Shown here: positions 1 to 64,000 of the stretch, one piece after another
How the letters are laid out: each line of letters starts with the position of its first letter
How positions within the stretch are numbered: position 1 is the first letter of the stretch
Origin: Cupriavidus malaysiensis
GTDB taxonomy: Bacteria; Pseudomonadota; Gammaproteobacteria; Burkholderiales; Burkholderiaceae
Assembly (NCBI RefSeq): GCF_001854325.1
Contig: NZ_CP017754.1
Location: forward strand, 558,001 to 622,000
Direction of reading: 5' to 3'
DNA length: 64,000 bases
Position numbers and translations under genes: made by a program
The notes under the pieces: generated by a model
Told to the model about the DNA's origin: nothing
What the model saw: only the letters and a program-made list of their open reading frames with translations
Databases searched by the model: none

Positions 1-1
1 G

Positions 2-766
2 GGCGTGGACGAGGACTTCACGCGGCTGCTGGGCCGGCCCTGGGCCAGTGCCGACGCCGCCAGGCCGCTGGCCGGCCTGCGCATCGGCCTGCCCAGGGAA
101 TACTTCGGCGCCGGCTTGTCGGCCGACGTCGAGCAGGCGGTGCGCGCCGCGCTGGCCGAGTACGAGAAGCTGGGCGCCACGCTGGTCGAGGTGTCGCTGC
201 CCAAGACCGAGCTGTCGATCCCCGTCTACTACGTGATCGCGCCGGCCGAGGCTTCGTCCAACCTGTCGCGCTTCGACGGCGTGCGCTACGGCCACCGCGC
301 CGCCGAGTACCGCGACCTGCTCGACATGTACAAGAAGACCCGCGCCGAAGGCTTCGGCGCCGAGGTCAAGCGCCGCATCCTGGTGGGCGCCTACGTGCTG
401 TCGCACGGCTACTACGACGCCTACTACCTGCAGGCGCAGAAGATCCGCCGCATCATCGCCGACGATTTCCAGCGCGCCTTCGCCCAGTGCGACGTGATCA
501 TGGGCCCGGTGGCGCCCACGGTGGCATGGAAGCTGGGCGAGAAGAGCGCCGATCCGGTGCAGATGTATCTGGCCGACATCTTTACGCTGTCGACCAGCCT
601 GGCCGGCCTGCCCGGCATGAGCGTGCCGTGCGGCTTCGGCGAGGCCGGCATGCCGGTCGGCCTGCAGCTGATCGGCAATTACTTCGACGAGGCGCGCCTG
701 CTGCAGGCGGCGCACGCCTTCCAGCAGGCGACCGACTGGCATCTGCGCCAGCCGGCCGAGGCATGA
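2..766 (+). CDS. gatA: Glutamyl-tRNA(Gln)/aspartyl-tRNA(Asn) amidotransferase subunit A, 5'-truncated by the window edge
   Basis: This is the C-terminal half (about 254 residues) of the amidase subunit of GatCAB, which releases ammonia from glutamine to convert misacylated Glu-tRNA(Gln) or Asp-tRNA(Asn). The reading frame is already open at base 2, so the real start lies upstream; the GTG at 5 is not a start. The visible part carries the late amidase-signature segments, including [11 protein letters not shown] near the left edge, [20 protein letters not shown], and the [10 protein letters not shown] segment that closes the fold. The Ser-cisSer-Lys catalytic residues of the family would lie in the missing N-terminal half. 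The gene overlaps the next by 4 bp and gatB follows about 1.5 kb downstream, which supports the assignment. Confidence 0.95.
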
Positions 767-1239
767 TGAAAGCGGGGCGCTGGCCGAGCCGAACGGCGCT
801 GGCGGCGCTGCTGGCGCTGCTCGCCGCGCTGCTGGGCGGCTGCATCCCGCTGCCGCGCATCGGCGGGCCGACCCCGATCGCCTATCGCACCATCGACCTG
901 GCCGGCGATTGCCGCCGTACCGAGGAAGACGGCTTCCGCGAGGATGCGCAGCTGCGCGTGGTCAACAACAATGTGCAGCAGCTCTCGTGGAAGCTGTGGG
1001 TGGGCAAGCGCGGTTCCTGCAGCTTCAACCTGGCCGACTTCCACCAGGTCAAGTCGCGGCCGAGCATCGCGCTGCGGGCCAATGACGGCAGCGCCTGCGA
1101 ACTGATGATCTGGCAGGACCCGCGCCGCGTCACGCTGGCGCACGCCAACTGCCAGCAGCGCTGTACCCCGGGCATCTACGAGGAAGCCTGGCCGGTGCTG
1201 TTCGAGCCGGGTGGCGGCGGCTGCGCACAGACGAGGTGA
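763..1239 (+). CDS. Small predicted lipoprotein between gatA and gatB
   Basis: A 158-residue protein of unknown function. The N terminus has two arginines, an Ala/Leu hydrophobic core and a lipobox (LLGGC, Cys near residue 29), so it should be lipid-anchored on the periplasmic side. The mature part is soluble, with several more cysteines ([23 protein letters not shown]) that could form disulfides. Two in-frame ATGs (763 and 766) overlap the gatA stop, so translation is probably coupled to gatA. I recognise no domain. The role is unknown; only export and lipidation can be argued from sequence. Confidence 0.75.
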
Positions 1240-2213
1240 CAACGATGGGTGCCCGCCGATCCTGCTTTGCCGCCACGCCGTGGCGCCGCCTGCTCCGCCT
1301 GGGCGGGAGCGTCGCCGCGCTGCTGGGCGCGCTGGTGTGGTGGCAGGAGCCGGCGGCGGCCCACGCGCACGCCCATGCCGGCGCGCCGGGGCCGGCCGTG
1401 CAGGCGCTGCAGCTGCCCGGCGCGCCCGGCGAGCCGGACCTGCCCGCCTACTGGTTCCGCCCGTCGGAGCCCGAAGGCGTGCATGCGCCGCCGCAGCCGG
1501 TGGTGGTCGCGCTGCACGGCTGCGCGGGCCTGTACCGGCGCAGCGAGATGTCGGCGTCGGCGCTGGACGCGCGCTACCGCGACTACGCCCGCTGGCTGAC
1601 CGCGCGCGGCTACGCCGTGCTGATGCCGGACAGTTTCGGCGCGCGCGGCAAGCCGCGCGGCATCTGCAGCGAGCGCTTCGACAGCCGCGCCATCGACGCC
1701 GCCACGCGCCGCGCCGATGTGCTGGCCGCGCTGCGCTGGGTGGCGCAGCAGCCCGGCGTCGACGCCGGGCACATCGTGCTGCTGGGCTGGTCGAACGGCG
1801 CGCAGGCGGTGCTGGCCACGCTCGACGGCAGCCGCGGCTGGCCTGTCGGCACGCCGTCGGTGGAGCGCGCGGTGGCGTTCTACCCGGGCTGCAACCAGGC
1901 GCTGCAGCAGCGCGACTTCCGGCTGCGCTCGCCGCTGCTGCTGATGATCGGCGGCGCCGACGACTGGACGCCCGCCACCCGCTGCGTCATGCTGCGCGAC
2001 GCGGTGAAGGCGCGCCAGCCGGATGTGCGCTTCCAGCTGCAGATCTTTCCCGGCGCCTACCACGGCTTCGATGGCAGCGATGCCCTGCACCTGCGCCGAG
2101 ACGTCCCTGGCGGCGCCCGGCCCGGCAAGGGCGTCACGGTGGGCGGCGATCCGGCCGCGCGCGATGCGGCGCTGCTGCAGCTCGATGCCTGGCTGGCGGC
2201 CGAGGAGCCCTGA
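1236..2213 (+). CDS. Exported dienelactone hydrolase-family alpha/beta hydrolase
   Basis: A 325-residue alpha/beta hydrolase. An N-terminal hydrophobic segment ending in [11 protein letters not shown] looks like a signal peptide followed by a short His/Ala stretch. The core has the oxyanion segment VVALHGCAG, the nucleophile elbow GWSNG (GxSxG), an Asp-containing GGADDWTP strand and a late His in GAYHGFDG, so a Ser-Asp-His triad is complete. Most of the family hydrolyse esters or lactones; the substrate is unknown. Start codon: GTG at 1236 overlaps the upstream stop, and ATG at 1245 is the alternative. It lies between gatA and gatB in the same orientation, but nothing links it to tRNA amidation. 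Confidence 0.8.
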
Positions 2214-2320
2214 GCGCCGGCGGCGACGCGCACGAAGACACGAATGAAGACGCCGCGCGGGCGGATGGCCCGGGCGGAACGAACGATAGTCAAGATCAAG
2301 ATACGAACAGGAATACCGCC

Positions 2321-3778
2321 ATGCAATGGGAAGTGGTGATCGGCCTCGAGACGCACACGCAGCTGTCGACGGCCTCCAAGATTTTCTCCGGCGCCTCCAC
2401 CGCCTTCGGCGCGGCGCCCAACACCCAGGCTTCGCCGGTTGACCTGGCGCTGCCGGGCGTGCTGCCGGTGCTCAACCGCGGCGCGGTCGAGCGCGCCATC
2501 GAGTTCGGCCTGGCGATCGGCGCCACCATCGCGCCGCGCAGCGTCTTCGCGCGCAAGAATTACTTCTACCCTGACCTGCCCAAGGGCTACCAGATCAGCC
2601 AGTACGAGATCCCGGTGGTGCAGGGCGGCGCCATCACGGTCCAGGTCGAGGGCAAGAAGGGCGAGTTCTACGAGAAGACCATCCAGCTGACGCGGGCCCA
2701 CCTGGAGGAGGATGCGGGCAAGTCGCTGCATGAGGACTTCGCCGGCATGACCGGCATCGACCTGAACCGCGCCGGCACGCCGCTGCTGGAGATCGTCACC
2801 GAGCCCGACATGCGCAGCGCGGCCGAGGCGGTCGCCTATGCCAAGGCGCTGCACTCGCTGGTGGTGTGGCTGGGCATCTGCGATGGCAATATGCAGGAAG
2901 GCAGCTTCCGCTGCGACGCCAACGTCTCCGTGCGTCCGCTGGGCCAGAAGGAATTCGGCACGCGCCGCGAGATCAAGAACCTGAACTCGTTCCGCTTCCT
3001 GCAGCAGGCCATCGAGTACGAAGTGCAGTGGCAGATCGCCGAGATCGAGGACGGCCGCAAGATCCAGCAGGCCACCGTGCTGTTCGATCCGGACACCGGC
3101 GAGACGCGCGCGATGCGCACCAAGGAAGACGCGCACGACTACCGCTACTTCCCCGATCCCGACCTGCTGCCGCTGGAGATCGGCGCCGACTGGATCGAAC
3201 GCGTCCGGAGCGGGCTGCCCGAGCTGCCCGCCGCGATGCAGCAGCGCTTCACCGGCGACTATGGCCTGCCCGCCTATGACGCGAGCATCCTGACCGCCTC
3301 GCGCGGCATGGCCGACTACTTCGAGGCGGTGGTGGCGGAGGCCGGCGCGGCCAATGCCAAGCCGGCGGCCAACTGGCTGATGGGCGACGTGGCCTCCCAG
3401 CTCAACCGCGAAGGCATCGCGCTGGAAGCCGCGCCGGTCAAGCCGGCGCAGCTGGCCCGGCTGCTGCAGCGCATCGCCGACGGTACGGTGTCGAACAACA
3501 CGGCCAAGAAGGACGTGTTCCCGGCCATGTGGGCGGGCGAGGCGGGCGGCGATGCCGACGCCATCATCGCCGCCAAGGGCCTCAAGCAGATGTCCGACTC
3601 GGGCGAGCTGGAGAAGATCATCGACGAGGTGCTGGCTGCCAACGCCAAGTCGGTCGAGGAATTCCGCGCCGGCAAGGAAAAGGCCTTCAACGCACTGGTG
3701 GGCCAGGCCATGAAGGCGACCAAGGGCAAGGCCAACCCGGCCCAGGTCAACGCGCTGCTCAAGCAGAAGCTGGGCTGA
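2321..3778 (+). CDS. gatB: Aspartyl/glutamyl-tRNA amidotransferase subunit B
   Basis: A 485-residue protein, the usual GatB length. It binds the misacylated tRNA and activates the carboxyl with ATP while GatA supplies ammonia. The N terminus [12 protein letters not shown] is the classic GatB opening, followed by [20 protein letters not shown] and the [17 protein letters not shown] region of the catalytic cradle. The last 150 residues form the helical tail and the tRNA-binding YqeY-like domain ([14 protein letters not shown], ending NALLKQKLG). ATG 2321 is chosen because conserved sequence starts directly there. The upstream in-frame extension is an Arg/Ala-rich shadow of the hydrolase gene. 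Confidence 0.97.
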
Positions 3779-3856
3779 CGGCAACCGGCGCGGCGGCCAG
3801 CGCCGCGCGCCGGCACGATATTGCTAAACTCCTGCGAGACCACCAGCCAGAACGCC

Positions 3857-4522
3857 ATGAACGCCCAAGACGTCGCCGCCTACCTGCAAGCCAATCCGCA
3901 GTTCTTCGAGGAGCATGCCGAGCTGCTCGCGACCGTGCAGCTGACCAGCCCGCACAGCCATCGGGCGGTCTCGCTGCAGGAGCGCCAGATGGAGATCCTG
4001 CGCGAGAAGAACAAGGGCCTGGAGCTGCGCCTGGCGGACCTGGTCCGGCACGGGCACGACAACGACCGCACCCAGCAGCGCCTGCACGGGTGGCAGTTGC
4101 GCCTGCTGGCGGAGGTCGACTCGCATGCGCTGCCGTATGCGGTGCAGGATGGCCTGCAGCAGGCCTTCGACGTGCCGGCGGTGGCGCTGCGGCTGTGGGG
4201 CCTGGCCGAGCCCTACCAGCACATGGAGGTGGCGCAGGGCATCCACGACGATGTGCGCCTGTTCGCCGACGGCCTGCGCGCGCCGTACTGCGGTCCCAAC
4301 AGCGGCTTCGAAGCGGCCGCGTGGCTGGAGCGCGACGACATCGCTTCGCTGGCCATGGTGACGCTGCGCGCCCCGGCGCGCGAGGCCGCCGCCGGCCCGG
4401 CCTTCGGCCTGCTGGTGCTGGGCTCGCCCGACGCGCGCCGTTTCCACGAAGGCATGGGCACGGCCTACCTGACCCGCATCGGCGAAGTCGCCGGCGCCGC
4501 GCTGGCACGCCTGCGCGACTGA
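3857..4522 (+). CDS. DUF484 family protein (GAF-like) upstream of xerC
   Basis: A 221-residue cytoplasmic protein of the DUF484/YigA family, whose genes often sit next to xerC; the function is not established. The N terminus (MNAQDVAAYLQANPQFFEEHAELL) is the family signature, followed by a charged coiled-coil-like helix (QERQMEILREKNKGLELRLADL) and a C-terminal GAF-like domain from about residue 85. ATG 3857 is preferred to an upstream in-frame ATG at 3821, because conserved sequence begins at MNAQD. xerC begins 66 bp downstream on the same strand. Confidence 0.85.
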   Translation: MNAQDVAAYLQANPQFFEEHAELLATVQLTSPHSHRAVSLQERQMEILREKNKGLELRLADLVRHGHDNDRTQQRLHGWQLRLLAEVDSHALPYAVQDGLQQAFDVPAVALRLWGLAEPYQHMEVAQGIHDDVRLFADGLRAPYCGPNSGFEAAAWLERDDIASLAMVTLRAPAREAAAGPAFGLLVLGSPDARRFHEGMGTAYLTRIGEVAGAALARLRD

Positions 4523-4588
4523 GGCGGAGCGGGACGGGCCGCGCCGGCACCGTCCCCGCCCCCATCCCCGCCACCACGCGCTCCCGGC

Positions 4589-5644
4589 ATGGCCACCCGC
4601 AAGCCCACCACCCGCGCCAAGGTCCAGGCAGCACCCGAGACCGCGGCGCCCCCCGCCTCCCCTCCCGCCCCGCTGGTCCTCGCCTACCTCGACTGGCTGG
4701 CCACCGGCCGCAAGCTGGCGGCCCACACCCTGTCCAACTACGCGCGCGACCTCTCCGTGCTGCAGGCCCAGGCGGCCCGCCACGCGCCGGGGGTGGCGCT
4801 GACGGCCCTGCAGACCCGCCACATCCGCGCCATGGCCGCGCGCCTGCACGGCCGCGGCCTGGCCGGCAGCAGCATTGCGCGCACGCTGTCGGCCTGGCGC
4901 GGCTTCTTCCATTGGGCGGCGCTGCATGGCCACGGCGTCGAGGCCAATCCGGTCGACGGCGTGCGCGCGCCCAAGATGGGCAAGCCGCTGCCCAAGGCGC
5001 TGGCGGTGGACCAGGTGGTGGCCCTGGTCGAGCACCCGGCCGGCGACGGCGCCGAAGGCCGGCGCGACCAGGCGGTGTTCGAGCTGTTCTATTCGAGCGG
5101 GCTGCGGCTGTCCGAACTGGTCCAGCTCGACCTGCGCTATACGGAAGACGGCGACTACCGCTCGGCCGGCTGGCTGGACCTGGCCGGCGCCGAGGTCACC
5201 GTGATCGGCAAGGGCTCGCGCCGGCGCACTGTGCCGGTCGGCAGCAAGGCGATGGCAGCCCTGCGCGCCTGGCTGGCCGTGCGCGACACGCTGCTGTCAC
5301 CCGCCGCATCGCCAGCCGACGCCGCCGCCCTGTTCCTCAGCGCGCGCGGCCGGCGCCTGCCGGCGCGCACCGTGCAACTGCGTCTCAAGCAGCATGCCCT
5401 GCGGGCCGGGGTGCCGGCCGATGTGCATCCGCACATGCTGCGGCACTCCTTCGCTACCCATGTGCTGCAATCCTCCGGCGACCTGCGCGCGGTGCAGGAG
5501 ATGCTGGGGCACGCCAGCGTGGCGACCACGCAGATCTATACGGCGTTGGATTTCCAGCATCTGGCCAAGGTCTATGACCGAGCGCATCCGCGGGCGAAGA
5601 GGGAGGGGCCGGCTGCGGCGGTGGGGCAGGAGGATGAGGATTGA
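4589..5644 (+). CDS. xerC: Tyrosine recombinase XerC
   Basis: A 351-residue site-specific recombinase that, with XerD, resolves chromosome dimers at dif. An N-terminal SAM-like core-binding domain covers about residues 25-125, and the catalytic domain about 135-330. All active-site residues are visible: Arg173 (SSGLRLSEL), Lys208 (VIGKGSRRR), His282 and Arg285 (HMLRHSFATH), His308 (LGHASVATTQ) and the nucleophile Tyr317 (QIYT). The first 25 residues are a Pro/Ala-rich extension. It is slightly longer than the usual 300 residues because of this tail and an insertion near 190-200. It follows the DUF484 gene, the common arrangement. The repeat block begins directly after its stop codon. Confidence 0.96.
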   Translation: MATRKPTTRAKVQAAPETAAPPASPPAPLVLAYLDWLATGRKLAAHTLSNYARDLSVLQAQAARHAPGVALTALQTRHIRAMAARLHGRGLAGSSIARTLSAWRGFFHWAALHGHGVEANPVDGVRAPKMGKPLPKALAVDQVVALVEHPAGDGAEGRRDQAVFELFYSSGLRLSELVQLDLRYTEDGDYRSAGWLDLAGAEVTVIGKGSRRRTVPVGSKAMAALRAWLAVRDTLLSPAASPADAAALFLSARGRRLPARTVQLRLKQHALRAGVPADVHPHMLRHSFATHVLQSSGDLRAVQEMLGHASVATTQIYTALDFQHLAKVYDRAHPRAKREGPAAAVGQEDED

Positions 5645-5657
5645 GTGGGTTGGAGGG

Positions 5658-6004
5658 CTTGTTTCGGCTCTCGTAACTTGACGCTTGTCGTGTGGGTTCT
5701 GGCGTTGTCGGTTTGCGAGGCAAAAGCCTGTTTCGACTCCCCTGCGGGGAGCCGACCTACTTTCTTGTCTTGCCAAGAAAGTAGGCAAAGAAGGCGCGCC
5801 GGGTGCGGCTCAAAGACTCCTCGCGTGCTGAGGCAAAGAGCGGCCGGGCCCCAACTCGGATCGCCTTAAGGCGATCCTCAGACAGGGGGCCCTCTAATCC
5901 GCTCTTTGCCCCAGCACGCGAGGCGCCGCACACGGCAGGGAACAGACGCCACGCCTCGCTTCGCTTCGGGTGGGGAGTGTGCGGCCAGCTTGCTGGCCGC
6001 ACAC
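5658..6004 (+). repeat. Structured repeat, copy A1
   Basis: First direct copy. Visible stems in order: 5737-5742 with 5746-5751 (CTCCCC/GGGGAG); 5757-5767 with 5774-5784 (CTACTTTCTTG/CAAGAAAGTAG); a 25-nt arm pair 5819-5843 with 5899-5923 with one A-C mismatch; inside it a perfect 20-bp palindrome at 5858-5877; and a terminal hairpin 5977-6004 (13-bp stem, TT loop). The left boundary is approximate. The leading part resembles the 62-bp unit seen at 6617 onward in reverse complement. Confidence 0.85.
5683..5699 (+). repeat. Left 17-bp inverted repeat of the repeat locus
   Basis: GCTTGTCGTGTGGGTTC at this position is repeated exactly in reverse complement at 7027-7043. The pair encloses the whole set of elements. 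No target-site duplication is evident outside the pair. Confidence 0.8.
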
Positions 6005-6351
6005 CAATGCACTCGTGACTTGATGCCTTGTCGCTTGTCTTCGGGCGGTGTTGGTTTGCGAGGCAACGACCTGTTTCGACTCCCCCTGCGGGGGAGCCGA
6101 CCTACTTTCTTGGTCTTGCCCAAGAAAGTAGGCAAAGAAGGCGCGCCGGGTGCGGCTCAACCCCCCCTCGCGTGCTGAGGCAAAGAGCGGCCGGGCCCCA
6201 ACTCGGATCGCCTTAAGGCGATCCTCAGACAGGGGGCCCTCTTTTCCGCTCTTTGCCCCAGCCCGCGAGGCGCCGCACACGGCAGGGAACAGATGCCACG
6301 CCTCGCTTCGCTTCGGGTGGGGGGTGTTCGGCCAGCTCGCTGGCCGAACAC
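6005..6351 (+). repeat. Structured repeat, copy A2
   Basis: Second direct copy, 347 bp after A1. Stems: 6102-6113 with 6120-6131 (12 bp, one pair longer than in A1), the 25-nt arms 6166-6190 with 6246-6270, and the terminal hairpin 6324-6351. In the terminal hairpin, one base on each arm differs from A1 in a compensating way (GTGTG/CACAC becomes GTGTT/AACAC). That hairpin also forms the junction with the inverted copy A3. Confidence 0.85.
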
Positions 6352-6617
6352 AAAGGCTCAGCCAACCAGGCCGTCACGCAAAAGCGAGCCCGCTCGTAGA
6401 CCAACGGTTGGCCTTTCCCTCCCGTGTGCGGCGCCTCGCGAATTGGCCCCGGCCGCCGATGAAGCCCGTCCGCTGTCTGAGCGGCCGCAGGCCGCGAGTT
6501 CGGACGGGCGCGGCGGCCGGGGCCAATTCGCGAGGGGGTTTCGCCGCACCCGGGTCGCCTTCTTTGCTTACTTTCTTGGGCGAGACCAAGAAAGTAAGTC
6601 GGCTCCCCGCAGGGGAG
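6324..6617 (-). repeat. Structured repeat, inverted copy A3 with swapped stems
   Basis: Inverted copy sharing the terminal hairpin at 6324-6351 with A2. Its long arms are a perfect 25-bp pair (6434-6458 with 6511-6535), the same length as in A1, but all except the outermost bases have a different sequence. Within the loop the A1 palindrome is replaced by another self-complementary stretch (GCGGCC/GGCCGC), while the joining segments AACTC and TCAGACAG, read on the minus strand, are kept. The stem 6567-6579 with 6586-6598 (13 bp) matches the A1/A2 TTTCTTG hairpin but extends it with a compensated C-to-T change. Confidence 0.8.
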
Positions 6618-7026
6618 TCGAAACAGGCTGTTGCCACGCATACCAACACCGCCCGAAGACAAGCACAGAGTCACGAGAGCCGAAACAGGCTGTTGCCACG
6701 CATACCAACACCACCCGAAGACAAGCACAGAGTCACGAGAGCCGAAACAGGCTGTTGCCACGCATACCAACACCGCCCGAAGACAAGCACAGAGTCACGA
6801 GAGCCGAAACAGGCTGTTGCCACGCATACCAACACCACCCGAAGACAAGCACAGAGTCACGAGAGCCGAAACAGGCTGTTGCCTCGCAAACCAACACCGC
6901 CCGAAGACAAGCACAGAGTCACGAGAGCCGAAACAGGCTGTTGCCACGCATACCAACACCACCCGAAGACAAGCACAGAGTCACGAGAGCCGAAACAGGC
7001 CGTTGCCTCGCAAACCGACACCGCTC
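6617..7026. repeat. 62-bp tandem array, six full units plus a diverged seventh
   Basis: Units start at 6617, 6679, 6741, 6803, 6865, 6927 and 6989, spaced exactly 62 bp. The seventh diverges after about 40 bp. Each unit starts G(C/T)CGAAACAGGC. Units alternate between CACCGCCCG and CACCACCCG near position 35 of the unit, which suggests growth by duplication of a 124-bp pair. In reverse complement the unit matches the leading part of copies A1 and A2, so the array is an expansion of the element's own leader. There are no spacers of unrelated sequence. Confidence 0.9.
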
Positions 7027-7043
7027 GAACCCACACGACAAGC
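7027..7043 (-). repeat. Right 17-bp inverted repeat of the repeat locus
   Basis: GAACCCACACGACAAGC is the exact reverse complement of 5683-5699. It lies 33 bp before the stop codon of the converging LysR gene. Confidence 0.8.
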
Positions 7044-7076
7044 CCTAAATCACCGGCGCCCAAACACCCCCGAAAC

Positions 7077-8036
7077 TCACCCCTCCCACCGCTTCAACAC
7101 CTCCCGAAACGCCGCCATCTCCGGCAACAGCCACTCCCGGAACGCCTTCACCTTAGGCAGTTCCAGCGTGCCCGGCGCACAGACGAAATACAGCAGCCAA
7201 GGGCAGGGAATGCTGACGTCGAACAGCCGTACCACCCGCCCGGACAGCAGGTCGTTATAGGCCAGCGAGGAGCGGATCAGGGCGATGCCCTGGCCTTCGG
7301 CGGCGGCCTGCAGCAGCAGCGAGGAGTCTTCCAGCAGCAGGCCCTTGCGCGGTTCGGGCAGGTCCAGGCCGGCGGCCTCGAACCAGGGCCGCCATGGATC
7401 GCCTTCGCCGCGCAGCAGGGGCATCCCGGCCATCTCGCGCGGCGTCCGCGGCAGCTTGCCGCTGTTGAATTGCGGGCTGCATACCGGGAAGAACACGTCG
7501 TCCAGCAGCTTTTCCACATAGAGGCCCGGATAGTCGCCGCTGCCCATGCGCAGCGCCAGGTCGACCTCTTCGCGTGCGAAGTCGACCAGACTGTTGGAGG
7601 ACAGCAATTCGACGTCGAGTTCGGGATGGCGCTCGATGAAGCTGCCGATGCGCGGCGTCAGCCAGCGCGCGGCGAAGGAGGGCATGGTGCTGATGGTCAG
7701 GCGCTTGTCGCGCTTGCCGGCCTGCAGCACGCGGGTGGCGTCGGCGATCTGCAGCAGGGCGTCGCGCACGCGCTCGGCGTAGACGCGCCCGCCGGGCGTC
7801 AGGCTGACGCGCTTGCCGTGGCGTTCGAACAGGGGCTGGCCCAGTTCGGCTTCGAGCGCGCGGATCTGGTGGCTGATGGCGCCATGGGTGACGAACAGCT
7901 CGGTGGCGGCCCGCGAGAAGCTCTCATGGCGGGCGGCCGCCTCGAAGGCGCGCAGCGCGCCCAGCGCCGGCAGGCGGGGCAGTTCACGATGCCAGCCGCG
8001 CGGCAGGTCCTTTTCCGAAGCGCTCTTCCAGGCCAT
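7077..8036 (-). CDS. LysR-family transcriptional regulator, GcvA-like
   Basis: A 319-residue regulator. The winged helix-turn-helix is at about residues 22-80 (LGALRAFEAAARHESFSRAATELFVTHGAISHQIRALE) and the effector-binding domain at about 105-305. The HGAISHQI recognition helix is typical of the GcvA/AmpR subgroup. ATG 8036 is chosen because a purine-rich AGAGGG lies just upstream; the frame stays open to 8165 without conserved sequence. It is divergent from the DUF2917 gene at 8221, the usual layout of a LysR regulator and its target, so it may control that gene and itself. The ligand cannot be predicted. Confidence 0.9.
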   Translation of the reverse strand: MAWKSASEKDLPRGWHRELPRLPALGALRAFEAAARHESFSRAATELFVTHGAISHQIRALEAELGQPLFERHGKRVSLTPGGRVYAERVRDALLQIADATRVLQAGKRDKRLTISTMPSFAARWLTPRIGSFIERHPELDVELLSSNSLVDFAREEVDLALRMGSGDYPGLYVEKLLDDVFFPVCSPQFNSGKLPRTPREMAGMPLLRGEGDPWRPWFEAAGLDLPEPRKGLLLEDSSLLLQAAAEGQGIALIRSSLAYNDLLSGRVVRLFDVSIPCPWLLYFVCAPGTLELPKVKAFREWLLPEMAAFREVLKRWEG

Positions 8037-8220
8037 GGCGGTCCCTCTTTTTATGTGAGGAAATTTAGCAAGTAGACGGAAAATATATCGTTTTGAGGGT
8101 GCGCCGGCAATCACTAGAATCCAATGCACCGATAGCGAAAATGCCTGGAAAAACTGATCAGGCAAATGGACCAGTCCAGTTTCGGCGCGCTATGCCGGTG
8201 CCTGCCGTGCGGAGAACATC
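8037..8220. promoter_or_regulatory. Divergent promoter region between LysR regulator and DUF2917 gene
   Basis: This 184-bp spacer contains an AT-rich stretch (about 8045-8100) unlike the GC-rich surroundings, where both divergent promoters and a LysR binding site would be expected. I cannot point to a clear T-N11-A dyad. Confidence 0.5.
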
Positions 8221-8589
8221 ATGGAAGCCCTGCTCACAACGACCCAGTTCACACTCGCCCCCGGTGAAGTCGCGTCGCTGTCGATCCACGCCGCCCAGCG
8301 GCTGCATGTGGAGGACGCGGCGGGTATCGACCTGTGGCTGACCCGCGAGAACGATTCGGAAGACTATTGGCTGCGCTGCGGCGGCAGCCTGCAACTGGCG
8401 CACGGCGACCAGCTCGTCCTCAGCGTCGATCCGCGCGCGGCACGCGCCGTGCGCTTGGCGCTGGCGGCCGAGGCGCGCCAGCCGGCCGCCACCCTGGCGG
8501 ACGTCGCGCATGCCCTGTACCGCATCGTGCGGCGCCTGGTGCGCGGCACCGAATGGACGCCTTCCCAGGACGATCCGAAGGTCGCCTGA
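8221..8589 (+). CDS. DUF2917 domain-containing protein
   Basis: A 122-residue protein matching the DUF2917 pattern: a short beta-rich segment (FTLAPGEVASLSIHAAQRLHVEDAAGIDLWLTRENDSEDYWLRCGGSLQLAHGDQLVLS), then a C-terminal helical tail. The PGE, W-L-T and DYWL-GGSL elements are the parts I recognise. It has no signal peptide and no membrane segment. The function of the family is not known. It is divergent from the LysR gene, its likely regulator. Its 18-nt leader, ending in the ATG, is identical to that of lipA. Confidence 0.75.
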   Translation: MEALLTTTQFTLAPGEVASLSIHAAQRLHVEDAAGIDLWLTRENDSEDYWLRCGGSLQLAHGDQLVLSVDPRAARAVRLALAAEARQPAATLADVAHALYRIVRRLVRGTEWTPSQDDPKVA

Positions 8590-8646
8590 GCCCCGTCTGA
8601 GCCTCATGAGCCCCACCTGAGCCCCACCTGAGTCCCACCTGAGACG
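8587..8646 (+). repeat. Short 11-bp tandem repeat after the DUF2917 gene
   Basis: A run of TGAGCCCCACC-type units starts with the stop codon at 8587. Two units are identical and others differ by one or a few bases. It looks like simple replication slippage; no role is apparent. Confidence 0.6.
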
Positions 8647-8742
8647 CCTGGGCCACACCCCCCGGGCCGTCCCGGCCGCCTCGCGCGGTGGCCGGCGGGG
8701 CCTGGGCCGGCGCGCCCACGCCCTTTTCGCTACACTGGCGGC

Positions 8743-9480
8743 ATGCACGAAATCCAAGTCATCGAGCGGGGCCGCGAGGACTACCAGCCCTGCTTCGACG
8801 CGATGCGCGCCTTCACCGACGCGCGCAATGCCGATACTCCCGACCAGATCTGGCTGGTCGAGCATCCACCGGTCTACACCCTCGGCCAGGCGGGCGATCC
8901 TTCGCACCTGCTGGCGCCGGACCCGTCGATTCCGCTGGTGCGGATCGATCGCGGCGGCCAGATCACTTACCACGGCCCGGGCCAGGTGGTGGCCTACCTG
9001 CTGCTCGACCTGCGCCGCCGCAAGCTGATGGTGCGCGAGATGGTCCACGCGATCGAGCAGGCCGTGCTCGATACGCTGGCGGCGTATAATCTGGCCGCCG
9101 AACGCAAGTCCGGCGCCCCCGGTATCTACCTGTCCGACGGGCCGCACCGCGGCGCCAAGATCGCCGCGCTGGGCCTGAAGATCCGCAACGGCTGCAGCTA
9201 TCACGGCGTCAGCCTGAACGTGCAGATGGACCTGGCGCCGTTCCTGCGCATCAATCCTTGCGGCTACGCCGGCCTGGAAACGGTCGACATGGCCAGTGCC
9301 GGCGCGACCGTCGCGCTGCCGGACGGGCAGGGCGGCGTGCTGCGCCAGCCTGTCGGGGCGGCGCGGCAGGGCGAGGTGGCGCAGCGCCTGGCCACGGCAC
9401 TGTGCGAGGTGCTGGCAGCGGCACAGGCACGCAGCCTGGCGGCGCAGGCCGTGCCGGCTGCACAGGCGGCCGAGGCCTGA
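8743..9480 (+). CDS. lipB: Lipoyl(octanoyl) transferase
   Basis: A 245-residue octanoyltransferase that moves octanoate from acyl carrier protein to lipoyl domains of 2-oxoacid dehydrogenases and the glycine cleavage H protein. The family signature [12 protein letters not shown] is at about 70-81, with the active-site Lys139 (GAKIAALG) and catalytic Cys173 (INPCGYAG). An Ala-rich C-terminal tail of about 35 residues is unremarkable. lipA follows 99 bp downstream, so the two steps of lipoate assembly are encoded together. Confidence 0.96.
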
Positions 9481-9579
9481 GCCGGATCCCGGCCCCGTGT
9501 CACCGACCCGAACCCTGAACCGGCCACAGCGGCCGCAGACCGAACAGAACTGGCACGCCGAATGCGTGCGGAGAACATC

Positions 9580-10596
9580 ATGAGCGACGCCCTGAGCGCC
9601 CCTTCCAGCCAGGCCCCGCAAGGCCAGGCGGCCCCCCAGCCCGAAGCCCAGACCCAGTACGATCCCACCCGCAAGCAGAAGTCGGCGGACAAGACTGCGC
9701 GCATCCCCATCAAGATCGTGCCGGCCGAGAAGCTGAAGAAGCCGGAGTGGATCCGCGTCAAGGCGGCCACCGGCAATTCGCGCTTCTACGAGATCAAGGA
9801 CATCCTGCGCGCCAACAACCTGGTCACGGTGTGCGAGGAGGCGAGCTGCCCCAATATCGGCGAGTGCTTCGGCAAGGGCACCGCCACCTTCATGATCATG
9901 GGCGACAAGTGCACGCGCCGCTGCCCCTTCTGCGACGTGGGCCATGGCCGCCCGGACCCGCTCGATACCAATGAGCCGGGCAACCTGGCGCGCACCATCG
10001 CCCAGCTCAAGCTGAACTACGTGGTCATCACCAGCGTCGACCGCGACGACCTGCGCGACGGCGGCGCCCAGCACTTCGCCGACTGCATCGGCCAGACCCG
10101 CGAACTGTCGCCGGTGACCCGCATCGAGGTGCTGGTGCCCGACTTCCGCGGCCGCCTGGACAAGGCGCTGGACATCCTGCAGGCCTGCCCGCCGGACGTG
10201 ATGAACCACAACCTGGAAACGGTGCCCCGCCTGTACAAGCAGGCGCGCCCGGGCGCCGACTATGCGCACTCGCTGACGCTGCTGAAGGAGTTCAAGCAGC
10301 GCTGCCCGGATGTGGCGACCAAGTCCGGCCTGATGGTGGGCCTGGGCGAGACCGACGAGGAAATCCTCGAAGTGATGCGCGACATGCGCGCGCATGACAT
10401 CGACATGCTGACCATCGGCCAATACCTCGCCCCGTCGAACCACCACCTGCCGGTGCTGCGCTACGTCCATCCGGACACCTTCAAGATGTTCGAGGAAGAG
10501 GCCTACAAGATGGGCTTCACCCATGCCGCCGTCGGCGCCATGGTGCGCAGCTCGTACCACGCCGACCAGCAGGCCCACCAGGCCGGCTTCGCCTGA
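9580..10596 (+). CDS. lipA: Lipoyl synthase
   Basis: A 338-residue radical-SAM enzyme that inserts two sulfurs into protein-bound octanoyl chains. Both iron-sulfur clusters are accounted for: the auxiliary cluster motif C85-x4-C90-x5-C96 ([12 protein letters not shown]) and the radical-SAM motif CTRRCPFC at 111-118. A C-terminal RSSYHADQ supplies the conserved Ser near the auxiliary cluster. The first 50 residues are a Gln/Pro-rich extension. ATG 9580 is preferred to the in-frame ATG at 9562 because GGAGA precedes it at a suitable distance. Confidence 0.97.
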
Positions 10597-10604
10597 TCCC
10601 CCGC

Positions 10605-10631
10605 GCCCCGGCGCGCCGTGTGCGCCGGGGC
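10605..10631 (+). terminator. GC-rich hairpin after lipA
   Basis: A perfect 10-bp stem, GCCCCGGCGC (10605-10614) with GCGCCGGGGC (10622-10631), and a 7-nt loop, 8 bases after the lipA stop. There is no T-run, so termination without Rho is uncertain. Confidence 0.45.
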
Positions 10632-11080
10632 CTGCCGCCTCGCCGGGCCTGCCCGGTCTCTCTCCCCGTTTCTCGCCGTGCCGGCTGGCACTGTCCGCCG
10701 ACAGCCGCGATGCCGTGATGCCGCGATGCCGTGATGCACGGTGTCCCTGATCGCACCCCTCATCAGGCACCCCGCCAGATCCCACTCCGCCTTCGGCTGT
10801 TGCATTGACGCAACGTCCGCGGCATTGTTTTCCGATTGATCCATCCAGCGCCGTGATCCGGGCCGACCGCCCGGGACATGGGCGCTTGCACCATCCGGGT
10901 GCCGTGCGCGCCTGCGCGGGCCCGGGTGGCGAGTCGTGCCCGCGCGCCGCGCACCAGCCCGGTTCGCCCTCCAAGCCCCCTGCACCCACGGCGTGCGCCG
11001 TGCCGAAGCGCTGCCCGGACGGCAGGGCCGGGGGCTAGGGTCAATCCCTAGCCCCACCTTGTCATCATTTCGTTATGATT
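10632..11080. other. Non-coding stretch between lipA and the 5-oxoproline operon
   Basis: About 450 bp in which I see no supportable gene. It holds short GATGCCGTGATGCC-type direct repeats at about 10708-10737. Small ORFs on both strands here lack conserved features or ribosome binding sites. Confidence 0.6.
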
Positions 11081-11096
11081 AATTTATCGATAAATT
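11081..11096. promoter_or_regulatory. Perfect 16-bp palindrome upstream of pxpB, candidate operator
   Basis: AATTTATCGATAAATT reads the same on both strands and lies in an AT-rich island (11068-11110), about 110 bp before pxpB. Position and symmetry suggest a regulator binding site overlapping the operon promoter. No regulator gene is adjacent. Confidence 0.5.
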
Positions 11097-11207
11097 GTCA
11101 ATTAAACGGATGTGATTCGCTTGGCATGCCGGTCGGGAAGGTGTCCTGCCTGACGACTGCTGTGCTGCCGCCTAGACTGCAGGCAGGCCCTTCACCGCGA
11201 TGTGCCC

Positions 11208-11858
11208 ATGACCCGATGTTCCGTTCACCGCCTGGCCGAACAGGCGCTGCTGTGCAGCGTGCCGCCGCCGGCTTCCCTCGACGTCCAGCGCCGCATCTGG
11301 GCGATGGCGCAGCGGGCGGTCGGCTGGCGCGGCGTGGTGGACGTGGTGCCGGGCATGAACAACCTGATGCTGGTGTTCGATGCCGAGGCCGATGCCGAGG
11401 CGCTGGAGCGCAACCTGAAGCTGGCCTGGGCCTCCGGCGAGTCGCGCGAGGCGGTGGGCAGGCTGGTGGAGATCCCGGTGCGCTACGGCGGCGAGGACGG
11501 CCCCGACCTCGCCGAGGTGGCCGCCCATACGGGGCTGGCGCCCGAGGAAGTGGTGCGCCGCCACACCGCCGGCGAGTACGTGGTCTATTTCCTCGGCTTC
11601 CAGCCCGGCTTCGCCTACCTGGGCGGGCTCGACCCCGCGCTGGCCACGCCGCGCCGGCGCGAGCCGCGCCTGGCGGTGCTGGCCGGTTCGGTCGGCATCG
11701 GCGGTGAGCAGACCGGTATCTACCCGGCCAGCGCGCCGGGCGGCTGGCAGCTGATCGGTCGCACCGACAGCGCGCTGTTCGACGCGCGCCGCGATCCGCC
11801 TTCGCTGTTCGCGCCCGGCGATACCTTGCGCTTCATCGCCGAGCGGGTGGCCGCGTGA
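11208..11858 (+). CDS. pxpB: 5-oxoprolinase subunit PxpB
   Basis: A 216-residue KipI-family subunit of the ATP-dependent 5-oxoprolinase PxpABC, which opens pyroglutamate to glutamate. Conserved elements include [18 protein letters not shown], the [15 protein letters not shown] segment and the [14 protein letters not shown] segment. ATG 11208 is taken as the start; a GTG at 11202 is in frame. The stop overlaps the pxpC start by 4 bp. Order pxpB-pxpC-pxpA, followed by two membrane proteins and a pyroglutamyl peptidase, makes the pathway assignment strong. Confidence 0.93.
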
Positions 11859-12871
11859 TCGAGATCCTGCGCCCCGGTGCGCTCGCCTCGGTCCAGGACC
11901 TGGGCCGCAGCGGCTTCCGCCATGTCGGCGTGGGCTTGTCCGGTGCGCTCGACCGCATGGCGCTCGCCACCGGCAACCTGCTGCTGGGCAATCCCCGCGG
12001 GGCGGCCGCCATCGAGTTCACGCTGGGCCGCGCGGCGCTGCGTTTCCATGCCGACCTGCGCGTGGCCCTGGCCGGCGCCGACTGCGCTGCCCACCTCGAC
12101 GGCGAGCCGGTCTGGTCCTGGCATGCCTTCGATGTGCGCCGCGGCGCCACCCTGGTGCTGGCGGCGGCGCAGGGCGGCACGCGCAGTTATCTGTGCGTGG
12201 CCGGCGGCATCGACGTGCCGCTCGTGATGGGTTCGCGCAGCACCGACCTGAAGGCGGGCTTCGGCGGTTTCGCCGGGCGCGCGCTGCGCGAAGGCGACCG
12301 CCTGGCGGCGGCCGGCCCGGGCCAGCCGGCGGCTGCCGCGCGCGGCGTGGCCGCGCCGGCCTGGGCGATGCCGCGCGCACGCCTGGAGCGGGCCTGGCCG
12401 ATCCGCCTGCTGCCGGGGCCGGAATACGAGGCGTTCGACGAGGCCGCGCGCGACGCGCTGTGGCAGTCGGCCTGGACCGTCACGCCCAACAGCAACCGCC
12501 AGGGCATGCGCCTGCAGGGTCCGGCGCTGGCGCGCACCCCCGGCCGCGACGCCGACCTGCTGTCGCACGGCGTGCTTCCGGGCGTGGTCCAGGTGCCGCC
12601 GGCCGGCCAGCCCATCGTGCTGATGGCCGACGCGCAGACCACCGGCGGCTACCCCAAGATCGGCGTGGTGATCGGCGCCGACCTGTGGCGCCTGGCGCAG
12701 GTGCCGCTCGGGGCGTCGCTGCGCTTCGTGCCGGCGACGCTGGCGGAGGCTGCCGTGGCGCAGGCGGAACTGGAGCGCTACCTGCAGCAGGTGGCGCAGT
12801 CATTGCGCTGGCAGGAGGGCGGCATGGACATTGCAGCGCGCCGCCGCGCGCAGACACGTGCCGCGGCCTGA
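11855..12871 (+). CDS. pxpC: 5-oxoprolinase subunit PxpC
   Basis: A 338-residue KipA/biotin-dependent carboxyltransferase-like subunit of 5-oxoprolinase. It opens with the typical [19 protein letters not shown] and carries [12 protein letters not shown], the SNRQGMRL segment and [12 protein letters not shown] near the end. A GTG start overlaps the pxpB stop, giving coupled translation. Length matches the family. The last 20 residues are basic and likely unconserved. Confidence 0.93.
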
Positions 12872-12945
12872 ACGGGGCGCGGCGGATACGGACTGGACGG
12901 CGTCGAAGGACGACCGCGGACGACAAAGTACGAAGGAGCAAGGCA

Positions 12946-13686
12946 ATGCAGATCGATTTGAACGCCGACCTGGGCGAAGGCTGCGATAACGACGAGGCGC
13001 TGCTCAGCCTGATCAGCTCGGCCAACGTGGCCTGCGGCTGGCACGCGGGCGACGCCGCCACCATGCTGCAGACGGTGCGCTGGGCGATCGAGCGCGGCGT
13101 GGCCATCGGCGCCCACCCGAGCTATCCCGACCGCGAGAATTTCGGCCGCACCGAGATGCAGCGCGCCCCCGAGCTGGTGTACGCCGACGTGCTGTACCAG
13201 ATTGGCGCGCTGGCCGCGATGGTGCGCGCGCAGGGCGGCGAGCTGGCCCACGTGAAGCCGCACGGCGCGCTCTACAACCAGGCCGCGCGCGATCCGGCGC
13301 TGGCCGAGGCGATCGTGCGCGCGGTACGCGATTTCGACTCCGACCTGGTCTTCTTCGGCCTGGCCGGCAGCGCCATGGTCAAGGTCGCGCGCGAGGCCGG
13401 CCTGCGCGTCAAGGAGGAAGTGTTCGCCGACCGTGGCTACAACCCCGACGGCTCGCTCGTCAAGCGCGGCACGCCCGGCGCGCTGCACGAGGACGAGGCC
13501 GTCGCGCTCGACCAGACGCTGACCATGGTGCGCGAGCAGCGCGTGCGCGCCATCGACGGCAGCTGGGTACCGATCCGCGCCGAGACCGTGTGCCTGCACG
13601 GTGACGGCGCGCACGCGCTGGCCTTCGCGCGCCGCATCCGGGAACGGCTCGGCGCCGAGGGCATCGCGATCCGCGCCGGCAACTGA
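12946..13686 (+). CDS. pxpA: 5-oxoprolinase subunit PxpA (LamB/YcsF family)
   Basis: A 246-residue protein with the family start DLNADLGEG, the metal and substrate region [25 protein letters not shown], a central [17 protein letters not shown] and CLHGDG near the end. It is the third subunit of ATP-dependent 5-oxoprolinase. The ribosome binding site AAGGAG lies 8 bases before ATG 12946. In this family it is a cytoplasmic enzyme; pyroglutamate arises from glutamine cyclisation or from peptides cut by Pcp, encoded downstream. Confidence 0.95.
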
Positions 13687-13814
13687 GGCAGGGGGCGCGC
13701 CAGCGCCTCCCGCCCCGGCTGCCGGGCTCCCCCCGCGGCGCGCACCCCTGCCGGCCCGCTTTGCAGGTCGGGCGGGCGCTGCGCCTGCTTCCTCCCTCCT
13801 TACTGGTGTCTCAC

Positions 13815-14579
13815 ATGGAACACGCAGTCAATCTTTGGCCCCTGCTCGGGGTCGGCGTCATCATCCTGGGCTTCGTGCTGCGCTTCAACCCGATGATGGT
13901 GGTGGCGATCGCCGCGATCGTCACCGGGCTGGCCGCCTCGATGCCGGTCGTGCAGATCCTCAGCGCGATCGGCACTGCCTTCGTCAAGGCGCGCAACCTG
14001 CCGCTGATCATCCTGCTGCCGCTGGCGGTGATCGGCCTGCTGGAACGGCACGGCCTGCGCGAGCACGCGCAGGCGTGGATCTCGCGCATCGCCTCGGCCA
14101 CGGTGGGCCGGCTGCTGATCGTCTACCTCGGCGTGCGCGAACTGACCGCGGCGGTGGGCCTGACCAGCCTGGGCGGCCACCCGCAGATGGTGCGCCCGCT
14201 GCTGGCGCCGATGGCGGAGGGCGCGGCGGAGAACCGCTTCGGCGCCTTGCCCGAACCGGTGCGCCAGCGCGTGCTGGCTTTCTGCGCCGCCACCGACAAC
14301 GTCGGCCTGTTCTTCGGCGAGGACATCTTCGTGGCCTTCGGTGCCATCGCGCTGATGCACACCTTCCTGCTGTCGTCGAACATCGACGTGGAACCGCTGC
14401 ACATCGCTGTGTGGGGCATCCCGACCGCGGTGTGCGCCTTCCTGATCCACTCGGTGCGGCTCAGGCGCCTGGACGGCTGGCTCGAGCGTGAACTGGGCGG
14501 CCAGCGCGCCGCCGCCGCCGCCGCTGGCGGTAACGGTAACGGCAGCGCTGCCAAGCACACGGCCAAGAGCGGGGAGTAA
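13815..14579 (+). CDS. DUF969 membrane protein, putative 5-oxoproline permease component
   Basis: A 254-residue integral membrane protein of the DUF969 family with about six hydrophobic segments, the first at residues 7-25 (LWPLLGVGVIILGFVLRF). Characteristic conserved parts are AFVKARNLPLIILLPLAVIGLLERHGL, LTSLGGHPQMVRPL and FCAATDNVGLFFGEDIF. The C-terminal 25 residues are Ala/Gly-rich and soluble. Start ATG 13815 fits the conserved N terminus. It is always seen by me with DUF979 and the pxp genes, so a transport role for pyroglutamate is a reasonable inference but not proven. Confidence 0.8.
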   Translation: MEHAVNLWPLLGVGVIILGFVLRFNPMMVVAIAAIVTGLAASMPVVQILSAIGTAFVKARNLPLIILLPLAVIGLLERHGLREHAQAWISRIASATVGRLLIVYLGVRELTAAVGLTSLGGHPQMVRPLLAPMAEGAAENRFGALPEPVRQRVLAFCAATDNVGLFFGEDIFVAFGAIALMHTFLLSSNIDVEPLHIAVWGIPTAVCAFLIHSVRLRRLDGWLERELGGQRAAAAAAGGNGNGSAAKHTAKSGE

Positions 14580-14585
14580 GCCATC

Positions 14586-15536
14586 ATGATCATTTCCATC
14601 GACTACCTCTACTGGCTGGCCGGACTGGTGCTGGCCATCACCGCGCTGCTGACCTTCGCCGACCGCACGCATCCGCGCCGCTTCACCACCGGCCTGTTCT
14701 GGCTGCTGTATGCGGCCGTCTTCCTGGTCGGCGACAAGCTGCCGCCGGCGGTGGTCGGCGCCGGTGCCGTGCTGATGGCGCTGATCGCCGGTTTCGGCGG
14801 CGTGGGCCTGGGCAAGCACGACACGCTGCCCGAGGCCGAGCGCCGCGCCAGCGCCAAGCGCCTGGGCAACAAGCTGTTCGTTCCCGCGCTGCTGATCCCG
14901 GTGGTCACGGTGCTGGGCACGGTGCTGTTCAAGGACGTCAAGATCGCCGGCCTGGCGCTGCTCGATCCGAAGAACGTGACCTTCGTCTCGCTTGGCATCG
15001 GCTGCCTGGTCTCGCTGGCCGTGGTGTGCTGGCTGACACGCGACAGCGTGGTCCAGGGCGTGCGCGAATCGCGCCGGCTGACCGAGTCGCTGGGCTGGGC
15101 GCTGGTGCTGCCGCAGATGCTGGCCATGCTGGGCCTGGTGTTCGCCGACGCCGGCGTGGGCAAGGCGGTCGCGCACCTGACCACGGCCTACATCAACATG
15201 GACTACAAGCTGGTGGCGGTGGCGGTCTACTGCGTCGGCATGGCCCTGTTCACGGTGATCATGGGCAACGGCTTCGCCGCCTTCCCGGTGATGACCGGCG
15301 GCGTCGGCGTGCCCATCCTGGTCGGCACCTTCAACGGCAATCCGGCGGTGATGGCGGCCATCGGCATGTTCTCGGGCTACTGCGGCACGCTGATGACGCC
15401 GATGGCGGCCAACTTCAACATCGTGCCGGCCGCGCTGCTGGAACTGCAGGACAAGAACGCGGTGATCCGGGCGCAGGTGCCGACCGCGCTGGCGATCCTG
15501 GTGGCCAACATCGCGCTGCTCTACTTCCTGATGTGA
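14586..15536 (+). CDS. DUF979 membrane protein, partner of the DUF969 protein
   Basis: A 316-residue integral membrane protein with about eight to nine hydrophobic segments. Its conserved features include YWLAGLVLAITALLTF, the AGFGGVGLG loop, MGNGFAAFPVMTGGVGVPIL and FSGYCGTLMTPMAANFNIVPAALLEL. The start is 6 bp after the DUF969 stop, so the two are probably made together as one transporter. Placement between 5-oxoprolinase and pyroglutamyl peptidase suggests uptake or export of 5-oxoproline; the substrate has not been seen in the sequence itself. Confidence 0.8.
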   Translation: MIISIDYLYWLAGLVLAITALLTFADRTHPRRFTTGLFWLLYAAVFLVGDKLPPAVVGAGAVLMALIAGFGGVGLGKHDTLPEAERRASAKRLGNKLFVPALLIPVVTVLGTVLFKDVKIAGLALLDPKNVTFVSLGIGCLVSLAVVCWLTRDSVVQGVRESRRLTESLGWALVLPQMLAMLGLVFADAGVGKAVAHLTTAYINMDYKLVAVAVYCVGMALFTVIMGNGFAAFPVMTGGVGVPILVGTFNGNPAVMAAIGMFSGYCGTLMTPMAANFNIVPAALLELQDKNAVIRAQVPTALAILVANIALLYFLM

Positions 15537-15561
15537 TGCGATGTGAGCTGATGTGACGCGA

Positions 15562-15594
15562 GGCGATGCGGCGGGCGGGTCCCGCCGCATCGCC
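15562..15594 (+). terminator. Strong hairpin between the DUF979 gene and pcp
   Basis: A 14-bp perfect stem (15562-15575 with 15581-15594, GGCGATGCGGCGGG and its complement) around a 5-nt loop. No T-run follows, so it may attenuate or protect mRNA rather than terminate. Confidence 0.5.
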
Positions 15595-15680
15595 TCCGTC
15601 GCCCCACCCGACATCAGCAGACATCAGCAGACACCGGCCGACATCCCCTGAGACCACCCGACTGCCCAGCGAGGTCCATC

Positions 15681-16364
15681 ATGCCTACCGTCCTGCTCAC
15701 CGGCTTCGAACCCTTCGAGGGCGAACCGATCAATCCATCCTGGGAGGCGGTGCGCGCGCTGGACGGCGAGCGCTTCGGCGATGCCGCCATCGCGGTACGC
15801 CAGATGCCCTGCGTATTCGGTGCCGCCATCGACGCCATGGCGCAGGCCATCGACGCGCTCGATCCCGTGCTGGTGATCGCGGTGGGGCAGGCGGGCGGGC
15901 GCAGCGAGATGTCGGTGGAGCGCGTCGCGATCAATGTCGACGACGCGCGCATCGCCGACAACGCGGGTGCCCGTCCCATCGACGAGCCCATCGTGGCGGG
16001 CGGGCCGGCGGCCTATTTCGCCACGCTGCCGATCAAGGCCATGGTGCGCGACCTGCGCGCGGCCGGTATCCCCGCCGCGGTGTCGCAGACCGCCGGCACC
16101 TTTGTCTGCAACCATATCTTCTACGGCCTGATGCACCTGCTCGCCACGCGCGCGTCAGGCGCGTCAGGCGCGCCAGGCATGTCAGGCGCGCCGCGGGCGC
16201 GCGGCGGCTTCATCCACATTCCCTATCTGCCCGAACAGGCCGCCCAGTATCCGGGCCAGCCCAGCATGGCGCTGCCGCTCCTGGTGGCGGGCCTGCGCCG
16301 CATGGTGCAGACGGCGCTGGCGACCGAGGTCGACGTGCGCGAGCAGGGCGGCCAGACTCACTGA
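15681..16364 (+). CDS. pcp: Pyroglutamyl-peptidase I
   Basis: A 227-residue cysteine peptidase of family C15 that removes N-terminal pyroglutamate from peptides. The triad is visible: Glu80 (SVERVAIN), Cys143 (AGTFVCNH) and His179 (FIHIPYLP). Between Cys and His there is a Gly/Ser/Ala-rich insertion at about 158-175 encoded by 9-bp direct repeats (16157-16197), longer than I expect for this family. It provides free pyroglutamate for PxpABC. The stop overlaps the convergent VanZ gene by 7 bp. Confidence 0.93.
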
Positions 16365-17668
16365 GCGTCGCGCGGCGGACGGTTCGGCTCGCCAGGCTCG
16401 CCCGGGGTGTCCGGGGTGTCCGGGGTGTCCGGGGTGCCGGGTGCCGCCGCCGCGGCCGCGGCCTTGCGCCTGGCCTGGCGCCTGGCGCGGCGCAGCGCGT
16501 GGCGGTCCAGGTTGAACTGCTCGAAGCGCCAGACCAGGTAGCTGGCCGCCGCGAAGGGCCAGACCCAGCCCAGCCACTGGGCCAGGCTGTTGAAATGGAT
16601 CAGGCGGCCCATGCGCCAGCCCTGCTCCGAGATCCAGGCATAGGGATTGGGCGGCAGCAGGTTGGTCAGCAGCACCAGGCCGATCAGCGCCAGCAGGGCC
16701 AGCAGGCCACGCAGCCAGCGCGGCAGCTGCAGCAGCAGCGCCAGCACCAGCGAACCCGTCAGCAGCGCGAAGCGGCCGCCTTCGGACAGCCAGTTGAAGG
16801 GCGTGTCGTCGGGGAACTGCAATTCCGCCACGGCTGCCTTGAGCAGCAGCGCGCCGGCCAGCAAGGCGGTCAGGATGCGCAGCATCGGCGCATGGCGGCG
16901 CATCGCCACCGAGGCGAACAGCCCGGTGCCCACCCAGCTCAGCGCGGTGACCAGCGATTCCAGCAACTGGCGGTTCTGCATGTCGTCGGGGCCCAGGCCG
17001 ATGTCGGCCTGCCAGTCGGCCAGCGCCGGCACCACCGACTGCAGCACCTGCATCGGCCACGAGTCGGGGTCGGTGAGCCACTCGCGCACGATCGCGCCCA
17101 TGCCGAACAAGTGTTCCTGCGGGAAGATCTGTGCGAACGGCCACAGCAGGACCAGGATGATGGCGAAGCTGGCATAGGGCTCGAACCAGGCCAGGCGCAG
17201 CCGGCGCAGGTTGCTGCGGTCGATCAGCGCGGCGCAGAAGGGGGCGGTCAGGGCCGCGCCCAGCAGCGCGCCCATCGCATTGGTGGCGAGGTCGATATTG
17301 GACGGGATGCGCGTCGGCAGCCAGGTCTGCAGTCCCTCCATCACCGCCGACAGCGCCGTGCCTGCCGCCAGCGCGGCCAGCACCGCCGGCACGCCGCGCA
17401 CGCGCGGGTACAGCGCCAGCACCGCCAGCGCGCCGAAGGGGCTGTAGCCCATCACATTGGTCAGCAGGTCGAAGCTGGTGATGTAGCGCGGCTTGGGTGC
17501 GGTCAGGTAGGCCCATGGCGCGATGCCGTTGCCGGTCCAGCCGCTGAACGGGTACAGGCTGGCGTAGATCACCAGCAAGGTGAAGCACAGCAGGCCGACG
17601 CGTGCCAGCGGAGAGTGCCGGGGCACCGCGTCGTCGCCGCGCGGCGCGGGCGGCGGGACGGTTTCCAT
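16358..17668 (-). CDS. VanZ-family membrane protein
   Basis: A 436-residue polytopic protein. The N-terminal part has the VanZ pattern: [13 protein letters not shown], then [51 protein letters not shown]. Further hydrophobic segments follow to about residue 370. The C terminus is basic, then a Pro/Thr/Asp repeat ([16 protein letters not shown]) encoded by 9-bp units at about 16404-16434. The gene ends tail-to-tail over pcp. ATG 17668 is used; a GTG one codon upstream is possible. The function of VanZ proteins outside teicoplanin resistance is poorly known. Confidence 0.8.
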
Positions 17669-17696
17669 CACGGCATCCTCGGCATCCCGGCCGTCC

Positions 17697-18341
17697 TCAG
17701 TTCAGCGGCAGGGTGGCGACCCAGTCGAGCATGGCCCCGACCAGCGCGTCGGACCCCGCGGCCAGCGCCTTGACCCCGCCGGCGCCGTCCGGCGTCGGCG
17801 CGGGCTGCTCCACTACGAAGGTCTTCTGCCCGATCATGCGCTCGCGGTACACGGTGGCGCGCGCGCGGATCAGGCCGTGGCTGGCACTCTCGCCGTCGAA
17901 GACCTGCTCGAAGGTGATCAGGTCGACGTGCAGCGCGGGCGCGCCGGTGTTGCCCTGCCAGGCCAGCGTGCCGCGCGCGGCGACCGCCTCGCGCAGGCGT
18001 TCGTCGAGCAGGCGCGCCGGCGACATGACCCAGCGCTGCGTGGCATAGGGCTGCAGGCGTTCGACCTGGGCATAGCGCAGCCGGTAGAAGATGGAGTTGC
18101 TGTCGAGCCAGGCGGGGCTGTCGGTCTGGGTCACGCGCAGCGGTGGCAGCGCATGCGCGGCAGGGGCCGTGCCTGCCGTCGCGGCCGAAGGCGGCGCGCC
18201 CGCGGCAGGTCCGAGATCGTAGCTGATGGTGGGGCGGCCGGGCGTCAGCGCGCAGCCGCCGAGCAGGGCCAGCGCGGCAAGGGCTGCGGCGCCGGTGGCC
18301 GGGCGCAGGCTGCCGGCGGGGAAGGGGAGGATGCGCATCAT
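17697..18341 (-). CDS. ABC-type transport auxiliary lipoprotein (PqiC/Mce-associated)
   Basis: A 214-residue lipoprotein with a lipobox (LLGGC, Cys near 32) after an Ala/Leu signal sequence. The mature part matches ABC-transport auxiliary lipoproteins: SYDLGP, LPPLRVTQTDSPAWLDSNSIFYRLRYAQVERLQPYATQRWVMSPARLLDERLR, then a beta-rich tail. Such proteins work at the outer membrane with Mce systems. It is the last gene of a permease-ATPase-MCE-lipoprotein operon, 55 bp after the MCE gene. Two adjacent ATGs (18341, 18338) are possible starts. Confidence 0.85.
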   Translation of the reverse strand: MMRILPFPAGSLRPATGAAALAALALLGGCALTPGRPTISYDLGPAAGAPPSAATAGTAPAAHALPPLRVTQTDSPAWLDSNSIFYRLRYAQVERLQPYATQRWVMSPARLLDERLREAVAARGTLAWQGNTGAPALHVDLITFEQVFDGESASHGLIRARATVYRERMIGQKTFVVEQPAPTPDGAGGVKALAAGSDALVGAMLDWVATLPLN

Positions 18342-18396
18342 GTCGGGCCTCGGGTCGGTGGCTGGCGGCGGTTGGCAGGCGGCGGTTGGGGGCGGA

Positions 18397-19341
18397 TCAG
18401 GGCGCCCGGAAGCCAGGCTCGCCCGGGCCCGGCGCCGGTGCCGGTGCGCCGAACAGCACGCTGCCCGGGCTGTCGTTGAACTGGCTGGCGGCGCGATCGA
18501 TGCTGCGCACCGCCTGGCGCGCGTCGCGCGCCAGGCCGCCGACCTGCGGCAGCGTGTTCTGCGAGACGTCGCCGGCGGCGGACTGCAGCGATTCGCTGAC
18601 CGCCTGCACATCGTGCCCGACCTTGTCGACCGTGCGCAGCAGCTGGCCGTTGGGGCTGGCGAGCTGCTCGGCCAGGTGGCGGGTCGCCGCCAGGGTGGCG
18701 TTGAGGTTCTCCGCCACCTGCGGCAGTTGCTGCGCGGCGGGCTCCATGGTGCGGGCCAGGTGCGAGTAACTCTCGGCGGCGCTGTGCACCGAGCGGATCG
18801 CATCCATCAGTTCGCGGCGGTTGTCGGCCTGGAACATGCTGTTGACCGAGCCCATCACGGAGTCGAGCTGGCTCAGCAGCGAGTCGCCGCGCCGCTCCAG
18901 CTCCTCGAAGAAGCCGGGCCGCATGGGGATGCGCGCCACCGCCTTGGCCGAGGTGGCCAGGCGTCCGGCCTGCGTGCCGGCGCCGGTGCGCGCGGCGGTG
19001 TCGTCCAGTTGCACGTAGGCGACGCCGGTCACGCCCTGCAGCCCCAGCGTGGCGTAGGTCGTGCCGGTGATCGGCGTGTCGTGGTCGACACTGATGCGCA
19101 CGATGATCTGGCCCGACACTTCGGGATCGAACTTGATCGACACCACCTTGCCCACGTCCAGGCCGCGGTACTTGACGTCGGCCTGCGGGCCGAGGCCGTT
19201 GACGGTCGAGCGCGTGACCAGGTCGTACGGCACGCGCACGGTGTGGTCGCTGCTGAACCAGAAGATGGCGAACACCACCAGGATGGCCAGGCCCAGCGTG
19301 AAAACGCCGGCCAGGAAGGCATTCGACTTGTTTTCCATCAT
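18397..19341 (-). CDS. MCE-domain substrate-binding protein (MlaD-like)
   Basis: A 314-residue membrane-anchored periplasmic protein. A single N-terminal transmembrane helix (residues 9-29) is followed by one MCE domain (about 38-115: VKYRGLDVGKVVSIKFD, GLQGVTGVAYVQL) and a long helical region with heptad-like spacing (about 140-295), as in Mla/Pqi/Yeb-type lipid carriers. It should form the periplasmic hexamer that passes lipids between the permease and the lipoprotein partner. Its start overlaps the ATPase stop by 4 bp. Confidence 0.9.
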   Translation of the reverse strand: MMENKSNAFLAGVFTLGLAILVVFAIFWFSSDHTVRVPYDLVTRSTVNGLGPQADVKYRGLDVGKVVSIKFDPEVSGQIIVRISVDHDTPITGTTYATLGLQGVTGVAYVQLDDTAARTGAGTQAGRLATSAKAVARIPMRPGFFEELERRGDSLLSQLDSVMGSVNSMFQADNRRELMDAIRSVHSAAESYSHLARTMEPAAQQLPQVAENLNATLAATRHLAEQLASPNGQLLRTVDKVGHDVQAVSESLQSAAGDVSQNTLPQVGGLARDARQAVRSIDRAASQFNDSPGSVLFGAPAPAPGPGEPGFRAP

Positions 19342-20189
19342 GCTTCTCCAGAGGGCGCGTGGGGCGGCGGCAGGGCCGTCAGGGCGCGCCGGGCCCGTTC
19401 ACCGAGGAAGTACTCGCGGATGAACGGGTGGTCGATGTGCAGCAGCTCCGGGATCGGTGCGGCCGCCAGCACCTTGCGGTCGGCCAGCACGGCCACGCGG
19501 TCCGACAGCGCCACCAGCGTGTCGAGGTCGTGCGTGACCATCACCACGGTCAGGCCGAGCTCCTCGCGCAGCTCGCGGATCAGTGCCACGTAGTCGTCGG
19601 CGCCCATCGGGTCCAGTCCGGCGGTGGGCTCGTCGAGGAAGACCAGCTCCGGCTCCAGCGCGAGCGCGCGCGCCAGCGCCACGCGCTTGACCATGCCGCC
19701 GGACAGGTCGGCCGGCATCTTGTCCGCATCGCGCGCCGACAGTCCGACCAGCTGCAGCTTGAGCAGTGCCGACTGGCAGATCAGATTGTCGGGCAGGGTG
19801 CGAAGTTCACGCAGCGGCAGCGCGATATTGTCGATCACCGACAGTGCGGAGAACAGCGCGCCGCGCTGGAACTGCAGGCCCCAGCGGTTGCGCAGCGCCT
19901 GCATGCGCGCCGGCGGCAAGGTCATCACGTCCTCGCCGAACACGCGGATGGTGCCCGAGGTCGGGCGCTCCAGGCCGACGATCTGGCGCAGCAGCACGGT
20001 CTTGCCGGTGCCGGAGCCGCCGACGATGGACAGCAGCTCGCCGCGGTAGACCTCCAGCTCGAGCCCGTCGTGCACGACGTGGTCGCCGAAGCGCTTGACC
20101 AGCTTGTGTACCTCGATGATGGCCTGGCGCCGGGCGGGCGCCGCGCCGGTGCCCGGGACCAGGCCGGCCGGGGCGGGGGCGGTGCTCAT
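19338..20189 (-). CDS. Mce/Mla-type ABC transporter ATP-binding protein
   Basis: A 283-residue ATPase. Walker A GGSGTGKT is at 57-64, the signature DLSGGMVKRVALARAL at about 160, Walker B LVFLDEPTAGLDP at about 183, and a switch His in VTHD. The MVKR variation after the signature is typical of MlaF-type ATPases, which lack the common QRV sequence. It drives lipid movement together with the permease encoded immediately upstream (4-bp overlap). Confidence 0.92.
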   Translation of the reverse strand: MSTAPAPAGLVPGTGAAPARRQAIIEVHKLVKRFGDHVVHDGLELEVYRGELLSIVGGSGTGKTVLLRQIVGLERPTSGTIRVFGEDVMTLPPARMQALRNRWGLQFQRGALFSALSVIDNIALPLRELRTLPDNLICQSALLKLQLVGLSARDADKMPADLSGGMVKRVALARALALEPELVFLDEPTAGLDPMGADDYVALIRELREELGLTVVMVTHDLDTLVALSDRVAVLADRKVLAAAPIPELLHIDHPFIREYFLGERARRALTALPPPHAPSGEA

Positions 20190-21331
20190 AGGCCGATGTC
20201 CTTGAACAGGATGGCGAGGACGGCGTCGGCCAGGATCACGGCCGTGATCGACGTCACCACCGAGGCCGTGGTGCCGGTGCCCAGGCTGGTCGTATTGGGT
20301 TTGATGCGCAGGCCGAAATGGCAGGCGACCAGGGCGATCAGCATGCCGAACACCACGCCTTTGCCGAGGCCGAACCAGAGATTGGCCACCGGTACCGCGT
20401 CGGGCAGCGTGCGCAGGAAGAAGGCGGCGCTGATGCCTAGCTGGGAGTGTGCCGCCAGCATGCCGCCGGCCAGCGCCATCAGGTCGGTCCAGGCCACCAG
20501 CAGCGGCATCGAGACCGCCAGCGCCAGCACGCGCGGCATGATCAGCCGGAAGCCGTGCGAGATGCCCATCACGCGCATGGCGTCGAGTTCCTCGGTCACC
20601 CGCATCACGCCGATCTGCGCCGTGATGGCCGAGCCCGAGCGGCCGGCGATCAGGATGGCGGCCAGCACCGGGCCGAGCTCGCGGATCACCGCCATGCCGA
20701 GGATGTTGACGATGAACAGGCTGGCGCCGAAGGTGCGCAACTGGTTGGCCGACAGGTAGGACAGCACGATGCCGATCAGGAAGCCCACCAGCGCGGTGAT
20801 GCCCAGTGCCTTGTAGCCGATGCTGTAGATATTGGCCGAGATCTCGCGCCAGGGGCCGAGGTGCGGCGCGCGCGCGAAGCGCAGCAGGTCAAAGGTGAAC
20901 TGGCCCACCATGGTGACGCCGCTGACCAGCTGGGCCAGCAGCGACAGCGTCGAGCCGCCCAGCAGCGTGACCGGGTTGAAGCGCTCCACCACGTGCTTCT
21001 TCCAGCCATCGGGGCGCAGCGACATGATGCGGCCGAACACGCGCCGCTGTTCGGCGCTGACCTCGATGCCGAGCGGCAGCTTGCCGTCCCAGGCCTGCCA
21101 CATCAGCTGGGCGCCGATATGATCGAGGCGGCCGACGCCGGCCAGCGACCAGCGCGTGGCGCCGTGCGCGCCGGCGCCGTCGAGGCCGCGCATGGCTTCG
21201 CGCAGTTCGCCGGCGCGTCCGCATTCGGCCAGCGCGAGCGCCGTCCAGTCGCCGCGCAGTTCCACGCTGGCGGCGCCATCCTGTCGCGTGATGTGGAGGG
21301 CAGGCGTGATCAGACTGTCCAAGGCAGGCAT
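20186..21331 (-). CDS. STAS-MlaE fusion permease of the Mce transport system
   Basis: A 381-residue permease with an N-terminal STAS-like domain (about residues 10-110) and a MlaE-type membrane domain (about 125-381). Recognisable MlaE parts are GFLIGIVLSYLSANQLRTFGASLFIVNILGMAVIRELGPVLAAILIAGRSGSAITAQIGVMRVTEELDAMRVMG. In the Mla system the STAS protein (MlaB) is separate; here it is fused, a known alternative. ATG 21331 is chosen because the upstream in-frame extension is Arg-rich with no similarity. It is the first gene of the operon. Confidence 0.9.
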   Translation of the reverse strand: MPALDSLITPALHITRQDGAASVELRGDWTALALAECGRAGELREAMRGLDGAGAHGATRWSLAGVGRLDHIGAQLMWQAWDGKLPLGIEVSAEQRRVFGRIMSLRPDGWKKHVVERFNPVTLLGGSTLSLLAQLVSGVTMVGQFTFDLLRFARAPHLGPWREISANIYSIGYKALGITALVGFLIGIVLSYLSANQLRTFGASLFIVNILGMAVIRELGPVLAAILIAGRSGSAITAQIGVMRVTEELDAMRVMGISHGFRLIMPRVLALAVSMPLLVAWTDLMALAGGMLAAHSQLGISAAFFLRTLPDAVPVANLWFGLGKGVVFGMLIALVACHFGLRIKPNTTSLGTGTTASVVTSITAVILADAVLAILFKDIGL

Positions 21332-21495
21332 GATGTGATGGGACAGTCCCGATTCTAATCCATGCCGCCGGCCAGGCTGCCGCGCTGCAGCAGGGCTACA
21401 ATGCGGGCTGGATGGCACCCGCCAGGCCGCGAGCGGGCGCCGCGTCTGTCCGGTGGACCGTCGCGCCCGTCCGCGGCGCACGCTACCGGACCGCC

Positions 21496-21540
21496 CGACT
21501 GCCCGACTGCCCGACTGCTCGACTGCTCGACCGCCCGACC
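21496..21540 (+). repeat. 8-bp tandem repeat upstream of birA
   Basis: Five to six units of CGACTGCC or CGACTGCT in a row, ending about 30 bp before the birA start. It looks like a simple sequence repeat; changes in unit number would alter the leader length only. Confidence 0.7.
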
Positions 21541-21570
21541 CCCCTGATCTCCCGACCGCACCTCCATCCC

Positions 21571-22476
21571 ATGACAGCCCCCAGCCCGAACGATGCCGCG
21601 CCGCCCGCCAAGACAGCCACCGAGGCCGCCACGCTTGCCGCCTCCGGCGCCTGGCGCATCGATGCCGCCGCCCTGCGCGCCGCGCTCGATGCCGGCGCCG
21701 CGCGCGGCTGGGCCGTGGCGCTGGTCGAGGAGACCGGCTCGACCAACGCCGACCTGACCCAGGCCTGCCGCCAGGCCGCCTGGTCGGATACCGCGATGGT
21801 GCGCCTGGCCTATCGCCAGACCGCGGGTCGCGGCCGCCAGGGACGTCCGTGGCAGGGGCAGGCAGGCATGACTTTCTCGGTGGCGCTGCCCTTGCCGCTG
21901 GCGCCGGCCCGGTTGAGCGGGCTCAGCCTGGGCGTCGGCCTGGCGGTGGCCGAAGCGCTGGCGGACTGCGATGCCGGCCTGGGCGCCGCGGTCGGCCTCA
22001 AGTGGCCGAACGACCTGCAGATCGACGGCCGCAAGCTGGCCGGCATCCTGATCGAATCGGTGCCGTCGGGTCCGCAGCAACTGTGGGCGGTGATCGGCAT
22101 CGGCCTCAACCTGGTGCGCGATGCCGCCATGGAGGCCGCGCTCGGGCGCCAGCTGTCGGGCGTCAGCGAGCGCATGGCGGCCTTCGATCCCGCGCGCGAC
22201 CCGACCCGCCTGCTGGCTGCCATCCTCGGCCGGCTGGCGGAGATGCGCCAGGCCTTCGTCGCCCATGGCTTCGCGCCGCTGGCGCCGCGCTGGTCGGCGC
22301 GCGATGCCTACCGTGACCAGCCGGTGCGCCTGCTGCACGACGGCCGCGTGCTGTGCGAGGGCATCGCGCGCGGTGTCGACGGCGAAGGTCAGCTGCTGCT
22401 GGAGACCGCCACGGGGCTGGAACGCATCAACAGCGGCGAGCTGTCGCTGCGGCCGGCCGGAGGCGCGCAAGGATGA
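21571..22476 (+). CDS. birA: Biotin--[acetyl-CoA-carboxylase] ligase, lacking the DNA-binding domain
   Basis: A 301-residue biotin protein ligase. Catalytic features are TGSTNADL, the adenylate-binding loop [30 protein letters not shown] and GIGLNL, followed by a C-terminal SH3-like domain. The N terminus (about 35 residues) is Ala/Pro-rich with no helix-turn-helix, so it should not act as a bio repressor. The upstream in-frame ATG at 21412 would only add repeat-encoded sequence. Its stop overlaps coaX, so the two are translationally coupled. Confidence 0.93.
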
Positions 22477-23345
22477 GCGTGCGGTCGTCCAACGCCACGG
22501 CGGCCGCGGGCCGGCCGCCGCGCCTGCTGATCGATGTCGGCAACACCCGCCTCAAGTGGGCCTGGAGTGTCGCCGGCGCCGGCACCTTGCCCACGCCCTG
22601 GCAGCAGGACGGCGCGGTCGCGCATGGCGAGACGGCGGCGCTGGCCGAGCTTGCCGGGCGCTGGCGCACGCTGGCAGGCGCCGGGCCGGCGCCGGAGGTA
22701 TGGGCCAGCAATGTGGCCGGCCCGGCCATCGCCGGTGAGGTCGACGCCCTGGTGGATGCGGCTTTCGGGGCCGCGGCGAGTGTGCGCTGGGTGCGCGCCG
22801 AACCCCGCCACGACGGCCTGGTCAACGGCTACCGCGAGCCGGCGCGGCTCGGCGTCGACCGCTGGGTCGGCTGTATCGGTGCGCGCTGCTGGCAGCCCGA
22901 TGGCACGCTGCTGATCGTGACCGCCGGCACCGCCACCACGCTCGACGTGGTCAGCGCCGCGCCGGCCAGCGTCGGCGCGGCGGCGCAGGCGGTGCGCGGG
23001 CGCTTCGAGGGCGGGCTGATCCTGCCGGGGCTGGAACTGATGTTGTCGTCGCTGGCGCGCAATACCGCGCAGCTGCCGGCGCTGGAGGTGAGCGAGGCCG
23101 AGTCGGCGCCGCCCTGGGCCGACAACACGCACGATGCCATCGCGGCGGGTTGCCTGGCCGCGCAGGCCGGCGCGGTCGAACGCACCTGGCGCGTGCTGCA
23201 GGCGCGCGGGCCCACGCGCTGCCTGCTGTCCGGCGGCGCGCGGCACGTGCTGGCGCGCGCGCTGTCGATGCCGTTCGAGATGCACGATAATCTGGTGCTG
23301 CTCGGCCTGCACACGATGGCGGGGCATCGTCCCGCGGCCCGCTGA
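22473..23345 (+). CDS. coaX: Type III pantothenate kinase
   Basis: A 290-residue kinase of the ASKHA fold catalysing the first step of CoA synthesis. The N-terminal phosphate loop [12 protein letters not shown], the substrate segment [24 protein letters not shown] and [11 protein letters not shown], and the C-terminal [10 protein letters not shown] are all present. The ATG overlaps the birA stop (ATGA). Type III kinases use monovalent cations and are not feedback-inhibited by CoA, according to family knowledge. The birA-coaX pair is common in Betaproteobacteria. Confidence 0.95.
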
Positions 23346-23393
23346 GGCGCGCCGCGCCTGTCCGTCTTGTTCCACCGGGACCCCGATCGCGCC

Positions 23394-24221
23394 ATGCCCT
23401 TCCGAGGCCTGCTCCCGACGCTGCTGATCCTGCTGTGCCTGCTCAACGCGCTGCTGCTGGCGGCGGCGCTCGGTGCCTTCGGCCGCGAGCCGCTGGCCGG
23501 CCGGCTGGAGAGCCCGCGCGAGCCGCAGCGGCTCGGCCAGCAGGTCCGCGCCGAGCGTTTCCTGCCGGCGGCATCCGAAGCGGTATCCGAAGCGGCATCG
23601 GCCGCGGCCGGCGAACCGGCGAGCGCGCCCGCGACCGCGCCGGCAGGCGCTTCAGGTCCGGTCGCGCCGGCGGCGGCCAACCCGGCTGCCCGGCCGGCCG
23701 CAGCGGCGCCCTTGGCCGCCTCTGCGATCCAGGCGGTGGCCGCACCGGCCCAGCCGCTTGCGGCGGGGCGTCCGCTGCCGTGCGTGGAGATCGGCGGCTT
23801 GAGCGGCGATGCCGCGCGCGAGCTGTCGCAGGCGCTGGCCGGTGCCGGCCGTGTCGAGGCCTTCGAGCGGCAGGAGCAGGTGCGCTGGTGGGTCCACCTG
23901 CCGTCGCAACCGAGCCGCGAGCAGGTGCAGCGCAAGCTGGGCGAACTGCGCCGGCGCAACGTTACCGATGTGTCGGTGGTGGCGGCGGGAACGCCGCAAA
24001 CCTTCACGGTGTCGCTCGGGCTGTTCCGCGAGCGGGAACGCGCCGAGCATTATCTGGAAATCCTGCGTGGCCTCGGCGTACGGACGGCGGTGCTCAGCGA
24101 CACGCCGCACCAGCTGACCCGGCAGTGGCTGCGCGTACGCGACGTGGATGCGGCGCAGCGCACGCGCCTGGAGGCGATCCGGCGCCGTTTCGGCGCCGCC
24201 GACCTGCAGGCCTGCGCCTGA
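23394..24221 (+). CDS. Membrane-anchored SPOR-like protein downstream of coaX
   Basis: A 275-residue protein with one N-terminal transmembrane helix (LLPTLLILLCLLNALLLAAAL), a long Ala/Pro-rich linker (about residues 60-130) and a C-terminal SPOR-like fold (about 185-250: PQTFTVSLGLFRERERAEHYLEILRGLGV). SPOR domains bind denuded glycan strands at division sites. Start ATG 23394 is favoured by the hydrophobic segment that follows. It lies 48 bp behind coaX in the same direction. The exact role is unknown. Confidence 0.75.
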   Translation: MPFRGLLPTLLILLCLLNALLLAAALGAFGREPLAGRLESPREPQRLGQQVRAERFLPAASEAVSEAASAAAGEPASAPATAPAGASGPVAPAAANPAARPAAAAPLAASAIQAVAAPAQPLAAGRPLPCVEIGGLSGDAARELSQALAGAGRVEAFERQEQVRWWVHLPSQPSREQVQRKLGELRRRNVTDVSVVAAGTPQTFTVSLGLFRERERAEHYLEILRGLGVRTAVLSDTPHQLTRQWLRVRDVDAAQRTRLEAIRRRFGAADLQACA

Positions 24222-24243
24222 GCGGGCGGCCCGGCGCGGCGGC

Positions 24244-24738
24244 TTACTGGCCCTGGCGGACCTTGGCCACCAGCTTGGTGGTGGAGCGGTCGTGCAGGAA
24301 GGGGATGGCAACCGCATGGCCGCCCCAGCTGCGTACCAGGCGGGTCTCTTCCAGCGTGTCGATGTCGTAGTCACCGCCCTTGACGTAGACGTCGGGGCGC
24401 ACCAGGCGGATCAGTTCCACCGGCGTACGCTCGCGGAACATCGCCACCAGGTCGACCGAGGCCAGCGCGGCCAGCAGCGCCATGCGGTCGGATTCCTGGT
24501 TGAGCGGCCGGTCGTCGCCCTTGCCCAGCATGCGCACCGAGGCGTCGCTGTTGACGCCCACCACCAGGCTGGCGCCCAGTTCGCGGGCCTGCGCCAGATA
24601 GGTCGCGTGGCCGCGGTGCAGGATGTCGAAGACGCCATTGGTGAACACCAGCGGACGCGGCAGCGCGGCGATGGCCGCGGCCAGTGCCTGGGTGTCATCG
24701 GCGGGGACGAGCTTGGATTCGAAACGGGGTGCGGACAT
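24244..24738 (-). CDS. rfaE2: D-glycero-beta-D-manno-heptose 1-phosphate adenylyltransferase
   Basis: A 164-residue nucleotidyltransferase that makes ADP-heptose for the lipopolysaccharide core. The cytidylyltransferase-type signature VFTNGVFDILHRGH, the GVNSDASVR loop, the PLNQESDR motif and the late PDVYVKGGDYDIDTLEE with LHDRSTTKLV are all present. This is the stand-alone form; the kinase half is a separate gene not seen here. ATG 24738 is preferred to the in-frame ATG at 24780, which would overlap the terminator of the upstream gene. Confidence 0.93.
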   Translation of the reverse strand: MSAPRFESKLVPADDTQALAAAIAALPRPLVFTNGVFDILHRGHATYLAQARELGASLVVGVNSDASVRMLGKGDDRPLNQESDRMALLAALASVDLVAMFRERTPVELIRLVRPDVYVKGGDYDIDTLEETRLVRSWGGHAVAIPFLHDRSTTKLVAKVRQGQ

Positions 24739-24774
24739 GGCGGAAGGCGGGAAGGCGTTGGCCCGGTGGAAGCC

Positions 24775-24808
24775 GGGCAAAACAAAGCCCCATCGCGGGA
24801 TGGGGCTT
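24775..24808 (-). terminator. Rho-independent terminator of the di-iron protein gene
   Basis: A 10-bp stem, AAGCCCCATC (24785-24794) with GATGGGGCTT (24799-24808). Read on the minus strand it ends in CTTTGTTTT, giving the T-rich tail. It follows the stop of the gene ending at 24829. Confidence 0.8.
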
Positions 24809-24828
24809 GTCTGGCTGCCGGCGCGGGC

Positions 24829-25674
24829 TCAGGCCTGCGCGGGCTGCAGGCGCGCGTTCAGTTCCTTGCGGTAGCGGTTCAGGTCCTGCACGCTTTCGAA
24901 GGTGCGCTCCATCAGCAGCGACATATTGTGCAGGATGCGCTCGATCACCTTCTTCTCCCAGCCTTCGTCGAAGCGGATCTGCTCGTCGAGCCAGCGTTCG
25001 AGCCAGTCCGGGTCCGGCAGGCGCGACTGGATGGTGTCGTGCGGGAACAGGGACTTGTTGACGTGCAGGTTGGTCGGGTGCAGCGGCTTTTCTGTGCGGC
25101 GGGCCGAGGCCATCAGCACGCCGATCTTGGCGAAGGCCGAGCGCGCGCTGTCGCCGAACTGCGTCAGGTACTTCTTCATGTAGCGCAGGTAGGCGCCGCC
25201 GTGGCGGGCTTCGTCCTGCGACAGCGTGCGGTAGATATGCTTGATGACCGGTTCGGTGTGCCACTCGGCGGCACGGCGGTACCAGTGGTTCAGGCGGATC
25301 TCGCCGCAGAAGTGCAGCATCAGCGTTTCCAGCGGCGGGGCCGGATCGAACTCGAAGCGCACCGCGTGCAGCTCTTCCTCGGTCGGCACGAGGTCGGGGC
25401 GGAAGCGGCGCAGGTATTCCATCAGTACCAGCGAGTGCTTCTGTTCCTCGAAGAACCAGATGCTCATGAATGCCGAAAAGTCCGAATCGTGCCGGTTGTC
25501 GCGCAGGAACATCTCCGTGGCCGGGAGGGCGGACCACTCCGTGATGGCGTTCATGCGGATGGTCTTGGCCTGGTCTTCGGTCAACAGGCTGGCGTCGAAA
25601 CTATCCCAGGGGATGTCCTTGTCCATGTGCCAACGCACCGATTCAAGCGATTTGAACAGTTCGGGGTAGAGCAT
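24829..25674 (-). CDS. Ferritin-like di-iron protein
   Basis: A 281-residue helical protein with carboxylate-bridged di-iron motifs: an early Glu in MNAITEW, EEQKHS (E76-x2-H80), a second half with FCGEIRLNHWY and DEARHG (D/E-x2-H). This pairing suits the ferritin-like/acyl-ACP desaturase superfamily. No signal peptide is present. ATG 25674 begins a conserved N terminus (MLYPELFKSLESVRW). It stands alone, with its own terminator and an AT-rich upstream region. The substrate is unknown; a role in desaturation or hydroxylation is possible but not shown. Confidence 0.8.
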   Translation of the reverse strand: MLYPELFKSLESVRWHMDKDIPWDSFDASLLTEDQAKTIRMNAITEWSALPATEMFLRDNRHDSDFSAFMSIWFFEEQKHSLVLMEYLRRFRPDLVPTEEELHAVRFEFDPAPPLETLMLHFCGEIRLNHWYRRAAEWHTEPVIKHIYRTLSQDEARHGGAYLRYMKKYLTQFGDSARSAFAKIGVLMASARRTEKPLHPTNLHVNKSLFPHDTIQSRLPDPDWLERWLDEQIRFDEGWEKKVIERILHNMSLLMERTFESVQDLNRYRKELNARLQPAQA

Positions 25675-25863
25675 GTTAAGCCTTTGAAATTACGGGCAGA
25701 TTCTACCAGATGCGAATTATTCTCTATTCCCTTTTTTAGGTGGAAAGCGAGTGAATGCAACCGTTTTGATGGTTTTCTGCGAATTTTCCTGGCAATTGGG
25801 TCGACCCCGCCGCTTGCAGCGGGCAGCAGATGCCCAATCGGCGCCTGCCTTGGCGCTGGTGTC
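25675..25863. other. AT-rich intergenic region upstream of the di-iron protein gene
   Basis: This 189-bp spacer is much richer in A and T than the genes around it. A TAGAAT hexamer on the minus strand (25700-25705) could be a -10 element for the di-iron protein gene; no convincing -35 is seen. Confidence 0.45.
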
Positions 25864-27108
25864 TCAGGCGAGCGCGGGCGCCGGCGGCTCCCGGTCCAGC
25901 TCGGCCTGCGGCCGGTGCGGCGTCGGGATCACGCCATACAGGAAGGCGGCCAGCTCGTCCTCTTGCGCCGCCGCATCACGCTCGCCCAGGGCCAGCAGCG
26001 CCTGAGTGAACTCGGGCTCGAACAGCAGGTAGCTGGCGAAGGCGGCGCCACGCGCCTCGGTGCCGCCGAGCGGTGTCAGCAGCGCACGCACCGTGCGCGG
26101 CAACCGCTCCACATGCTCGGCGGCGATGGCCTCGATCGGTTCGCTCGGCGAGACGGTCATCACTTCCACGGGGCGCCAGCCCTCGCTGTCGCTGGCCAGC
26201 TCCGGCATGCGCGCCAGCAGGCTGTTGATGTGCTGGAGCCGCTCCAGGTCGGCCGACAGGCCGTCGAGGAAGATGCTCGCCAGCGCCTGTCCGCCGACCT
26301 GCGCGAGCGAGGGATAGCCGCCGGCCGGCACGGTGTCGAACCAGCCCGGCCGCTGCCGCGAAGCCGCGCCGATGGCGAGGACGCGCGAGGCGCCCAGGTG
26401 GATGGCCGGCGACAGCGGCGACATCTGCCGCATGGTGCCGTCGCCGAACCACTCGTGGTGCCCTTCCAGCTCCAGCGGCATGGCCGGGAACAGGAAGGGG
26501 ATGGAGGACGAGGCCAGCAGGTGGTCGACGCCGATGCGCGCCTCGACCGCCATGCGCTGGCTGCGCCGCCAGGGATGGATGCGGTGGTGCGACTGGTAGA
26601 AGGTGACGTGGCGGCCGGTGGTATAGGACAGCGCGGTCACGGCGAAGGCCTGCAGCGACCCGGCGTCGAGGCTGGCCTGGACCCGCTCGGTGTCGAACAG
26701 CTCGCCCAGCATGGCGCCCAGTGGCGCGTTGTCGAACAGGGCGCGCGGGGCGCGCTGCACGGCCCAGCCCAGCGCCAGCGCGGACAGCCAGCGGGCGCCC
26801 GACACGCCCACGCGCAGCACGTCGGTGCGGTAGACGTCATCGGCATGGATGCCATGCCACAGGGCGGCCAGCCGTTCGGCGGCCGCCTGGAAGTCGTGGG
26901 CATGGATGGCGAGCCCGGCACCGTTGATGGCGCCTGCCGAGGTGCCGCAGATGATCTCGAAAGGAATGCGCACATGGTCGAGCCCGTGGCGCCGGGCGAT
27001 GCGCGCCAGTCCCCGCAGCACGCCGGCCTGGTAGGCGGCGCGCGCGCCGCCGCCCATCATCACCAGGGCCGTGAGGCGCGGCGCACCGTTGCGGCGGGGG
27101 CTGGCCAT
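25864..27108 (-). CDS. Patatin-like phospholipase next to phaM
   Basis: A 414-residue patatin-family lipid hydrolase. The oxyanion loop MGGGARAAYQAGVL is at about 18-31, the nucleophile elbow GTSAG with Ser57, and the second dyad residue in DG at 223-224 (EWFGDGTMRQMSP). No signal peptide is seen, so it is likely cytoplasmic. The start (27108) is only 5 bp from the phaM stop, so it is probably co-transcribed with that granule protein. Whether it acts on phospholipids, acylated granule material or something else cannot be told. Confidence 0.88.
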   Translation of the reverse strand: MASPRRNGAPRLTALVMMGGGARAAYQAGVLRGLARIARRHGLDHVRIPFEIICGTSAGAINGAGLAIHAHDFQAAAERLAALWHGIHADDVYRTDVLRVGVSGARWLSALALGWAVQRAPRALFDNAPLGAMLGELFDTERVQASLDAGSLQAFAVTALSYTTGRHVTFYQSHHRIHPWRRSQRMAVEARIGVDHLLASSSIPFLFPAMPLELEGHHEWFGDGTMRQMSPLSPAIHLGASRVLAIGAASRQRPGWFDTVPAGGYPSLAQVGGQALASIFLDGLSADLERLQHINSLLARMPELASDSEGWRPVEVMTVSPSEPIEAIAAEHVERLPRTVRALLTPLGGTEARGAAFASYLLFEPEFTQALLALGERDAAAQEDELAAFLYGVIPTPHRPQAELDREPPAPALA

Positions 27109-27113
27109 GCGTG

Positions 27114-27920
27114 TCAGGCCTTGCCTCCGGCCTTGCCGCCGGCAGGCTTGGCGGCGCTTTTCCTGGCGGCCGGGCGCTTGGCCGCCGGCTTGCGCGCGGC
27201 GGTGCCGCCGGTGGCCTTGGCGGCGGGCTTGGCCTTGCCGGTGTCGCCGGCGGCCTTGCCGGCCCCATCGTCCCCCTTGCCCGCCTCGCCCGCGCCGGAT
27301 GCCGGCGCGGTCCCGAAGGCCGCCAGGTTGCCGAACGGCGCCAGGCTGGCGGCCGCGGCGCTGCTGGCGATCTGGTTGAACTGGTGCTGCAGCATGTCCC
27401 ACCAGATGCCGGCGTTGGGCGGCGCCTCGCCGTGGGCGGCGCCGTTGCCCTGATGGGCGCCGGCCGCGCCGGGACGGGCGCCGGCTTCGCTGTCAGGCGC
27501 CGGGGCGTCGGGCTCGGGAGCGGGCTCCGGCCGGCTTGCGCTGCGGAAGACGGGCGCCTCGTCCCGGCTGGCGTGCTCGGGCGGTGCGGCGCTCGGCGCA
27601 GTGGCCGCGCGCGCTACGTTTTCCATGGCGTTCTGCATGGCTTCGGGCGACAGCGCGCTGCCGAAGGTCTGCAGCGCGACCAGTGTCGCGCGTTGCACTT
27701 CGAGGCCCTGGATGGTGGTGCGCAGCAGGTTGGTGTTGAGCTGCAGCCAGCTTTCCACGGCCTTCAGGTCGTGGATGCGTTTGTCGAGCTCGTCGAGGTC
27801 CATCGGCGGCGTCATGGCCTGCAGGCCGGGCATCAGGCCGCCGGGCAGGCCGCTGGCGTTGCCCCAGAGCTTGCGCAGGAACTCGAAGCCGTTGGTGAAA
27901 TCGGGAATCTGTCCGAACAT
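27114..27920 (-). CDS. phaM: PhaM-type polyhydroxyalkanoate granule regulatory protein
   Basis: A 268-residue protein with the PhaM opening MFGQIPDFTNGFEFLRKLWG, a phasin-like helical part to about residue 100, an acidic/Pro-rich linker, an IWWDMLQHQFNQIASSAA segment, and a histone H1-like Lys/Ala/Pro-rich tail (AAKATGGTAARKPAAKRPAA) that should bind DNA. In Ralstonia eutropha PhaM activates the PHB synthase and tethers granules to the nucleoid. The ribosome binding site AGGAGGG is well placed before ATG 27920. The patatin-like gene follows after 5 bp. Confidence 0.88.
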   Translation of the reverse strand: MFGQIPDFTNGFEFLRKLWGNASGLPGGLMPGLQAMTPPMDLDELDKRIHDLKAVESWLQLNTNLLRTTIQGLEVQRATLVALQTFGSALSPEAMQNAMENVARAATAPSAAPPEHASRDEAPVFRSASRPEPAPEPDAPAPDSEAGARPGAAGAHQGNGAAHGEAPPNAGIWWDMLQHQFNQIASSAAAASLAPFGNLAAFGTAPASGAGEAGKGDDGAGKAAGDTGKAKPAAKATGGTAARKPAAKRPAARKSAAKPAGGKAGGKA

Positions 27921-27989
27921 GCGCTAACCCTCCTGGTGGGGCGCGCAGCCCGCGCCGGGCTGCGGCCATCGTAGTGTCTCGTGTACCGC

Positions 27990-28829
27990 TTACCTGAAGC
28001 CGGGCGGCCGCTTTTCGCGCAGGCTCGCCATGCCTTCGTGCACATCCGGGCCGGCAAAGCCCATGAATTCCAGGGCCAGCGAGGTATCGAAGGCGGGGCC
28101 GGCCATGCGCAGCCAGTTGTTGAGCGCGTACTTGGTCCAGCGGATCGCGCTCTGCGATCCCGCCGCGAGCCGCCGCGCCACCTCGAAGGCGCGCTCGACC
28201 AGCTCCGACTCGTCCACCGCCAGCGATACCAGGCCGATCCGCTCGGCTTCCTCGCCGCTGACCGACTCGCACAGCATCAGATAGTACTTGGCCTTGGCCA
28301 TTCCGCACAGCAGGGGCCACACGATGGCCGCATGGTCGCCCGCGGCCACGCCCAGGCGGGTGTGCCCGTCGACGATGCGCGCGTCCCTGGCCGCGATCGA
28401 GATGTCGGCCAGCAGGCCGGCCACCAGGCCGGCGCCGACGGCGGGGCCGTGCATGGCCGAGACCACCGGCTTGTCGCAGTTGATGACGTTGTAGACCAGG
28501 TCGCGCGCCTCGTGCCAGACGCGGGTGCGGGTATCGAAGTCGTTGGCCATGTCCTCGACCAGCGACAGGTCGCCGCCCGCCGAGAAGCCTTTGCCCTCGC
28601 CGCGGATCAGCGCGACGCGGATGTCCGGGTCGGCCGACACGTCGCGCCAGATCTCGGCCAGCTCGCGGTGCATATTGGCGTCGGCGGTGGCGAGCTTGCG
28701 GTTGGCCGATTGCGCCGCGCCCATCACGATCTCGAGGATGGGGCCGTGGCGGCGCAGGGTCAGCGCCTGGTAGCGGTCATAGCGGGGCGACAGCTGGCTG
28801 TCGGCGGAAGACGGGGCGGAAGCGGTCAT
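27990..28829 (-). CDS. Enoyl-CoA hydratase/isomerase family protein
   Basis: A 279-residue crotonase-fold protein. The oxyanion-hole segments [16 protein letters not shown] and [22 protein letters not shown] are present. At the usual positions of the two hydratase glutamates I see Asp ([16 protein letters not shown]) and other residues, so plain 2-enoyl-CoA hydration is uncertain and another crotonase reaction is possible. ATG 28829. The leader has a perfect -10 and an adjoining palindromic operator, which suggests control by a TetR-type regulator. Confidence 0.85.
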
Positions 28830-28921
28830 GTCAGCGGGCCTGTGGTCGGGCTTGCGGAAAGCGTGAGGGGAGCCGGGCGGGGCCCGGGGCGTGGCGGTCG
28901 CGCACCCCTGGCGGGATTCAT

Positions 28922-28935
28922 CGACCGAACGGTCG
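28922..28935. promoter_or_regulatory. Inverted-repeat operator CGACCG-AA-CGGTCG
   Basis: A 14-bp inverted repeat (6-bp arms, AA centre) typical in form of TetR-family operators of acyl-CoA genes. It lies immediately downstream of the -10 hexamer on the minus strand, where binding would block transcription of the enoyl-CoA hydratase family gene. It shares CGACCGTTC with a site at 51140. Confidence 0.6.
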
Positions 28936-28939
28936 GTGA

Positions 28940-28945
28940 ATTATA
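28940..28945 (-). promoter_or_regulatory. TATAAT -10 element for the enoyl-CoA hydratase family gene
   Basis: A perfect TATAAT on the minus strand, about 110 bp before the ATG at 28829. A good -35 is not seen at 17 bp, which suggests activator dependence or a weak -35. Confidence 0.55.
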
Positions 28946-28997
28946 GGCAATCCCGCCATGTCGTGTCCCGCCCCGACCGGGGCCGCGCTGCCGGCAC

Positions 28998-29978
28998 TCA
29001 GCCCTGCGCCACCGCCTGGTCGATCGCGCCGAAGATGGAAGCGCCCTCGGCATCGAACATCTCGATCTTGACCGCGTCGCCGAACTTCATGAAGTCGGTG
29101 ACCGGCTTGCCGCCGTCGATGATCTCGAGCATGCGCTTTTCGGCGATGCAGCAATAGCCCTTGCTGCGGTCGACGTTGGAGATGGTGCCGGAACCGACGA
29201 TGCTGCCGGCGCGCACATTGCGCGTCTTGCAGATATGTGCGATCAGCTGGCCGAAATCGAACACCATATCGGTGCCGCAGTCCGGCGCGCCCACCTTCTT
29301 GCTGTTCCACCACACCGTCATGGGCCGGTGCACCTTGCGCTCGCGCCAGGCCCCGCCCAGTTCGTCGGGCGTCACCGCCACCGGCGAGAAGGCGGTGGCG
29401 GGCTTGCTCTGGAAGAAGCCGAAGCCCTTGCCCAGTTCCGCGGGGATCAGGTTGCGCAGCGAAACGTCGTTGGCCAGCACCAGCAGGCGGATCGATTCGG
29501 CAGCCTGCTCGGGCGTGGCGCCCATGCGCACGTCGCCGGTGATGACCGCGACCTCGGCCTCGAAGTCGATGCCCCAGGCCTCGCTCGCACAGACGATGTC
29601 GTCCTCGGGGCCGAGGAAATCGTCGGAGCCGCCCTGGTACATCAGCGGGTCGGTCCAGAACTCGGGCGGCATCTCCGCGCCGCGCGCCTTGCGCACCAGC
29701 TCCACGTGGTTGACGTAGGCGGAGCCGTCGGCCCACTGGTAGGCGCGCGGCAGCGGCGCCATGCAGTGGGCCGGCTCGAAGGGGAAGGGATGGCGCGCGC
29801 GGCCGGCATTGAGGGCGTCGTACAGGTCCTGCAGCTGCGGCGCGTAGAACTGCCAGTCGTCGAGCGCGGTCTGCAGGCGGCTGGCGATGTCGGTGGCGTA
29901 GTGGGCAGTCTTCAGGTCGCGCGAGACGACGGCCAGCTGGCCGTCGCGGGACCCGTCCTTGAGGGTGGCAAGTTTCAT
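28998..29978 (-). CDS. Fumarylacetoacetate hydrolase family protein
   Basis: A 326-residue protein of the FAH superfamily. Metal-binding carboxylates are visible in WGIDFEAEVAVITGDV, with NDVSLRNLIPAELGKGFGFFQSKPATAFSPVAVTPDELG and the later VGSGTISNVDRSKGYCCIAEKRMLE forming the active-site wall. The two-domain layout (N-terminal beta domain to about residue 90) matches 2-keto-4-pentenoate hydratase or acylpyruvase-type members. No tyrosine-pathway genes are adjacent, so the substrate stays open. It ends 169 bp upstream of the enoyl-CoA hydratase family start, and is preceded by a Bug receptor gene. Confidence 0.88.
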   Translation of the reverse strand: MKLATLKDGSRDGQLAVVSRDLKTAHYATDIASRLQTALDDWQFYAPQLQDLYDALNAGRARHPFPFEPAHCMAPLPRAYQWADGSAYVNHVELVRKARGAEMPPEFWTDPLMYQGGSDDFLGPEDDIVCASEAWGIDFEAEVAVITGDVRMGATPEQAAESIRLLVLANDVSLRNLIPAELGKGFGFFQSKPATAFSPVAVTPDELGGAWRERKVHRPMTVWWNSKKVGAPDCGTDMVFDFGQLIAHICKTRNVRAGSIVGSGTISNVDRSKGYCCIAEKRMLEIIDGGKPVTDFMKFGDAVKIEMFDAEGASIFGAIDQAVAQG

Positions 29979-30033
29979 GAGTGCAAGGCGAGGAGGATCG
30001 GATGGCGCCGGGACCGCGGTCCCGGCGCCTGGA

Positions 30034-31092
30034 CTAGTCTACCGTGATGCCCTTGGCCTTGATCAGCTTGCCCCAGCGCTCGGCCTCGCTGCGCGCGTAC
30101 TGGGCGAATTCCTCCGGCGTGCTCGACACCGGCTCCACGCCGATGCCCTCGAAGCGCTTCTGCACCTCGGGGCTCTTCAGCGCCTTGACCAGCTCGGCAT
30201 TGAGCCGCGCCACCACCGGGCGCGGCGTGCCAGCCGGCACCACCACGCCCTGCCAGGCGTAGGCCTGGAAGTCGGCCGTGCCGGCCACGCCGCTTTCGGC
30301 GACGGTCGGCACATTGGGCAGCACGCCCAGGCGGCGCGGCGTGGCCACCGCCACCGGACGCAGCTTGCCGGCCAGCACGTTCTGCTGCCCCGAGGCGAGG
30401 TCGACGAACATCAGGTCGACCTGGCCGGCCATCAGGTCCTGCACCGCCGGGGCGGCGCCCTTGTACGGCACGTGGGTCATCTTCGTATGGGTCTGGTCCA
30501 TGAACAGCTCCATGGCCAGGTGGTGCGGCGAGCCCGCACCGGGCGAGGCGAAGTTGACCTTGCCGGGATGCTGCTGCGCATAGGCCACGATGTCCTTGAG
30601 CGTGTGCGCGGGGAAGCCGGGCGAGGTCACCAGCACCAGCGGGAAGCGCGCCACCAGGCTGACGTGGGCGAAGTCCTTGTCGGCGCTGTAGGGCAGCTTT
30701 TTGTACAGCGACGGGTTGGCGGCCAGGGTGCCGGTGTCGGCGGTCAGCAGCGTGTAGCCGTCGGGCTTGCTGTGGGCGACGGCATCGGCGCCGACGATGG
30801 TGGCCGCGCCCGGGCGGTTGTCGACCACCACCGGCTGGCCCAGCGCCGGGCTGATGGCCTGGCCCAGCGCGCGTGCCACCACGTCGGTGCCGCCGCCGGC
30901 GGGGTAGGGCACGATCCAGCGCAGCGGCTGGCCGGGCCAGTTGTCGCCGGCGGCGCTGGCCGCGCCCGGCAGGCCCAGCGCGAGCGCGCCCAGGGCCAGC
31001 GCGGCCGGTGCGGCCAGGCGCCGCGACAGCAACGGAAGGGACAGCAAGGGAAGGAAAGCGGACAAAGGCCAGGGGTGGCGCGTGCGCGTCAT
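30034..31092 (-). CDS. Bug-family tripartite tricarboxylate transporter substrate receptor
   Basis: A 352-residue periplasmic binding protein. The signal peptide ends at about residue 48 (LGLPGAASAAG). The family hallmarks follow: WPGQPLRWIVPYPAGGGTDVVARAL, VVDNRPGAATIVGADAVAHSKPDGYTLL, NPSLYKKLPY, and HVPYKGAAPAVQDLMAGQVDLMFVD. Bug proteins are very abundant in Burkholderiales and bind carboxylates or other small acids. No membrane components are near, as is common. It is divergent from an IclR regulator that may control it. Confidence 0.9.
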   Translation of the reverse strand: MTRTRHPWPLSAFLPLLSLPLLSRRLAAPAALALGALALGLPGAASAAGDNWPGQPLRWIVPYPAGGGTDVVARALGQAISPALGQPVVVDNRPGAATIVGADAVAHSKPDGYTLLTADTGTLAANPSLYKKLPYSADKDFAHVSLVARFPLVLVTSPGFPAHTLKDIVAYAQQHPGKVNFASPGAGSPHHLAMELFMDQTHTKMTHVPYKGAAPAVQDLMAGQVDLMFVDLASGQQNVLAGKLRPVAVATPRRLGVLPNVPTVAESGVAGTADFQAYAWQGVVVPAGTPRPVVARLNAELVKALKSPEVQKRFEGIGVEPVSSTPEEFAQYARSEAERWGKLIKAKGITVD

Positions 31093-31339
31093 CGGTTGTC
31101 TCCAGGGAGGGTTGGGGCATCGTCCGGTGCCGCCGCGTGGCGCGGCAGCCGGGAGCCGTTCTTGTGGTGGGAAAGTCTACCGGCGACTTAAAAATTGGTA
31201 AATCGGTTTCGCTATAGTAAATTCGATGTGGATGCCAAGCCGCTCTGCTCTGACGACCCGCCCCGGCCGGCCGGCGACCTGGCGCAGGCCGCACCCCGAT
31301 GCGGCCGGCTCCTCTTCCTCTTCTGCTACTCTCGCGCGC
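31093..31339. promoter_or_regulatory. Divergent promoter region between Bug gene and IclR regulator
   Basis: An AT-rich stretch at about 31186-31225 stands out. It includes TATAGT (31212-31217), a candidate -10 for the plus strand. An IclR-type site would be expected here, but I see no convincing palindrome. Confidence 0.45.
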
Positions 31340-32173
31340 ATGAGTGAAATCGAAGACGACGACTCCAAGCTGCGTTCCGGCATCCAGTCCATCGAGGTCG
31401 GGTTCAAGCTGCTGCAGGCCCTGGCCTTGTCGCCGCGCGCCATGATGCTGCGCGACCTCGCCGCCGCCGCCGACATGAACCCCGCCAAGGCCCACCGCTA
31501 CCTGGTCAGTTTCCAGCGCCTCGGCCTGGTGGCGCAGGATCCGGTCAGCGGGCGCTACGACCTCGGGCCCTTCGCCCTGCAGCTGGGGCTGGCCGGGCTG
31601 AACCGGCTCGACCCGGTCAAGAAGGCGCGCCCCATCCTGTCCCAGCTGCGCGATGACACCGACCTGACCGTCGGCATCGCGGTCTGGGGCAATCACGGGC
31701 CGACCATCGTGCACTGGGAGGAGTCCAGCCATCCGGTCACGGTCAGCCTGCGCCTGGGCGATGTGATGCCCATGCTCAACTCGGCCACCGGGCGCCTGTT
31801 CGGCGCCTTCCTGCCGAAACAACAGACGCTGCCGCTGGTCGAACGGGAACTGGCCGCGCGCGGGCAGGACGATATCCCCGACATGCCGCGCACGATGGCT
31901 GCCTACGAGGCGATCTGCAGCGAGGTGCGCGAGCACGGCGCGGCGCTGACCCGCGGTGGCGTGCTGCCGGGCATCAATGCCTTTTCGATGCCGGTGTTCG
32001 ACGCCAACGGCCATGTCGCCATGGCCCTGATCGCGCTGGGCGCGCAAAGCGTGTTCGACGCCGACTGGGGCGGGGCGGTCGATCGCCGCATGCGCGCGAT
32101 CGCCAGCCAGCTTTCCTCGGAACTTGGCTACCTTGGCGCAGACGCCCGGGCCGGGCAAGACGGCCACTCCTGA
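31340..32173 (+). CDS. IclR-family transcriptional regulator
   Basis: A 277-residue regulator. The winged helix-turn-helix (about residues 12-75: SGIQSIEVGFKLLQALALSPRAMMLRDLAAAADMNPAKAHRYLVSFQRLGLV) precedes the GAF-like effector domain (about 90-260: LRDDTDLTVGIAVWGNHGPTIVHWEES, LNSATGRLFGAFLP). ATG 31340 matches the common start; the in-frame ATG at 31226 adds an unconserved Pro/Ser-rich leader. It is divergent from the Bug gene, the typical regulator-target layout. Its 3' end overlaps the next gene by 50 bp. Confidence 0.9.
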   Translation: MSEIEDDDSKLRSGIQSIEVGFKLLQALALSPRAMMLRDLAAAADMNPAKAHRYLVSFQRLGLVAQDPVSGRYDLGPFALQLGLAGLNRLDPVKKARPILSQLRDDTDLTVGIAVWGNHGPTIVHWEESSHPVTVSLRLGDVMPMLNSATGRLFGAFLPKQQTLPLVERELAARGQDDIPDMPRTMAAYEAICSEVREHGAALTRGGVLPGINAFSMPVFDANGHVAMALIALGAQSVFDADWGGAVDRRMRAIASQLSSELGYLGADARAGQDGHS

Positions 32174-33242
32174 CGGTTTCCCCCGGCGCCGGCTGCGCTG
32201 GGTGGCGGTGCTCGTGCTGGTGCTGGCCGCGCACGCGCTGGTGCTGCTCGGCCTGGTCCACATACCAGGGCCGCTGGTTCCATTGCCCGCGACCGACGTG
32301 CCGGCACTCGAGGCCATCCTGCTGCCGCCGCCCGCGCCGCCGCAGCCGCCGCAGCCCCAGCAGCAGCCCGCGCGGCCTGCCCCCCGGCCCGCGCCCAGGC
32401 CGGCGCCGCGTCCGGCACCGGTGCCGCGCCAGGCGCCCGAGGCGGCGCCCGCGCCGCCCGTGGCCACGGTGCCCGCGGGTGAGACCGAGACGGCCAGCGC
32501 CGGGGGCACCAGCGGCACCGCGCCGGCCGCTACCGAGGCCGCCGAGCCCACCCCCCCGGCACCGCCGGCGCCAGCGCCGGCCCCTGCGGTGCACTACGTC
32601 GTGCCGCCCCCGGTCACGCTGCACTACGCCAGCTATGTCAATGGCGTGCGCAACCCGGACGGCCTGATCCGCTGGCAGCAGGACGGCGGCCGCTACCAGC
32701 TCGCGGTGGAGACGCGCGTGCTGTGGTTCCGTTTCGCTTTCCACAGCGCCGGGGCGCTGGGGCCGGCCGGACTGGTGCCGCAGCGCTACGAGGAGAGCCG
32801 GCGCGGCCGTGTGGAAACCGCGCAGTTCGACCCCGCCGCCGGCACCGTGACCTTCGTCCCCGGCAATCGGCAGGTGCCGCTGCCGGCCGGTGCGCAGGAC
32901 CGCTTCAGCGTGTTCCTGCAGATGGTCGGCCTGGTGCGAGGCAATCCCCGGCGCTATGCCGTGCCGGGCGTCACCGAGCGCTTCCAGGTGGCGGATACCC
33001 GCGACATCGAGCCGATGCAGGTACAGTATGTGGGCGAGGAGGAAGTCGAAACCGGCCAGGGTTTCCTGCGCGCCAAGCACTTCGTGCGCCTGCCGCGCCG
33101 GGCCGACGACCGCCGCCGCGTCGAGATCTGGCTGGCCGAGCCGCTCGGCTGGATGCCGGTCCAGCTGCGCCAGACCGAGCCGGACGGCACACAGATCGAC
33201 CTGATCTACCGCGGCAGCGAGGCTGCCGCCGGCGGCGCCTGA
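32124..33242 (+). CDS. DUF3108 domain-containing protein
   Basis: A 372-residue protein anchored by one N-terminal helix (about 25-46: WVAVLVLVLAAHALVLLGLV). A long Pro/Ala-rich periplasmic linker (about 60-160, with PRPAPRPAPRPAP repeats) leads to a DUF3108 domain (about 165-365) rich in beta strands (YASYVNGVRNPDGLIRWQQDGGRYQLAVETRVLWFRFAFHSAG). The function is unknown. There is no ATG; TTG 32124 and TTG 32133 are the candidates, both inside the IclR gene, and which is used is uncertain. Confidence 0.75.
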   Translation: MATLAQTPGPGKTATPDGFPRRRLRWVAVLVLVLAAHALVLLGLVHIPGPLVPLPATDVPALEAILLPPPAPPQPPQPQQQPARPAPRPAPRPAPRPAPVPRQAPEAAPAPPVATVPAGETETASAGGTSGTAPAATEAAEPTPPAPPAPAPAPAVHYVVPPPVTLHYASYVNGVRNPDGLIRWQQDGGRYQLAVETRVLWFRFAFHSAGALGPAGLVPQRYEESRRGRVETAQFDPAAGTVTFVPGNRQVPLPAGAQDRFSVFLQMVGLVRGNPRRYAVPGVTERFQVADTRDIEPMQVQYVGEEEVETGQGFLRAKHFVRLPRRADDRRRVEIWLAEPLGWMPVQLRQTEPDGTQIDLIYRGSEAAAGGA

Positions 33243-33306
33243 GTCCGCAGCGCGTTTTCCGGCGCCGCCCGTCCGCCGTGATTCATCGATGCCAAGGAGG
33301 TTTGCC

Positions 33307-34149
33307 ATGAGCGCCGAATCCACTGTCCAGCCGCTGCGCCGCGTGCCGGTCGACGACATCGAGTTGCAGGTCCGCGTCGATGGCAGCGACGGTCCCTGGG
33401 TCGTGATGGTCCATGCCCTGGGCGCCAACCATACCTTGTGGGACGCTGCCGCCCGCCACCTGGCGCCGCGTTATCGCGTGGCGCGCCTCGACCTGCGCGG
33501 CCACGGCGGCAGCAGCGCGCCGATCGGCGCCTATTCGATGCTGCGTCTTGCCGATGATGTCGCCGCCGCGATGGATGCCCTCCAGATCCCGCAGGCGCAC
33601 TACGTCGGCATTTCCCTGGGCGGCATGATCGGCCAGGTGATGGGGGTGCGCCATCCGGAGCGCCTGCTCTCGCTGACGCTGGCCGACACGGTCGACCGCA
33701 CGCCGCTGGAGGCACACCCGATGTGGCACGAGCGCATCGGCCAGGCCGAGGCGCATGGCATGGCGGGCCTGGTCGAGGCGACGCTGGCGCGCTGGCTGAC
33801 GCCGGAGTTCCGCGCCGCGCAGCCCGAGGAGAGCGAGCGCATCCGGGCCATGATCCTGGACACGCCGGTGCACGGCTACGTCGGCGCCGCGCTGGCCATC
33901 CTGGCCTTCGACATGGCGAGCGCCATCCATCGCATCCAATGTCCGGCGCTGGTGGTGGTGGGTGACCAGGATGCCGGTTCGCCGCTGCCTGGCGCGCGGG
34001 CCATGGCCGCGGCGATTCCCGGCGCCCGGCTCGAAGTGCTGCCGCAGGCCGCGCACTTGGCGCCGATCGAGCGCGCCGAGCGCTTTCATGCGCTGCTGGA
34101 CGCATTTCTCGGCCATTCCGCCTGCGGCGCGCAATGCGACATTCCGTGA
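33307..34149 (+). CDS. Alpha/beta hydrolase, 3-oxoadipate enol-lactonase-like
   Basis: A 280-residue alpha/beta hydrolase resembling PcaD. Key parts are VMVHALGANHTLWD, the nucleophile elbow GISLGG (Ser about 101), the strand-7 Asp in VVVGDQDAGSPL and the His in AAHLAPIERAE. ATG 33307 has an excellent AAGGAGG site. No other protocatechuate genes are nearby, so a real role in the beta-ketoadipate pathway is uncertain; many relatives are named from similarity alone. The C terminus ends in an odd Cys-containing tail (HSACGAQCDIP). Confidence 0.8.
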   Translation: MSAESTVQPLRRVPVDDIELQVRVDGSDGPWVVMVHALGANHTLWDAAARHLAPRYRVARLDLRGHGGSSAPIGAYSMLRLADDVAAAMDALQIPQAHYVGISLGGMIGQVMGVRHPERLLSLTLADTVDRTPLEAHPMWHERIGQAEAHGMAGLVEATLARWLTPEFRAAQPEESERIRAMILDTPVHGYVGAALAILAFDMASAIHRIQCPALVVVGDQDAGSPLPGARAMAAAIPGARLEVLPQAAHLAPIERAERFHALLDAFLGHSACGAQCDIP

Positions 34150-34367
34150 CCCGGCGCGCGTTTCGAGGCGGCATTCAAGAACTTGCACGCGGCGCCGTTG
34201 CCCAATGCATGAGGGATGCGATGGAACGATCGCGAGGGCGCCGGCCCCCTGGACTTGAATTGCCGGCGGGCATCCCCAGTTAGGAGAAGAAATCGCGGAA
34301 GGTAGCCAGGCTCGCGCTGGCGGCAGCAGTGAACCCCTTCCGCCCACAAGACGCCAGGAGGTATGCC
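34150..34367. other. Intergenic region upstream of the DUF3567 gene
   Basis: 218 bp without a supportable gene. It likely carries the promoter of the DUF3567 gene. I see no clear operator. Confidence 0.4.
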
Positions 34368-34625
34368 ATGCAAATGATCTACAACAGCGACAACTATTGT
34401 GTTGTCGAGTTTGGTGCGGACGTCGAGCATGCGCCTCTCGCCTCGGGCGGCTACGAGATCGTCGACAAGAACCTGAAACGCGAGATCTTTCTCGGCGGCT
34501 CTCTGGCCGAGCATTTCCGCGCCGACGTGAAACGTCTGATCGAGAGCGAGCCGTCGGTGGAAGAGGTGGACGATTTTCTCGCCAAGTTCGATACCGTGAT
34601 GACCCATCCGCTGGTCATGCACTGA
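34368..34625 (+). CDS. DUF3567 family small protein
   Basis: An 85-residue acidic protein (MQMIYNSDNYCVVEFGAD, then GGYEIVDKNLKREIFLGGSLAEHFRADV and SVEEVDDFLAKFDTVM). This DUF3567 family is, as far as I know, largely limited to Burkholderiales and has no assigned function. It is soluble, with no signal peptide. A strong CAGGAGG precedes the ATG. A bidirectional terminator follows at 34674. Confidence 0.85.
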   Translation: MQMIYNSDNYCVVEFGADVEHAPLASGGYEIVDKNLKREIFLGGSLAEHFRADVKRLIESEPSVEEVDDFLAKFDTVMTHPLVMH

Positions 34626-34673
34626 TCCGGCATCGCGCAGCCGGGGACGCGGCCGCTGCCTGTCCCCGGGGAA

Positions 34674-34707
34674 GCAAAAAGCCCGCGGCCTGCCGCGGGC
34701 TTTTTGC
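34674..34707. terminator. Bidirectional terminator between the DUF3567 gene and the rhodanese gene
   Basis: GCAAAAAGCCCGCGG pairs with its complement, giving a 15-bp stem around a CCT-type loop, with A-run on one side and T-run on the other. It can serve both converging genes. Confidence 0.85.
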
Positions 34708-34757
34708 TGGGCGACGCTGGCCCGGCTGTCTCGCCCCGCGCTGCCGGGGCATGCTGA

Positions 34758-35150
34758 TCAGTACTGTTCCCAGGGCAGGCCGTCGTGGCGCCAGCCGTTG
34801 ATCGTGTTGCGGTGGCGCTGGGTGTCGAGGTCGCCCTCGAAGCCGTGCAGCACGTTATAGACGCTGGCGAAGCCGGCGCCCTCCAGCGCGCGCGCCGCGG
34901 CCGTCGAGCGGTTGCCGCTGCGGCAGATCAGCAGCACCGGGCGGGCCGACACGTGGCCGGCCAGTTTCTTCACCGCCTGCACGAAATGCGGGTTGACCTC
35001 CCAGTCCGGGCCGTCGTTCCAGGGCACGTTGTGGGCGCCCGTGGGGTGGCCCACGAACAGGTATTCCATCTCGCTGCGGCAGTCGATGAACAGGGCGTCG
35101 GGGTTGCCCGCCAGCAGGGACTGGGCGTCCGCGGGGCTGAGGTGTTGCAT
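34758..35150 (-). CDS. Single-domain rhodanese-like sulfurtransferase
   Basis: A 130-residue rhodanese domain. DALFIDCRSEMEYLFVGHPTGAHNVPW is the first conserved half, and the active-site loop CRSGNRS has Cys76, so it should carry persulfide sulfur. No signal peptide is present. It is divergent from the methionine synthase pair, but a link to sulfur amino acid metabolism is only suggestive. The ending NTINGWRHDGLPWEQY is typical of this subgroup. Confidence 0.9.
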   Translation of the reverse strand: MQHLSPADAQSLLAGNPDALFIDCRSEMEYLFVGHPTGAHNVPWNDGPDWEVNPHFVQAVKKLAGHVSARPVLLICRSGNRSTAAARALEGAGFASVYNVLHGFEGDLDTQRHRNTINGWRHDGLPWEQY

Positions 35151-35299
35151 GGTTTCCGGAATGATGTGCGCGACACATTGCAGTGTAGGCCCGCGACGCC
35201 CGCGCCGGCAACCGGCGCACCCGCGGCGGCGGCCCGCAAGGCCTTGACGGGACTGATAAAATCGACTCTTTCCGTCAGTCTTCCCGCCACGAGTCCCGC

Positions 35300-36397
35300 A
35301 TGAGCGCCCCCTCTCCTTCCGCCGCCCGTCCCGCCGACCGTGCCGCCAGCACGCGCGCCTATACCCGGGCCGCCGACCTGCCCCGCCTGCTGCGCGAGCG
35401 CATCCTGATCCTGGACGGCGCCATGGGCACCATGATCCAGCGCTACAAGCTGGGCGAGGCCGAGTACCGCGGCGAGCGCTTCGCCGACCATGCGGTCGAC
35501 GTCAAGGGCAACAACGAACTGCTGCTGCTGACGCGCCCGCAGGTGATCAGCGAGATCCACGAGCAATACCTGGCGGCGGGCGCCGACCTGATCGAGACCA
35601 ATACCTTCGGCGCGACCCGGGTGGCGCAGGAAGACTACAAGATGGCCGAGCTGGCCTACGAGATGAACGTCGAGGCGGCACGCCTGGCGCGCGCGGCCTG
35701 CGACAAGTACAGCACGCCGGACAAGCCGCGCTTTGTCGCCGGTGCCTTCGGCCCGACGCCCAAGACCGCCAGCATCTCGCCCGACGTCAATGATCCGGGT
35801 GCGCGCAATGTCACTTTCGAGGAGCTGCGCGCGTCCTACTACGAACAGGGCAAGGCCCTGCTGGAGGGCGGCGCCGACGTGTTCCTGGTCGAGACCATTT
35901 TCGACACCCTGAACGCCAAGGCGGCGTTGTTCGCCATCGACCAGCTGTTCGAGGACAGCGGCGAGCGCGTGCCGGTGATGATCTCCGGCACGGTGACCGA
36001 TGCCTCCGGCCGCATCCTGTCCGGCCAGACCGTGGAGGCATTCTGGAACAGCCTGCGCCACGCGCGGCCGATCACCTTCGGGCTGAACTGCGCGCTCGGC
36101 GCCACGCTGATGCGTCCCTATATCGCCGAGCTGGCCAAGGTGTGCGATACGGCCGTCTCGTGCTACCCGAACGCCGGCCTGCCCAACCCGATGAGCGACA
36201 CCGGCTTCGACGAGACGCCCGACGTCACTTCGGCCCTGGTCGACGAGTTCGCCGCGTCCGGCCTGGTCAACCTGGTGGGCGGCTGCTGCGGCACCACGCC
36301 CGAGCACATCGCCGCCATCGCGCAGCGCGTGGCCGGCAGGGCGCCGCGCGCCTGGCCCGGCCAGTACCGCGACGCCGACCAGCGCGACGCCGCCTGA
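35300..36397 (+). CDS. metH: Methionine synthase, homocysteine-binding part (split MetH)
   Basis: A 365-residue protein equal to the first domain of cobalamin-dependent methionine synthase. It has [15 protein letters not shown], the zinc ligands Cys264 (LNCALGA) and Cys329-Cys330 ([10 protein letters not shown]), and the full TIM-barrel length. It accepts the methyl group from methylcobalamin onto homocysteine and must work together with the protein encoded 77 bp downstream. Both reading frames are intact, so this is a stable split gene, not a frameshift. The extra 30 N-terminal residues are Ala/Arg-rich. Confidence 0.95.
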
Positions 36398-36473
36398 GCG
36401 TCGCTGCGACGCCCGTCCCGCGCATCCCGAATCCACCAGGCCGCCCGCGCCTCCCGCATTCCAAGACAACGCT

Positions 36474-39221
<2,748 letters not shown>

Positions 39222-39228
39222 CCGCATG

Positions 39229-39268
39229 CAAGGGGCCGTGCGGCGCCGTCGGCACGCGCAGCCCCTTG
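39229..39268 (+). terminator. Interrupted hairpin after metH
   Basis: CAAGGGGC (39229-39236) pairs with GCCCCTTG (39261-39268), and CGTGC (39237-39241) with GCACG (39252-39256), leaving a CGCA bulge. There is no T-run, so it is only a candidate terminator. Confidence 0.4.
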
Positions 39269-39448
39269 AATGCGCGGGGAAAACGCGCGAAGCGGCGGGT
39301 GCGCCATGCGCACGGGCCCCTCACCACTCCTTACACAGCATTACAACTGCTCACAGACCGCCGCCCGGCGCGTCCCTAGACTGAGGGCTCGTTTCCAAGC
39401 AAGCCGCGGCGAATCTCTCCCGCGGTGTAGACCGAAAGGAGTCTTCCG

Positions 39449-39757
39449 ATGAAAAAGCTGCTGCTCTCCCTGTCCGCCCTGTCGATCGCTGCCGCCACCT
39501 CGCTGGCCATGGCCCAGGGCGCCGGCGCCCAGGCCGAGGCCGGCCTGAACGCGGCGGCCAAGCCCGCCGTGGCCGCCGCCGCCGACCAGCAGGGCCAGGC
39601 CGCGCAGGCGCCCGAGGCTGCTCAGGCGAAGCCGGCCGCCAAGGCCAAGCATGCGAAGACGCACAAGGCACACGAAGCGAAGGCCGGTGCCAAGGCCGAG
39701 GCCAAGAGCGAAGCCCTGGGCGACGCCAAGGTCGATGCCGGCACCAAGCTGCAGTAA
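39449..39757 (+). CDS. Small exported Ala/Lys-rich protein
   Basis: A 102-residue protein with a clean Sec signal peptide (MKKLLLSLSALSIAAATSLAMA, cleavage before QGAGA). The mature part is low-complexity, made of Ala, Lys, Glu, Gln and His (QAKPAAKAKHAKTHKAHEAKAGAKAEAKSEAL). It is likely disordered and periplasmic. I recognise no family and propose no function. An AAAGGAG site precedes the ATG and a clear terminator follows, so it is a genuine single-gene unit. Confidence 0.8.
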   Translation: MKKLLLSLSALSIAAATSLAMAQGAGAQAEAGLNAAAKPAVAAAADQQGQAAQAPEAAQAKPAAKAKHAKTHKAHEAKAGAKAEAKSEALGDAKVDAGTKLQ

Positions 39758-39820
39758 GCCGGCGGGCGCGCGCCGCCCGTGTATCGTGCCGGCGCCGGCA
39801 GGCGCCGCGCGCGAGGTGGG

Positions 39821-39855
39821 AGAAAAAAGGGACGGCAGCGCCGTCCCTTTTTTCT
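39821..39855 (+). terminator. Rho-independent terminator after the small exported protein
   Basis: AGAAAAAAGGGACGGC pairs with its complement GCCGTCCCTTTTTTCT around a short loop, with the T-run at the 3' end. It can also work in the opposite direction. Confidence 0.85.
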
Positions 39856-39889
39856 TGCTGGCGGACCTGCCGCGCGGCGGGCACGCCTC

Positions 39890-39904
39890 GTGTCAGCCTG
39901 ACAC
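39890..39904. promoter_or_regulatory. GTGTCAG-C-CTGACAC palindrome upstream of the NarL-type regulator
   Basis: A 15-bp perfect inverted repeat with a 1-nt centre, 26 bp upstream of a TACAAT -10-like hexamer (39931-39936). Its position suits an activator or repressor site for the response regulator gene. The protein that binds is unknown. Confidence 0.45.
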
Positions 39905-40023
39905 CGACAGAGCCGCGCCGGCAGCCGCACTACAATGCAGTTTGCCCCCGGGCGAGGGCCGAGTCGCTTCGCCGTCGCGCCGCCTCGCGGGCCAGGGGGC
40001 AACCACATCAGACGGAGGCAACC

Positions 40024-40656
40024 ATGATCCGCGTCCTGATCGCCGACGATCACGAGATCGTGCGCGCCGGGCTGCGCCAGTTCATTGCCGATGAGCCCGA
40101 CATCCAGGTGACCGGCGAGGCCGGCAGCGGCGATGAAGTGATGGCCCTGCTGCGCAATGCCGAGTTCGATGTCGTCGTGCTCGACATCTCCATGCCGCAG
40201 CGCAACGGCATCGACGTGCTCAAGCTGCTGCGCCAGCGTTTTGCCGACCTGCCGGTGCTGATCCTGTCGACCTACCCGGAAGACCAGTACGCGATCAACC
40301 TGATCCGCGTCGGCGCCTCCGGCTACCTGACCAAGGAGAGCGCCGCGGACGAACTGGTCAAGGCCATCCGCACCGTGGTACAGGGCCGGCGCTACGTCAG
40401 TGCCGCAGTGGCCGAGCTGCTGATCGGCGGCCTCGGCAAGCCGACCGAGCAGTCGATGCACCAGTCGCTGTCCGAGCGCGAGTTCCAGATCTTCTGCAAG
40501 CTGTCGCGCGGGCAGACCGTGTCGGTGATCGCCGACGAGCTGTTCCTGAGCGTGAAGACGGTCAGCACTTATCGCTCGCGCATCCTCGAGAAGATGGGCA
40601 TGAAGACCAATGCCGACCTGACCTACTACGCGATCAAGAACGGCCTGGTGGAGTAG
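40024..40656 (+). CDS. NarL/FixJ-type response regulator
   Basis: A 210-residue response regulator. The receiver has Asp8, Asp9, phospho-acceptor Asp54 (VVLDISMP), Ser82 and Lys104. The LuxR-type helix-turn-helix is at about 143-205 (LSEREFQIFCKLSRGQTVSVIADELFLSVKTVSTYRSRILEKMG). ATG 40024 has a purine-rich GGAGG upstream. The histidine kinase encoded on the other strand at 41451-42920 has a HisKA_3 domain, the kinase class that pairs with NarL regulators, so they are probably partners. The receiver-only gene follows at 40741. Confidence 0.92.
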   Translation: MIRVLIADDHEIVRAGLRQFIADEPDIQVTGEAGSGDEVMALLRNAEFDVVVLDISMPQRNGIDVLKLLRQRFADLPVLILSTYPEDQYAINLIRVGASGYLTKESAADELVKAIRTVVQGRRYVSAAVAELLIGGLGKPTEQSMHQSLSEREFQIFCKLSRGQTVSVIADELFLSVKTVSTYRSRILEKMGMKTNADLTYYAIKNGLVE

Positions 40657-40740
40657 CCGGCGCGGCCCCCGGCACGCCTCGTCCGCCATGTAGGACGCGC
40701 GCCGATAGTGACCCGCCGCATCCCTGCCTATCATCCAACC

Positions 40741-41163
40741 ATGCCTGATCGAGCCACAGTTCCCGCCTTCCCGCCGCTGCGCGTCCTGCTGATCGAGGAC
40801 TCGGCGATGATCAGGGAGATGTTGCTCGAATATCTGCAGGCGATGCCCTATGTCGAACGGGTGGACTGGGCCGACACGGAACATCTCGGCATCAGCATGT
40901 TCGCCGCCGGCGGCTATCAGGTGGCGATCATCGACCTGCAGCTGCGCCAGGGCAACGGTGTCAATGTGCTGCGCGCCATGCAGCGCGCGCGCGCGCCTGG
41001 CATCCGCATCGTCTACACCAACCACGCGCAGGTGCCGGCCTACCGGCGCCAGTGTGCCGACGCGGGCGCGGACTATTTCTTCGACAAATCGCTCGAAATG
41101 GAAGAAGTGTTTCGCGTCATCGAGGAATACGCCGGCAGCCGGGCTGCCGGCGACCCATCCTGA
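40741..41163 (+). CDS. Receiver-only response regulator
   Basis: A 140-residue single receiver domain: Glu19-Asp20 (LLIEDSAM), phospho-acceptor Asp65 (AIIDLQL), Thr93 (VYTN) and Lys116 (FFDKSLEM). No output domain follows, so it may act as a phosphate sink, a kinase modulator or a CheY-like effector. ATG 40741 is chosen; a GTG at 40708 is in frame but adds only a short tail. It sits between the NarL-type regulator and the kinase, which suggests a three-part relay. Confidence 0.88.
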   Translation: MPDRATVPAFPPLRVLLIEDSAMIREMLLEYLQAMPYVERVDWADTEHLGISMFAAGGYQVAIIDLQLRQGNGVNVLRAMQRARAPGIRIVYTNHAQVPAYRRQCADAGADYFFDKSLEMEEVFRVIEEYAGSRAAGDPS

Positions 41164-41238
41164 CCGGCCGCGGCGCCGCATCGGGCAGTCGTACCCAGGA
41201 CGGCGGCAGGAGCCGCCGCATCACAGCAAGGAGGGACC

Positions 41239-41382
41239 ATGAGAAAAGTACTGGCTTGGTTTGCCCTGGCGGGCGTGGTCGTGCTGACCGGCTGCAACAC
41301 CATGGCGGGAGCGGGCAAGGATATCCAGCGCGGCGGCGAGAAGATGGAGGATGCCGCCCACGATGTGAAGCAGAAGATGTGA
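41239..41382 (+). CDS. Entericidin-like small lipoprotein
   Basis: A 47-residue lipoprotein: MRKVLAWFALAGVVVLTGCN with lipobox LTGC (Cys19), then a short helical tail TMAGAGKDIQRGGEKMEDAA. The N and C halves match the entericidin A/B family of envelope stress lipoproteins, toxic or protective in stationary phase. A strong AAGGAGGG lies 5 bp before the ATG. It lies between the receiver-only protein and the convergent kinase gene. One member only; no paired antidote-type gene is seen next to it. Confidence 0.88.
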   Translation: MRKVLAWFALAGVVVLTGCNTMAGAGKDIQRGGEKMEDAAHDVKQKM

Positions 41383-41450
41383 TGCCTTGATGCCTTGATG
41401 CCACCGGGTGCGTCGGTGCGGGCCCGCATGCCGGTACGCGTCGGCGCCCG

Positions 41451-42920
41451 TCACGGCGCTCCGGTGTTCCGGCCGGCGTTGCCCGCGGTGCCGACATCGC
41501 CCTGCCCCTCGCGTTGGCCCTCGTCTTCGCTTTCCCCGGCCTCCTCGGTCTCGGGGGGAGCCACGACGGCATCGGTCAGCGGCACCTCCAGCCGGACGCA
41601 GACCCCGGCACCCGGCGGCGACTCCACGCGCAGGTTGCCGCCCAGTGCCGCCACGCGCTGTTCCATGCCGAGCATGCCATGGTGGCCGGCGGTGCGGCGC
41701 GCTTCGAAGTCTTCCGGCAGGCCGCGCCCATCGTCGCGCACGACCAGTGTCAGCAGTTCGCCGTGCCGGTGCATGGCGATTTCCACGTGGCGGGCGTGCG
41801 CATACTTACTGGCATTGGTCAATGATTCCTGCACGATGCGGAACAGCGCGATGGCGGCCTCTTCGCGCAGCGCCGGCAGGTCGTCGGGAATATCCACCCG
41901 GGTCTGCCATTGGTTGCGCGTGCCGACTTCCTCGGCCAGTTGTCCGATGGCCTCCTTCAATCCCAGGTTGAGCAGGATGGTGGGCCGCAGGTCCTCGATC
42001 AGGCGACGCTTGATCTGGATGCCCTGGTCCACGTGCAGCATCACGCGCCCGAGCTTTTCCTGGACTTCCGGCACCGCCTCGCGGGTGCGCTGGCGCACCC
42101 AGTGCAGGTCGAGCTTGATGGCGGTGAGGATGGCGCCGAGTTCATCGTGCAATTCGCGCGCCAGGCGCGTCTTTTCGTCTTCGGTCACGCGCTGAAGGTG
42201 GGTCGCCAGCGCCGAGAGCTGTCGCGTGCGCGCGCGCACCATGTGCTCCAGGCGCGCGCTTTCCACTTCCAGCTCGCTGCGCTCGGCCTCGGCCGCCGCC
42301 AGCCGGCGCGCATGACGCAAGCCCAATACCACCAGCAGCACGATATTGGTGGCGGTCAGCAGGCCGACGCCCAGGCGCGCCATGCCGAGGTCGCGGTCCG
42401 CGCCCTCGAGGCTGTGCGAGACCGAGGCGGCCTCGCGCGCCAGCAGCTTCTCCAGCCCGCGCCGCGCATTGTCCATGGTCTGCTTGCCGAAGTCGGTGCG
42501 GATCAGGTCCAGCGCCACGCTGACGTCACGCTTGCCATAGACCAGGGTGAGGTCCATCTCGTTGAGCTTGCGGCCGATCAGTTGCGAGGTCTCGCCGAAC
42601 TGCTTGAGCGCCTCGGGGTCGTCGGCATAGTGAGCGCGGATCTGCGCCATCAGCTGGGTGATGTGCGGCAGGGCGCGATAGTAGGGGTCGAGATAGCCTT
42701 CCTTGCCGGTCAGCAGGTAGCCGCGCTGGCCCGCCTCGGCATTGACCAGTTCACCGAGCAGCGTGCTGATGTCGCGCTGCACCTGCTGCGAGCGGATCAC
42801 CTGGGTATAGCCGTCGCGCAGCCGCTGGTTGCCGGTTTCGGAAGTGATCAGCACGATCACCGTCAGCAGGATGCCTCCGGCCAGCAGCAGGGTGGAGCGC
42901 AGCGATGAGGACTTGAACAT
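41451..42920 (-). CDS. CHASE3-type sensor histidine kinase (HisKA_3 family)
   Basis: A 489-residue membrane kinase. Transmembrane helices at about 10-27 and 181-202 enclose a periplasmic CHASE3-like sensor (about 35-170: LLGELVNAEAGQRGYLLTGKEGYLDPYYRAL). Then comes a coiled coil, the HisKA_3 helix with phospho-acceptor His258 (RLARELHDELGAILTAIKLDL), and a HATPase domain from about residue 345 (IVQESLTNASKYAHA, DDGRGLPEDF). The last 35 residues are a Gly/Glu-rich tail. It likely phosphorylates the NarL-type regulator at 40024. The gene is convergent with it. Confidence 0.92.
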   Translation of the reverse strand: MFKSSSLRSTLLLAGGILLTVIVLITSETGNQRLRDGYTQVIRSQQVQRDISTLLGELVNAEAGQRGYLLTGKEGYLDPYYRALPHITQLMAQIRAHYADDPEALKQFGETSQLIGRKLNEMDLTLVYGKRDVSVALDLIRTDFGKQTMDNARRGLEKLLAREAASVSHSLEGADRDLGMARLGVGLLTATNIVLLVVLGLRHARRLAAAEAERSELEVESARLEHMVRARTRQLSALATHLQRVTEDEKTRLARELHDELGAILTAIKLDLHWVRQRTREAVPEVQEKLGRVMLHVDQGIQIKRRLIEDLRPTILLNLGLKEAIGQLAEEVGTRNQWQTRVDIPDDLPALREEAAIALFRIVQESLTNASKYAHARHVEIAMHRHGELLTLVVRDDGRGLPEDFEARRTAGHHGMLGMEQRVAALGGNLRVESPPGAGVCVRLEVPLTDAVVAPPETEEAGESEDEGQREGQGDVGTAGNAGRNTGAP

Positions 42921-43267
42921 GATGGCTTCCCGTTGGCTGGCGCCGCGGCGCGGACGTGCCGCCCGCCGCCGCGCCTGGTTGGCGGCCGCCGGCCTTGCCA
43001 GGCGCCCCCGGCGTCTGCGCGCAGCGGGGATGGCCAGGGCCCGGTTGCGTCGATGGGATCACATTGACGGTAGATGGTCAATTCGTGATCGTTTGCCCGC
43101 ATCTTGCCGCAAGGCTTGCTTGGTGCAGGGCTCCTTTGACGGCGTAGGACTCCACTGACGCGCGAATCGGTGCCGGGGCGCTGCCGGCGGCCGGCCGCTC
43201 TCTCTACAGTAGCCTCATACGCGTGGCCATCCCGGCGGCGCGCTTCATCCTGGCACAGGAGGCGACG
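42921..43267. promoter_or_regulatory. Divergent region between the kinase gene and DUF1328 genes
   Basis: A 347-bp stretch without a gene. The main feature is an inverted repeat, ATTGAC (43063-43068), 8 bases, GTCAAT (43077-43082), in an AT-richer patch. It could be an operator for one or both divergent units. Confidence 0.5.
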
Positions 43268-43441
43268 ATGCGGAAGCGGGCGCTCGTCTTTGCGCTGGCT
43301 TCGCTGCTGGCAGGCCTGCTCGGCAGCAGCGGCATCGCGGCCGGCGCGGCGGGCATTGCCAAGTTGCTCTGCCTCATCTTCCTGGTGCTGTTCGCGGTGT
43401 GCCAACTGCTCGGGGTCACGGTCTTCAGGGCGCTGAAATAG
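43268..43441 (+). CDS. Small DUF1328-like membrane peptide
   Basis: A 57-residue peptide with two hydrophobic segments: ALVFALASLLAGLLGSSGIAAGAAG and AKLLCLIFLVLFAVCQLLGVTVF. The GxxGIAAGAA-IAKLL pattern is that of DUF1328 (YtjA-like) proteins, two-helix membrane peptides of unknown function often induced by stress. ATG 43268 has a good AGGAGG site; the upstream in-frame ATG at 43223 is less likely. A second DUF1328 gene follows 45 bp later. Confidence 0.75.
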   Translation: MRKRALVFALASLLAGLLGSSGIAAGAAGIAKLLCLIFLVLFAVCQLLGVTVFRALK

Positions 43442-43486
43442 CGCGGGCCGCGCAGGCGTCCACGCTCAACTGCAGGGAGTCCAACC

Positions 43487-43648
43487 ATGCTGCACTACGC
43501 CGTCGTCTTCTTCGTCATCGCCCTGGTCGCGGCCCTGTTCGGCTTCGGCGGCATCGCCGCGGGCGCCGTCGAGATCGCCAAGATCCTGTTCTTCGTGTTC
43601 CTGGTGGTCGCAGCCGTCACCCTCGTGCTCGGCCTGGTGAGCCACTGA
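43487..43648 (+). CDS. DUF1328 membrane peptide
   Basis: A 53-residue peptide, [20 protein letters not shown] then [21 protein letters not shown], with the typical DUF1328 two-helix form. It is very similar in plan to the preceding gene, probably a tandem paralogue. It is too short for normal ORF thresholds but has GGGAG before the ATG and the conserved family sequence. Confidence 0.85.
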
Positions 43649-43702
43649 GGACGGCGGCGCGCTTCGCCTGCCTTTTTCTTCCTGCCACCAAACGAGGTCG
43701 AC

Positions 43703-44119
43703 ATGCTGAACCGACACCCAGAGATCCGCAAGGAAGTCCGACACCTGGCCGACAGCGCGCAGGACACCGCGCGCGAAGTGCGCCGGGCGGCGCGCGAGGC
43801 CCGCGCCGCCGCGCAGCCGGTCTCCGAACAGGCCCGCGATCTGCTGGCCCAGCTCGAGCGCACGATCGCCGTGATGGCCAGCGAGGGCTCGGCCGAGGCC
43901 GCGCAGAGCCGCGCGCGGCTGCAGGCGCGCGCGAGCGCACTGGCCGGGCAGCTGGGCGGCCAGGTGCGCGAAGGCGCGCGGCTGGCCGGCGCGCGGGTGA
44001 ATGATTCGATCGCCGGGGTGGAGCAGCGGGTCGCCACCGCGCCGTGGACGGCGCTGGGGGTGGCTGCGCTGGCAGGGGCCTGCGCGATGCTGCTGCTGTG
44101 GTCAGGCCGGCGCGACTGA
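43703..44119 (+). CDS. DUF883-like (ElaB/YqjD) membrane-anchored protein
   Basis: A 138-residue protein. It has an amphipathic Ala/Arg/Glu-rich helical body and a C-terminal transmembrane segment ([23 protein letters not shown]), the layout of ElaB/YqjD proteins, which in Escherichia coli bind stationary-phase ribosomes at the inner membrane. The similarity is by architecture; no precise motif is visible. It follows the DUF1328 pair in the same direction, giving a run of three small membrane proteins. Confidence 0.75.
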
Positions 44120-44141
44120 GCCACGCGCGCCGGCGCCTGCG

Positions 44142-44459
44142 CTAGACGCCCCACATGACATCCGCGCCTTCGCGCTGGGAGGCGCGCAGCATGTCGAGGA
44201 AGGGGAAGGCGCGCTGGCCCAGGTGCAGGGGTTCGTCCTGATCCTCTTCCTGCCCGGGATGGACGGCCGACTCCGCCGGATGCGCGCGCTTGGCGTCGCT
44301 GACGGCGGCTTCCAGCTTCTGGATGGCGCGCGGCATCTCTTCGCTGGTGATCACCCCGCGTTCCCCGAGCTGTTTGCCGATGATGCCCAGCAGGGTGATG
44401 GCCAGGTCCTTCATCATGATCAGGTCCTGTGCCGCGTGGGATTTGAAGGTGATCAGCAT
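44142..44459 (-). CDS. DUF1840 family protein
   Basis: A 105-residue soluble protein: [20 protein letters not shown] is the DUF1840 signature, followed by [31 protein letters not shown] and a [18 protein letters not shown] motif. The function is unknown. ATG 44459 has AGGAAAGG upstream. Its stop lies 22 bp from the convergent DUF883-like gene, and it is divergent from argS. Confidence 0.85.
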
Positions 44460-44630
44460 GATGTTTCCTTTCCTGGGGGAGGCGCCCCGGAAGTGCGGCC
44501 GGGATGGCTGCGACGGCCGGAGCATGGTGTCAGCATAGCACCTGATAAAATTCCGCGTTCCGCAATTCGAAACCTGCCACGCGACGCGGCGTCCACTTGC
44601 CGAGTGGTGCCGCCCAGGGCCAAGACACCC

Positions 44631-46427
44631 ATGCTGCCTGTTCAGACCTCCACTCTCGCCGCCGCGTTCACCGATGCCGTGCGCGCGCTCGCGCCGGCCG
44701 ACACCGTCCTGCCGGCCGTCGCCTTCGAACGGCCCAAGGCGGCCGCGCATGGCGACCTGGCCTGCAATCTCGCCATGCAGGTGGCGCGCACGCTGAAGAC
44801 CAACCCGCGCGAGCTGGCCCAGCGCCTGGTCGAGGCCGTGCAGGCCGACCCGCGCGCGGCCGGCCTGGTCGCGGCGATGGAGATCGCCGGCCCCGGCTTC
44901 ATCAACCTGCGCCTGGCGCCCGCCGCCAAGGCCGCGGTGCTGCGCGCGGTGCTGGACGAGGGCGACCACTACGGCGCGCAGATGCGTGGCGTCAACGGCC
45001 AGGTGCTGGTCGAGTTCGTCTCGGCCAACCCGACCGGGCCGCTGCACGTGGGCCACGGCCGCCAGGCGGCACTTGGCGACGCGCTGGCCAACCTGCTGGC
45101 ATGGCAGGGCTATGCCGTGCACCGCGAGTTCTACTATAACGACGCCGGCGTGCAGATCCAGAACCTGGCCGTGTCGGTGCAGGCGCGCGCGCGAGGCCAC
45201 AAGCCGGGCGACGCAGCCTGGCCCGAGGCCGCTTACAACGGCGACTACATCGCCGACATCGCCGCCGATTTCCTGGCCGGCAGGACCGTCAGCGCCTCGG
45301 ATGGCGAGCCGGTCACCGCCTCGGGCAACGTCGAGGACATGGAGTCGATCCGCCGCTTCGCCGTCACCTACCTGCGCAACGAGCAGGACATCGATCTGCA
45401 GGCCTTCGGCGTGCGCTTCGACCGCTACTACCTCGAGTCGTCGCTGTACAGCGACGGCCGCGTCGAGGCCGCGGTGCAGTCGCTGGTGGCCAAGGGCAAG
45501 ACCTACGAGAGCGAAGGCGCGCTGTGGCTGCGTACCACGGACGACGGTGATGACAAGGACCGCGTGATGAAGAAGAGCGACGGTACCTACACCTATTTCG
45601 TGCCCGACGTGGCCTACCACACCACCAAGTGGGAGCGTGGCTTCACCAAGGTCATCAACGTGCAGGGCAGCGACCACCACGGCACCATCGCCCGCGTGCG
45701 CGCCGGCCTGCAGGGGCTGGACATCGGCATCCCCAAGGGCTACCCCGACTACGTGCTGCACAAGATGGTCACCGTGATGAAGGACGGCCAGGAGGTCAAG
45801 ATCTCCAAGCGTGCCGGCTCCTACGTGACCGTGCGCGACCTGATCGAGTGGAGCAACGGCGGCGACGAGACCATCCGCGGCTGCCTGGACGCCGGCGTGG
45901 CGGAGTGGCCGGCCCACTTCGCGCGCGGGCGCGACGCGGTGCGCTTCTTCCTGCTGTCGCGCAAGGCCGATACCGAGTTCGTCTTCGACATCGACCTGGC
46001 GCTCAAGCAGAACGACGAGAACCCGGTGTACTACGTGCAGTACGCACATGCCCGCATCTGCTCGATCTTCGAGTCGTGGGCCGGTGCCGACTGGGAGGCG
46101 CGCCTGGTCGAGCTGGCGCGCCTGAGCGACGACGAACTGGCCGCCGTGACCGGCGCCGACGCCGGTCCGCAGGCGCTCGCGCTGGGCCGGCGCCTGGCCG
46201 AGTTCCCCGACATGCTGGCCGCCGCCGCCGGCGAGCTGGCGCCGCATGCGGTCGCCTTCTACCTGCGCGACCTGGCCGGCGACTTCCACGCCTTCTACAA
46301 CGCCGACCGCGTGCTGGTCGACGACGAAGCGGTCAAGCGTGCCCGCCTGGCCCTGCTGGCGGCCACCCGCCAGGTGCTGCGCAACGGCCTGGCGGTGATC
46401 GGCGTCTCCGCCCCGCGCCGCATGTAA
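44631..46427 (+). CDS. argS: Arginyl-tRNA synthetase
   Basis: A 598-residue class I synthetase. The N-terminal additional domain spans about 1-110. The HIGH motif is HVGH at 139-142 ([10 protein letters not shown]), and the KMSKS region is the reduced form KISKRAG. The C-terminal anticodon-binding domain ends with [17 protein letters not shown], the expected ArgRS tail. ATG 44631 fits conserved sequence; upstream in-frame sequence belongs to other genes. A SPOR-domain gene follows 98 bp downstream. Confidence 0.96.
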
Positions 46428-46495
46428 GGCGCCGCGCCGCGCGGGGCAGCGCGGCCGGTAACGATCTGTCATGATGCCTGCTGCCGGAGTGGCTC

Positions 46496-46501
46496 TATAA
46501 T
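46496..46501 (+). promoter_or_regulatory. TATAAT -10 element for the SPOR gene
   Basis: A perfect TATAAT lies 24 bp before ATG 46526. Transcription would start near 46508, which makes the ATG at 46511 too close for a normal leader and supports 46526 as the start. Confidence 0.55.
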
Positions 46502-46525
46502 CCCGGCAACATGCAAGAGGACTTC

Positions 46526-47335
46526 ATGCAACAGCAACGCAAGCGCGCCACGCGCCAAGGCCGCCGCGATTCGCAGCGCGGCGGTACGTTCCTGGGCCTG
46601 GTGCTCGGCCTGATCATCGGTCTGGCCATCGCGGTGGTGGTGGCCCTGTACATCACCAAGTCGCCCGCGCCCTTCCAGCAGAAGGGGGCGCCGGCGCCCA
46701 AGCCCAGCGAGCCGGGCAACGTCGTCAGTACGCTGCCGAGCCCGGCGCAGGCCCCGCAGCAGGCGCCGTCGGACCCGAACACGCCGCTCTGGAGCAAGAC
46801 GCCGCCCAAGCCGGTCGGCCCCGCCGAGCAGGAGCCGCAGGCCGACCAGGGCAGCACGCCCGGCGCCGGCACCGCTGTGGCGCCGGTGCCCGAGCGGCAT
46901 GCGCAGCTGACGCCGGCGCGGCCCGCCGACAGGCCTGCCGACAAGCCCGCCGAAAGGCCTGCCGACAGGCCGGTGGAGAAGCCCGCGGAAAAGCCGGCGG
47001 AGAAGCCGGCCGACACCCGTCAGGCAGCCCGTCCCGCCGAGAAGCCCGTGGCCGACCCGATCGCCGAGATCGCCATGGCCGACGCCAATCGCTCTTCGGC
47101 CGGCTACCTGCTGCAGGTCGGCGCCTTCCGCTCGCCCGACGACGCCGACCGCCAGAAGGCCAACCTCGCCATGCAGGGCTTCGAGGCCAAGGTCACCGAC
47201 CGCGATGTCAACGGCGTCAAGATGTACCGCGTCCGGCTCGGGCCGTTCAACAAGATCGAGGACATGAACCGCGTGCGCGACCGCCTGCAGGCGGCCGGCT
47301 TCGAGGCTTCTGTCATCCGTTTCACCCGGCAGTAG
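46526..47335 (+). CDS. SPOR-domain membrane protein (FtsN-like)
   Basis: A 269-residue bitopic protein. A basic cytoplasmic tail (MQQQRKRATRQGRRDSQRGG) leads into one transmembrane helix (FLGLVLGLIIGLAIAVVVALYI). A Pro/Ala/Lys-rich linker with repeated KPAEKPAE-type units follows (about 90-185), then the SPOR domain (about 190-265: GYLLQVGAFRSPDDADRQKANLAMQGFEAKV, MYRVRLGPF). This is the FtsN plan: recruitment to the septum through denuded glycans. It is always found by me between argS and dsbA in this family of bacteria. Confidence 0.88.
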   Translation: MQQQRKRATRQGRRDSQRGGTFLGLVLGLIIGLAIAVVVALYITKSPAPFQQKGAPAPKPSEPGNVVSTLPSPAQAPQQAPSDPNTPLWSKTPPKPVGPAEQEPQADQGSTPGAGTAVAPVPERHAQLTPARPADRPADKPAERPADRPVEKPAEKPAEKPADTRQAARPAEKPVADPIAEIAMADANRSSAGYLLQVGAFRSPDDADRQKANLAMQGFEAKVTDRDVNGVKMYRVRLGPFNKIEDMNRVRDRLQAAGFEASVIRFTRQ

Positions 47336-47420
47336 CGTTAGGGGTTTGACGGCGGGGCGCTGAACCGCGGCGCCCCGCCGCTGTCATAGGCTCATCGTCC
47401 CAACTCGAGATCCGCGCAAC

Positions 47421-48056
47421 ATGAAGAAATTCGCCGCCCTGTTTGCCATGCTTGCCGCTGTCAGCGGCCTGCTGATGTCCGCACCCGCCCAGGCCGTGCC
47501 CGTCGAAGGCAAGGACTACCAGGTGCTGAAGAACCCGCAAGCCGCGCCGGCCGGCAAGGTCGAGGTGATCGAGTTCTTCTGGTACGGTTGCCCGCACTGC
47601 TTCGACTTCGAGCCCGAACTCGAGGCGTGGGTCAAGCGCCAGGGCAAGGACGTGGTGTTCAAGCGCGTGCCGGTGGCATTCCGCGACGACCTGCTGCCGC
47701 ACACCAAGATCTTCTATGCGCTGGAGGCGCTCGGCAAGCTCGACGCCATGCACGCCAAGGTCTTCAATGCCATCCACGTCGACCGCAAACGCATGGTCGA
47801 TCCCAACGAGATCGCCGACCTGATGGCCAAGAACGGCATCGACCGCAAGGCCTTCCTCGACGCCTACAACTCGTTCTCGGTCAATACCAATTCGCAGCGT
47901 GCCAACAAGATTGCCGATGCCTACAAGATCGACGGCGTGCCGACCGTGGTGATCCAGGGCAAGTACGAGACCTCGCCGTCCATCGCAGGCAGCAAGGCCG
48001 CGGCCATCCAGGCCATGGACTTCCTGGTCACCGGCGTGCGCGACAAGAAGATGTGA
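47421..48056 (+). CDS. dsbA: Thiol:disulfide interchange protein DsbA
   Basis: A 211-residue periplasmic oxidase of secreted proteins. The signal peptide ends near residue 25 (SAPAQA-VPVEG). The thioredoxin-fold active site is CPHC at 57-60, and the cis-Pro loop is GVPTVVIQGKY. An alpha-helical insertion lies between, as expected. It would be kept oxidised by DsbB, which is not in this window. The order argS-SPOR-dsbA supports the call. Confidence 0.95.
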   Translation: MKKFAALFAMLAAVSGLLMSAPAQAVPVEGKDYQVLKNPQAAPAGKVEVIEFFWYGCPHCFDFEPELEAWVKRQGKDVVFKRVPVAFRDDLLPHTKIFYALEALGKLDAMHAKVFNAIHVDRKRMVDPNEIADLMAKNGIDRKAFLDAYNSFSVNTNSQRANKIADAYKIDGVPTVVIQGKYETSPSIAGSKAAAIQAMDFLVTGVRDKKM

Positions 48057-48148
48057 TGCGGCGCGGGCCGCGCGACGCGGCCCGCTTTGCCGGTCCGGAT
48101 TCCGGGATCGCCCCGATCCCCCCGGATCCTCCGGAGTACCCGATCCCG

Positions 48149-48973
48149 ATGCGAGCCCAGAAGGTCTTCCTCACCGGTGCTTCCAGCGGCCTGGGCCAGG
48201 CGCTCGCCAGGGAATACGCCGCCCGCGGCGCCATTCTCGGGCTGGTCGGCCGCCGCGAGGCGGCCTTGCGGGAACTCGCCGCGAGCCTGCCCAACCCCAA
48301 CGCGGCGCGCGTCTACGCCGCCGACGTCCGCGATGCCGATGCGATGGCAGCGGCCGCGCAGGATTTCCTCGACCATTTCGGCTGTCCCGACATCGTCGTC
48401 GCCAATGCCGGCGTTTCCGTCGGCACCGTGGCCGGCGAGCGAGAGGACCTGGCTGCCTTCCGCCTGGTGATGGACACCAACTGGTTCGGCGTGCTCACCA
48501 CCTTCCAGCCGTTCCTGCAGCCGATGCGCGCCGCCGAACGCGGCGCCGGTGGCTGGCGCGGCACGCTGGTCGGCATCGCCAGCGTGGCCGGCGTGCGCGG
48601 GCTGCCGGGCGCCGGCGCCTACAGTGCCTCCAAGTCGGCGGTGATCAAGCTGCTGGAAAGCCTGCGGCTGGAAGAGCGCGCCAACGGTATCCGCGTGGTC
48701 ACCATCGCGCCCGGCTACATCCGCACGCCGATGACGGCGCACAACCCCTACCGCATGCCCTTCCTGATGGATGCGGACGTGTTCGCCCGCAAGGCCGTGC
48801 GGGCCATCGCGGCGGGGCGGCGCTTCGCCGTCGTTCCCTGGCAGATGGGCGTGGTGGCGGGCATCCTGCACGTGCTGCCGCGCTGGCTCTACGATGCCCT
48901 GGCCGCCCGCGCGCCGCGCAAGCCGCGCAAGCCGGACCCGGGCAGCGCGCCGCCACCCGGCGCTTCCGCCTGA
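48149..48973 (+). CDS. Short-chain dehydrogenase/reductase
   Basis: A 274-residue SDR with the cofactor motif TGASSGLG (about 9-16), NAGVSVG, catalytic Ser near SVAG, and Tyr-x3-Lys (YSASKSA). An Arg at LVGRREA suggests NADPH preference. The C-terminal part is basic and Pro-rich. The substrate is not evident. ATG 48149; it lies 92 bp after dsbA and overlaps the BtuF-like gene by 1 bp. Confidence 0.9.
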   Translation: MRAQKVFLTGASSGLGQALAREYAARGAILGLVGRREAALRELAASLPNPNAARVYAADVRDADAMAAAAQDFLDHFGCPDIVVANAGVSVGTVAGEREDLAAFRLVMDTNWFGVLTTFQPFLQPMRAAERGAGGWRGTLVGIASVAGVRGLPGAGAYSASKSAVIKLLESLRLEERANGIRVVTIAPGYIRTPMTAHNPYRMPFLMDADVFARKAVRAIAAGRRFAVVPWQMGVVAGILHVLPRWLYDALAARAPRKPRKPDPGSAPPPGASA

Positions 48974-49815
48974 TGTGGCGCGACGCCGCCGGCCAGGCGC
49001 ACGGGCGCGCCGGCGCGGGCGCCCGCATCGCCTCGCTGGTACCGTCCATCACCGAACTGCTGTGGGCGCTCGGCCTGGGGCCGCAACTGGTGGCGCGCAC
49101 GGGCTTCTGCGTCCATCCGGCGCCGCAGGTGCGCGCGGTCCCGAAGGTCGGCGGCACCAAGGACGTGCAGCTGGAGCGCCTGCGCGCGCTGGCGCCGACC
49201 CATGTGGTGGTCAATGTCGATGAGAACCGGCGCGAGACGGTGGAGGCCATCCGTGCCTTCGTGCCGCACGTGATCGTCACCCATCCCTGTGCGCCGGAAG
49301 ATAACCTGACACTGTACCGGCTGCTCGGCGGCATCTTTGCGCGCGAGCGCGAAGCCGAGGCCCTGTGCGGCCGGCTGGAGGCGGCGCTGGCCGCGGTGCG
49401 GGCGCAGTCCTGGCCGGCCCGGCGCGTGCTCTACGCGATCTGGCAGGATCCCTGGATGACGGTGTCGCGCGACACCTATATCAGCCGCATGCTGTCCCTG
49501 GTCGGCTGGCAGACCTGGCCGCCGGCGGAGCTGGCGGCGGCAGCGGGGGAGGCCTGCGCCGGCGGCGACTGTGCCCGCCCCAATGCGCCCGGCGCGCGCT
49601 ATCCCAGCTTCCGCTGGAGCGAGGCGCTGGTGCGCCAGTTCGACCTGGTGCTGCTGGCGAGCGAGCCCTACCGCTTCACCGAAGACCACGCCGATGCGCT
49701 CGAGCGCCAGCTCGGCATGCCGGTGCTGCCGATCGATGGCGAGATGGTTTCCTGGTACGGCAGCCGCGCCATCGACGGCATCGCTTACCTGGCGGCCTTC
49801 GCGCGCCAGGCCTGA
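48973..49815 (+). CDS. BtuF-like cobalamin-binding protein without a signal peptide
   Basis: A 280-residue protein of the helical-backbone metal receptor family. IASLVPSITELLWALGLGPQLVARTGFCVHP is the classic BtuF start, followed by VPKVGGTKDVQLERLRALAPTHVVVNVDENRRE and a closing region DGEMVSWYGSRAIDGIAYL. No Sec signal or lipobox precedes the fold, which is unusual for a periplasmic receptor, and no BtuC or BtuD genes are nearby. It may therefore act in the cytoplasm or the true start may differ. Confidence 0.85.
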   Translation: MWRDAAGQAHGRAGAGARIASLVPSITELLWALGLGPQLVARTGFCVHPAPQVRAVPKVGGTKDVQLERLRALAPTHVVVNVDENRRETVEAIRAFVPHVIVTHPCAPEDNLTLYRLLGGIFAREREAEALCGRLEAALAAVRAQSWPARRVLYAIWQDPWMTVSRDTYISRMLSLVGWQTWPPAELAAAAGEACAGGDCARPNAPGARYPSFRWSEALVRQFDLVLLASEPYRFTEDHADALERQLGMPVLPIDGEMVSWYGSRAIDGIAYLAAFARQA

Positions 49816-49859
49816 GGGCGGCGGGCCTGAGGGCGCCGGGACCGGCCCGGCGCCGGCGC

Positions 49860-50936
49860 TCACGCCGCGCTGAAGCGGATCACGCCGTCGGCATCGAGCC
49901 GGCGCACCACGCGGCCCTCGTGCCATAACAGATGCAGGTGGGCCAGTGCCTCGCCCATGGCGAAGGTCATCTGGTGGATGTCGAACTGGCGGCGGAACAT
50001 CACGCCGACGATGTCGTGCGCGCTGCACGGCTTGGCGGCGCAGGCTTCCAGGGTCTCGGCCAGCCGCTCGACGTGGTGCTCGCGCAACTGCAGGATGCGC
50101 GTGTGCAGGTTGCGGAAGGGGCGGCCGTGCGACGGCAGGATCAGCACCTCCGCGGGCAGTCCCTCGTACTTGCCGAGCGAGTCGAGGTAGAGCTTGAGCG
50201 GATTGCCTTCCGGCTCCATGTCGAACACGCTGACATTGGTGGAAATGCGCGGCAGCACCATGTCGCCGGAGATCAGCACCCCGGTGGCGTCGTTGTACAG
50301 CGCCACGTGCTCGGGCGCGTGGCCGTAGCCGGTGATCACGCGCCAGCCGGCGCTGGCCGGGTCGGCGCCGATCGCCACGGTGTCGCCATCCATCAGGCGG
50401 CGGTATTGGGTGGGCAGGTCAGGCACCAGCGAGGGGTAGTAGCTCTTGCGCGCGCGCAGCTTCTCCAGGCTGTCGGGGTCGTTCAGGCCGTGGCGGGCGA
50501 AGTGGCTGGCGGCAAAGTCGCCGCCGGCATTGGAGCCGGCACCATTGCCGCCGCCCATGACGCGCGCGCTCATGTAGTCGCCCAGGCTCATCCACAGGCG
50601 CACGTCCCAGCGCTTGCACAGCCAGGCCGCCAGGCCGACGTGGTCGGGGTGGCAGTGCGTGACCAGCACGCGCAGCACCGGCAGGCCCTCCAGTTCGTTC
50701 GCGAACACTTTCTCCCAGTTGGCCTGGATGGTGTCGTTACTGATGCCGCAGTCGACGATGGTCCAGCCGTCGCGCCCGTCGAGGCGGTCGCGCAGCAGCC
50801 ACAGGTTGATATGGTCGAGCGCGAACGGCAGCGGCATGCGCAGCCAGTACACGCCGGGGGCCACCTGCTGCCGCGTGCCGGGCTCGGGCATGGTGTCGCC
50901 GAACGGGTATTGGAGTTGGTGTTCGAGTGCGTTCAT
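49860..50936 (-). CDS. MBL-fold metallo-hydrolase under LiuR-type control
   Basis: A 358-residue metallo-beta-lactamase-fold hydrolase. The metal motif is THCHPDH (His94, His96, Asp98, His99), with further ligands in GYGHAPEH and SGDMVLP. A C-terminal winged-helix-like tail (residues 300-358: LREHHVERLAETLEACAAKPCSAHDIVG) is common in this subgroup. ATG 50936 is preferred to the in-frame ATG at 51131, which falls in the operator region. It is divergent from the MerR-type regulator, with a 22-bp palindrome between them. A thioester-hydrolase role is possible. Confidence 0.87.
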   Translation of the reverse strand: MNALEHQLQYPFGDTMPEPGTRQQVAPGVYWLRMPLPFALDHINLWLLRDRLDGRDGWTIVDCGISNDTIQANWEKVFANELEGLPVLRVLVTHCHPDHVGLAAWLCKRWDVRLWMSLGDYMSARVMGGGNGAGSNAGGDFAASHFARHGLNDPDSLEKLRARKSYYPSLVPDLPTQYRRLMDGDTVAIGADPASAGWRVITGYGHAPEHVALYNDATGVLISGDMVLPRISTNVSVFDMEPEGNPLKLYLDSLGKYEGLPAEVLILPSHGRPFRNLHTRILQLREHHVERLAETLEACAAKPCSAHDIVGVMFRRQFDIHQMTFAMGEALAHLHLLWHEGRVVRRLDADGVIRFSAA

Positions 50937-51070
50937 GGGGAGTCTCGCTGGTCTTGAGCCCTGCGCTTGCTGGGCCGGCGCTTGCCGGCGGGCGGGCTTC
51001 TCGTGGTGCTTGCTGTCGTGGCCGCGGCCGATCCGGGTGGGTTGTCTCCCGCGGTTGCCAGCCGCCGGGC

Positions 51071-51092
51071 TTGACGCTAACGTTAACGTCAA
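51071..51092. promoter_or_regulatory. Near-perfect 22-bp LiuR-type operator, site 1
   Basis: TTGACGCTAAC and its near complement GTTAACGTCAA form a palindrome with one mismatched pair. It lies between the divergent metallo-hydrolase and MerR-regulator genes. The form (TTGACG with a central ACGT or GTTA core) is that expected for LiuR/GnyR-type regulators. Confidence 0.75.
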
Positions 51093-51139
51093 TCCGAACG
51101 GCGCGTCGTCCATCTTAAGCGAAAACTTCATTACATATC

Positions 51140-51151
51140 GAACGACCGTTC
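51140..51151. promoter_or_regulatory. GAACG-AC-CGTTC inverted repeat
   Basis: A 12-bp dyad with 5-bp arms, 16 bp upstream of the MerR-regulator ATG. It shares CGACCGTTC with the operator at 28922, so one TetR-type regulator might act at both sites. Confidence 0.45.
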
Positions 51152-51167
51152 ATTTTTTCGAAGCCTC

Positions 51168-51590
51168 ATGTCATCCAGCCAGACCACGACCTACACCATC
51201 ACCGAGCTCTCGCGCGAGTTCGAGGTGACGCCGCGCGCCATCCGTTTCTACGAGGACCAAGGTCTGCTGGCACCGGAGCGGACCGGCTCCGGCGGCCGCA
51301 CGCGGGTCTATAGCGCGCGTGAGCGGACCCGCCTGAAGTTGACGCTGCGTGGAAAAAGGTTGGGACTCACTCTCAATGAGATCCGCGAGATACTGGATCT
51401 GTATGAGTCGCCTGGCGATACGGTGCCGCAGCTCGAGCGTTTCCTGCATGCGTTGGCGGACCATCGCGGCGCGCTCCAGCGGCAGCTGGAAGACCTGCAG
51501 GCCCAACTGGCCGAGATCGACCAGCACGAGCGCCATTGCCGTGACCTGCTGCAGGAGCAGCTGCGGGGGCAGCGGCCGGCACGAGCCTGA
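51168..51590 (+). CDS. liuR: MerR-family regulator, LiuR/GnyR type
   Basis: A 140-residue MerR protein. The helix-turn-helix (about 8-75: YTITELSREFEVTPRAIRFYEDQGLLAPERTGSGGRTRVYSARER) leads to a coiled-coil dimerisation helix and a short C-terminal tail with no metal-binding cysteines beyond one HCRD. That matches LiuR/GnyR regulators of branched-chain and acyl-CoA catabolism, not metal sensors. Palindromic operators occur upstream of it and upstream of the thioesterase, which implies autoregulation and control of both neighbours. Confidence 0.85.
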   Translation: MSSSQTTTYTITELSREFEVTPRAIRFYEDQGLLAPERTGSGGRTRVYSARERTRLKLTLRGKRLGLTLNEIREILDLYESPGDTVPQLERFLHALADHRGALQRQLEDLQAQLAEIDQHERHCRDLLQEQLRGQRPARA

Positions 51591-51677
51591 TCCGGCTCTT
51601 ATCGCCCGGCGCAGAGGTTCTCACGCGCTCTCACGCGGATGCCGGAGGATCGCTCCAGGCCGGCTGCGGCAATCAAG

Positions 51678-51699
51678 TTGACGTTTACGTAAACGTCAA
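51678..51699. promoter_or_regulatory. Perfect 22-bp LiuR-type operator, site 2
   Basis: TTGACGTTTAC followed by its exact reverse complement, 48 bp before the thioesterase ATG. It is the second site of the same form as 51071-51092. Confidence 0.8.
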
Positions 51700-51747
51700 T
51701 AAAATAGAGCGGCTTCCACGGATGCCGGACGAACCAGGATTTCCCTC

Positions 51748-52224
51748 ATGACCGCCTTGCCCGACGCTTCCATCCCGCCCGAACCCCAGACCCTCGGCGC
51801 GCAGCGCGCCGACGCGATCGCCACCAGCTTCGCGCGCCAGGGCCTGATGACCACCTTCGGCGCCACTCTGACACGGGTCGCGCACGGTGAGGTCGAGATC
51901 GCGATGCCCTGGTCCGAGCGCGTCACCCAGCAGCACGGTTTCTTCCACGGCGGCGCGGTCGGCGCGCTGGCGGACAGCGCCTGTGGCTATGCGGCGCTGT
52001 CGGTGGTGGGCGAGGGCGAGGCCGGGTTGACCGCCGAGTACAAGATCAACCTGCTGTCGCCGGCCCAGGGTGAGCGCCTGGTGGCGGTGGGCCGGGTGGT
52101 CAAGCCGGGGCGGACGCTGATCGTGGCCCAGGGCGACGTTTTCACCGAGAGCGGCGGGCGGCGCAAGGCTGTGGCGACCATGTTGATGACCTTGTGCGTG
52201 GTGCGCACACTGGATCACGTCTGA
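51748..52224 (+). CDS. PaaI-family hotdog thioesterase
   Basis: A 158-residue thioesterase of the hotdog fold. The catalytic helix region is [25 protein letters not shown], with a following [26 protein letters not shown] sheet and a terminal helix. Such enzymes cleave acyl-CoA thioesters. The start has a perfect LiuR-type palindrome upstream, so it is probably induced with acyl-CoA breakdown. aceK follows 127 bp later. Confidence 0.9.
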
Positions 52225-52351
52225 GGCAACGCGGCGGACGAGGCGCCGCCGCCGCGCGGGCCGCCGGCCCGGTCCGCACGGCGCGCGCCGGCGCGAAGCC
52301 GCGAACGAACCCCATTACAATTCCCGTACCGCCGCCGTTTCCGCGCCCGCC

Positions 52352-54178
52352 ATGTCCCACTTTCCCAAGCTGCTCTCGTCGCAGATCGCCTTCGATGTGG
52401 CGCGGACCATGCTCGACGGCTTCGACAAGCATTACCGGCTGTTCCGCGAGGCCGGGCAGCAGGCCAAGGCAAGGTTCGAGGCCGGCGACTGGCAGGGCCT
52501 GCAGCAGATCCAGCGTGATCGCATCGACTTCTACAATGAGCGCGTGCGCGAGACCAGCCTGATCCTGGAGGATGAGTACGACGCCGAGCGCATCGAGAAC
52601 GGTATCTGGCAGCAGATCAAGCTGCACTACATCGGGCTGCTGACCAACCACCACCAGCCCGAACTGGCCGAGACCTTCTTCAACTCGGTGTGCACGCGCC
52701 TGCTGCACCGTTCCTATTTCAACAACGACTTCATCTTCGTGCGCCCGGCCATCTCGACCGAGTACATCGAGAACGAGGAGTCGCCGACGCGGCCGACCTA
52801 CCGCGCCTACTATCCCGGCAGCCGCGAAGGCATGGCCGCCTGCTTCGAGCGCATCGTCCACAATTTCCAGCTCGAGCGGCCGTTCGAAGACCTGCCGCGC
52901 GACATCGGCTACGTGGTGCGCGCGATCGGCGAACAGTTCGGCGAATTCCGCATCGCGCCCAATTTCCAGGTGCATGTGCTGTCCTCGCTGTTCTTCCGCC
53001 ACAAGACTGCCTTCATCATCGGGCGCGTGCTCAACGGCGACCGCAGCTACCCGCTGGTGATCCCCATCGTGCATGGCCCCTCGGGCGGGCTGGCGCTGGA
53101 CGCCGTGCTGCTGGACAAGGAGCAGGTGCTGATCCTGTTCTCCTTCTCGCACTCCTACTTCCTGGTCGACATGGAGATCCCGTCGGCCTACGTCACCTTC
53201 CTGCGTGACCTGATGCCGCGCAAGCCGCGCGCGGAGATCTACACCTCGCTGGGGCTGCAGAAGCAGGGCAAGAACCTCTTCTATCGCGATTTCCTCCATC
53301 ACCTGCAGCATTCCTCGGACAAGTTCATTGTCGCGCCGGGCATCAAGGGCCTGGTGATGCTGGTGTTCACGCTGCCGTCGTTTCCCTATGTGTTCAAGGT
53401 GATCAAGGACTTCTACCCGGCACCCAAGGAAACCACCCGCGAGCAGGTCAAGTCCAAGTACCAGCTCGTCAAGCAGCACGACCGGGTCGGACGCATGGCC
53501 GACACGCTCGAGTATTCCGGCGTGGCGTTCCCGCTGTCGCGCTTCGACGAGGCGCTGGTGCGCGAACTGGAGCGGCATGCGCCGTCGATGGTCGAGTACC
53601 AGCGCGCCAAGGACGGCGGCGAGGAAATCGTGGTGCGCCACCTGTACATCGAGCGCCGCATGACCCCGCTGAACCTCTGGCTGCAGGAGGGCAGCGACGC
53701 GCAGGTGGAGCACGGCATCATCGAGTACGGCAACGCCGTCAAGGAACTGATCGCCGCCAACATCTTCCCGGGCGACATGTTGTACAAGAACTTCGGCGTC
53801 ACGCGCCACGGGCGCGTGGTGTTCTACGACTATGACGAGATCGAGTACCTGACCGACTGCAACGTGCGCCATGTGCCGCAGCCCCGCAACGAAGAGGAGG
53901 AAATGTCCGGCGAGATCTGGTACACCGTGCGGCCGCACGACATCTTTCCGGAAACGTACCGTACCTTCCTGCTCGGCGACCCGCGCGTGCGCGCCGCCTT
54001 CCTGCGGCACCACGAGGACTTCTTCGACCCTGCCATGTGGCAGGCGCAAAAGGACCGGCTGCTGGCCGGCCATCTTCATGATTTCTATGCCTACCAGACA
54101 TCGGAACGCTTCATCAACCGCTATGGCAGCCCGGCGCCCCGCGCCGGCGGCGAGCCGCAGGCAAGGAGGGCAGCATGA
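52352..54178 (+). CDS. aceK: Isocitrate dehydrogenase kinase/phosphatase
   Basis: A 608-residue AceK, which phosphorylates isocitrate dehydrogenase when cells grow on acetate or fatty acids and so sends isocitrate to the glyoxylate shunt. It matches AceK over its length: the N-terminal regulatory part ([30 protein letters not shown]), then [31 protein letters not shown], and the kinase core with [21 protein letters not shown], where the metal-binding Asp (YDYDE) is visible. No aceA or aceB is next to it. The stop overlaps the carbonic anhydrase start by 4 bp. Confidence 0.96.
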
Positions 54179-54846
54179 GTGAGGCCATCGCCCAGTTGTT
54201 CCGCAACAACCGCGAGTGGGTGGACCGCGTCAATGCCGAAGACCCCGCCTTCTTCACGCGCCTGGCCAACCAGCAGGCGCCGGAGTACCTGTGGATCGGC
54301 TGCTCCGACTCGCGCGTGCCCGCCAACCAGATCCTCGGCCTGGCGCCGGGCGAGGTCTTCGTCCACCGCAACATCGCCAATGTGATCGCCCACAGCGACC
54401 TGAACGCGCTGGCGGTGATCCAGTTCGCGGTCGATGTGCTCAAGGTGCGCCACATCACCGTGGTCGGCCACTATGGCTGCAGCGGCGTCAAGGTCGCGCT
54501 CAAGCGCGAGCGCATCGGCCTGGCCGACAACTGGCTGCGCCATGTGCGCGACGTGGCCGACAAGCACGAGGCCTACCTGGGCACCATCCTGCGTGAGGAG
54601 GATGCCCATACGCGGCTGTGCGAGCTCAACGTGATCGAGCAGGTCGGCAATATCTGCCACACCACCGTGCTGCAGGATGCCTGGGCGCGCGGCCAGGAAG
54701 TGACGGTGTACGGCTGGATCTACGGCGTATCCGACGGCCTGCTGCGCGACCTCGGCATGGCCGCCAGCAGCAACGAGGAACTGCTGGCGCAGACGCAGGC
54801 GGCCTACCGCCAGTTCGGCGAGCCGCCGCAGGCGTCGATCCGCTGA
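54175..54846 (+). CDS. can: Beta-class carbonic anhydrase
   Basis: A 223-residue beta-carbonic anhydrase. Zinc ligands Cys43 (IGCSDSRVP), His99 and Cys102 (VGHYGCSGV) and the Asp45-Arg47 catalytic dyad are present. It interconverts CO2 and bicarbonate, which feeds carboxylases. Its ATG overlaps the aceK stop (ATGA), so it is probably coupled with aceK. Confidence 0.95.
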
Positions 54847-54906
54847 AGGCGCTGCCGGCCGCCCGGTCACCCCCATCCCCCATTCCCCATCCAAAGGAGA
54901 CAGAAG

Positions 54907-56088
54907 ATGCAAGACCCTATCGTCATCGTATCGGCCGTGCGCACGCCCATGGCCGCTTTCCAGGGCGAGTTCGCCTCGCTCACGGCCCCGCAGCTCGGCG
55001 CCGCCGCCATCCGCGCCGCGGTGGAGCGCGCCGGCCTCAAGCCGGAGCAGGTCGAGGAAGTGGTGTTCGGCTGCGTGCTGCCGGCCGGCCAGGGCCAGGC
55101 GCCGGCGCGCCAGGCTGCGCTTGGCGCGGGCCTGCCGCTGTCGGTGGGCTGCACCACGGTCAACAAGATGTGCGGCTCCGGCATGCGTGCGGCCATGAAC
55201 GTGTTCGACGGCCTGCTGGCCGGCTCCTTCGAGATCGCGGTGGCCGGCGGCATGGAAAGCATGACCAATGCGCCCTACCTGATTCCCAAGGGCCGCGGCG
55301 GCTACCGCATCGGCCACGGCATGATCTATGACCACATGATGCTGGACGGCCTCGAGGATGCCTACGACAAGGGCCGCGCCATGGGAACCTTCGGCGAGGA
55401 CTGCGCGGCCAAGTACGGCTTCACGCGCGAGCAGCAGGACACCTTCGCCATCGAGAGCGTGCGCCGCGCCCAGCAGGCCACCGAGGCTGGCGACTTCCGC
55501 TGGGAGATCACGCCGGTGACCGTGTCCGGCAAGGGCGGCGACACGGTGATCGACACCGACGAAGGCCCGCGCCGCATCAAGCTCGACAAGATCCCGTCGC
55601 TCAAGCCGGCCTTCGCCAAGGACGGCACCATCACCGCCGCTTCGTCCTCGTCGATCAATGACGGCGCCTCGGCGCTGGTGATGATGCGCGAATCCACCGC
55701 GGCCCGCCTCGGCCTGGTGCCGCTGGCACGCATGCTCGGCCACACCACCCATGCGCAGGCGCCCGGCTGGTTCACCACCGCGCCGGTCGAGGCGATCGCC
55801 AAGCTGTACCGCAAGCTCGACTGGAACACCGGCAGCGTCGACCTGTTCGAGATCAACGAGGCCTTCGCGGTGGTGCCGATGGCGGCCATGCACGACCTGG
55901 AGATCCCGCGCGACAAGGTCAATATCCACGGCGGCGCCTGCGCGCTGGGCCATCCGATCGGTGCCTCGGGGGCGCGTATCATGACCACGCTGATCGGCGC
56001 GCTGCGCAAGACCGGCGGCAAGCGGGGCGTGGCCAGCCTGTGCATCGGCGGTGGCGAAGCCACCGCGGTCGGCATCGAGCTGGTCTGA
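54907..56088 (+). CDS. Acetyl-CoA C-acyltransferase (thiolase)
   Basis: A 393-residue thiolase. Active-site Cys89 (NKMCGSGMRA), His349 (GGACALGHPIGASG) and Cys379 (CIGGGEA) are all present. It can condense or cleave acetoacetyl-CoA or longer 3-ketoacyl-CoA. Its neighbours are an SDR, an acyl-CoA dehydrogenase and the LiuR-controlled thioesterase, so a catabolic role in beta-oxidation or amino acid breakdown is likely. A GGAGA site precedes ATG 54907. Confidence 0.93.
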   Translation: MQDPIVIVSAVRTPMAAFQGEFASLTAPQLGAAAIRAAVERAGLKPEQVEEVVFGCVLPAGQGQAPARQAALGAGLPLSVGCTTVNKMCGSGMRAAMNVFDGLLAGSFEIAVAGGMESMTNAPYLIPKGRGGYRIGHGMIYDHMMLDGLEDAYDKGRAMGTFGEDCAAKYGFTREQQDTFAIESVRRAQQATEAGDFRWEITPVTVSGKGGDTVIDTDEGPRRIKLDKIPSLKPAFAKDGTITAASSSSINDGASALVMMRESTAARLGLVPLARMLGHTTHAQAPGWFTTAPVEAIAKLYRKLDWNTGSVDLFEINEAFAVVPMAAMHDLEIPRDKVNIHGGACALGHPIGASGARIMTTLIGALRKTGGKRGVASLCIGGGEATAVGIELV

Positions 56089-56156
56089 GCCAGGTGCGGC
56101 GCCGGCCTCAGCGGGCCGGCCCCGTGCAACCCCTTCCCTGATCTAGGAGCCCATCC

Positions 56157-56837
56157 GTGTCCACAGTCCTCATTCTCGGCGCCTCGCGCGGCATCGGCCT
56201 GGAGTTCGTGCGCCAGTACCGCGCCGACGGCCATCGCGTGATCGCCACCGCGCGCAGCGAGGCCGGCATCGAGGCCTTGCAGGCGCTCGGCGCCGAAGCG
56301 CATCGCGTCGACCTGACGGATCCGGCCGCGGTGGCCGGCCTGGGCTGGAAGCTCGACGGCGAAGCCGTCGACGTGGCCATCTACAACGCCGGCGTGATCG
56401 GCCCGCGCAGCGAGGGCGCGCAGCCCGTGCAGCAGCAGGACTTCGACGAGGTCATGCACGTCAACGTGCTCGGGCCGATGATGGCGCTGCCGCTGCTGCT
56501 GCCCCTGGTCGAGGCCGGCCGCGGCGGCCAGGGCGGCGTGCTGGCGGTGCTGTCGTCGCGCATGGGCAGCATCGGCGCCATGGACAGCAACCGCAGCTGG
56601 CTTTACCGCACCAGCAAGGCCGCGGTCAATGCCGTGCTCAAGTGCGTGTCGCTGGATGCGCGCCAGGCCACCTGTGTCGCGCTGCATCCGGGCTGGGTGC
56701 GCACCGACATGGGCGGGAGCGGGGCCGACCTCGCGGTGGAAGACAGCGTGGGCGGCATGCGGCGCGTGCTGGCCGGCGCGAGCCGGGCCGACAACGGCAG
56801 CTTCCACGCCTACGACGGCGCCGAGCTGCCCTGGTGA
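56157..56837 (+). CDS. Short-chain dehydrogenase/reductase, csgA-like
   Basis: A 226-residue SDR. The cofactor motif is GASRGIG (about 8-14), followed by VAIYNAGVIG, the catalytic Ser in LSSRMGS and the Tyr-x3-Lys YRTSKAA. The layout is close to C-factor-like SDRs. The start is GTG at 56157, with an AGGAG site before it. It lies between the thiolase and the acyl-CoA dehydrogenase; the substrate is unknown. Confidence 0.88.
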   Translation: MSTVLILGASRGIGLEFVRQYRADGHRVIATARSEAGIEALQALGAEAHRVDLTDPAAVAGLGWKLDGEAVDVAIYNAGVIGPRSEGAQPVQQQDFDEVMHVNVLGPMMALPLLLPLVEAGRGGQGGVLAVLSSRMGSIGAMDSNRSWLYRTSKAAVNAVLKCVSLDARQATCVALHPGWVRTDMGGSGADLAVEDSVGGMRRVLAGASRADNGSFHAYDGAELPW

Positions 56838-56894
56838 GCCCGGCACGGCGGGGCCGTGACGGTCCCGCCTGCCAGCCGCTCTATTTGACGGACA

Positions 56895-56934
56895 GCGACC
56901 CCAAGCGACCCCAAGCGACCCCAAGCGACCCCAA
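56895..56934 (+). repeat. Four tandem 10-bp units in the leader of the acyl-CoA dehydrogenase gene
   Basis: GCGACCCCAA repeated four times exactly, ending 15 bp before the ATG at 56950. The variable copy number such repeats often have could alter leader length. Confidence 0.9.
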
Positions 56935-56949
56935 GCGACAGAGAGCAAC

Positions 56950-58080
56950 ATGCTGCTGACCCCCGAACAGGAAATGATCCGCGATGCCGTGCGCCAGTTC
57001 GCGCAACAGGAGATCGCGCCACGCGCCGCGCAGTGGGACCGCGACGGCACCTTTCCCAAGGACGTGCACCGCCAGCTGGCCGCGCTCGGCGCCTATGGCG
57101 TGGCGGTGCCGGAAGCCTATGGCGGCGCCGGGCTCGACTACCTGTCGCTGGCGCTGATCCTGGAAGAGATCGCCGCCGGCGACGGCGGCACCTCCACCGT
57201 CATCAGCGTCAACAACTGCCCGGTGTGCAGCATGCTGATGGCCTTCGCCAGCGAAGCGCAGAAGCAGCAGTGGCTGGTGCCGCTGGCGCGCGGCGAGATG
57301 CTGGGCGCCTTCTGCCTGACCGAGCCCCATGTGGGCTCCGATGCCTCCGCGCTGCGCACCACGGCGCGCCGCGACGGCGACCACTACGTGCTCGACGGCG
57401 TCAAGCAGTTCATCACCAGCGGCAAGCATGCCGACGTGGCCATCGTGCTGGCGGTGACCGACAAGACCGCCGGCAAGCGCGGCATCAGTGCCTTCCTGGT
57501 GCCGACCGGCACGCCCGGCTACGTGGTGGCGCGGCTGGAGGACAAGCTCGGCCAGCATTCGTCGGACACCGCCCAGATCGTCTTCGAGAACTGCCGCATC
57601 CCGGCGGCCAACCTGCTGGGCGAGGAGGGCGGCGGCTACAAGATGGCGCTGTCCGGCCTGGAGGGCGGGCGCATCGGCATCGCTTCGCAGAGCGTCGGCA
57701 TGGCGCGCGCGGCACTGGAGGCGGCGCTGGCCTACGCCAAGGAGCGCGAGAGCTTCGGCCAGCCGCTGTTCCAGCACCAGGCGGTGCAGTTCCGCCTGGC
57801 CGAGATGGCCACGCGCATCGAGGTGGCGCGGCAGATGGTCTGGCATGCCGCTTCCCTGCGCGACGCCGGCCGGCCGTGCCTGAAGGAGGCGGCCATGGCC
57901 AAGCTGTTCGCCAGCGAGATGGCCGAGCGCGTCTGCTCGGATGCCATCCAGGTGTTCGGCGGCTATGGCTATGTCAGCGATTTCCCGGTCGAGCGCATCT
58001 ACCGGGACGTGCGCGTCTGCCAGATCTACGAAGGCACCAGCGACATCCAGAAGATCCTGATCGCACGCGCGCTGGCCTGA
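56950..58080 (+). CDS. Acyl-CoA dehydrogenase, short-chain (butyryl-CoA) type
   Basis: A 376-residue flavoprotein. It starts LLTPEQEMIRDAVRQFAQQEIAPRA, has the FAD segment FCLTEPHVGSDASALRTTA, KQFITSGKHAD and the LEGGRIGIASQSVGMARAAL helix. The catalytic base is Glu361 in the YEGTSDIQ motif, as in short- and medium-chain enzymes; isovaleryl-CoA dehydrogenase carries its base elsewhere and lacks this Glu. So despite the LiuR neighbourhood I do not call it ivd. It is the oxidising step for a short acyl-CoA. Confidence 0.9.
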   Translation: MLLTPEQEMIRDAVRQFAQQEIAPRAAQWDRDGTFPKDVHRQLAALGAYGVAVPEAYGGAGLDYLSLALILEEIAAGDGGTSTVISVNNCPVCSMLMAFASEAQKQQWLVPLARGEMLGAFCLTEPHVGSDASALRTTARRDGDHYVLDGVKQFITSGKHADVAIVLAVTDKTAGKRGISAFLVPTGTPGYVVARLEDKLGQHSSDTAQIVFENCRIPAANLLGEEGGGYKMALSGLEGGRIGIASQSVGMARAALEAALAYAKERESFGQPLFQHQAVQFRLAEMATRIEVARQMVWHAASLRDAGRPCLKEAAMAKLFASEMAERVCSDAIQVFGGYGYVSDFPVERIYRDVRVCQIYEGTSDIQKILIARALA

Positions 58081-58133
58081 GGCCGGCGCCGGCATCGCCG
58101 TTTTCACAAGCCCCCGCATGCGGAGCCCCTGAC

Positions 58134-58793
58134 ATGACAGCTGCCATCGACTTCTACTTCGACTTCTCCTCCCCCTACGGCTACTTCGCCAGCACGCGCA
58201 TCGACGAGCTGGCACAGAAGTACGGCCGCATCGTTTCCTGGCACCCCATCCTGCTGGGTGTGGTGTTCAAGACCACGGGCAGCGCGCCGCTGCCGCAGCT
58301 GCCGCTCAAGGGCGACTACGCCTGGCGCGACTTCGAGCGCACCGCGCGCTTCCACGGCATCGAGTACCACCGTCCGACGCACTTTCCGCTGCCGACCACG
58401 CAGGCCGCGCGGGCTGTGCTGTGGCTGCAGAATCACCATGGCGAAGATCTGGCCGCGGCCTTCGCCAAGGCGGTCTATCATGCGTTCTTCGTCGAGGACG
58501 TGAACATCGCCGAGCCGGCCGAGCTGGTCAAGCTTGCCGATGCGCTCGGCATCGATGGCCGCGCCATGGATGCCGGCGCCAGCAGCCCGCAGATCAAGGA
58601 ACAGCTCAAGGCCGAGATCGAGGTGGCGATGGCCAAGGGCGTGTTCGGCTCGCCCTTCGTCATCATCGACGGCGAGCCCTTCTGGGGCTTCGACCGCTTC
58701 GACCAGATCGAGGCCCATCTCAAGAGCGGCCGCCCGACCGCGCTGCGTGCGGTGGCGCCGCCCGATACCAGCAAGGAAAAGAAACCGGCATGA
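58134..58793 (+). CDS. DsbA-family 2-hydroxychromene-2-carboxylate isomerase-like protein
   Basis: A 219-residue glutathione-dependent, DsbA-like fold protein. The opening IDFYFDFSSPYGYFASTRIDELAQKYGR contains the conserved Ser of the kappa-class GST site where DsbA would have CxxC. Then come LLGVVFKTTGSAPLPQLPLKGDYAWRDFERTARFHG and the GVFGSPFVIIDGEPFWGFDRFD closing motif. Relatives isomerise aromatic intermediates, but the true substrate here is not known. The stop overlaps the HAD gene by 4 bp. Confidence 0.87.
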   Translation: MTAAIDFYFDFSSPYGYFASTRIDELAQKYGRIVSWHPILLGVVFKTTGSAPLPQLPLKGDYAWRDFERTARFHGIEYHRPTHFPLPTTQAARAVLWLQNHHGEDLAAAFAKAVYHAFFVEDVNIAEPAELVKLADALGIDGRAMDAGASSPQIKEQLKAEIEVAMAKGVFGSPFVIIDGEPFWGFDRFDQIEAHLKSGRPTALRAVAPPDTSKEKKPA

Positions 58794-59476
58794 ATGCAGT
58801 AACTCCCCGGCACGCGCGCAAGTTCGATTGCGTGATCTTCGATTGCGACGGCGTGCTCGTCGACAGCGAGCCCATCGTCAACCGCGTGCTGAACCAGATG
58901 CTCAATGAACTGGGCATCGGCATCTCGCTGGAGGAATCCACGCGGATGTTCCTGGGCCGCGCTGTGCGCGAGGAACTGGACACCATTGCACGCCTGCGCG
59001 GCGCGCCGCTGCCGGACAACTGGCTGTCGACCTGGCTGGCGCGGCGCAACGCCGTGCTGGAGGCCGAGGTCGAGGCCATCGAGCACGTGCGCGACGCGGT
59101 CGCGGCCATTGCCGCCACCGGCATGCCGGTGTGCGTGGCGTCGGGTGCCGACCGCATCAAGGTCAAGCTGCAGCTCGGCCGCACCGGCCTGCTCGAACTG
59201 TTCCAGCAGGATGCGCGCGAGCATGTCTTCTCCGCCACCGAGGTCAAGCGCAGCAAGCCCGCGCCCGACGTCTACCTGCTGGCGGCCGAGACCATGGGCG
59301 TGGTGCCGGCGCGCTGTGCCGTGGTCGAGGACAGCCCGGCCGGTGCCACCGCCGGTGTCGCGGCGGGCATGACCGTGTTCGGCTACGCGGCGCGTAATGA
59401 CGCCGTGCAGTTGCGCGATGCCGGCGCCAGCGCGATCTTCGCCGACATGCGCGAGCTGCCCGCGCTGGTGCTGTGA
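58790..59476 (+). CDS. HAD-superfamily phosphatase
   Basis: A 228-residue HAD hydrolase. Motif I is DCDGVLVDSEP (nucleophile Asp), motif II Ser in VASGADRIKVK, motif III Lys in EVKRSKPAPDVY, and motif IV VVEDSPAGATAG. The cap domain type (C1) and motifs match the phosphoglycolate phosphatase or beta-phosphoglucomutase-like group. The ATG overlaps the previous stop and its own stop overlaps the next gene. Confidence 0.9.
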   Translation: MNAVTPRHARKFDCVIFDCDGVLVDSEPIVNRVLNQMLNELGIGISLEESTRMFLGRAVREELDTIARLRGAPLPDNWLSTWLARRNAVLEAEVEAIEHVRDAVAAIAATGMPVCVASGADRIKVKLQLGRTGLLELFQQDAREHVFSATEVKRSKPAPDVYLLAAETMGVVPARCAVVEDSPAGATAGVAAGMTVFGYAARNDAVQLRDAGASAIFADMRELPALVL

Positions 59477-59913
59477 GCGCGGCGATGGCGGGCAAGCACG
59501 CGCGCCCGGCCGCGGCGCCGCAGCCCTGTCCCTGCGGCGGTGCGGACTACGCCAGCTGCTGCGGGCGTTTCCATCGCGGGGAGGCCTTGCCCGGCGATGC
59601 GCAGACGCTGATGCGCTCGCGCTACAGTGCCTACGTGCTCGGCGAGGTCGAGTGGCTGCGGCAGACCTGGCATCCCTCCACCTGTCCGGCCGATCTCGCC
59701 GCCGATCCGGCCACGCGCTGGCTCGGCCTGGCGGTCAAGTCGCACGCCCAGGCGGACGCCGACCACGCCGAAGTGGAGTTCGTCGCCCGCTACAAGGTCG
59801 GCGGACGCGCCTGGCGCCTGCATGAGCGCAGCCGCTTCGTGCGCGCCGCGCGCGCGCCCGGCGAAGCGCCGCGCTGGCTCTATGTCGACGGCGACATGCT
59901 GGGGGAGGGCTGA
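59473..59913 (+). CDS. YchJ family zinc-motif protein
   Basis: A 146-residue protein of the YchJ/UPF0225 family. The SEC-C-like metal motif CPCGGADYASCCGRFH is at about residues 19-34, followed by LMRSRYSAYVLGEVEWLRQTWHPSTCP, the family core. The start is GTG 59473, overlapping the HAD stop by 4 bp; ATG 59485 is an alternative. The function is unknown. Confidence 0.87.
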   Translation: MSAAMAGKHARPAAAPQPCPCGGADYASCCGRFHRGEALPGDAQTLMRSRYSAYVLGEVEWLRQTWHPSTCPADLAADPATRWLGLAVKSHAQADADHAEVEFVARYKVGGRAWRLHERSRFVRAARAPGEAPRWLYVDGDMLGEG

Positions 59914-59970
59914 TGGCAGCGCCCGCGGGCCTGCGCCGCGCCTGACCATGTGCCGGAAGCTGGCGATTCC

Positions 59971-60840
59971 ATGACGAGGCGGCGCCGCACCTGTCTTGCA
60001 CTCTTTGCCTGCGCGGTCCTGGGCTGGGCGGCGGCGGGCGGCGTTGCGCGTGCACAGCCGCCGCGCATCGAGGAGGACGTGGTCAAGGTGCCCAAGCCGG
60101 CCGGCCCCTTCATCATCGAACTGGAGGCCACCATCTTCAAGCCGGCGGGCGACGGCCCGTTCCCGCTGGTGGTGATCAACCACGGCAAGACGCACGGCCG
60201 GCCGGCCTTCCAGGCGCGCGCGCGCTATGCGGCGCAGAGCGCGGAATTCGTCAAGCGCGGCTACGTCGTGATCCTGCCCATGCGGCAAGGCTTCGCCAAG
60301 TCCGGCGGCCCGTATATCGGCGGCGGCTGCAACGTGGCGCGCAACGGCCTGGCGCAGGCCGAAGATGTGATCGCCACGCTCGACTACATGCGTACCCGGC
60401 CCTACGTGGACATGAGCCGCATCGTCGTCATCGGGCAGTCGCATGGCGGCCTCACCACGATGGCCTTCGGCACCTTGAGCTACCCGGGCGTGCGCGGCGT
60501 CATCAATTTCTCCGGTGGCCTGCGCGACGACGCCTGCCCGGGCTGGCAGGCGGACCTGGTCGAAGCCTTCGCCGGCTATGGCCGCCTGGCGCGCTATCCC
60601 TCGCTCTGGTTCTACGGCGACAACGACAGCTTCTGGCCGGCGCCGCTGCCCGCGCGCATGTTCCATGCCTATCGCGCCGAGGCGGAGGGCGCTGGCGCCG
60701 ATGCGCGCCTGGTCGACTACGGCAATTTCGACGGCGACGCGCACCGGCTGTTCGGCAGCCGCGCCGGCATGGCAGTGTGGCTGCCCGAGGTGGCGCGCTT
60801 CTTCCGCGAGCTGGGGCTGCCTTTCGATCCGCTTCCCTGA
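59971..60840 (+). CDS. Exported dienelactone hydrolase-family protein
   Basis: A 289-residue alpha/beta hydrolase with a signal peptide (LALFACAVLGWAAAGGVARAQ). The core includes VVINHGKTHGR, the nucleophile elbow GQSHGG (Ser about 159), the Asp in YGDNDSFWP and the His in DGDAHRLFG. It should hydrolyse esters or lactones in the periplasm. The ATG at 59971 is favoured; a GTG at 59950 is in frame. It resembles in plan the exported hydrolase at 1236-2213. Confidence 0.85.
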   Translation: MTRRRRTCLALFACAVLGWAAAGGVARAQPPRIEEDVVKVPKPAGPFIIELEATIFKPAGDGPFPLVVINHGKTHGRPAFQARARYAAQSAEFVKRGYVVILPMRQGFAKSGGPYIGGGCNVARNGLAQAEDVIATLDYMRTRPYVDMSRIVVIGQSHGGLTTMAFGTLSYPGVRGVINFSGGLRDDACPGWQADLVEAFAGYGRLARYPSLWFYGDNDSFWPAPLPARMFHAYRAEAEGAGADARLVDYGNFDGDAHRLFGSRAGMAVWLPEVARFFRELGLPFDPLP

Positions 60841-61056
60841 AAAAAGCTGCCGTGCACGTTGTGCGCAGAAGGCGACGTGTCGCGTCGGCGAAGCATCAAC
60901 TGCCGATCTTCTTCGCGTAAATCCGAATAAAACGCGTTCAAATCCGCTTTTGGCGAAGGTTTGCCAAGCGCCTGCCGATCTTCCTAACATGGCCCTCCGC
61001 AAGCCGTGCGGCGCCGTTCCGGCCGCTGTGCGCGCGCTCAACGAAGGAGGGTCCCC
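60841..61056. promoter_or_regulatory. Upstream region of the biotin operon
   Basis: 216 bp with an AT-rich part at about 60915-60950 likely to hold the promoter. I see no BirA-type operator, in line with the BirA here lacking a DNA-binding domain. Confidence 0.4.
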
Positions 61057-62532
61057 TTGGCACATCCGACAATTCCATCTCCCGCCGCCGCCCCCGGCAG
61101 CGACGGCCTGGCGCCGCACCCGACGCTGGGCCAGCGCAGCCTGCAGGCGGTCTGGCATCCCTGCACGCGCCTGCGCCCGGCGCCCGCGGCCGGCGAGCCG
61201 CCGCTGGCCATCGCGCGCGGCGAGGGCCCATGGCTGTTCGATGCGCAGGGGCAGCGCTATTTCGATGCCACCAGTTCCTGGTGGGTCAACCTGTTCGGTC
61301 ACGCGAATCCCGCCATCAACGCCGCGCTGCGCGAGCAGCTCGACACCATCGAGCACGTCATGCTGGCCGGCTGCACCCATGCGCCGGCGGTGGAGCTGGC
61401 GGAGCGCCTGCGCGCATTGACCGGTGGCGCGCTCGGCAACGCGTTCTACGCCTCGGACGGTGCTTCGGCGGTGGAGATCGCGCTCAAGATGAGCTTTCAC
61501 TTCTGGCGCAATACCGGGCTGCCGGCCAAGCGCGAGTTCGTCTGCCTGCGCCACAGCTACCACGGCGAGACCATTGGCGCGCTCGGCGTGACCGACGTGG
61601 CGGTCTTCCGCGATGCCTATGCGCCGCTGCTGACGCAGGCCCATGTGGTGATGTCGCCCGATGCACGCCAGGCCGCGCCGGGCGAGAGCGCCGCTGGCGT
61701 GGCCGCGCGCGCGCTGGCCGAACTGGAGGCGCTGCTGCGTGAGCGCGGCGGTCAGATCGCGGCGCTGATTATCGAGCCGCTGGTGCAATGCGCCACCGGC
61801 ATGGCCATGTACGACCCGTCCTACCTGGACGGCGCGCGCGCGTTGTGCGACCGCTACCGCGTGCACCTGATCGCCGACGAGATCGCGGTGGGCTGCGGGC
61901 GCACCGGCACCTTCTTCGCCTGGGAGCAGGCGCGCGGCGATGCCGGGCCCGGCGCCGCGCCGCTGGCCGCGCACCTGTGGCCGGATTTCCTGTGCCTGTC
62001 CAAGGGCATCAGCGGCGGCTACCTGCCGCTCTCGCTGGTGCTGTCGCGTGACGCCATCCAGCAGGCCTTCGTCGCCGACGACGTGGCGCGCAGCTTCCTG
62101 CATTCGCATTCCTATACCGGCAACCCGCTCGCCTGCCGCGCCGCGCTGGCCACGCTCGACCTGTTCGCGCAGCAGGACGTGCTGGTCCGCAACCGCGAGC
62201 GCGCGCGCTGGCTGGCCGAAGCGATGGCAGGCCTGGCCGCCGACGCGCGCCTTACGCACGTGCGCCAGCGCGGCCTGATCTGGGCCGCCGACGTGCGCGC
62301 CGAACTGGCCGGCGCCGATTTCGCCGCGCGTTTCCACCAGGCCGGCCTGGCGCGCGAGCTGCTGATCCGGCCCCTGGGCCGCACGCTCTACGTGCTGCCA
62401 CCCTATGTCTTCGATGCCGCGCAGGCCCGTTGGCTGGCCGGGCGGCTGCAATCCACGCTGGACGCCGTGCTGGCGCCCGCTGCCGCCGGCACCGCCCGGC
62501 GCGAGCAGAAGGAGAGTCTCGATGCTGCTTGA
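61057..62532 (+). CDS. bioA: Adenosylmethionine-8-amino-7-oxononanoate aminotransferase
   Basis: A 491-residue PLP enzyme that makes 7,8-diaminopelargonate in biotin synthesis. It has [11 protein letters not shown], the [24 protein letters not shown] region, [15 protein letters not shown], the [11 protein letters not shown] segment and the PLP lysine Lys316 ([15 protein letters not shown]). The start is taken as TTG 61057, since AAGGAGGG lies 5 bp upstream; the in-frame ATG at 61006 has no such site and adds Arg-rich sequence. A 30-residue Ala/Pro-rich N-terminal part precedes the conserved core. It overlaps bioF by 11 bp. Confidence 0.93.
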
Positions 62533-63787
62533 ACACCTGAAACAGGCCGCCCAGGCGCGTGCGGCCAGTGCCCTGACGCGCCGTCGCCGCACCGCGCACA
62601 GCGCCTGCGCCCCCTGGCAGGACATCGCCGCTGCCGCCGATGCTGCCGATGCCTCGAACGCATCGGTGGCCGGCCCGGCCCGGCGCCTGCTTACCTTCTG
62701 CAGCAACGATTACCTCGGGCTGGCCAACCATGCCGCGGTGGCCGAGGGCTTCATCGACGGCGTGCGCCGCTATGGCGCGGGCAGCGGTGCCTCGCACCTG
62801 GTCAGCGGCCACTCGCTGGCGCATGCGCAACTCGAGGCGGAGCTGGCGCGCTGGCTGGCGCCGCACATTCCCGCCGCGCGCGCGCTCTACTTCTGCACCG
62901 GCTACATGGCCAATCTCGCCGTGCTGACGGCGCTCGGGAGCGCCGAGGCGACCTTGTTCAGCGAGGCCCTCAACCATGCCTCGCTGATCGACGGCACCCG
63001 GCTGGCGCGCGCCGCTGTGCAGCGCTACCCGCATGGCGACCTGGCGGCGCTCGACGCACTGCTGGGCGCGTGTACCAGTCCGCTCAAGCTGATCGTCACC
63101 GACAGCGTGTTCAGCATGGACGGCGACATCGCCCCGCTGGCCGGCCTGCTGGCGCTGGCCGAACGGCATGATGCCTGGCTCATCGTCGACGACGCGCACG
63201 GCTTCGGCGCGCTGGGCGCGCAGGGCCGCGGCGTGCTCGCCCACCTGGGCCTGGCCTCGGAGCGATTCGTCTACATCGGCACCCTGGGCAAGGCGGCCGG
63301 CGTGGCCGGCGCCTTCGTGGCGGCGCACCCGCTGGTGATCGAGCACCTGGTCAATGCCGCGCGTCCCTATATCTATACCACCGCCGCGCCGCCCGCCGTG
63401 GCGCACGCGCTGCTGGCCAGCCTGGACCTGATCGCCGGCGCCGAGGGCGATGCCCGGCGCGCCGCGCTGGCCGAGCGCATCGCCGAGCTGCGTGCCGGCC
63501 TGGCGCCGCTGGCAGCCGCCGCCGGCTGGCAGCTGCCGCCCAGCGACACGGCGATCCAGCCGCTGATCATCGGCGACAACGACGAGGCGCTGGCGCTGTC
63601 CGCCGCGCTGGAGGCCGACGGTATCCGCGTCGGCGCGATCCGGCCGCCTACCGTGGCAGCCGGCACCGCGCGCCTGCGCATCACCTTGTCGGCCGCGCAC
63701 AGCGCGCAGGACGTGGCTACCCTGCTGGCGGCGCTCGGCCGCCATGCGCGCGCCGCCGGCGCGGTACCGGCACGGGAGGCCGCATGA
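62522..63787 (+). CDS. bioF: 8-amino-7-oxononanoate synthase
   Basis: A 421-residue PLP enzyme that condenses pimeloyl thioester with alanine. Features are [35 protein letters not shown], the [10 protein letters not shown] cofactor region and the Schiff-base Lys257 ([11 protein letters not shown]). It is about 30 residues longer than usual owing to an Ala-rich insertion near residues 35-50. It overlaps bioA and bioD in the operon. Confidence 0.96.
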
Positions 63788-64000
63788 ACGCCAGCCTGCC
63801 CGCCGCGCTCCGTCCGGCCTCGCTGGCCTGCTTCGTGACCGGCACCGACACCGGCGTCGGCAAGACCCACGCGAGCGCCACCCTGCTGCACGCGCTGCGC
63901 GCCGCCGGCTACCGCGCCGCCGGCATGAAGCCGGTCGCCAGCGGCAGCGAATGGCGCGACGGCGCCTGGCACAACGACGACGTGGCCCGGTTGCGCGCCG
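63784..64000 (+). CDS. bioD: Dethiobiotin synthetase, 3'-truncated by the window edge
   Basis: The first 72 residues. The P-loop is [12 protein letters not shown] (about 20-31), followed by [16 protein letters not shown], which binds the substrate. ATG 63784 overlaps the bioF stop by 4 bp. The reading frame is open to the window edge, where the rest of the gene and perhaps bioB continue. Confidence 0.95.

Follow-up and report, generated by a model that had tools for sequence, protein, structure and literature searches.

A broad repeat family of Cupriavidus and related bacteria, in which a variable palindrome is joined to a predicted A/T-rich intrastrand triplex, is most likely a mobile DNA element

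Results

The window, a stretch of 64,000 nucleotides from Cupriavidus malaysiensis, carries an xerC gene that ends at 5644 and a convergent LysR-type gene on the minus strand whose stop codon lies at 7077. Between them is a composite insertion of ∼1.4 kb (5655–7071, not assigned to a strand) with 90-nt imperfect inverted repeats at its ends (5655–5744 and 6982–7071) that are 79% complementary. Inspection of its first unit, A1 on the plus strand, reveals a GC-rich hairpin, H1 (5734–5755), followed by the TTTCTTG hairpin, H2 (5756–5785), which is formed by a pyrimidine arm (5761–5766) and a purine arm termed R1 (5775–5780). H2 is adjoined by a second purine tract, AAAGAA, termed R2 (5787–5792, plus strand), which mirrors R1 and would be the third strand in a putative intrastrand triplex of the purine motif. 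The palindromic body of A1 (5799–5935) has an outer stem, P1, that encloses the remaining stems, namely a 25-nt variable stem (5819–5843 with 5899–5923) and an inner stem (5846–5852 with 5886–5892), and contains the segment AACTC (5853–5857), an apical hairpin (5858–5877) and the segment CTCAGACA (5877–5884). A tail hairpin follows at 5977–6004.

The second plus-strand unit, A2, spans 6101–6282 from H2 through the outer stem (R2 at 6134–6139; tail hairpin at 6324–6351) and scored 198.8 bits with the covariance model described below. The third, A3, is an inverted unit of a second class, B (6422–6598, minus strand; R2 at 6565–6560 of that strand; 135.6 bits), and lies tail-to-tail with A2. A3 is adjoined by a minus-strand tandem array with 62-bp spacing (6610–7043) that is built from the head-side leader of the unit. 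Short AAAGTC-type tandems precede H1 in some relatives.

A first-pass annotation had proposed a single plan for A1, A2 and the inverted A3, with stems kept while sequence differs, and this was borne out. The arms of the 25-nt stem pair at 24 of 25 positions in A1 (one A·C mismatch), 23 of 25 in A2 (6166–6190 with 6246–6270) and 25 of 25 in A3 (6434–6458 with 6511–6535). The arms of A1 and A3 do differ, at 12 of 25 left-arm positions, which is about half and not most of them as annotated. The replacement of a G-C by a T-A pair between the tail hairpins of A1 and A2, the additional G-C pair in H2 of A2, the C-G to T-A swap in H2 of A3 and the retention of AACTC and CTCAGACA were all correctly described; both R2 and the age of the A3 class had been missed.

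In the own genome, 12 loci carry the A unit. Units of the A3 type form class B, the long copies of which are 91–97% alike in this genome, and at 10 of the 12 loci one to four A units are accompanied by one inverted B unit. The exceptions are a locus with two facing A units and a B fragment (L012) and a locus rearranged around an insertion sequence (L019). Judged from sequence, A3 is an old sister class of A1 that arose by an old split and is not a recent mutant at this locus. The annotated “covariation inside one locus” is thus right in that compensated change is real and wide, but the contrast between A1 and A3 did not arise at the locus, since A3 belongs to a separate class that is present once per composite at the 10 loci.

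Class A core copies were counted with a fixed pattern allowing up to two mismatches. Seven of the 60 genus genomes sampled carry the core, with 23 copies in the own genome, 41 in G007, 37 in G003 and 42 in G058, the other three carriers having 8, 3 and 1, and 53 are without it; chance origin of the pattern was ruled out by a reversed-pattern control, which gave no hit in any of the 60. A sequence search gave some match in 14 of the 60 genomes. A covariance model built from 18 diverse class A units detected matches in 26 of 150 genomes (6 of 25 genera) in a family sample, 88 of 300 genomes (51 of 134 genera) in an order sample and 25 of 299 genomes (16 of 153 genera) in a phylum sample. Copy numbers from these searches are lower bounds, given that 18 (family) or 9 (order and phylum) candidates were scored per genome; in a further genus (g24), 15 to 18 of the 18 scored candidates matched in each of 13 genomes. 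The same element was present in an uncultured Ralstonia record. Such a model search had been suggested in the first-pass annotation, and it found copies beyond the locus; the element is no isolated occurrence, being present at 12 own-genome loci and in many relatives.

The strict core, AACTC...CTCA(A/G)ACA, was present in 27 of 38 aligned order-level matches and a looser core in 32, with arms that are unrelated to those of Cupriavidus yet complementary. Of the 25 phylum-sample genomes, 15 fall in one family of another class (f76). The AACTC/CTCAGACA core was found at none of 14 loci examined (12 from f76, 2 others), where a hairpin head and a palindromic body are present; the f76 head is a mirror by script at 4 of the 12 loci and visible by eye at others with a spacer disallowed by the script. 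The f76 matches, lacking the core, were rejected as full family members. The gammaproteobacterial loci examined (Lysobacter, Luteimonas, Xanthomonas, Pseudomonas and others) showed the H2 head only. In other Cupriavidus, Burkholderia-like genomes and the family of another class, the H2/R2 head is also found attached to bodies of a quite different kind (loci L032, L082, L108–L117 and L309–L318). H2/R2 is therefore a module, and it may be the shared head of several element families.

Spread by plasmids or phages was rejected, given the few plasmid matches, all partial (two for the window copy, six for a second genus), and the lack of any phage match for either. No description of the family was found in the open literature, so that “undescribed” refers here to open papers only, and the family goes unmentioned in the available parts of PMC2267715 and of the genome papers on C. 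metallidurans CH34 and on C. necator JMP134.

Pairing was assessed in the 18 diverse class A units, which came from the own and related genomes and were aligned by sequence (MAFFT). Paired cells amounted to 98.7%, as compared with 89.1% (S.D. 0.6) in shuffled alignments and 42.5–50.5% in slid controls. Double changes were seen in 17 of 56 pairs (shuffled mean of 11.4; none of 500 shuffles reached 17) and in 90 cells versus 27.3 in shuffles, the covariation score was 0.238 versus 0.065, and one-sided variation was confined to a single pair. The weakest measure was the count of additional pair types (27 versus 23.8), the observed value being reached by 33 of 500 shuffles. The structure tested was the consensus of the same sequences, which favors it, as does their relatedness; model-fitted alignments lean toward the model, and the statistics were drawn from the sequence-based alignment only. 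The stems are kept by compensated change.

Among 138 distinct Cupriavidus units, a 10-bp variable stretch paired perfectly in 69 and with one to three mismatches in the other 69. The perfect units represent 18 arm types, and mismatched units are often hybrids of two types. In addition, the whole arm pair had been exchanged for a type known from other sites at 2 of 11 orthologous sites compared (of 16 pairs between G003 and G007). Arm-pair exchange and hybrid arms indicate that conversion between copies is part of how compensation arises.

The pyrimidine arm, R1 and R2 read TTTCTT/AAGAAA/AAAGAA in the window and TTTTCTT/AAGAAAA/AAAAGAA elsewhere, and further mirror variants are TTTTCTTT/AAAGAAAA/AAAAGAAA, TTTCTTTT/AAAAGAAA/AAAGAAAA, TTTCTCTT/AAGAGAAA/AAAGAGAA and TTTTTCTT/AAGAAAAA/AAAAAGAA. 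After exclusion of loci fetched by a pattern presupposing the motif, 75 of 81 asymmetric hairpins were followed by a mirror tract and 6 by neither arrangement; no direct repeat was found, and this reading of R1 and R2 was rejected. Most of the 75 contexts are Cupriavidus copies, so that 9 distinct mirror variants is the fairer count. Symmetric hairpins matched in 58 cases and did not in 6, and the order- and phylum-level model loci alone gave 16 mirror, 0 direct and 1 neither. In 4 of the 11 orthologous pairs from G003 and G007, the hairpin differs by TTTCTT versus TTTTTT and the two purine tracts have changed to match, one case having an extra base change and two being duplicates of each other.

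A mirror tract cannot pair with the pyrimidine arm in Watson-Crick fashion without mismatches but fits antiparallel on the purine arm, consistent with a class II intrastrand triplex. The sequence pattern of that class was found complete, with a pyrimidine arm, a purine arm and a mirroring purine third strand on one strand and short loops between. R2 placed on the purine arm could form A·A-T and G·G-C triads in the predicted triplex, and the three strands covary in the manner predicted for such a structure. The bottom strand could form a pyrimidine version of the triplex, as DNA or RNA.

These observations bear on an account in which the units are passive repeats, their arms being kept alike by palindrome correction through template switching and by gene conversion, with no structural selection. 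The exchanged arm pairs, and the equal numbers of perfect and mismatched units with their many hybrids, are what it would produce. It leaves unexplained the mirror tract, R2 being the arm of no palindrome, and the retention of AACTC and CTCAGACA across genera with unrelated arms (the strict core in 27 of 38 matches), and we regard it as the least probable of the explanations considered.

At the xerC locus, no H2 motif was present in any of 29 relatives compared, in 28 of which the LysR-type gene was recognized; xerC and LysR are convergent neighbors in relatives, with stop codons that are close and often overlap (13 loci examined). Two further own-genome sites gave the same picture, with both core and H2 lacking in 29 of 29 relatives compared at each and the right-hand gene recognized in 28 and 24, with 4 of these 58 loci ending <620 bases from the left gene. 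Presence is thus lineage-specific at three own-genome sites. At the second of the two further sites, L010, an element follows the same gene in G058, which is outside the 29 relatives; it is apparently independent, because the G003 and G007 loci are without element.

Gene context was scored by an ORF heuristic in 60 stretches from three genomes, mostly chosen around elements and with orthologous sites included. Convergent gene pairs flanked 29 of 58 element sites versus 130 of 782 background sites (p = 2e-8), and divergent pairs flanked 0 of 58 versus 163 of 782 (p = 3e-6). A wider set of 83 loci, restricted to those with a gene called on each flank and close enough to it, comprised 41 convergent, 39 tandem and 3 divergent sites; paired units were tail-to-tail in 24 cases and head-to-head in none. 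At tandem sites of this set, units were antisense by 24 to 7, as compared with 11 to 9 in a systematic set counted by hand in which some sites are shared, and an antisense preference was dropped as not reproduced.

At three loci of the own genome (L014, 2770–4044; L016, 2769–4043; L021, 1323–2603), the TTTCTTG hairpin has an IS481-family insertion sequence with a 381-amino acid transposase in its loop, and a remnant is present in L019. A 6-base flanking repeat, GCGAGA, is present at two of the three loci. This element may target the hairpin or may have spread with the repeat.

The location of units at gene 3′ ends and their scarcity in divergent regions would also suit an RNA element of 3′ untranslated regions, whose long stem would act from the bottom strand as a decay or processing signal (RNase III) or as a terminator; its H2 part would be a U·A-U triple helix in RNA, and the mirror tract does permit a pyrimidine-motif triplex on the bottom strand. 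Stem mismatches were examined in this light, with three antisense or partial matches left out of a first wobble count. Class A stems contain almost no G·U. In Cupriavidus, 25 distinct mismatch contexts are A·C (G·U on the bottom strand) versus 2 G·T, with 54 versus 3 cells in the variable P2 stretch and 13 A·C versus 4 G·U in the first count, and this excess could reflect selected pairing of a bottom-strand RNA. The asymmetry is reversed in the second genus (A·C 6, G·T 12) and slight in 26 diverse units (26 versus 19). Given that the symmetric re-count leans opposite ways in two genera, the first count was dropped as proof of DNA; that no strand is favored throughout by mismatches is itself a weak argument for DNA. 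Tandem units show no stable orientation to genes (24 to 7 versus 11 to 9), and Rfam gave no match at the gathering score, only sub-threshold ones, in the window or in 19 relative loci. The regulatory RNA offered by the first-pass annotation is thus unsupported, there being no wobble excess consistent across taxa; Cupriavidus taken alone departs from this picture in its lean to bottom-strand G·U. Overall, the data weakly favor DNA over RNA while leaving room for an RNA role in Cupriavidus, and the RNA explanation is considered unlikely.

Orientation relative to replication was determined for single units on three chromosomes, with origin and terminus placed by GC skew, a noisy signal in the 20-kb stretches that were sampled. 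Units ran with the fork in 42 of 51 cases (p = 3e-6; 10 of 14 in G003, 9 of 10 in G007 and 23 of 27 in G058), a count of modest statistical weight that includes orthologous sites, omits G058 sites 3600957 and 5306087 (which have a nearby inverted partner) and draws on 37 of the 42 G058 copies. Removal of seven G007 sites taken as shared (six compared with orthologues, three of these by one flank only, and one presumed) left 35 of 44. The non-redundant G003 and G007 sites gave 12 of 17 (p = 0.14), so that most of the bias comes from G058. Gene direction cannot influence the outcome at sites between convergent genes, and there 17 of 20 single units ran with the fork by hand count.

Units running with the fork place the top strand on the lagging-strand template. 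This is expected for single-strand movers such as IS608. The same orientation is also expected from fork stalling by the purine strand, and purine-motif triplexes are reported to arrest polymerases. The 42 of 51 co-orientation would therefore also be accommodated if the unit were a replication pause or chromosome organization element, kept for its place and stance to the fork. Class A core copies are missing from 1.67–3.04 Mb of G003:C1 and 1.69–3.08 Mb of G007:C1, two arcs within which the inferred terminus falls, and in Escherichia coli the BoxC triplex motif, which occurs in inverted pairs, favors the origin half in K-12 but not in other strains according to the available passages of PMC4666352. 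Against such a role, 53 of 60 genus genomes are without the core, so the element is unneeded for chromosome biology; in addition, the orientation data are from chromosomes other than chromosome 2, and the empty arcs may hold fewer conserved genes. We consider a chromosomal site quite improbable.

A mobilizing enzyme was sought in 25 genomes. A Y1-transposase-like gene was found in all 25, in carriers and non-carriers alike; no RAYT flanked by the element was found, and no H2-like motif occurred in any of the 11 Y1-type loci, from 16 retrieved, that were scanned over their whole length. With carriage independent of the element and no such motif at the 11 loci, a RAYT/Y1 transposase was rejected as the mobilizer; the 11 loci include other Y1 genes, and proteins were read at all but L387, L398 and L400. 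The Cupriavidus and Ralstonia-like genomes examined have retained a Y1-transposase-like gene of about 250–310 amino acids (L388, L389, L392–L394 and L397) with ATTTAAATGGGGTCAGA-type repeats after it, the repeats having been inspected in two Y1 loci.

Discussion

The analysis defines a family with a common plan, three-way covariation, enrichment between convergent genes, scarcity between divergent genes and tail-to-tail pairing, with fork co-orientation of single copies as a statistically modest addition. Taken together, the family appears new and broad, joining a predicted A/T-rich intrastrand triplex module to a variable palindrome, and is most likely a mobile DNA element. Among the options named in the first-pass annotation, the mobile hairpin element is the best supported.

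A specific mechanism, to which we give about an even chance, is that of a non-autonomous, dispersed, non-coding DNA element of about 200–350 bp that is captured in trans as a folded single strand and integrates again at single-stranded gaps. Its head, composed of H1 and then H2 with R2, could adopt a class II intrastrand triplex rich in A/T. The body is a long palindrome whose arms vary freely while complementary, arranged around single-stranded AACTC and CTCAGACA, a core seen in Cupriavidus and related genera, with tail hairpins following. An enzyme acting in trans would capture the folded single-stranded DNA, probably from the lagging-strand template, and the element would then be placed in single-stranded gaps. 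Copies that disturb promoters would be lost, leaving those at gene 3′ ends, and unit-to-unit conversion would subsequently swap whole arm pairs. Against a mobile reading, no mobilizing enzyme was found in the 25 genomes searched, and no target-site duplication was established.

More tentatively, and with some doubt, the family may belong to a proteobacterial superfamily of single-strand-mobile elements that share an A/T-rich triplex head, selected as a triplex in living cells, and have exchangeable palindromic bodies. Similarly doubtful is the corresponding view of the bodies, in which those with the AACTC/CTCAGACA core would be found in Cupriavidus, Ralstonia-like genomes and much of the order, and those with other cores in the family of another class.

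The cellular importance of intrastrand DNA triplexes is still unclear, as stated in the available passages of PMC4666352. The family provides a natural experiment in which the hairpin sequence changed in several lineages and the third strand changed along with it, and which is testable on oligonucleotides. If the triplex reading is correct, three-strand covariation would be evolutionary evidence for triplex selection in living cells. With 88 of 300 order genomes matching the model, the element is also frequent enough that genome annotation and RNA-seq in Cupriavidus and relatives will often meet it unnamed.

The proposed mobile element resembles several known systems in part. Elements of the IS200/IS605 kind and their derivatives are expected to show fork orientation if the lagging-strand template is the source of the mobile top strand. 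The present family is like them in orientation to the fork and unlike them in that no transposase-bearing version was found and no short fixed target was shown. REP sequences and REPINs, with their RAYT transposase, are extragenic palindromes that form inverted doublets and for which a single-strand mechanism has been proposed. Inverted doublets of extragenic palindromes are likewise a feature of the present family, which differs from REP in its variable arms and in units of about 180–350 bp, some five to ten times larger than palindromes of 20–40 bp. In size and intergenic position, the units are like the large intergenic repeats R26 and R200 of Pseudomonas fluorescens, as far as the description in the consulted part of PMC2718517 goes. 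A MITE of a DDE transposon would be expected to have terminal inverted repeats, a target-site duplication and an autonomous relative; the ends of the window composite are 90-nt imperfect inverted repeats, and neither a duplication nor an autonomous relative was established there. Integron attC sites, which have R/L boxes beside gene cassettes and an integrase, offer an analogy in the recognition of a folded strand.

The closest structural parallel to the head is a motif reportedly described by Hoyne et al. 2000, known as BoxC, PIT elements or the TM-ECO intrastrand triplex motif. Cupriavidus, Ralstonia and CTTTCTTT are absent from the main text of PMC4666352 (Holder et al. 2015), and the window segment 5735–5940 had no match in 20,395 E. 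coli records. PIT elements showed no effect when tested in vivo, and G/C-rich motifs were argued to be the more meaningful, in the passages of PMC4666352 that deal with these points. The BoxC/PIT/TM-ECO consensus, CCCTCNCCC-N3-6-GGGNGAGGG-N3-GGGNGAGGG, is not that of H2, which reads TTTCTT/AAGAAA/AAAGAA and similar. As described in the available passages of the same paper, BoxC/PIT has the same order of pyrimidine arm, loop, purine arm, short loop and purine third strand on one DNA strand, and is likewise an intergenic repeat of many copies, patchy between close relatives, with inverted pairs of two types. BoxC/PIT is G/C-rich (CCCTCNCCC...) with 9-nt stems, and those passages mention no palindromic body (PMC4666352), whereas the present element is A/T-rich with about 5–8 triads, and its triplex motif is confined to the head of a far larger unit.
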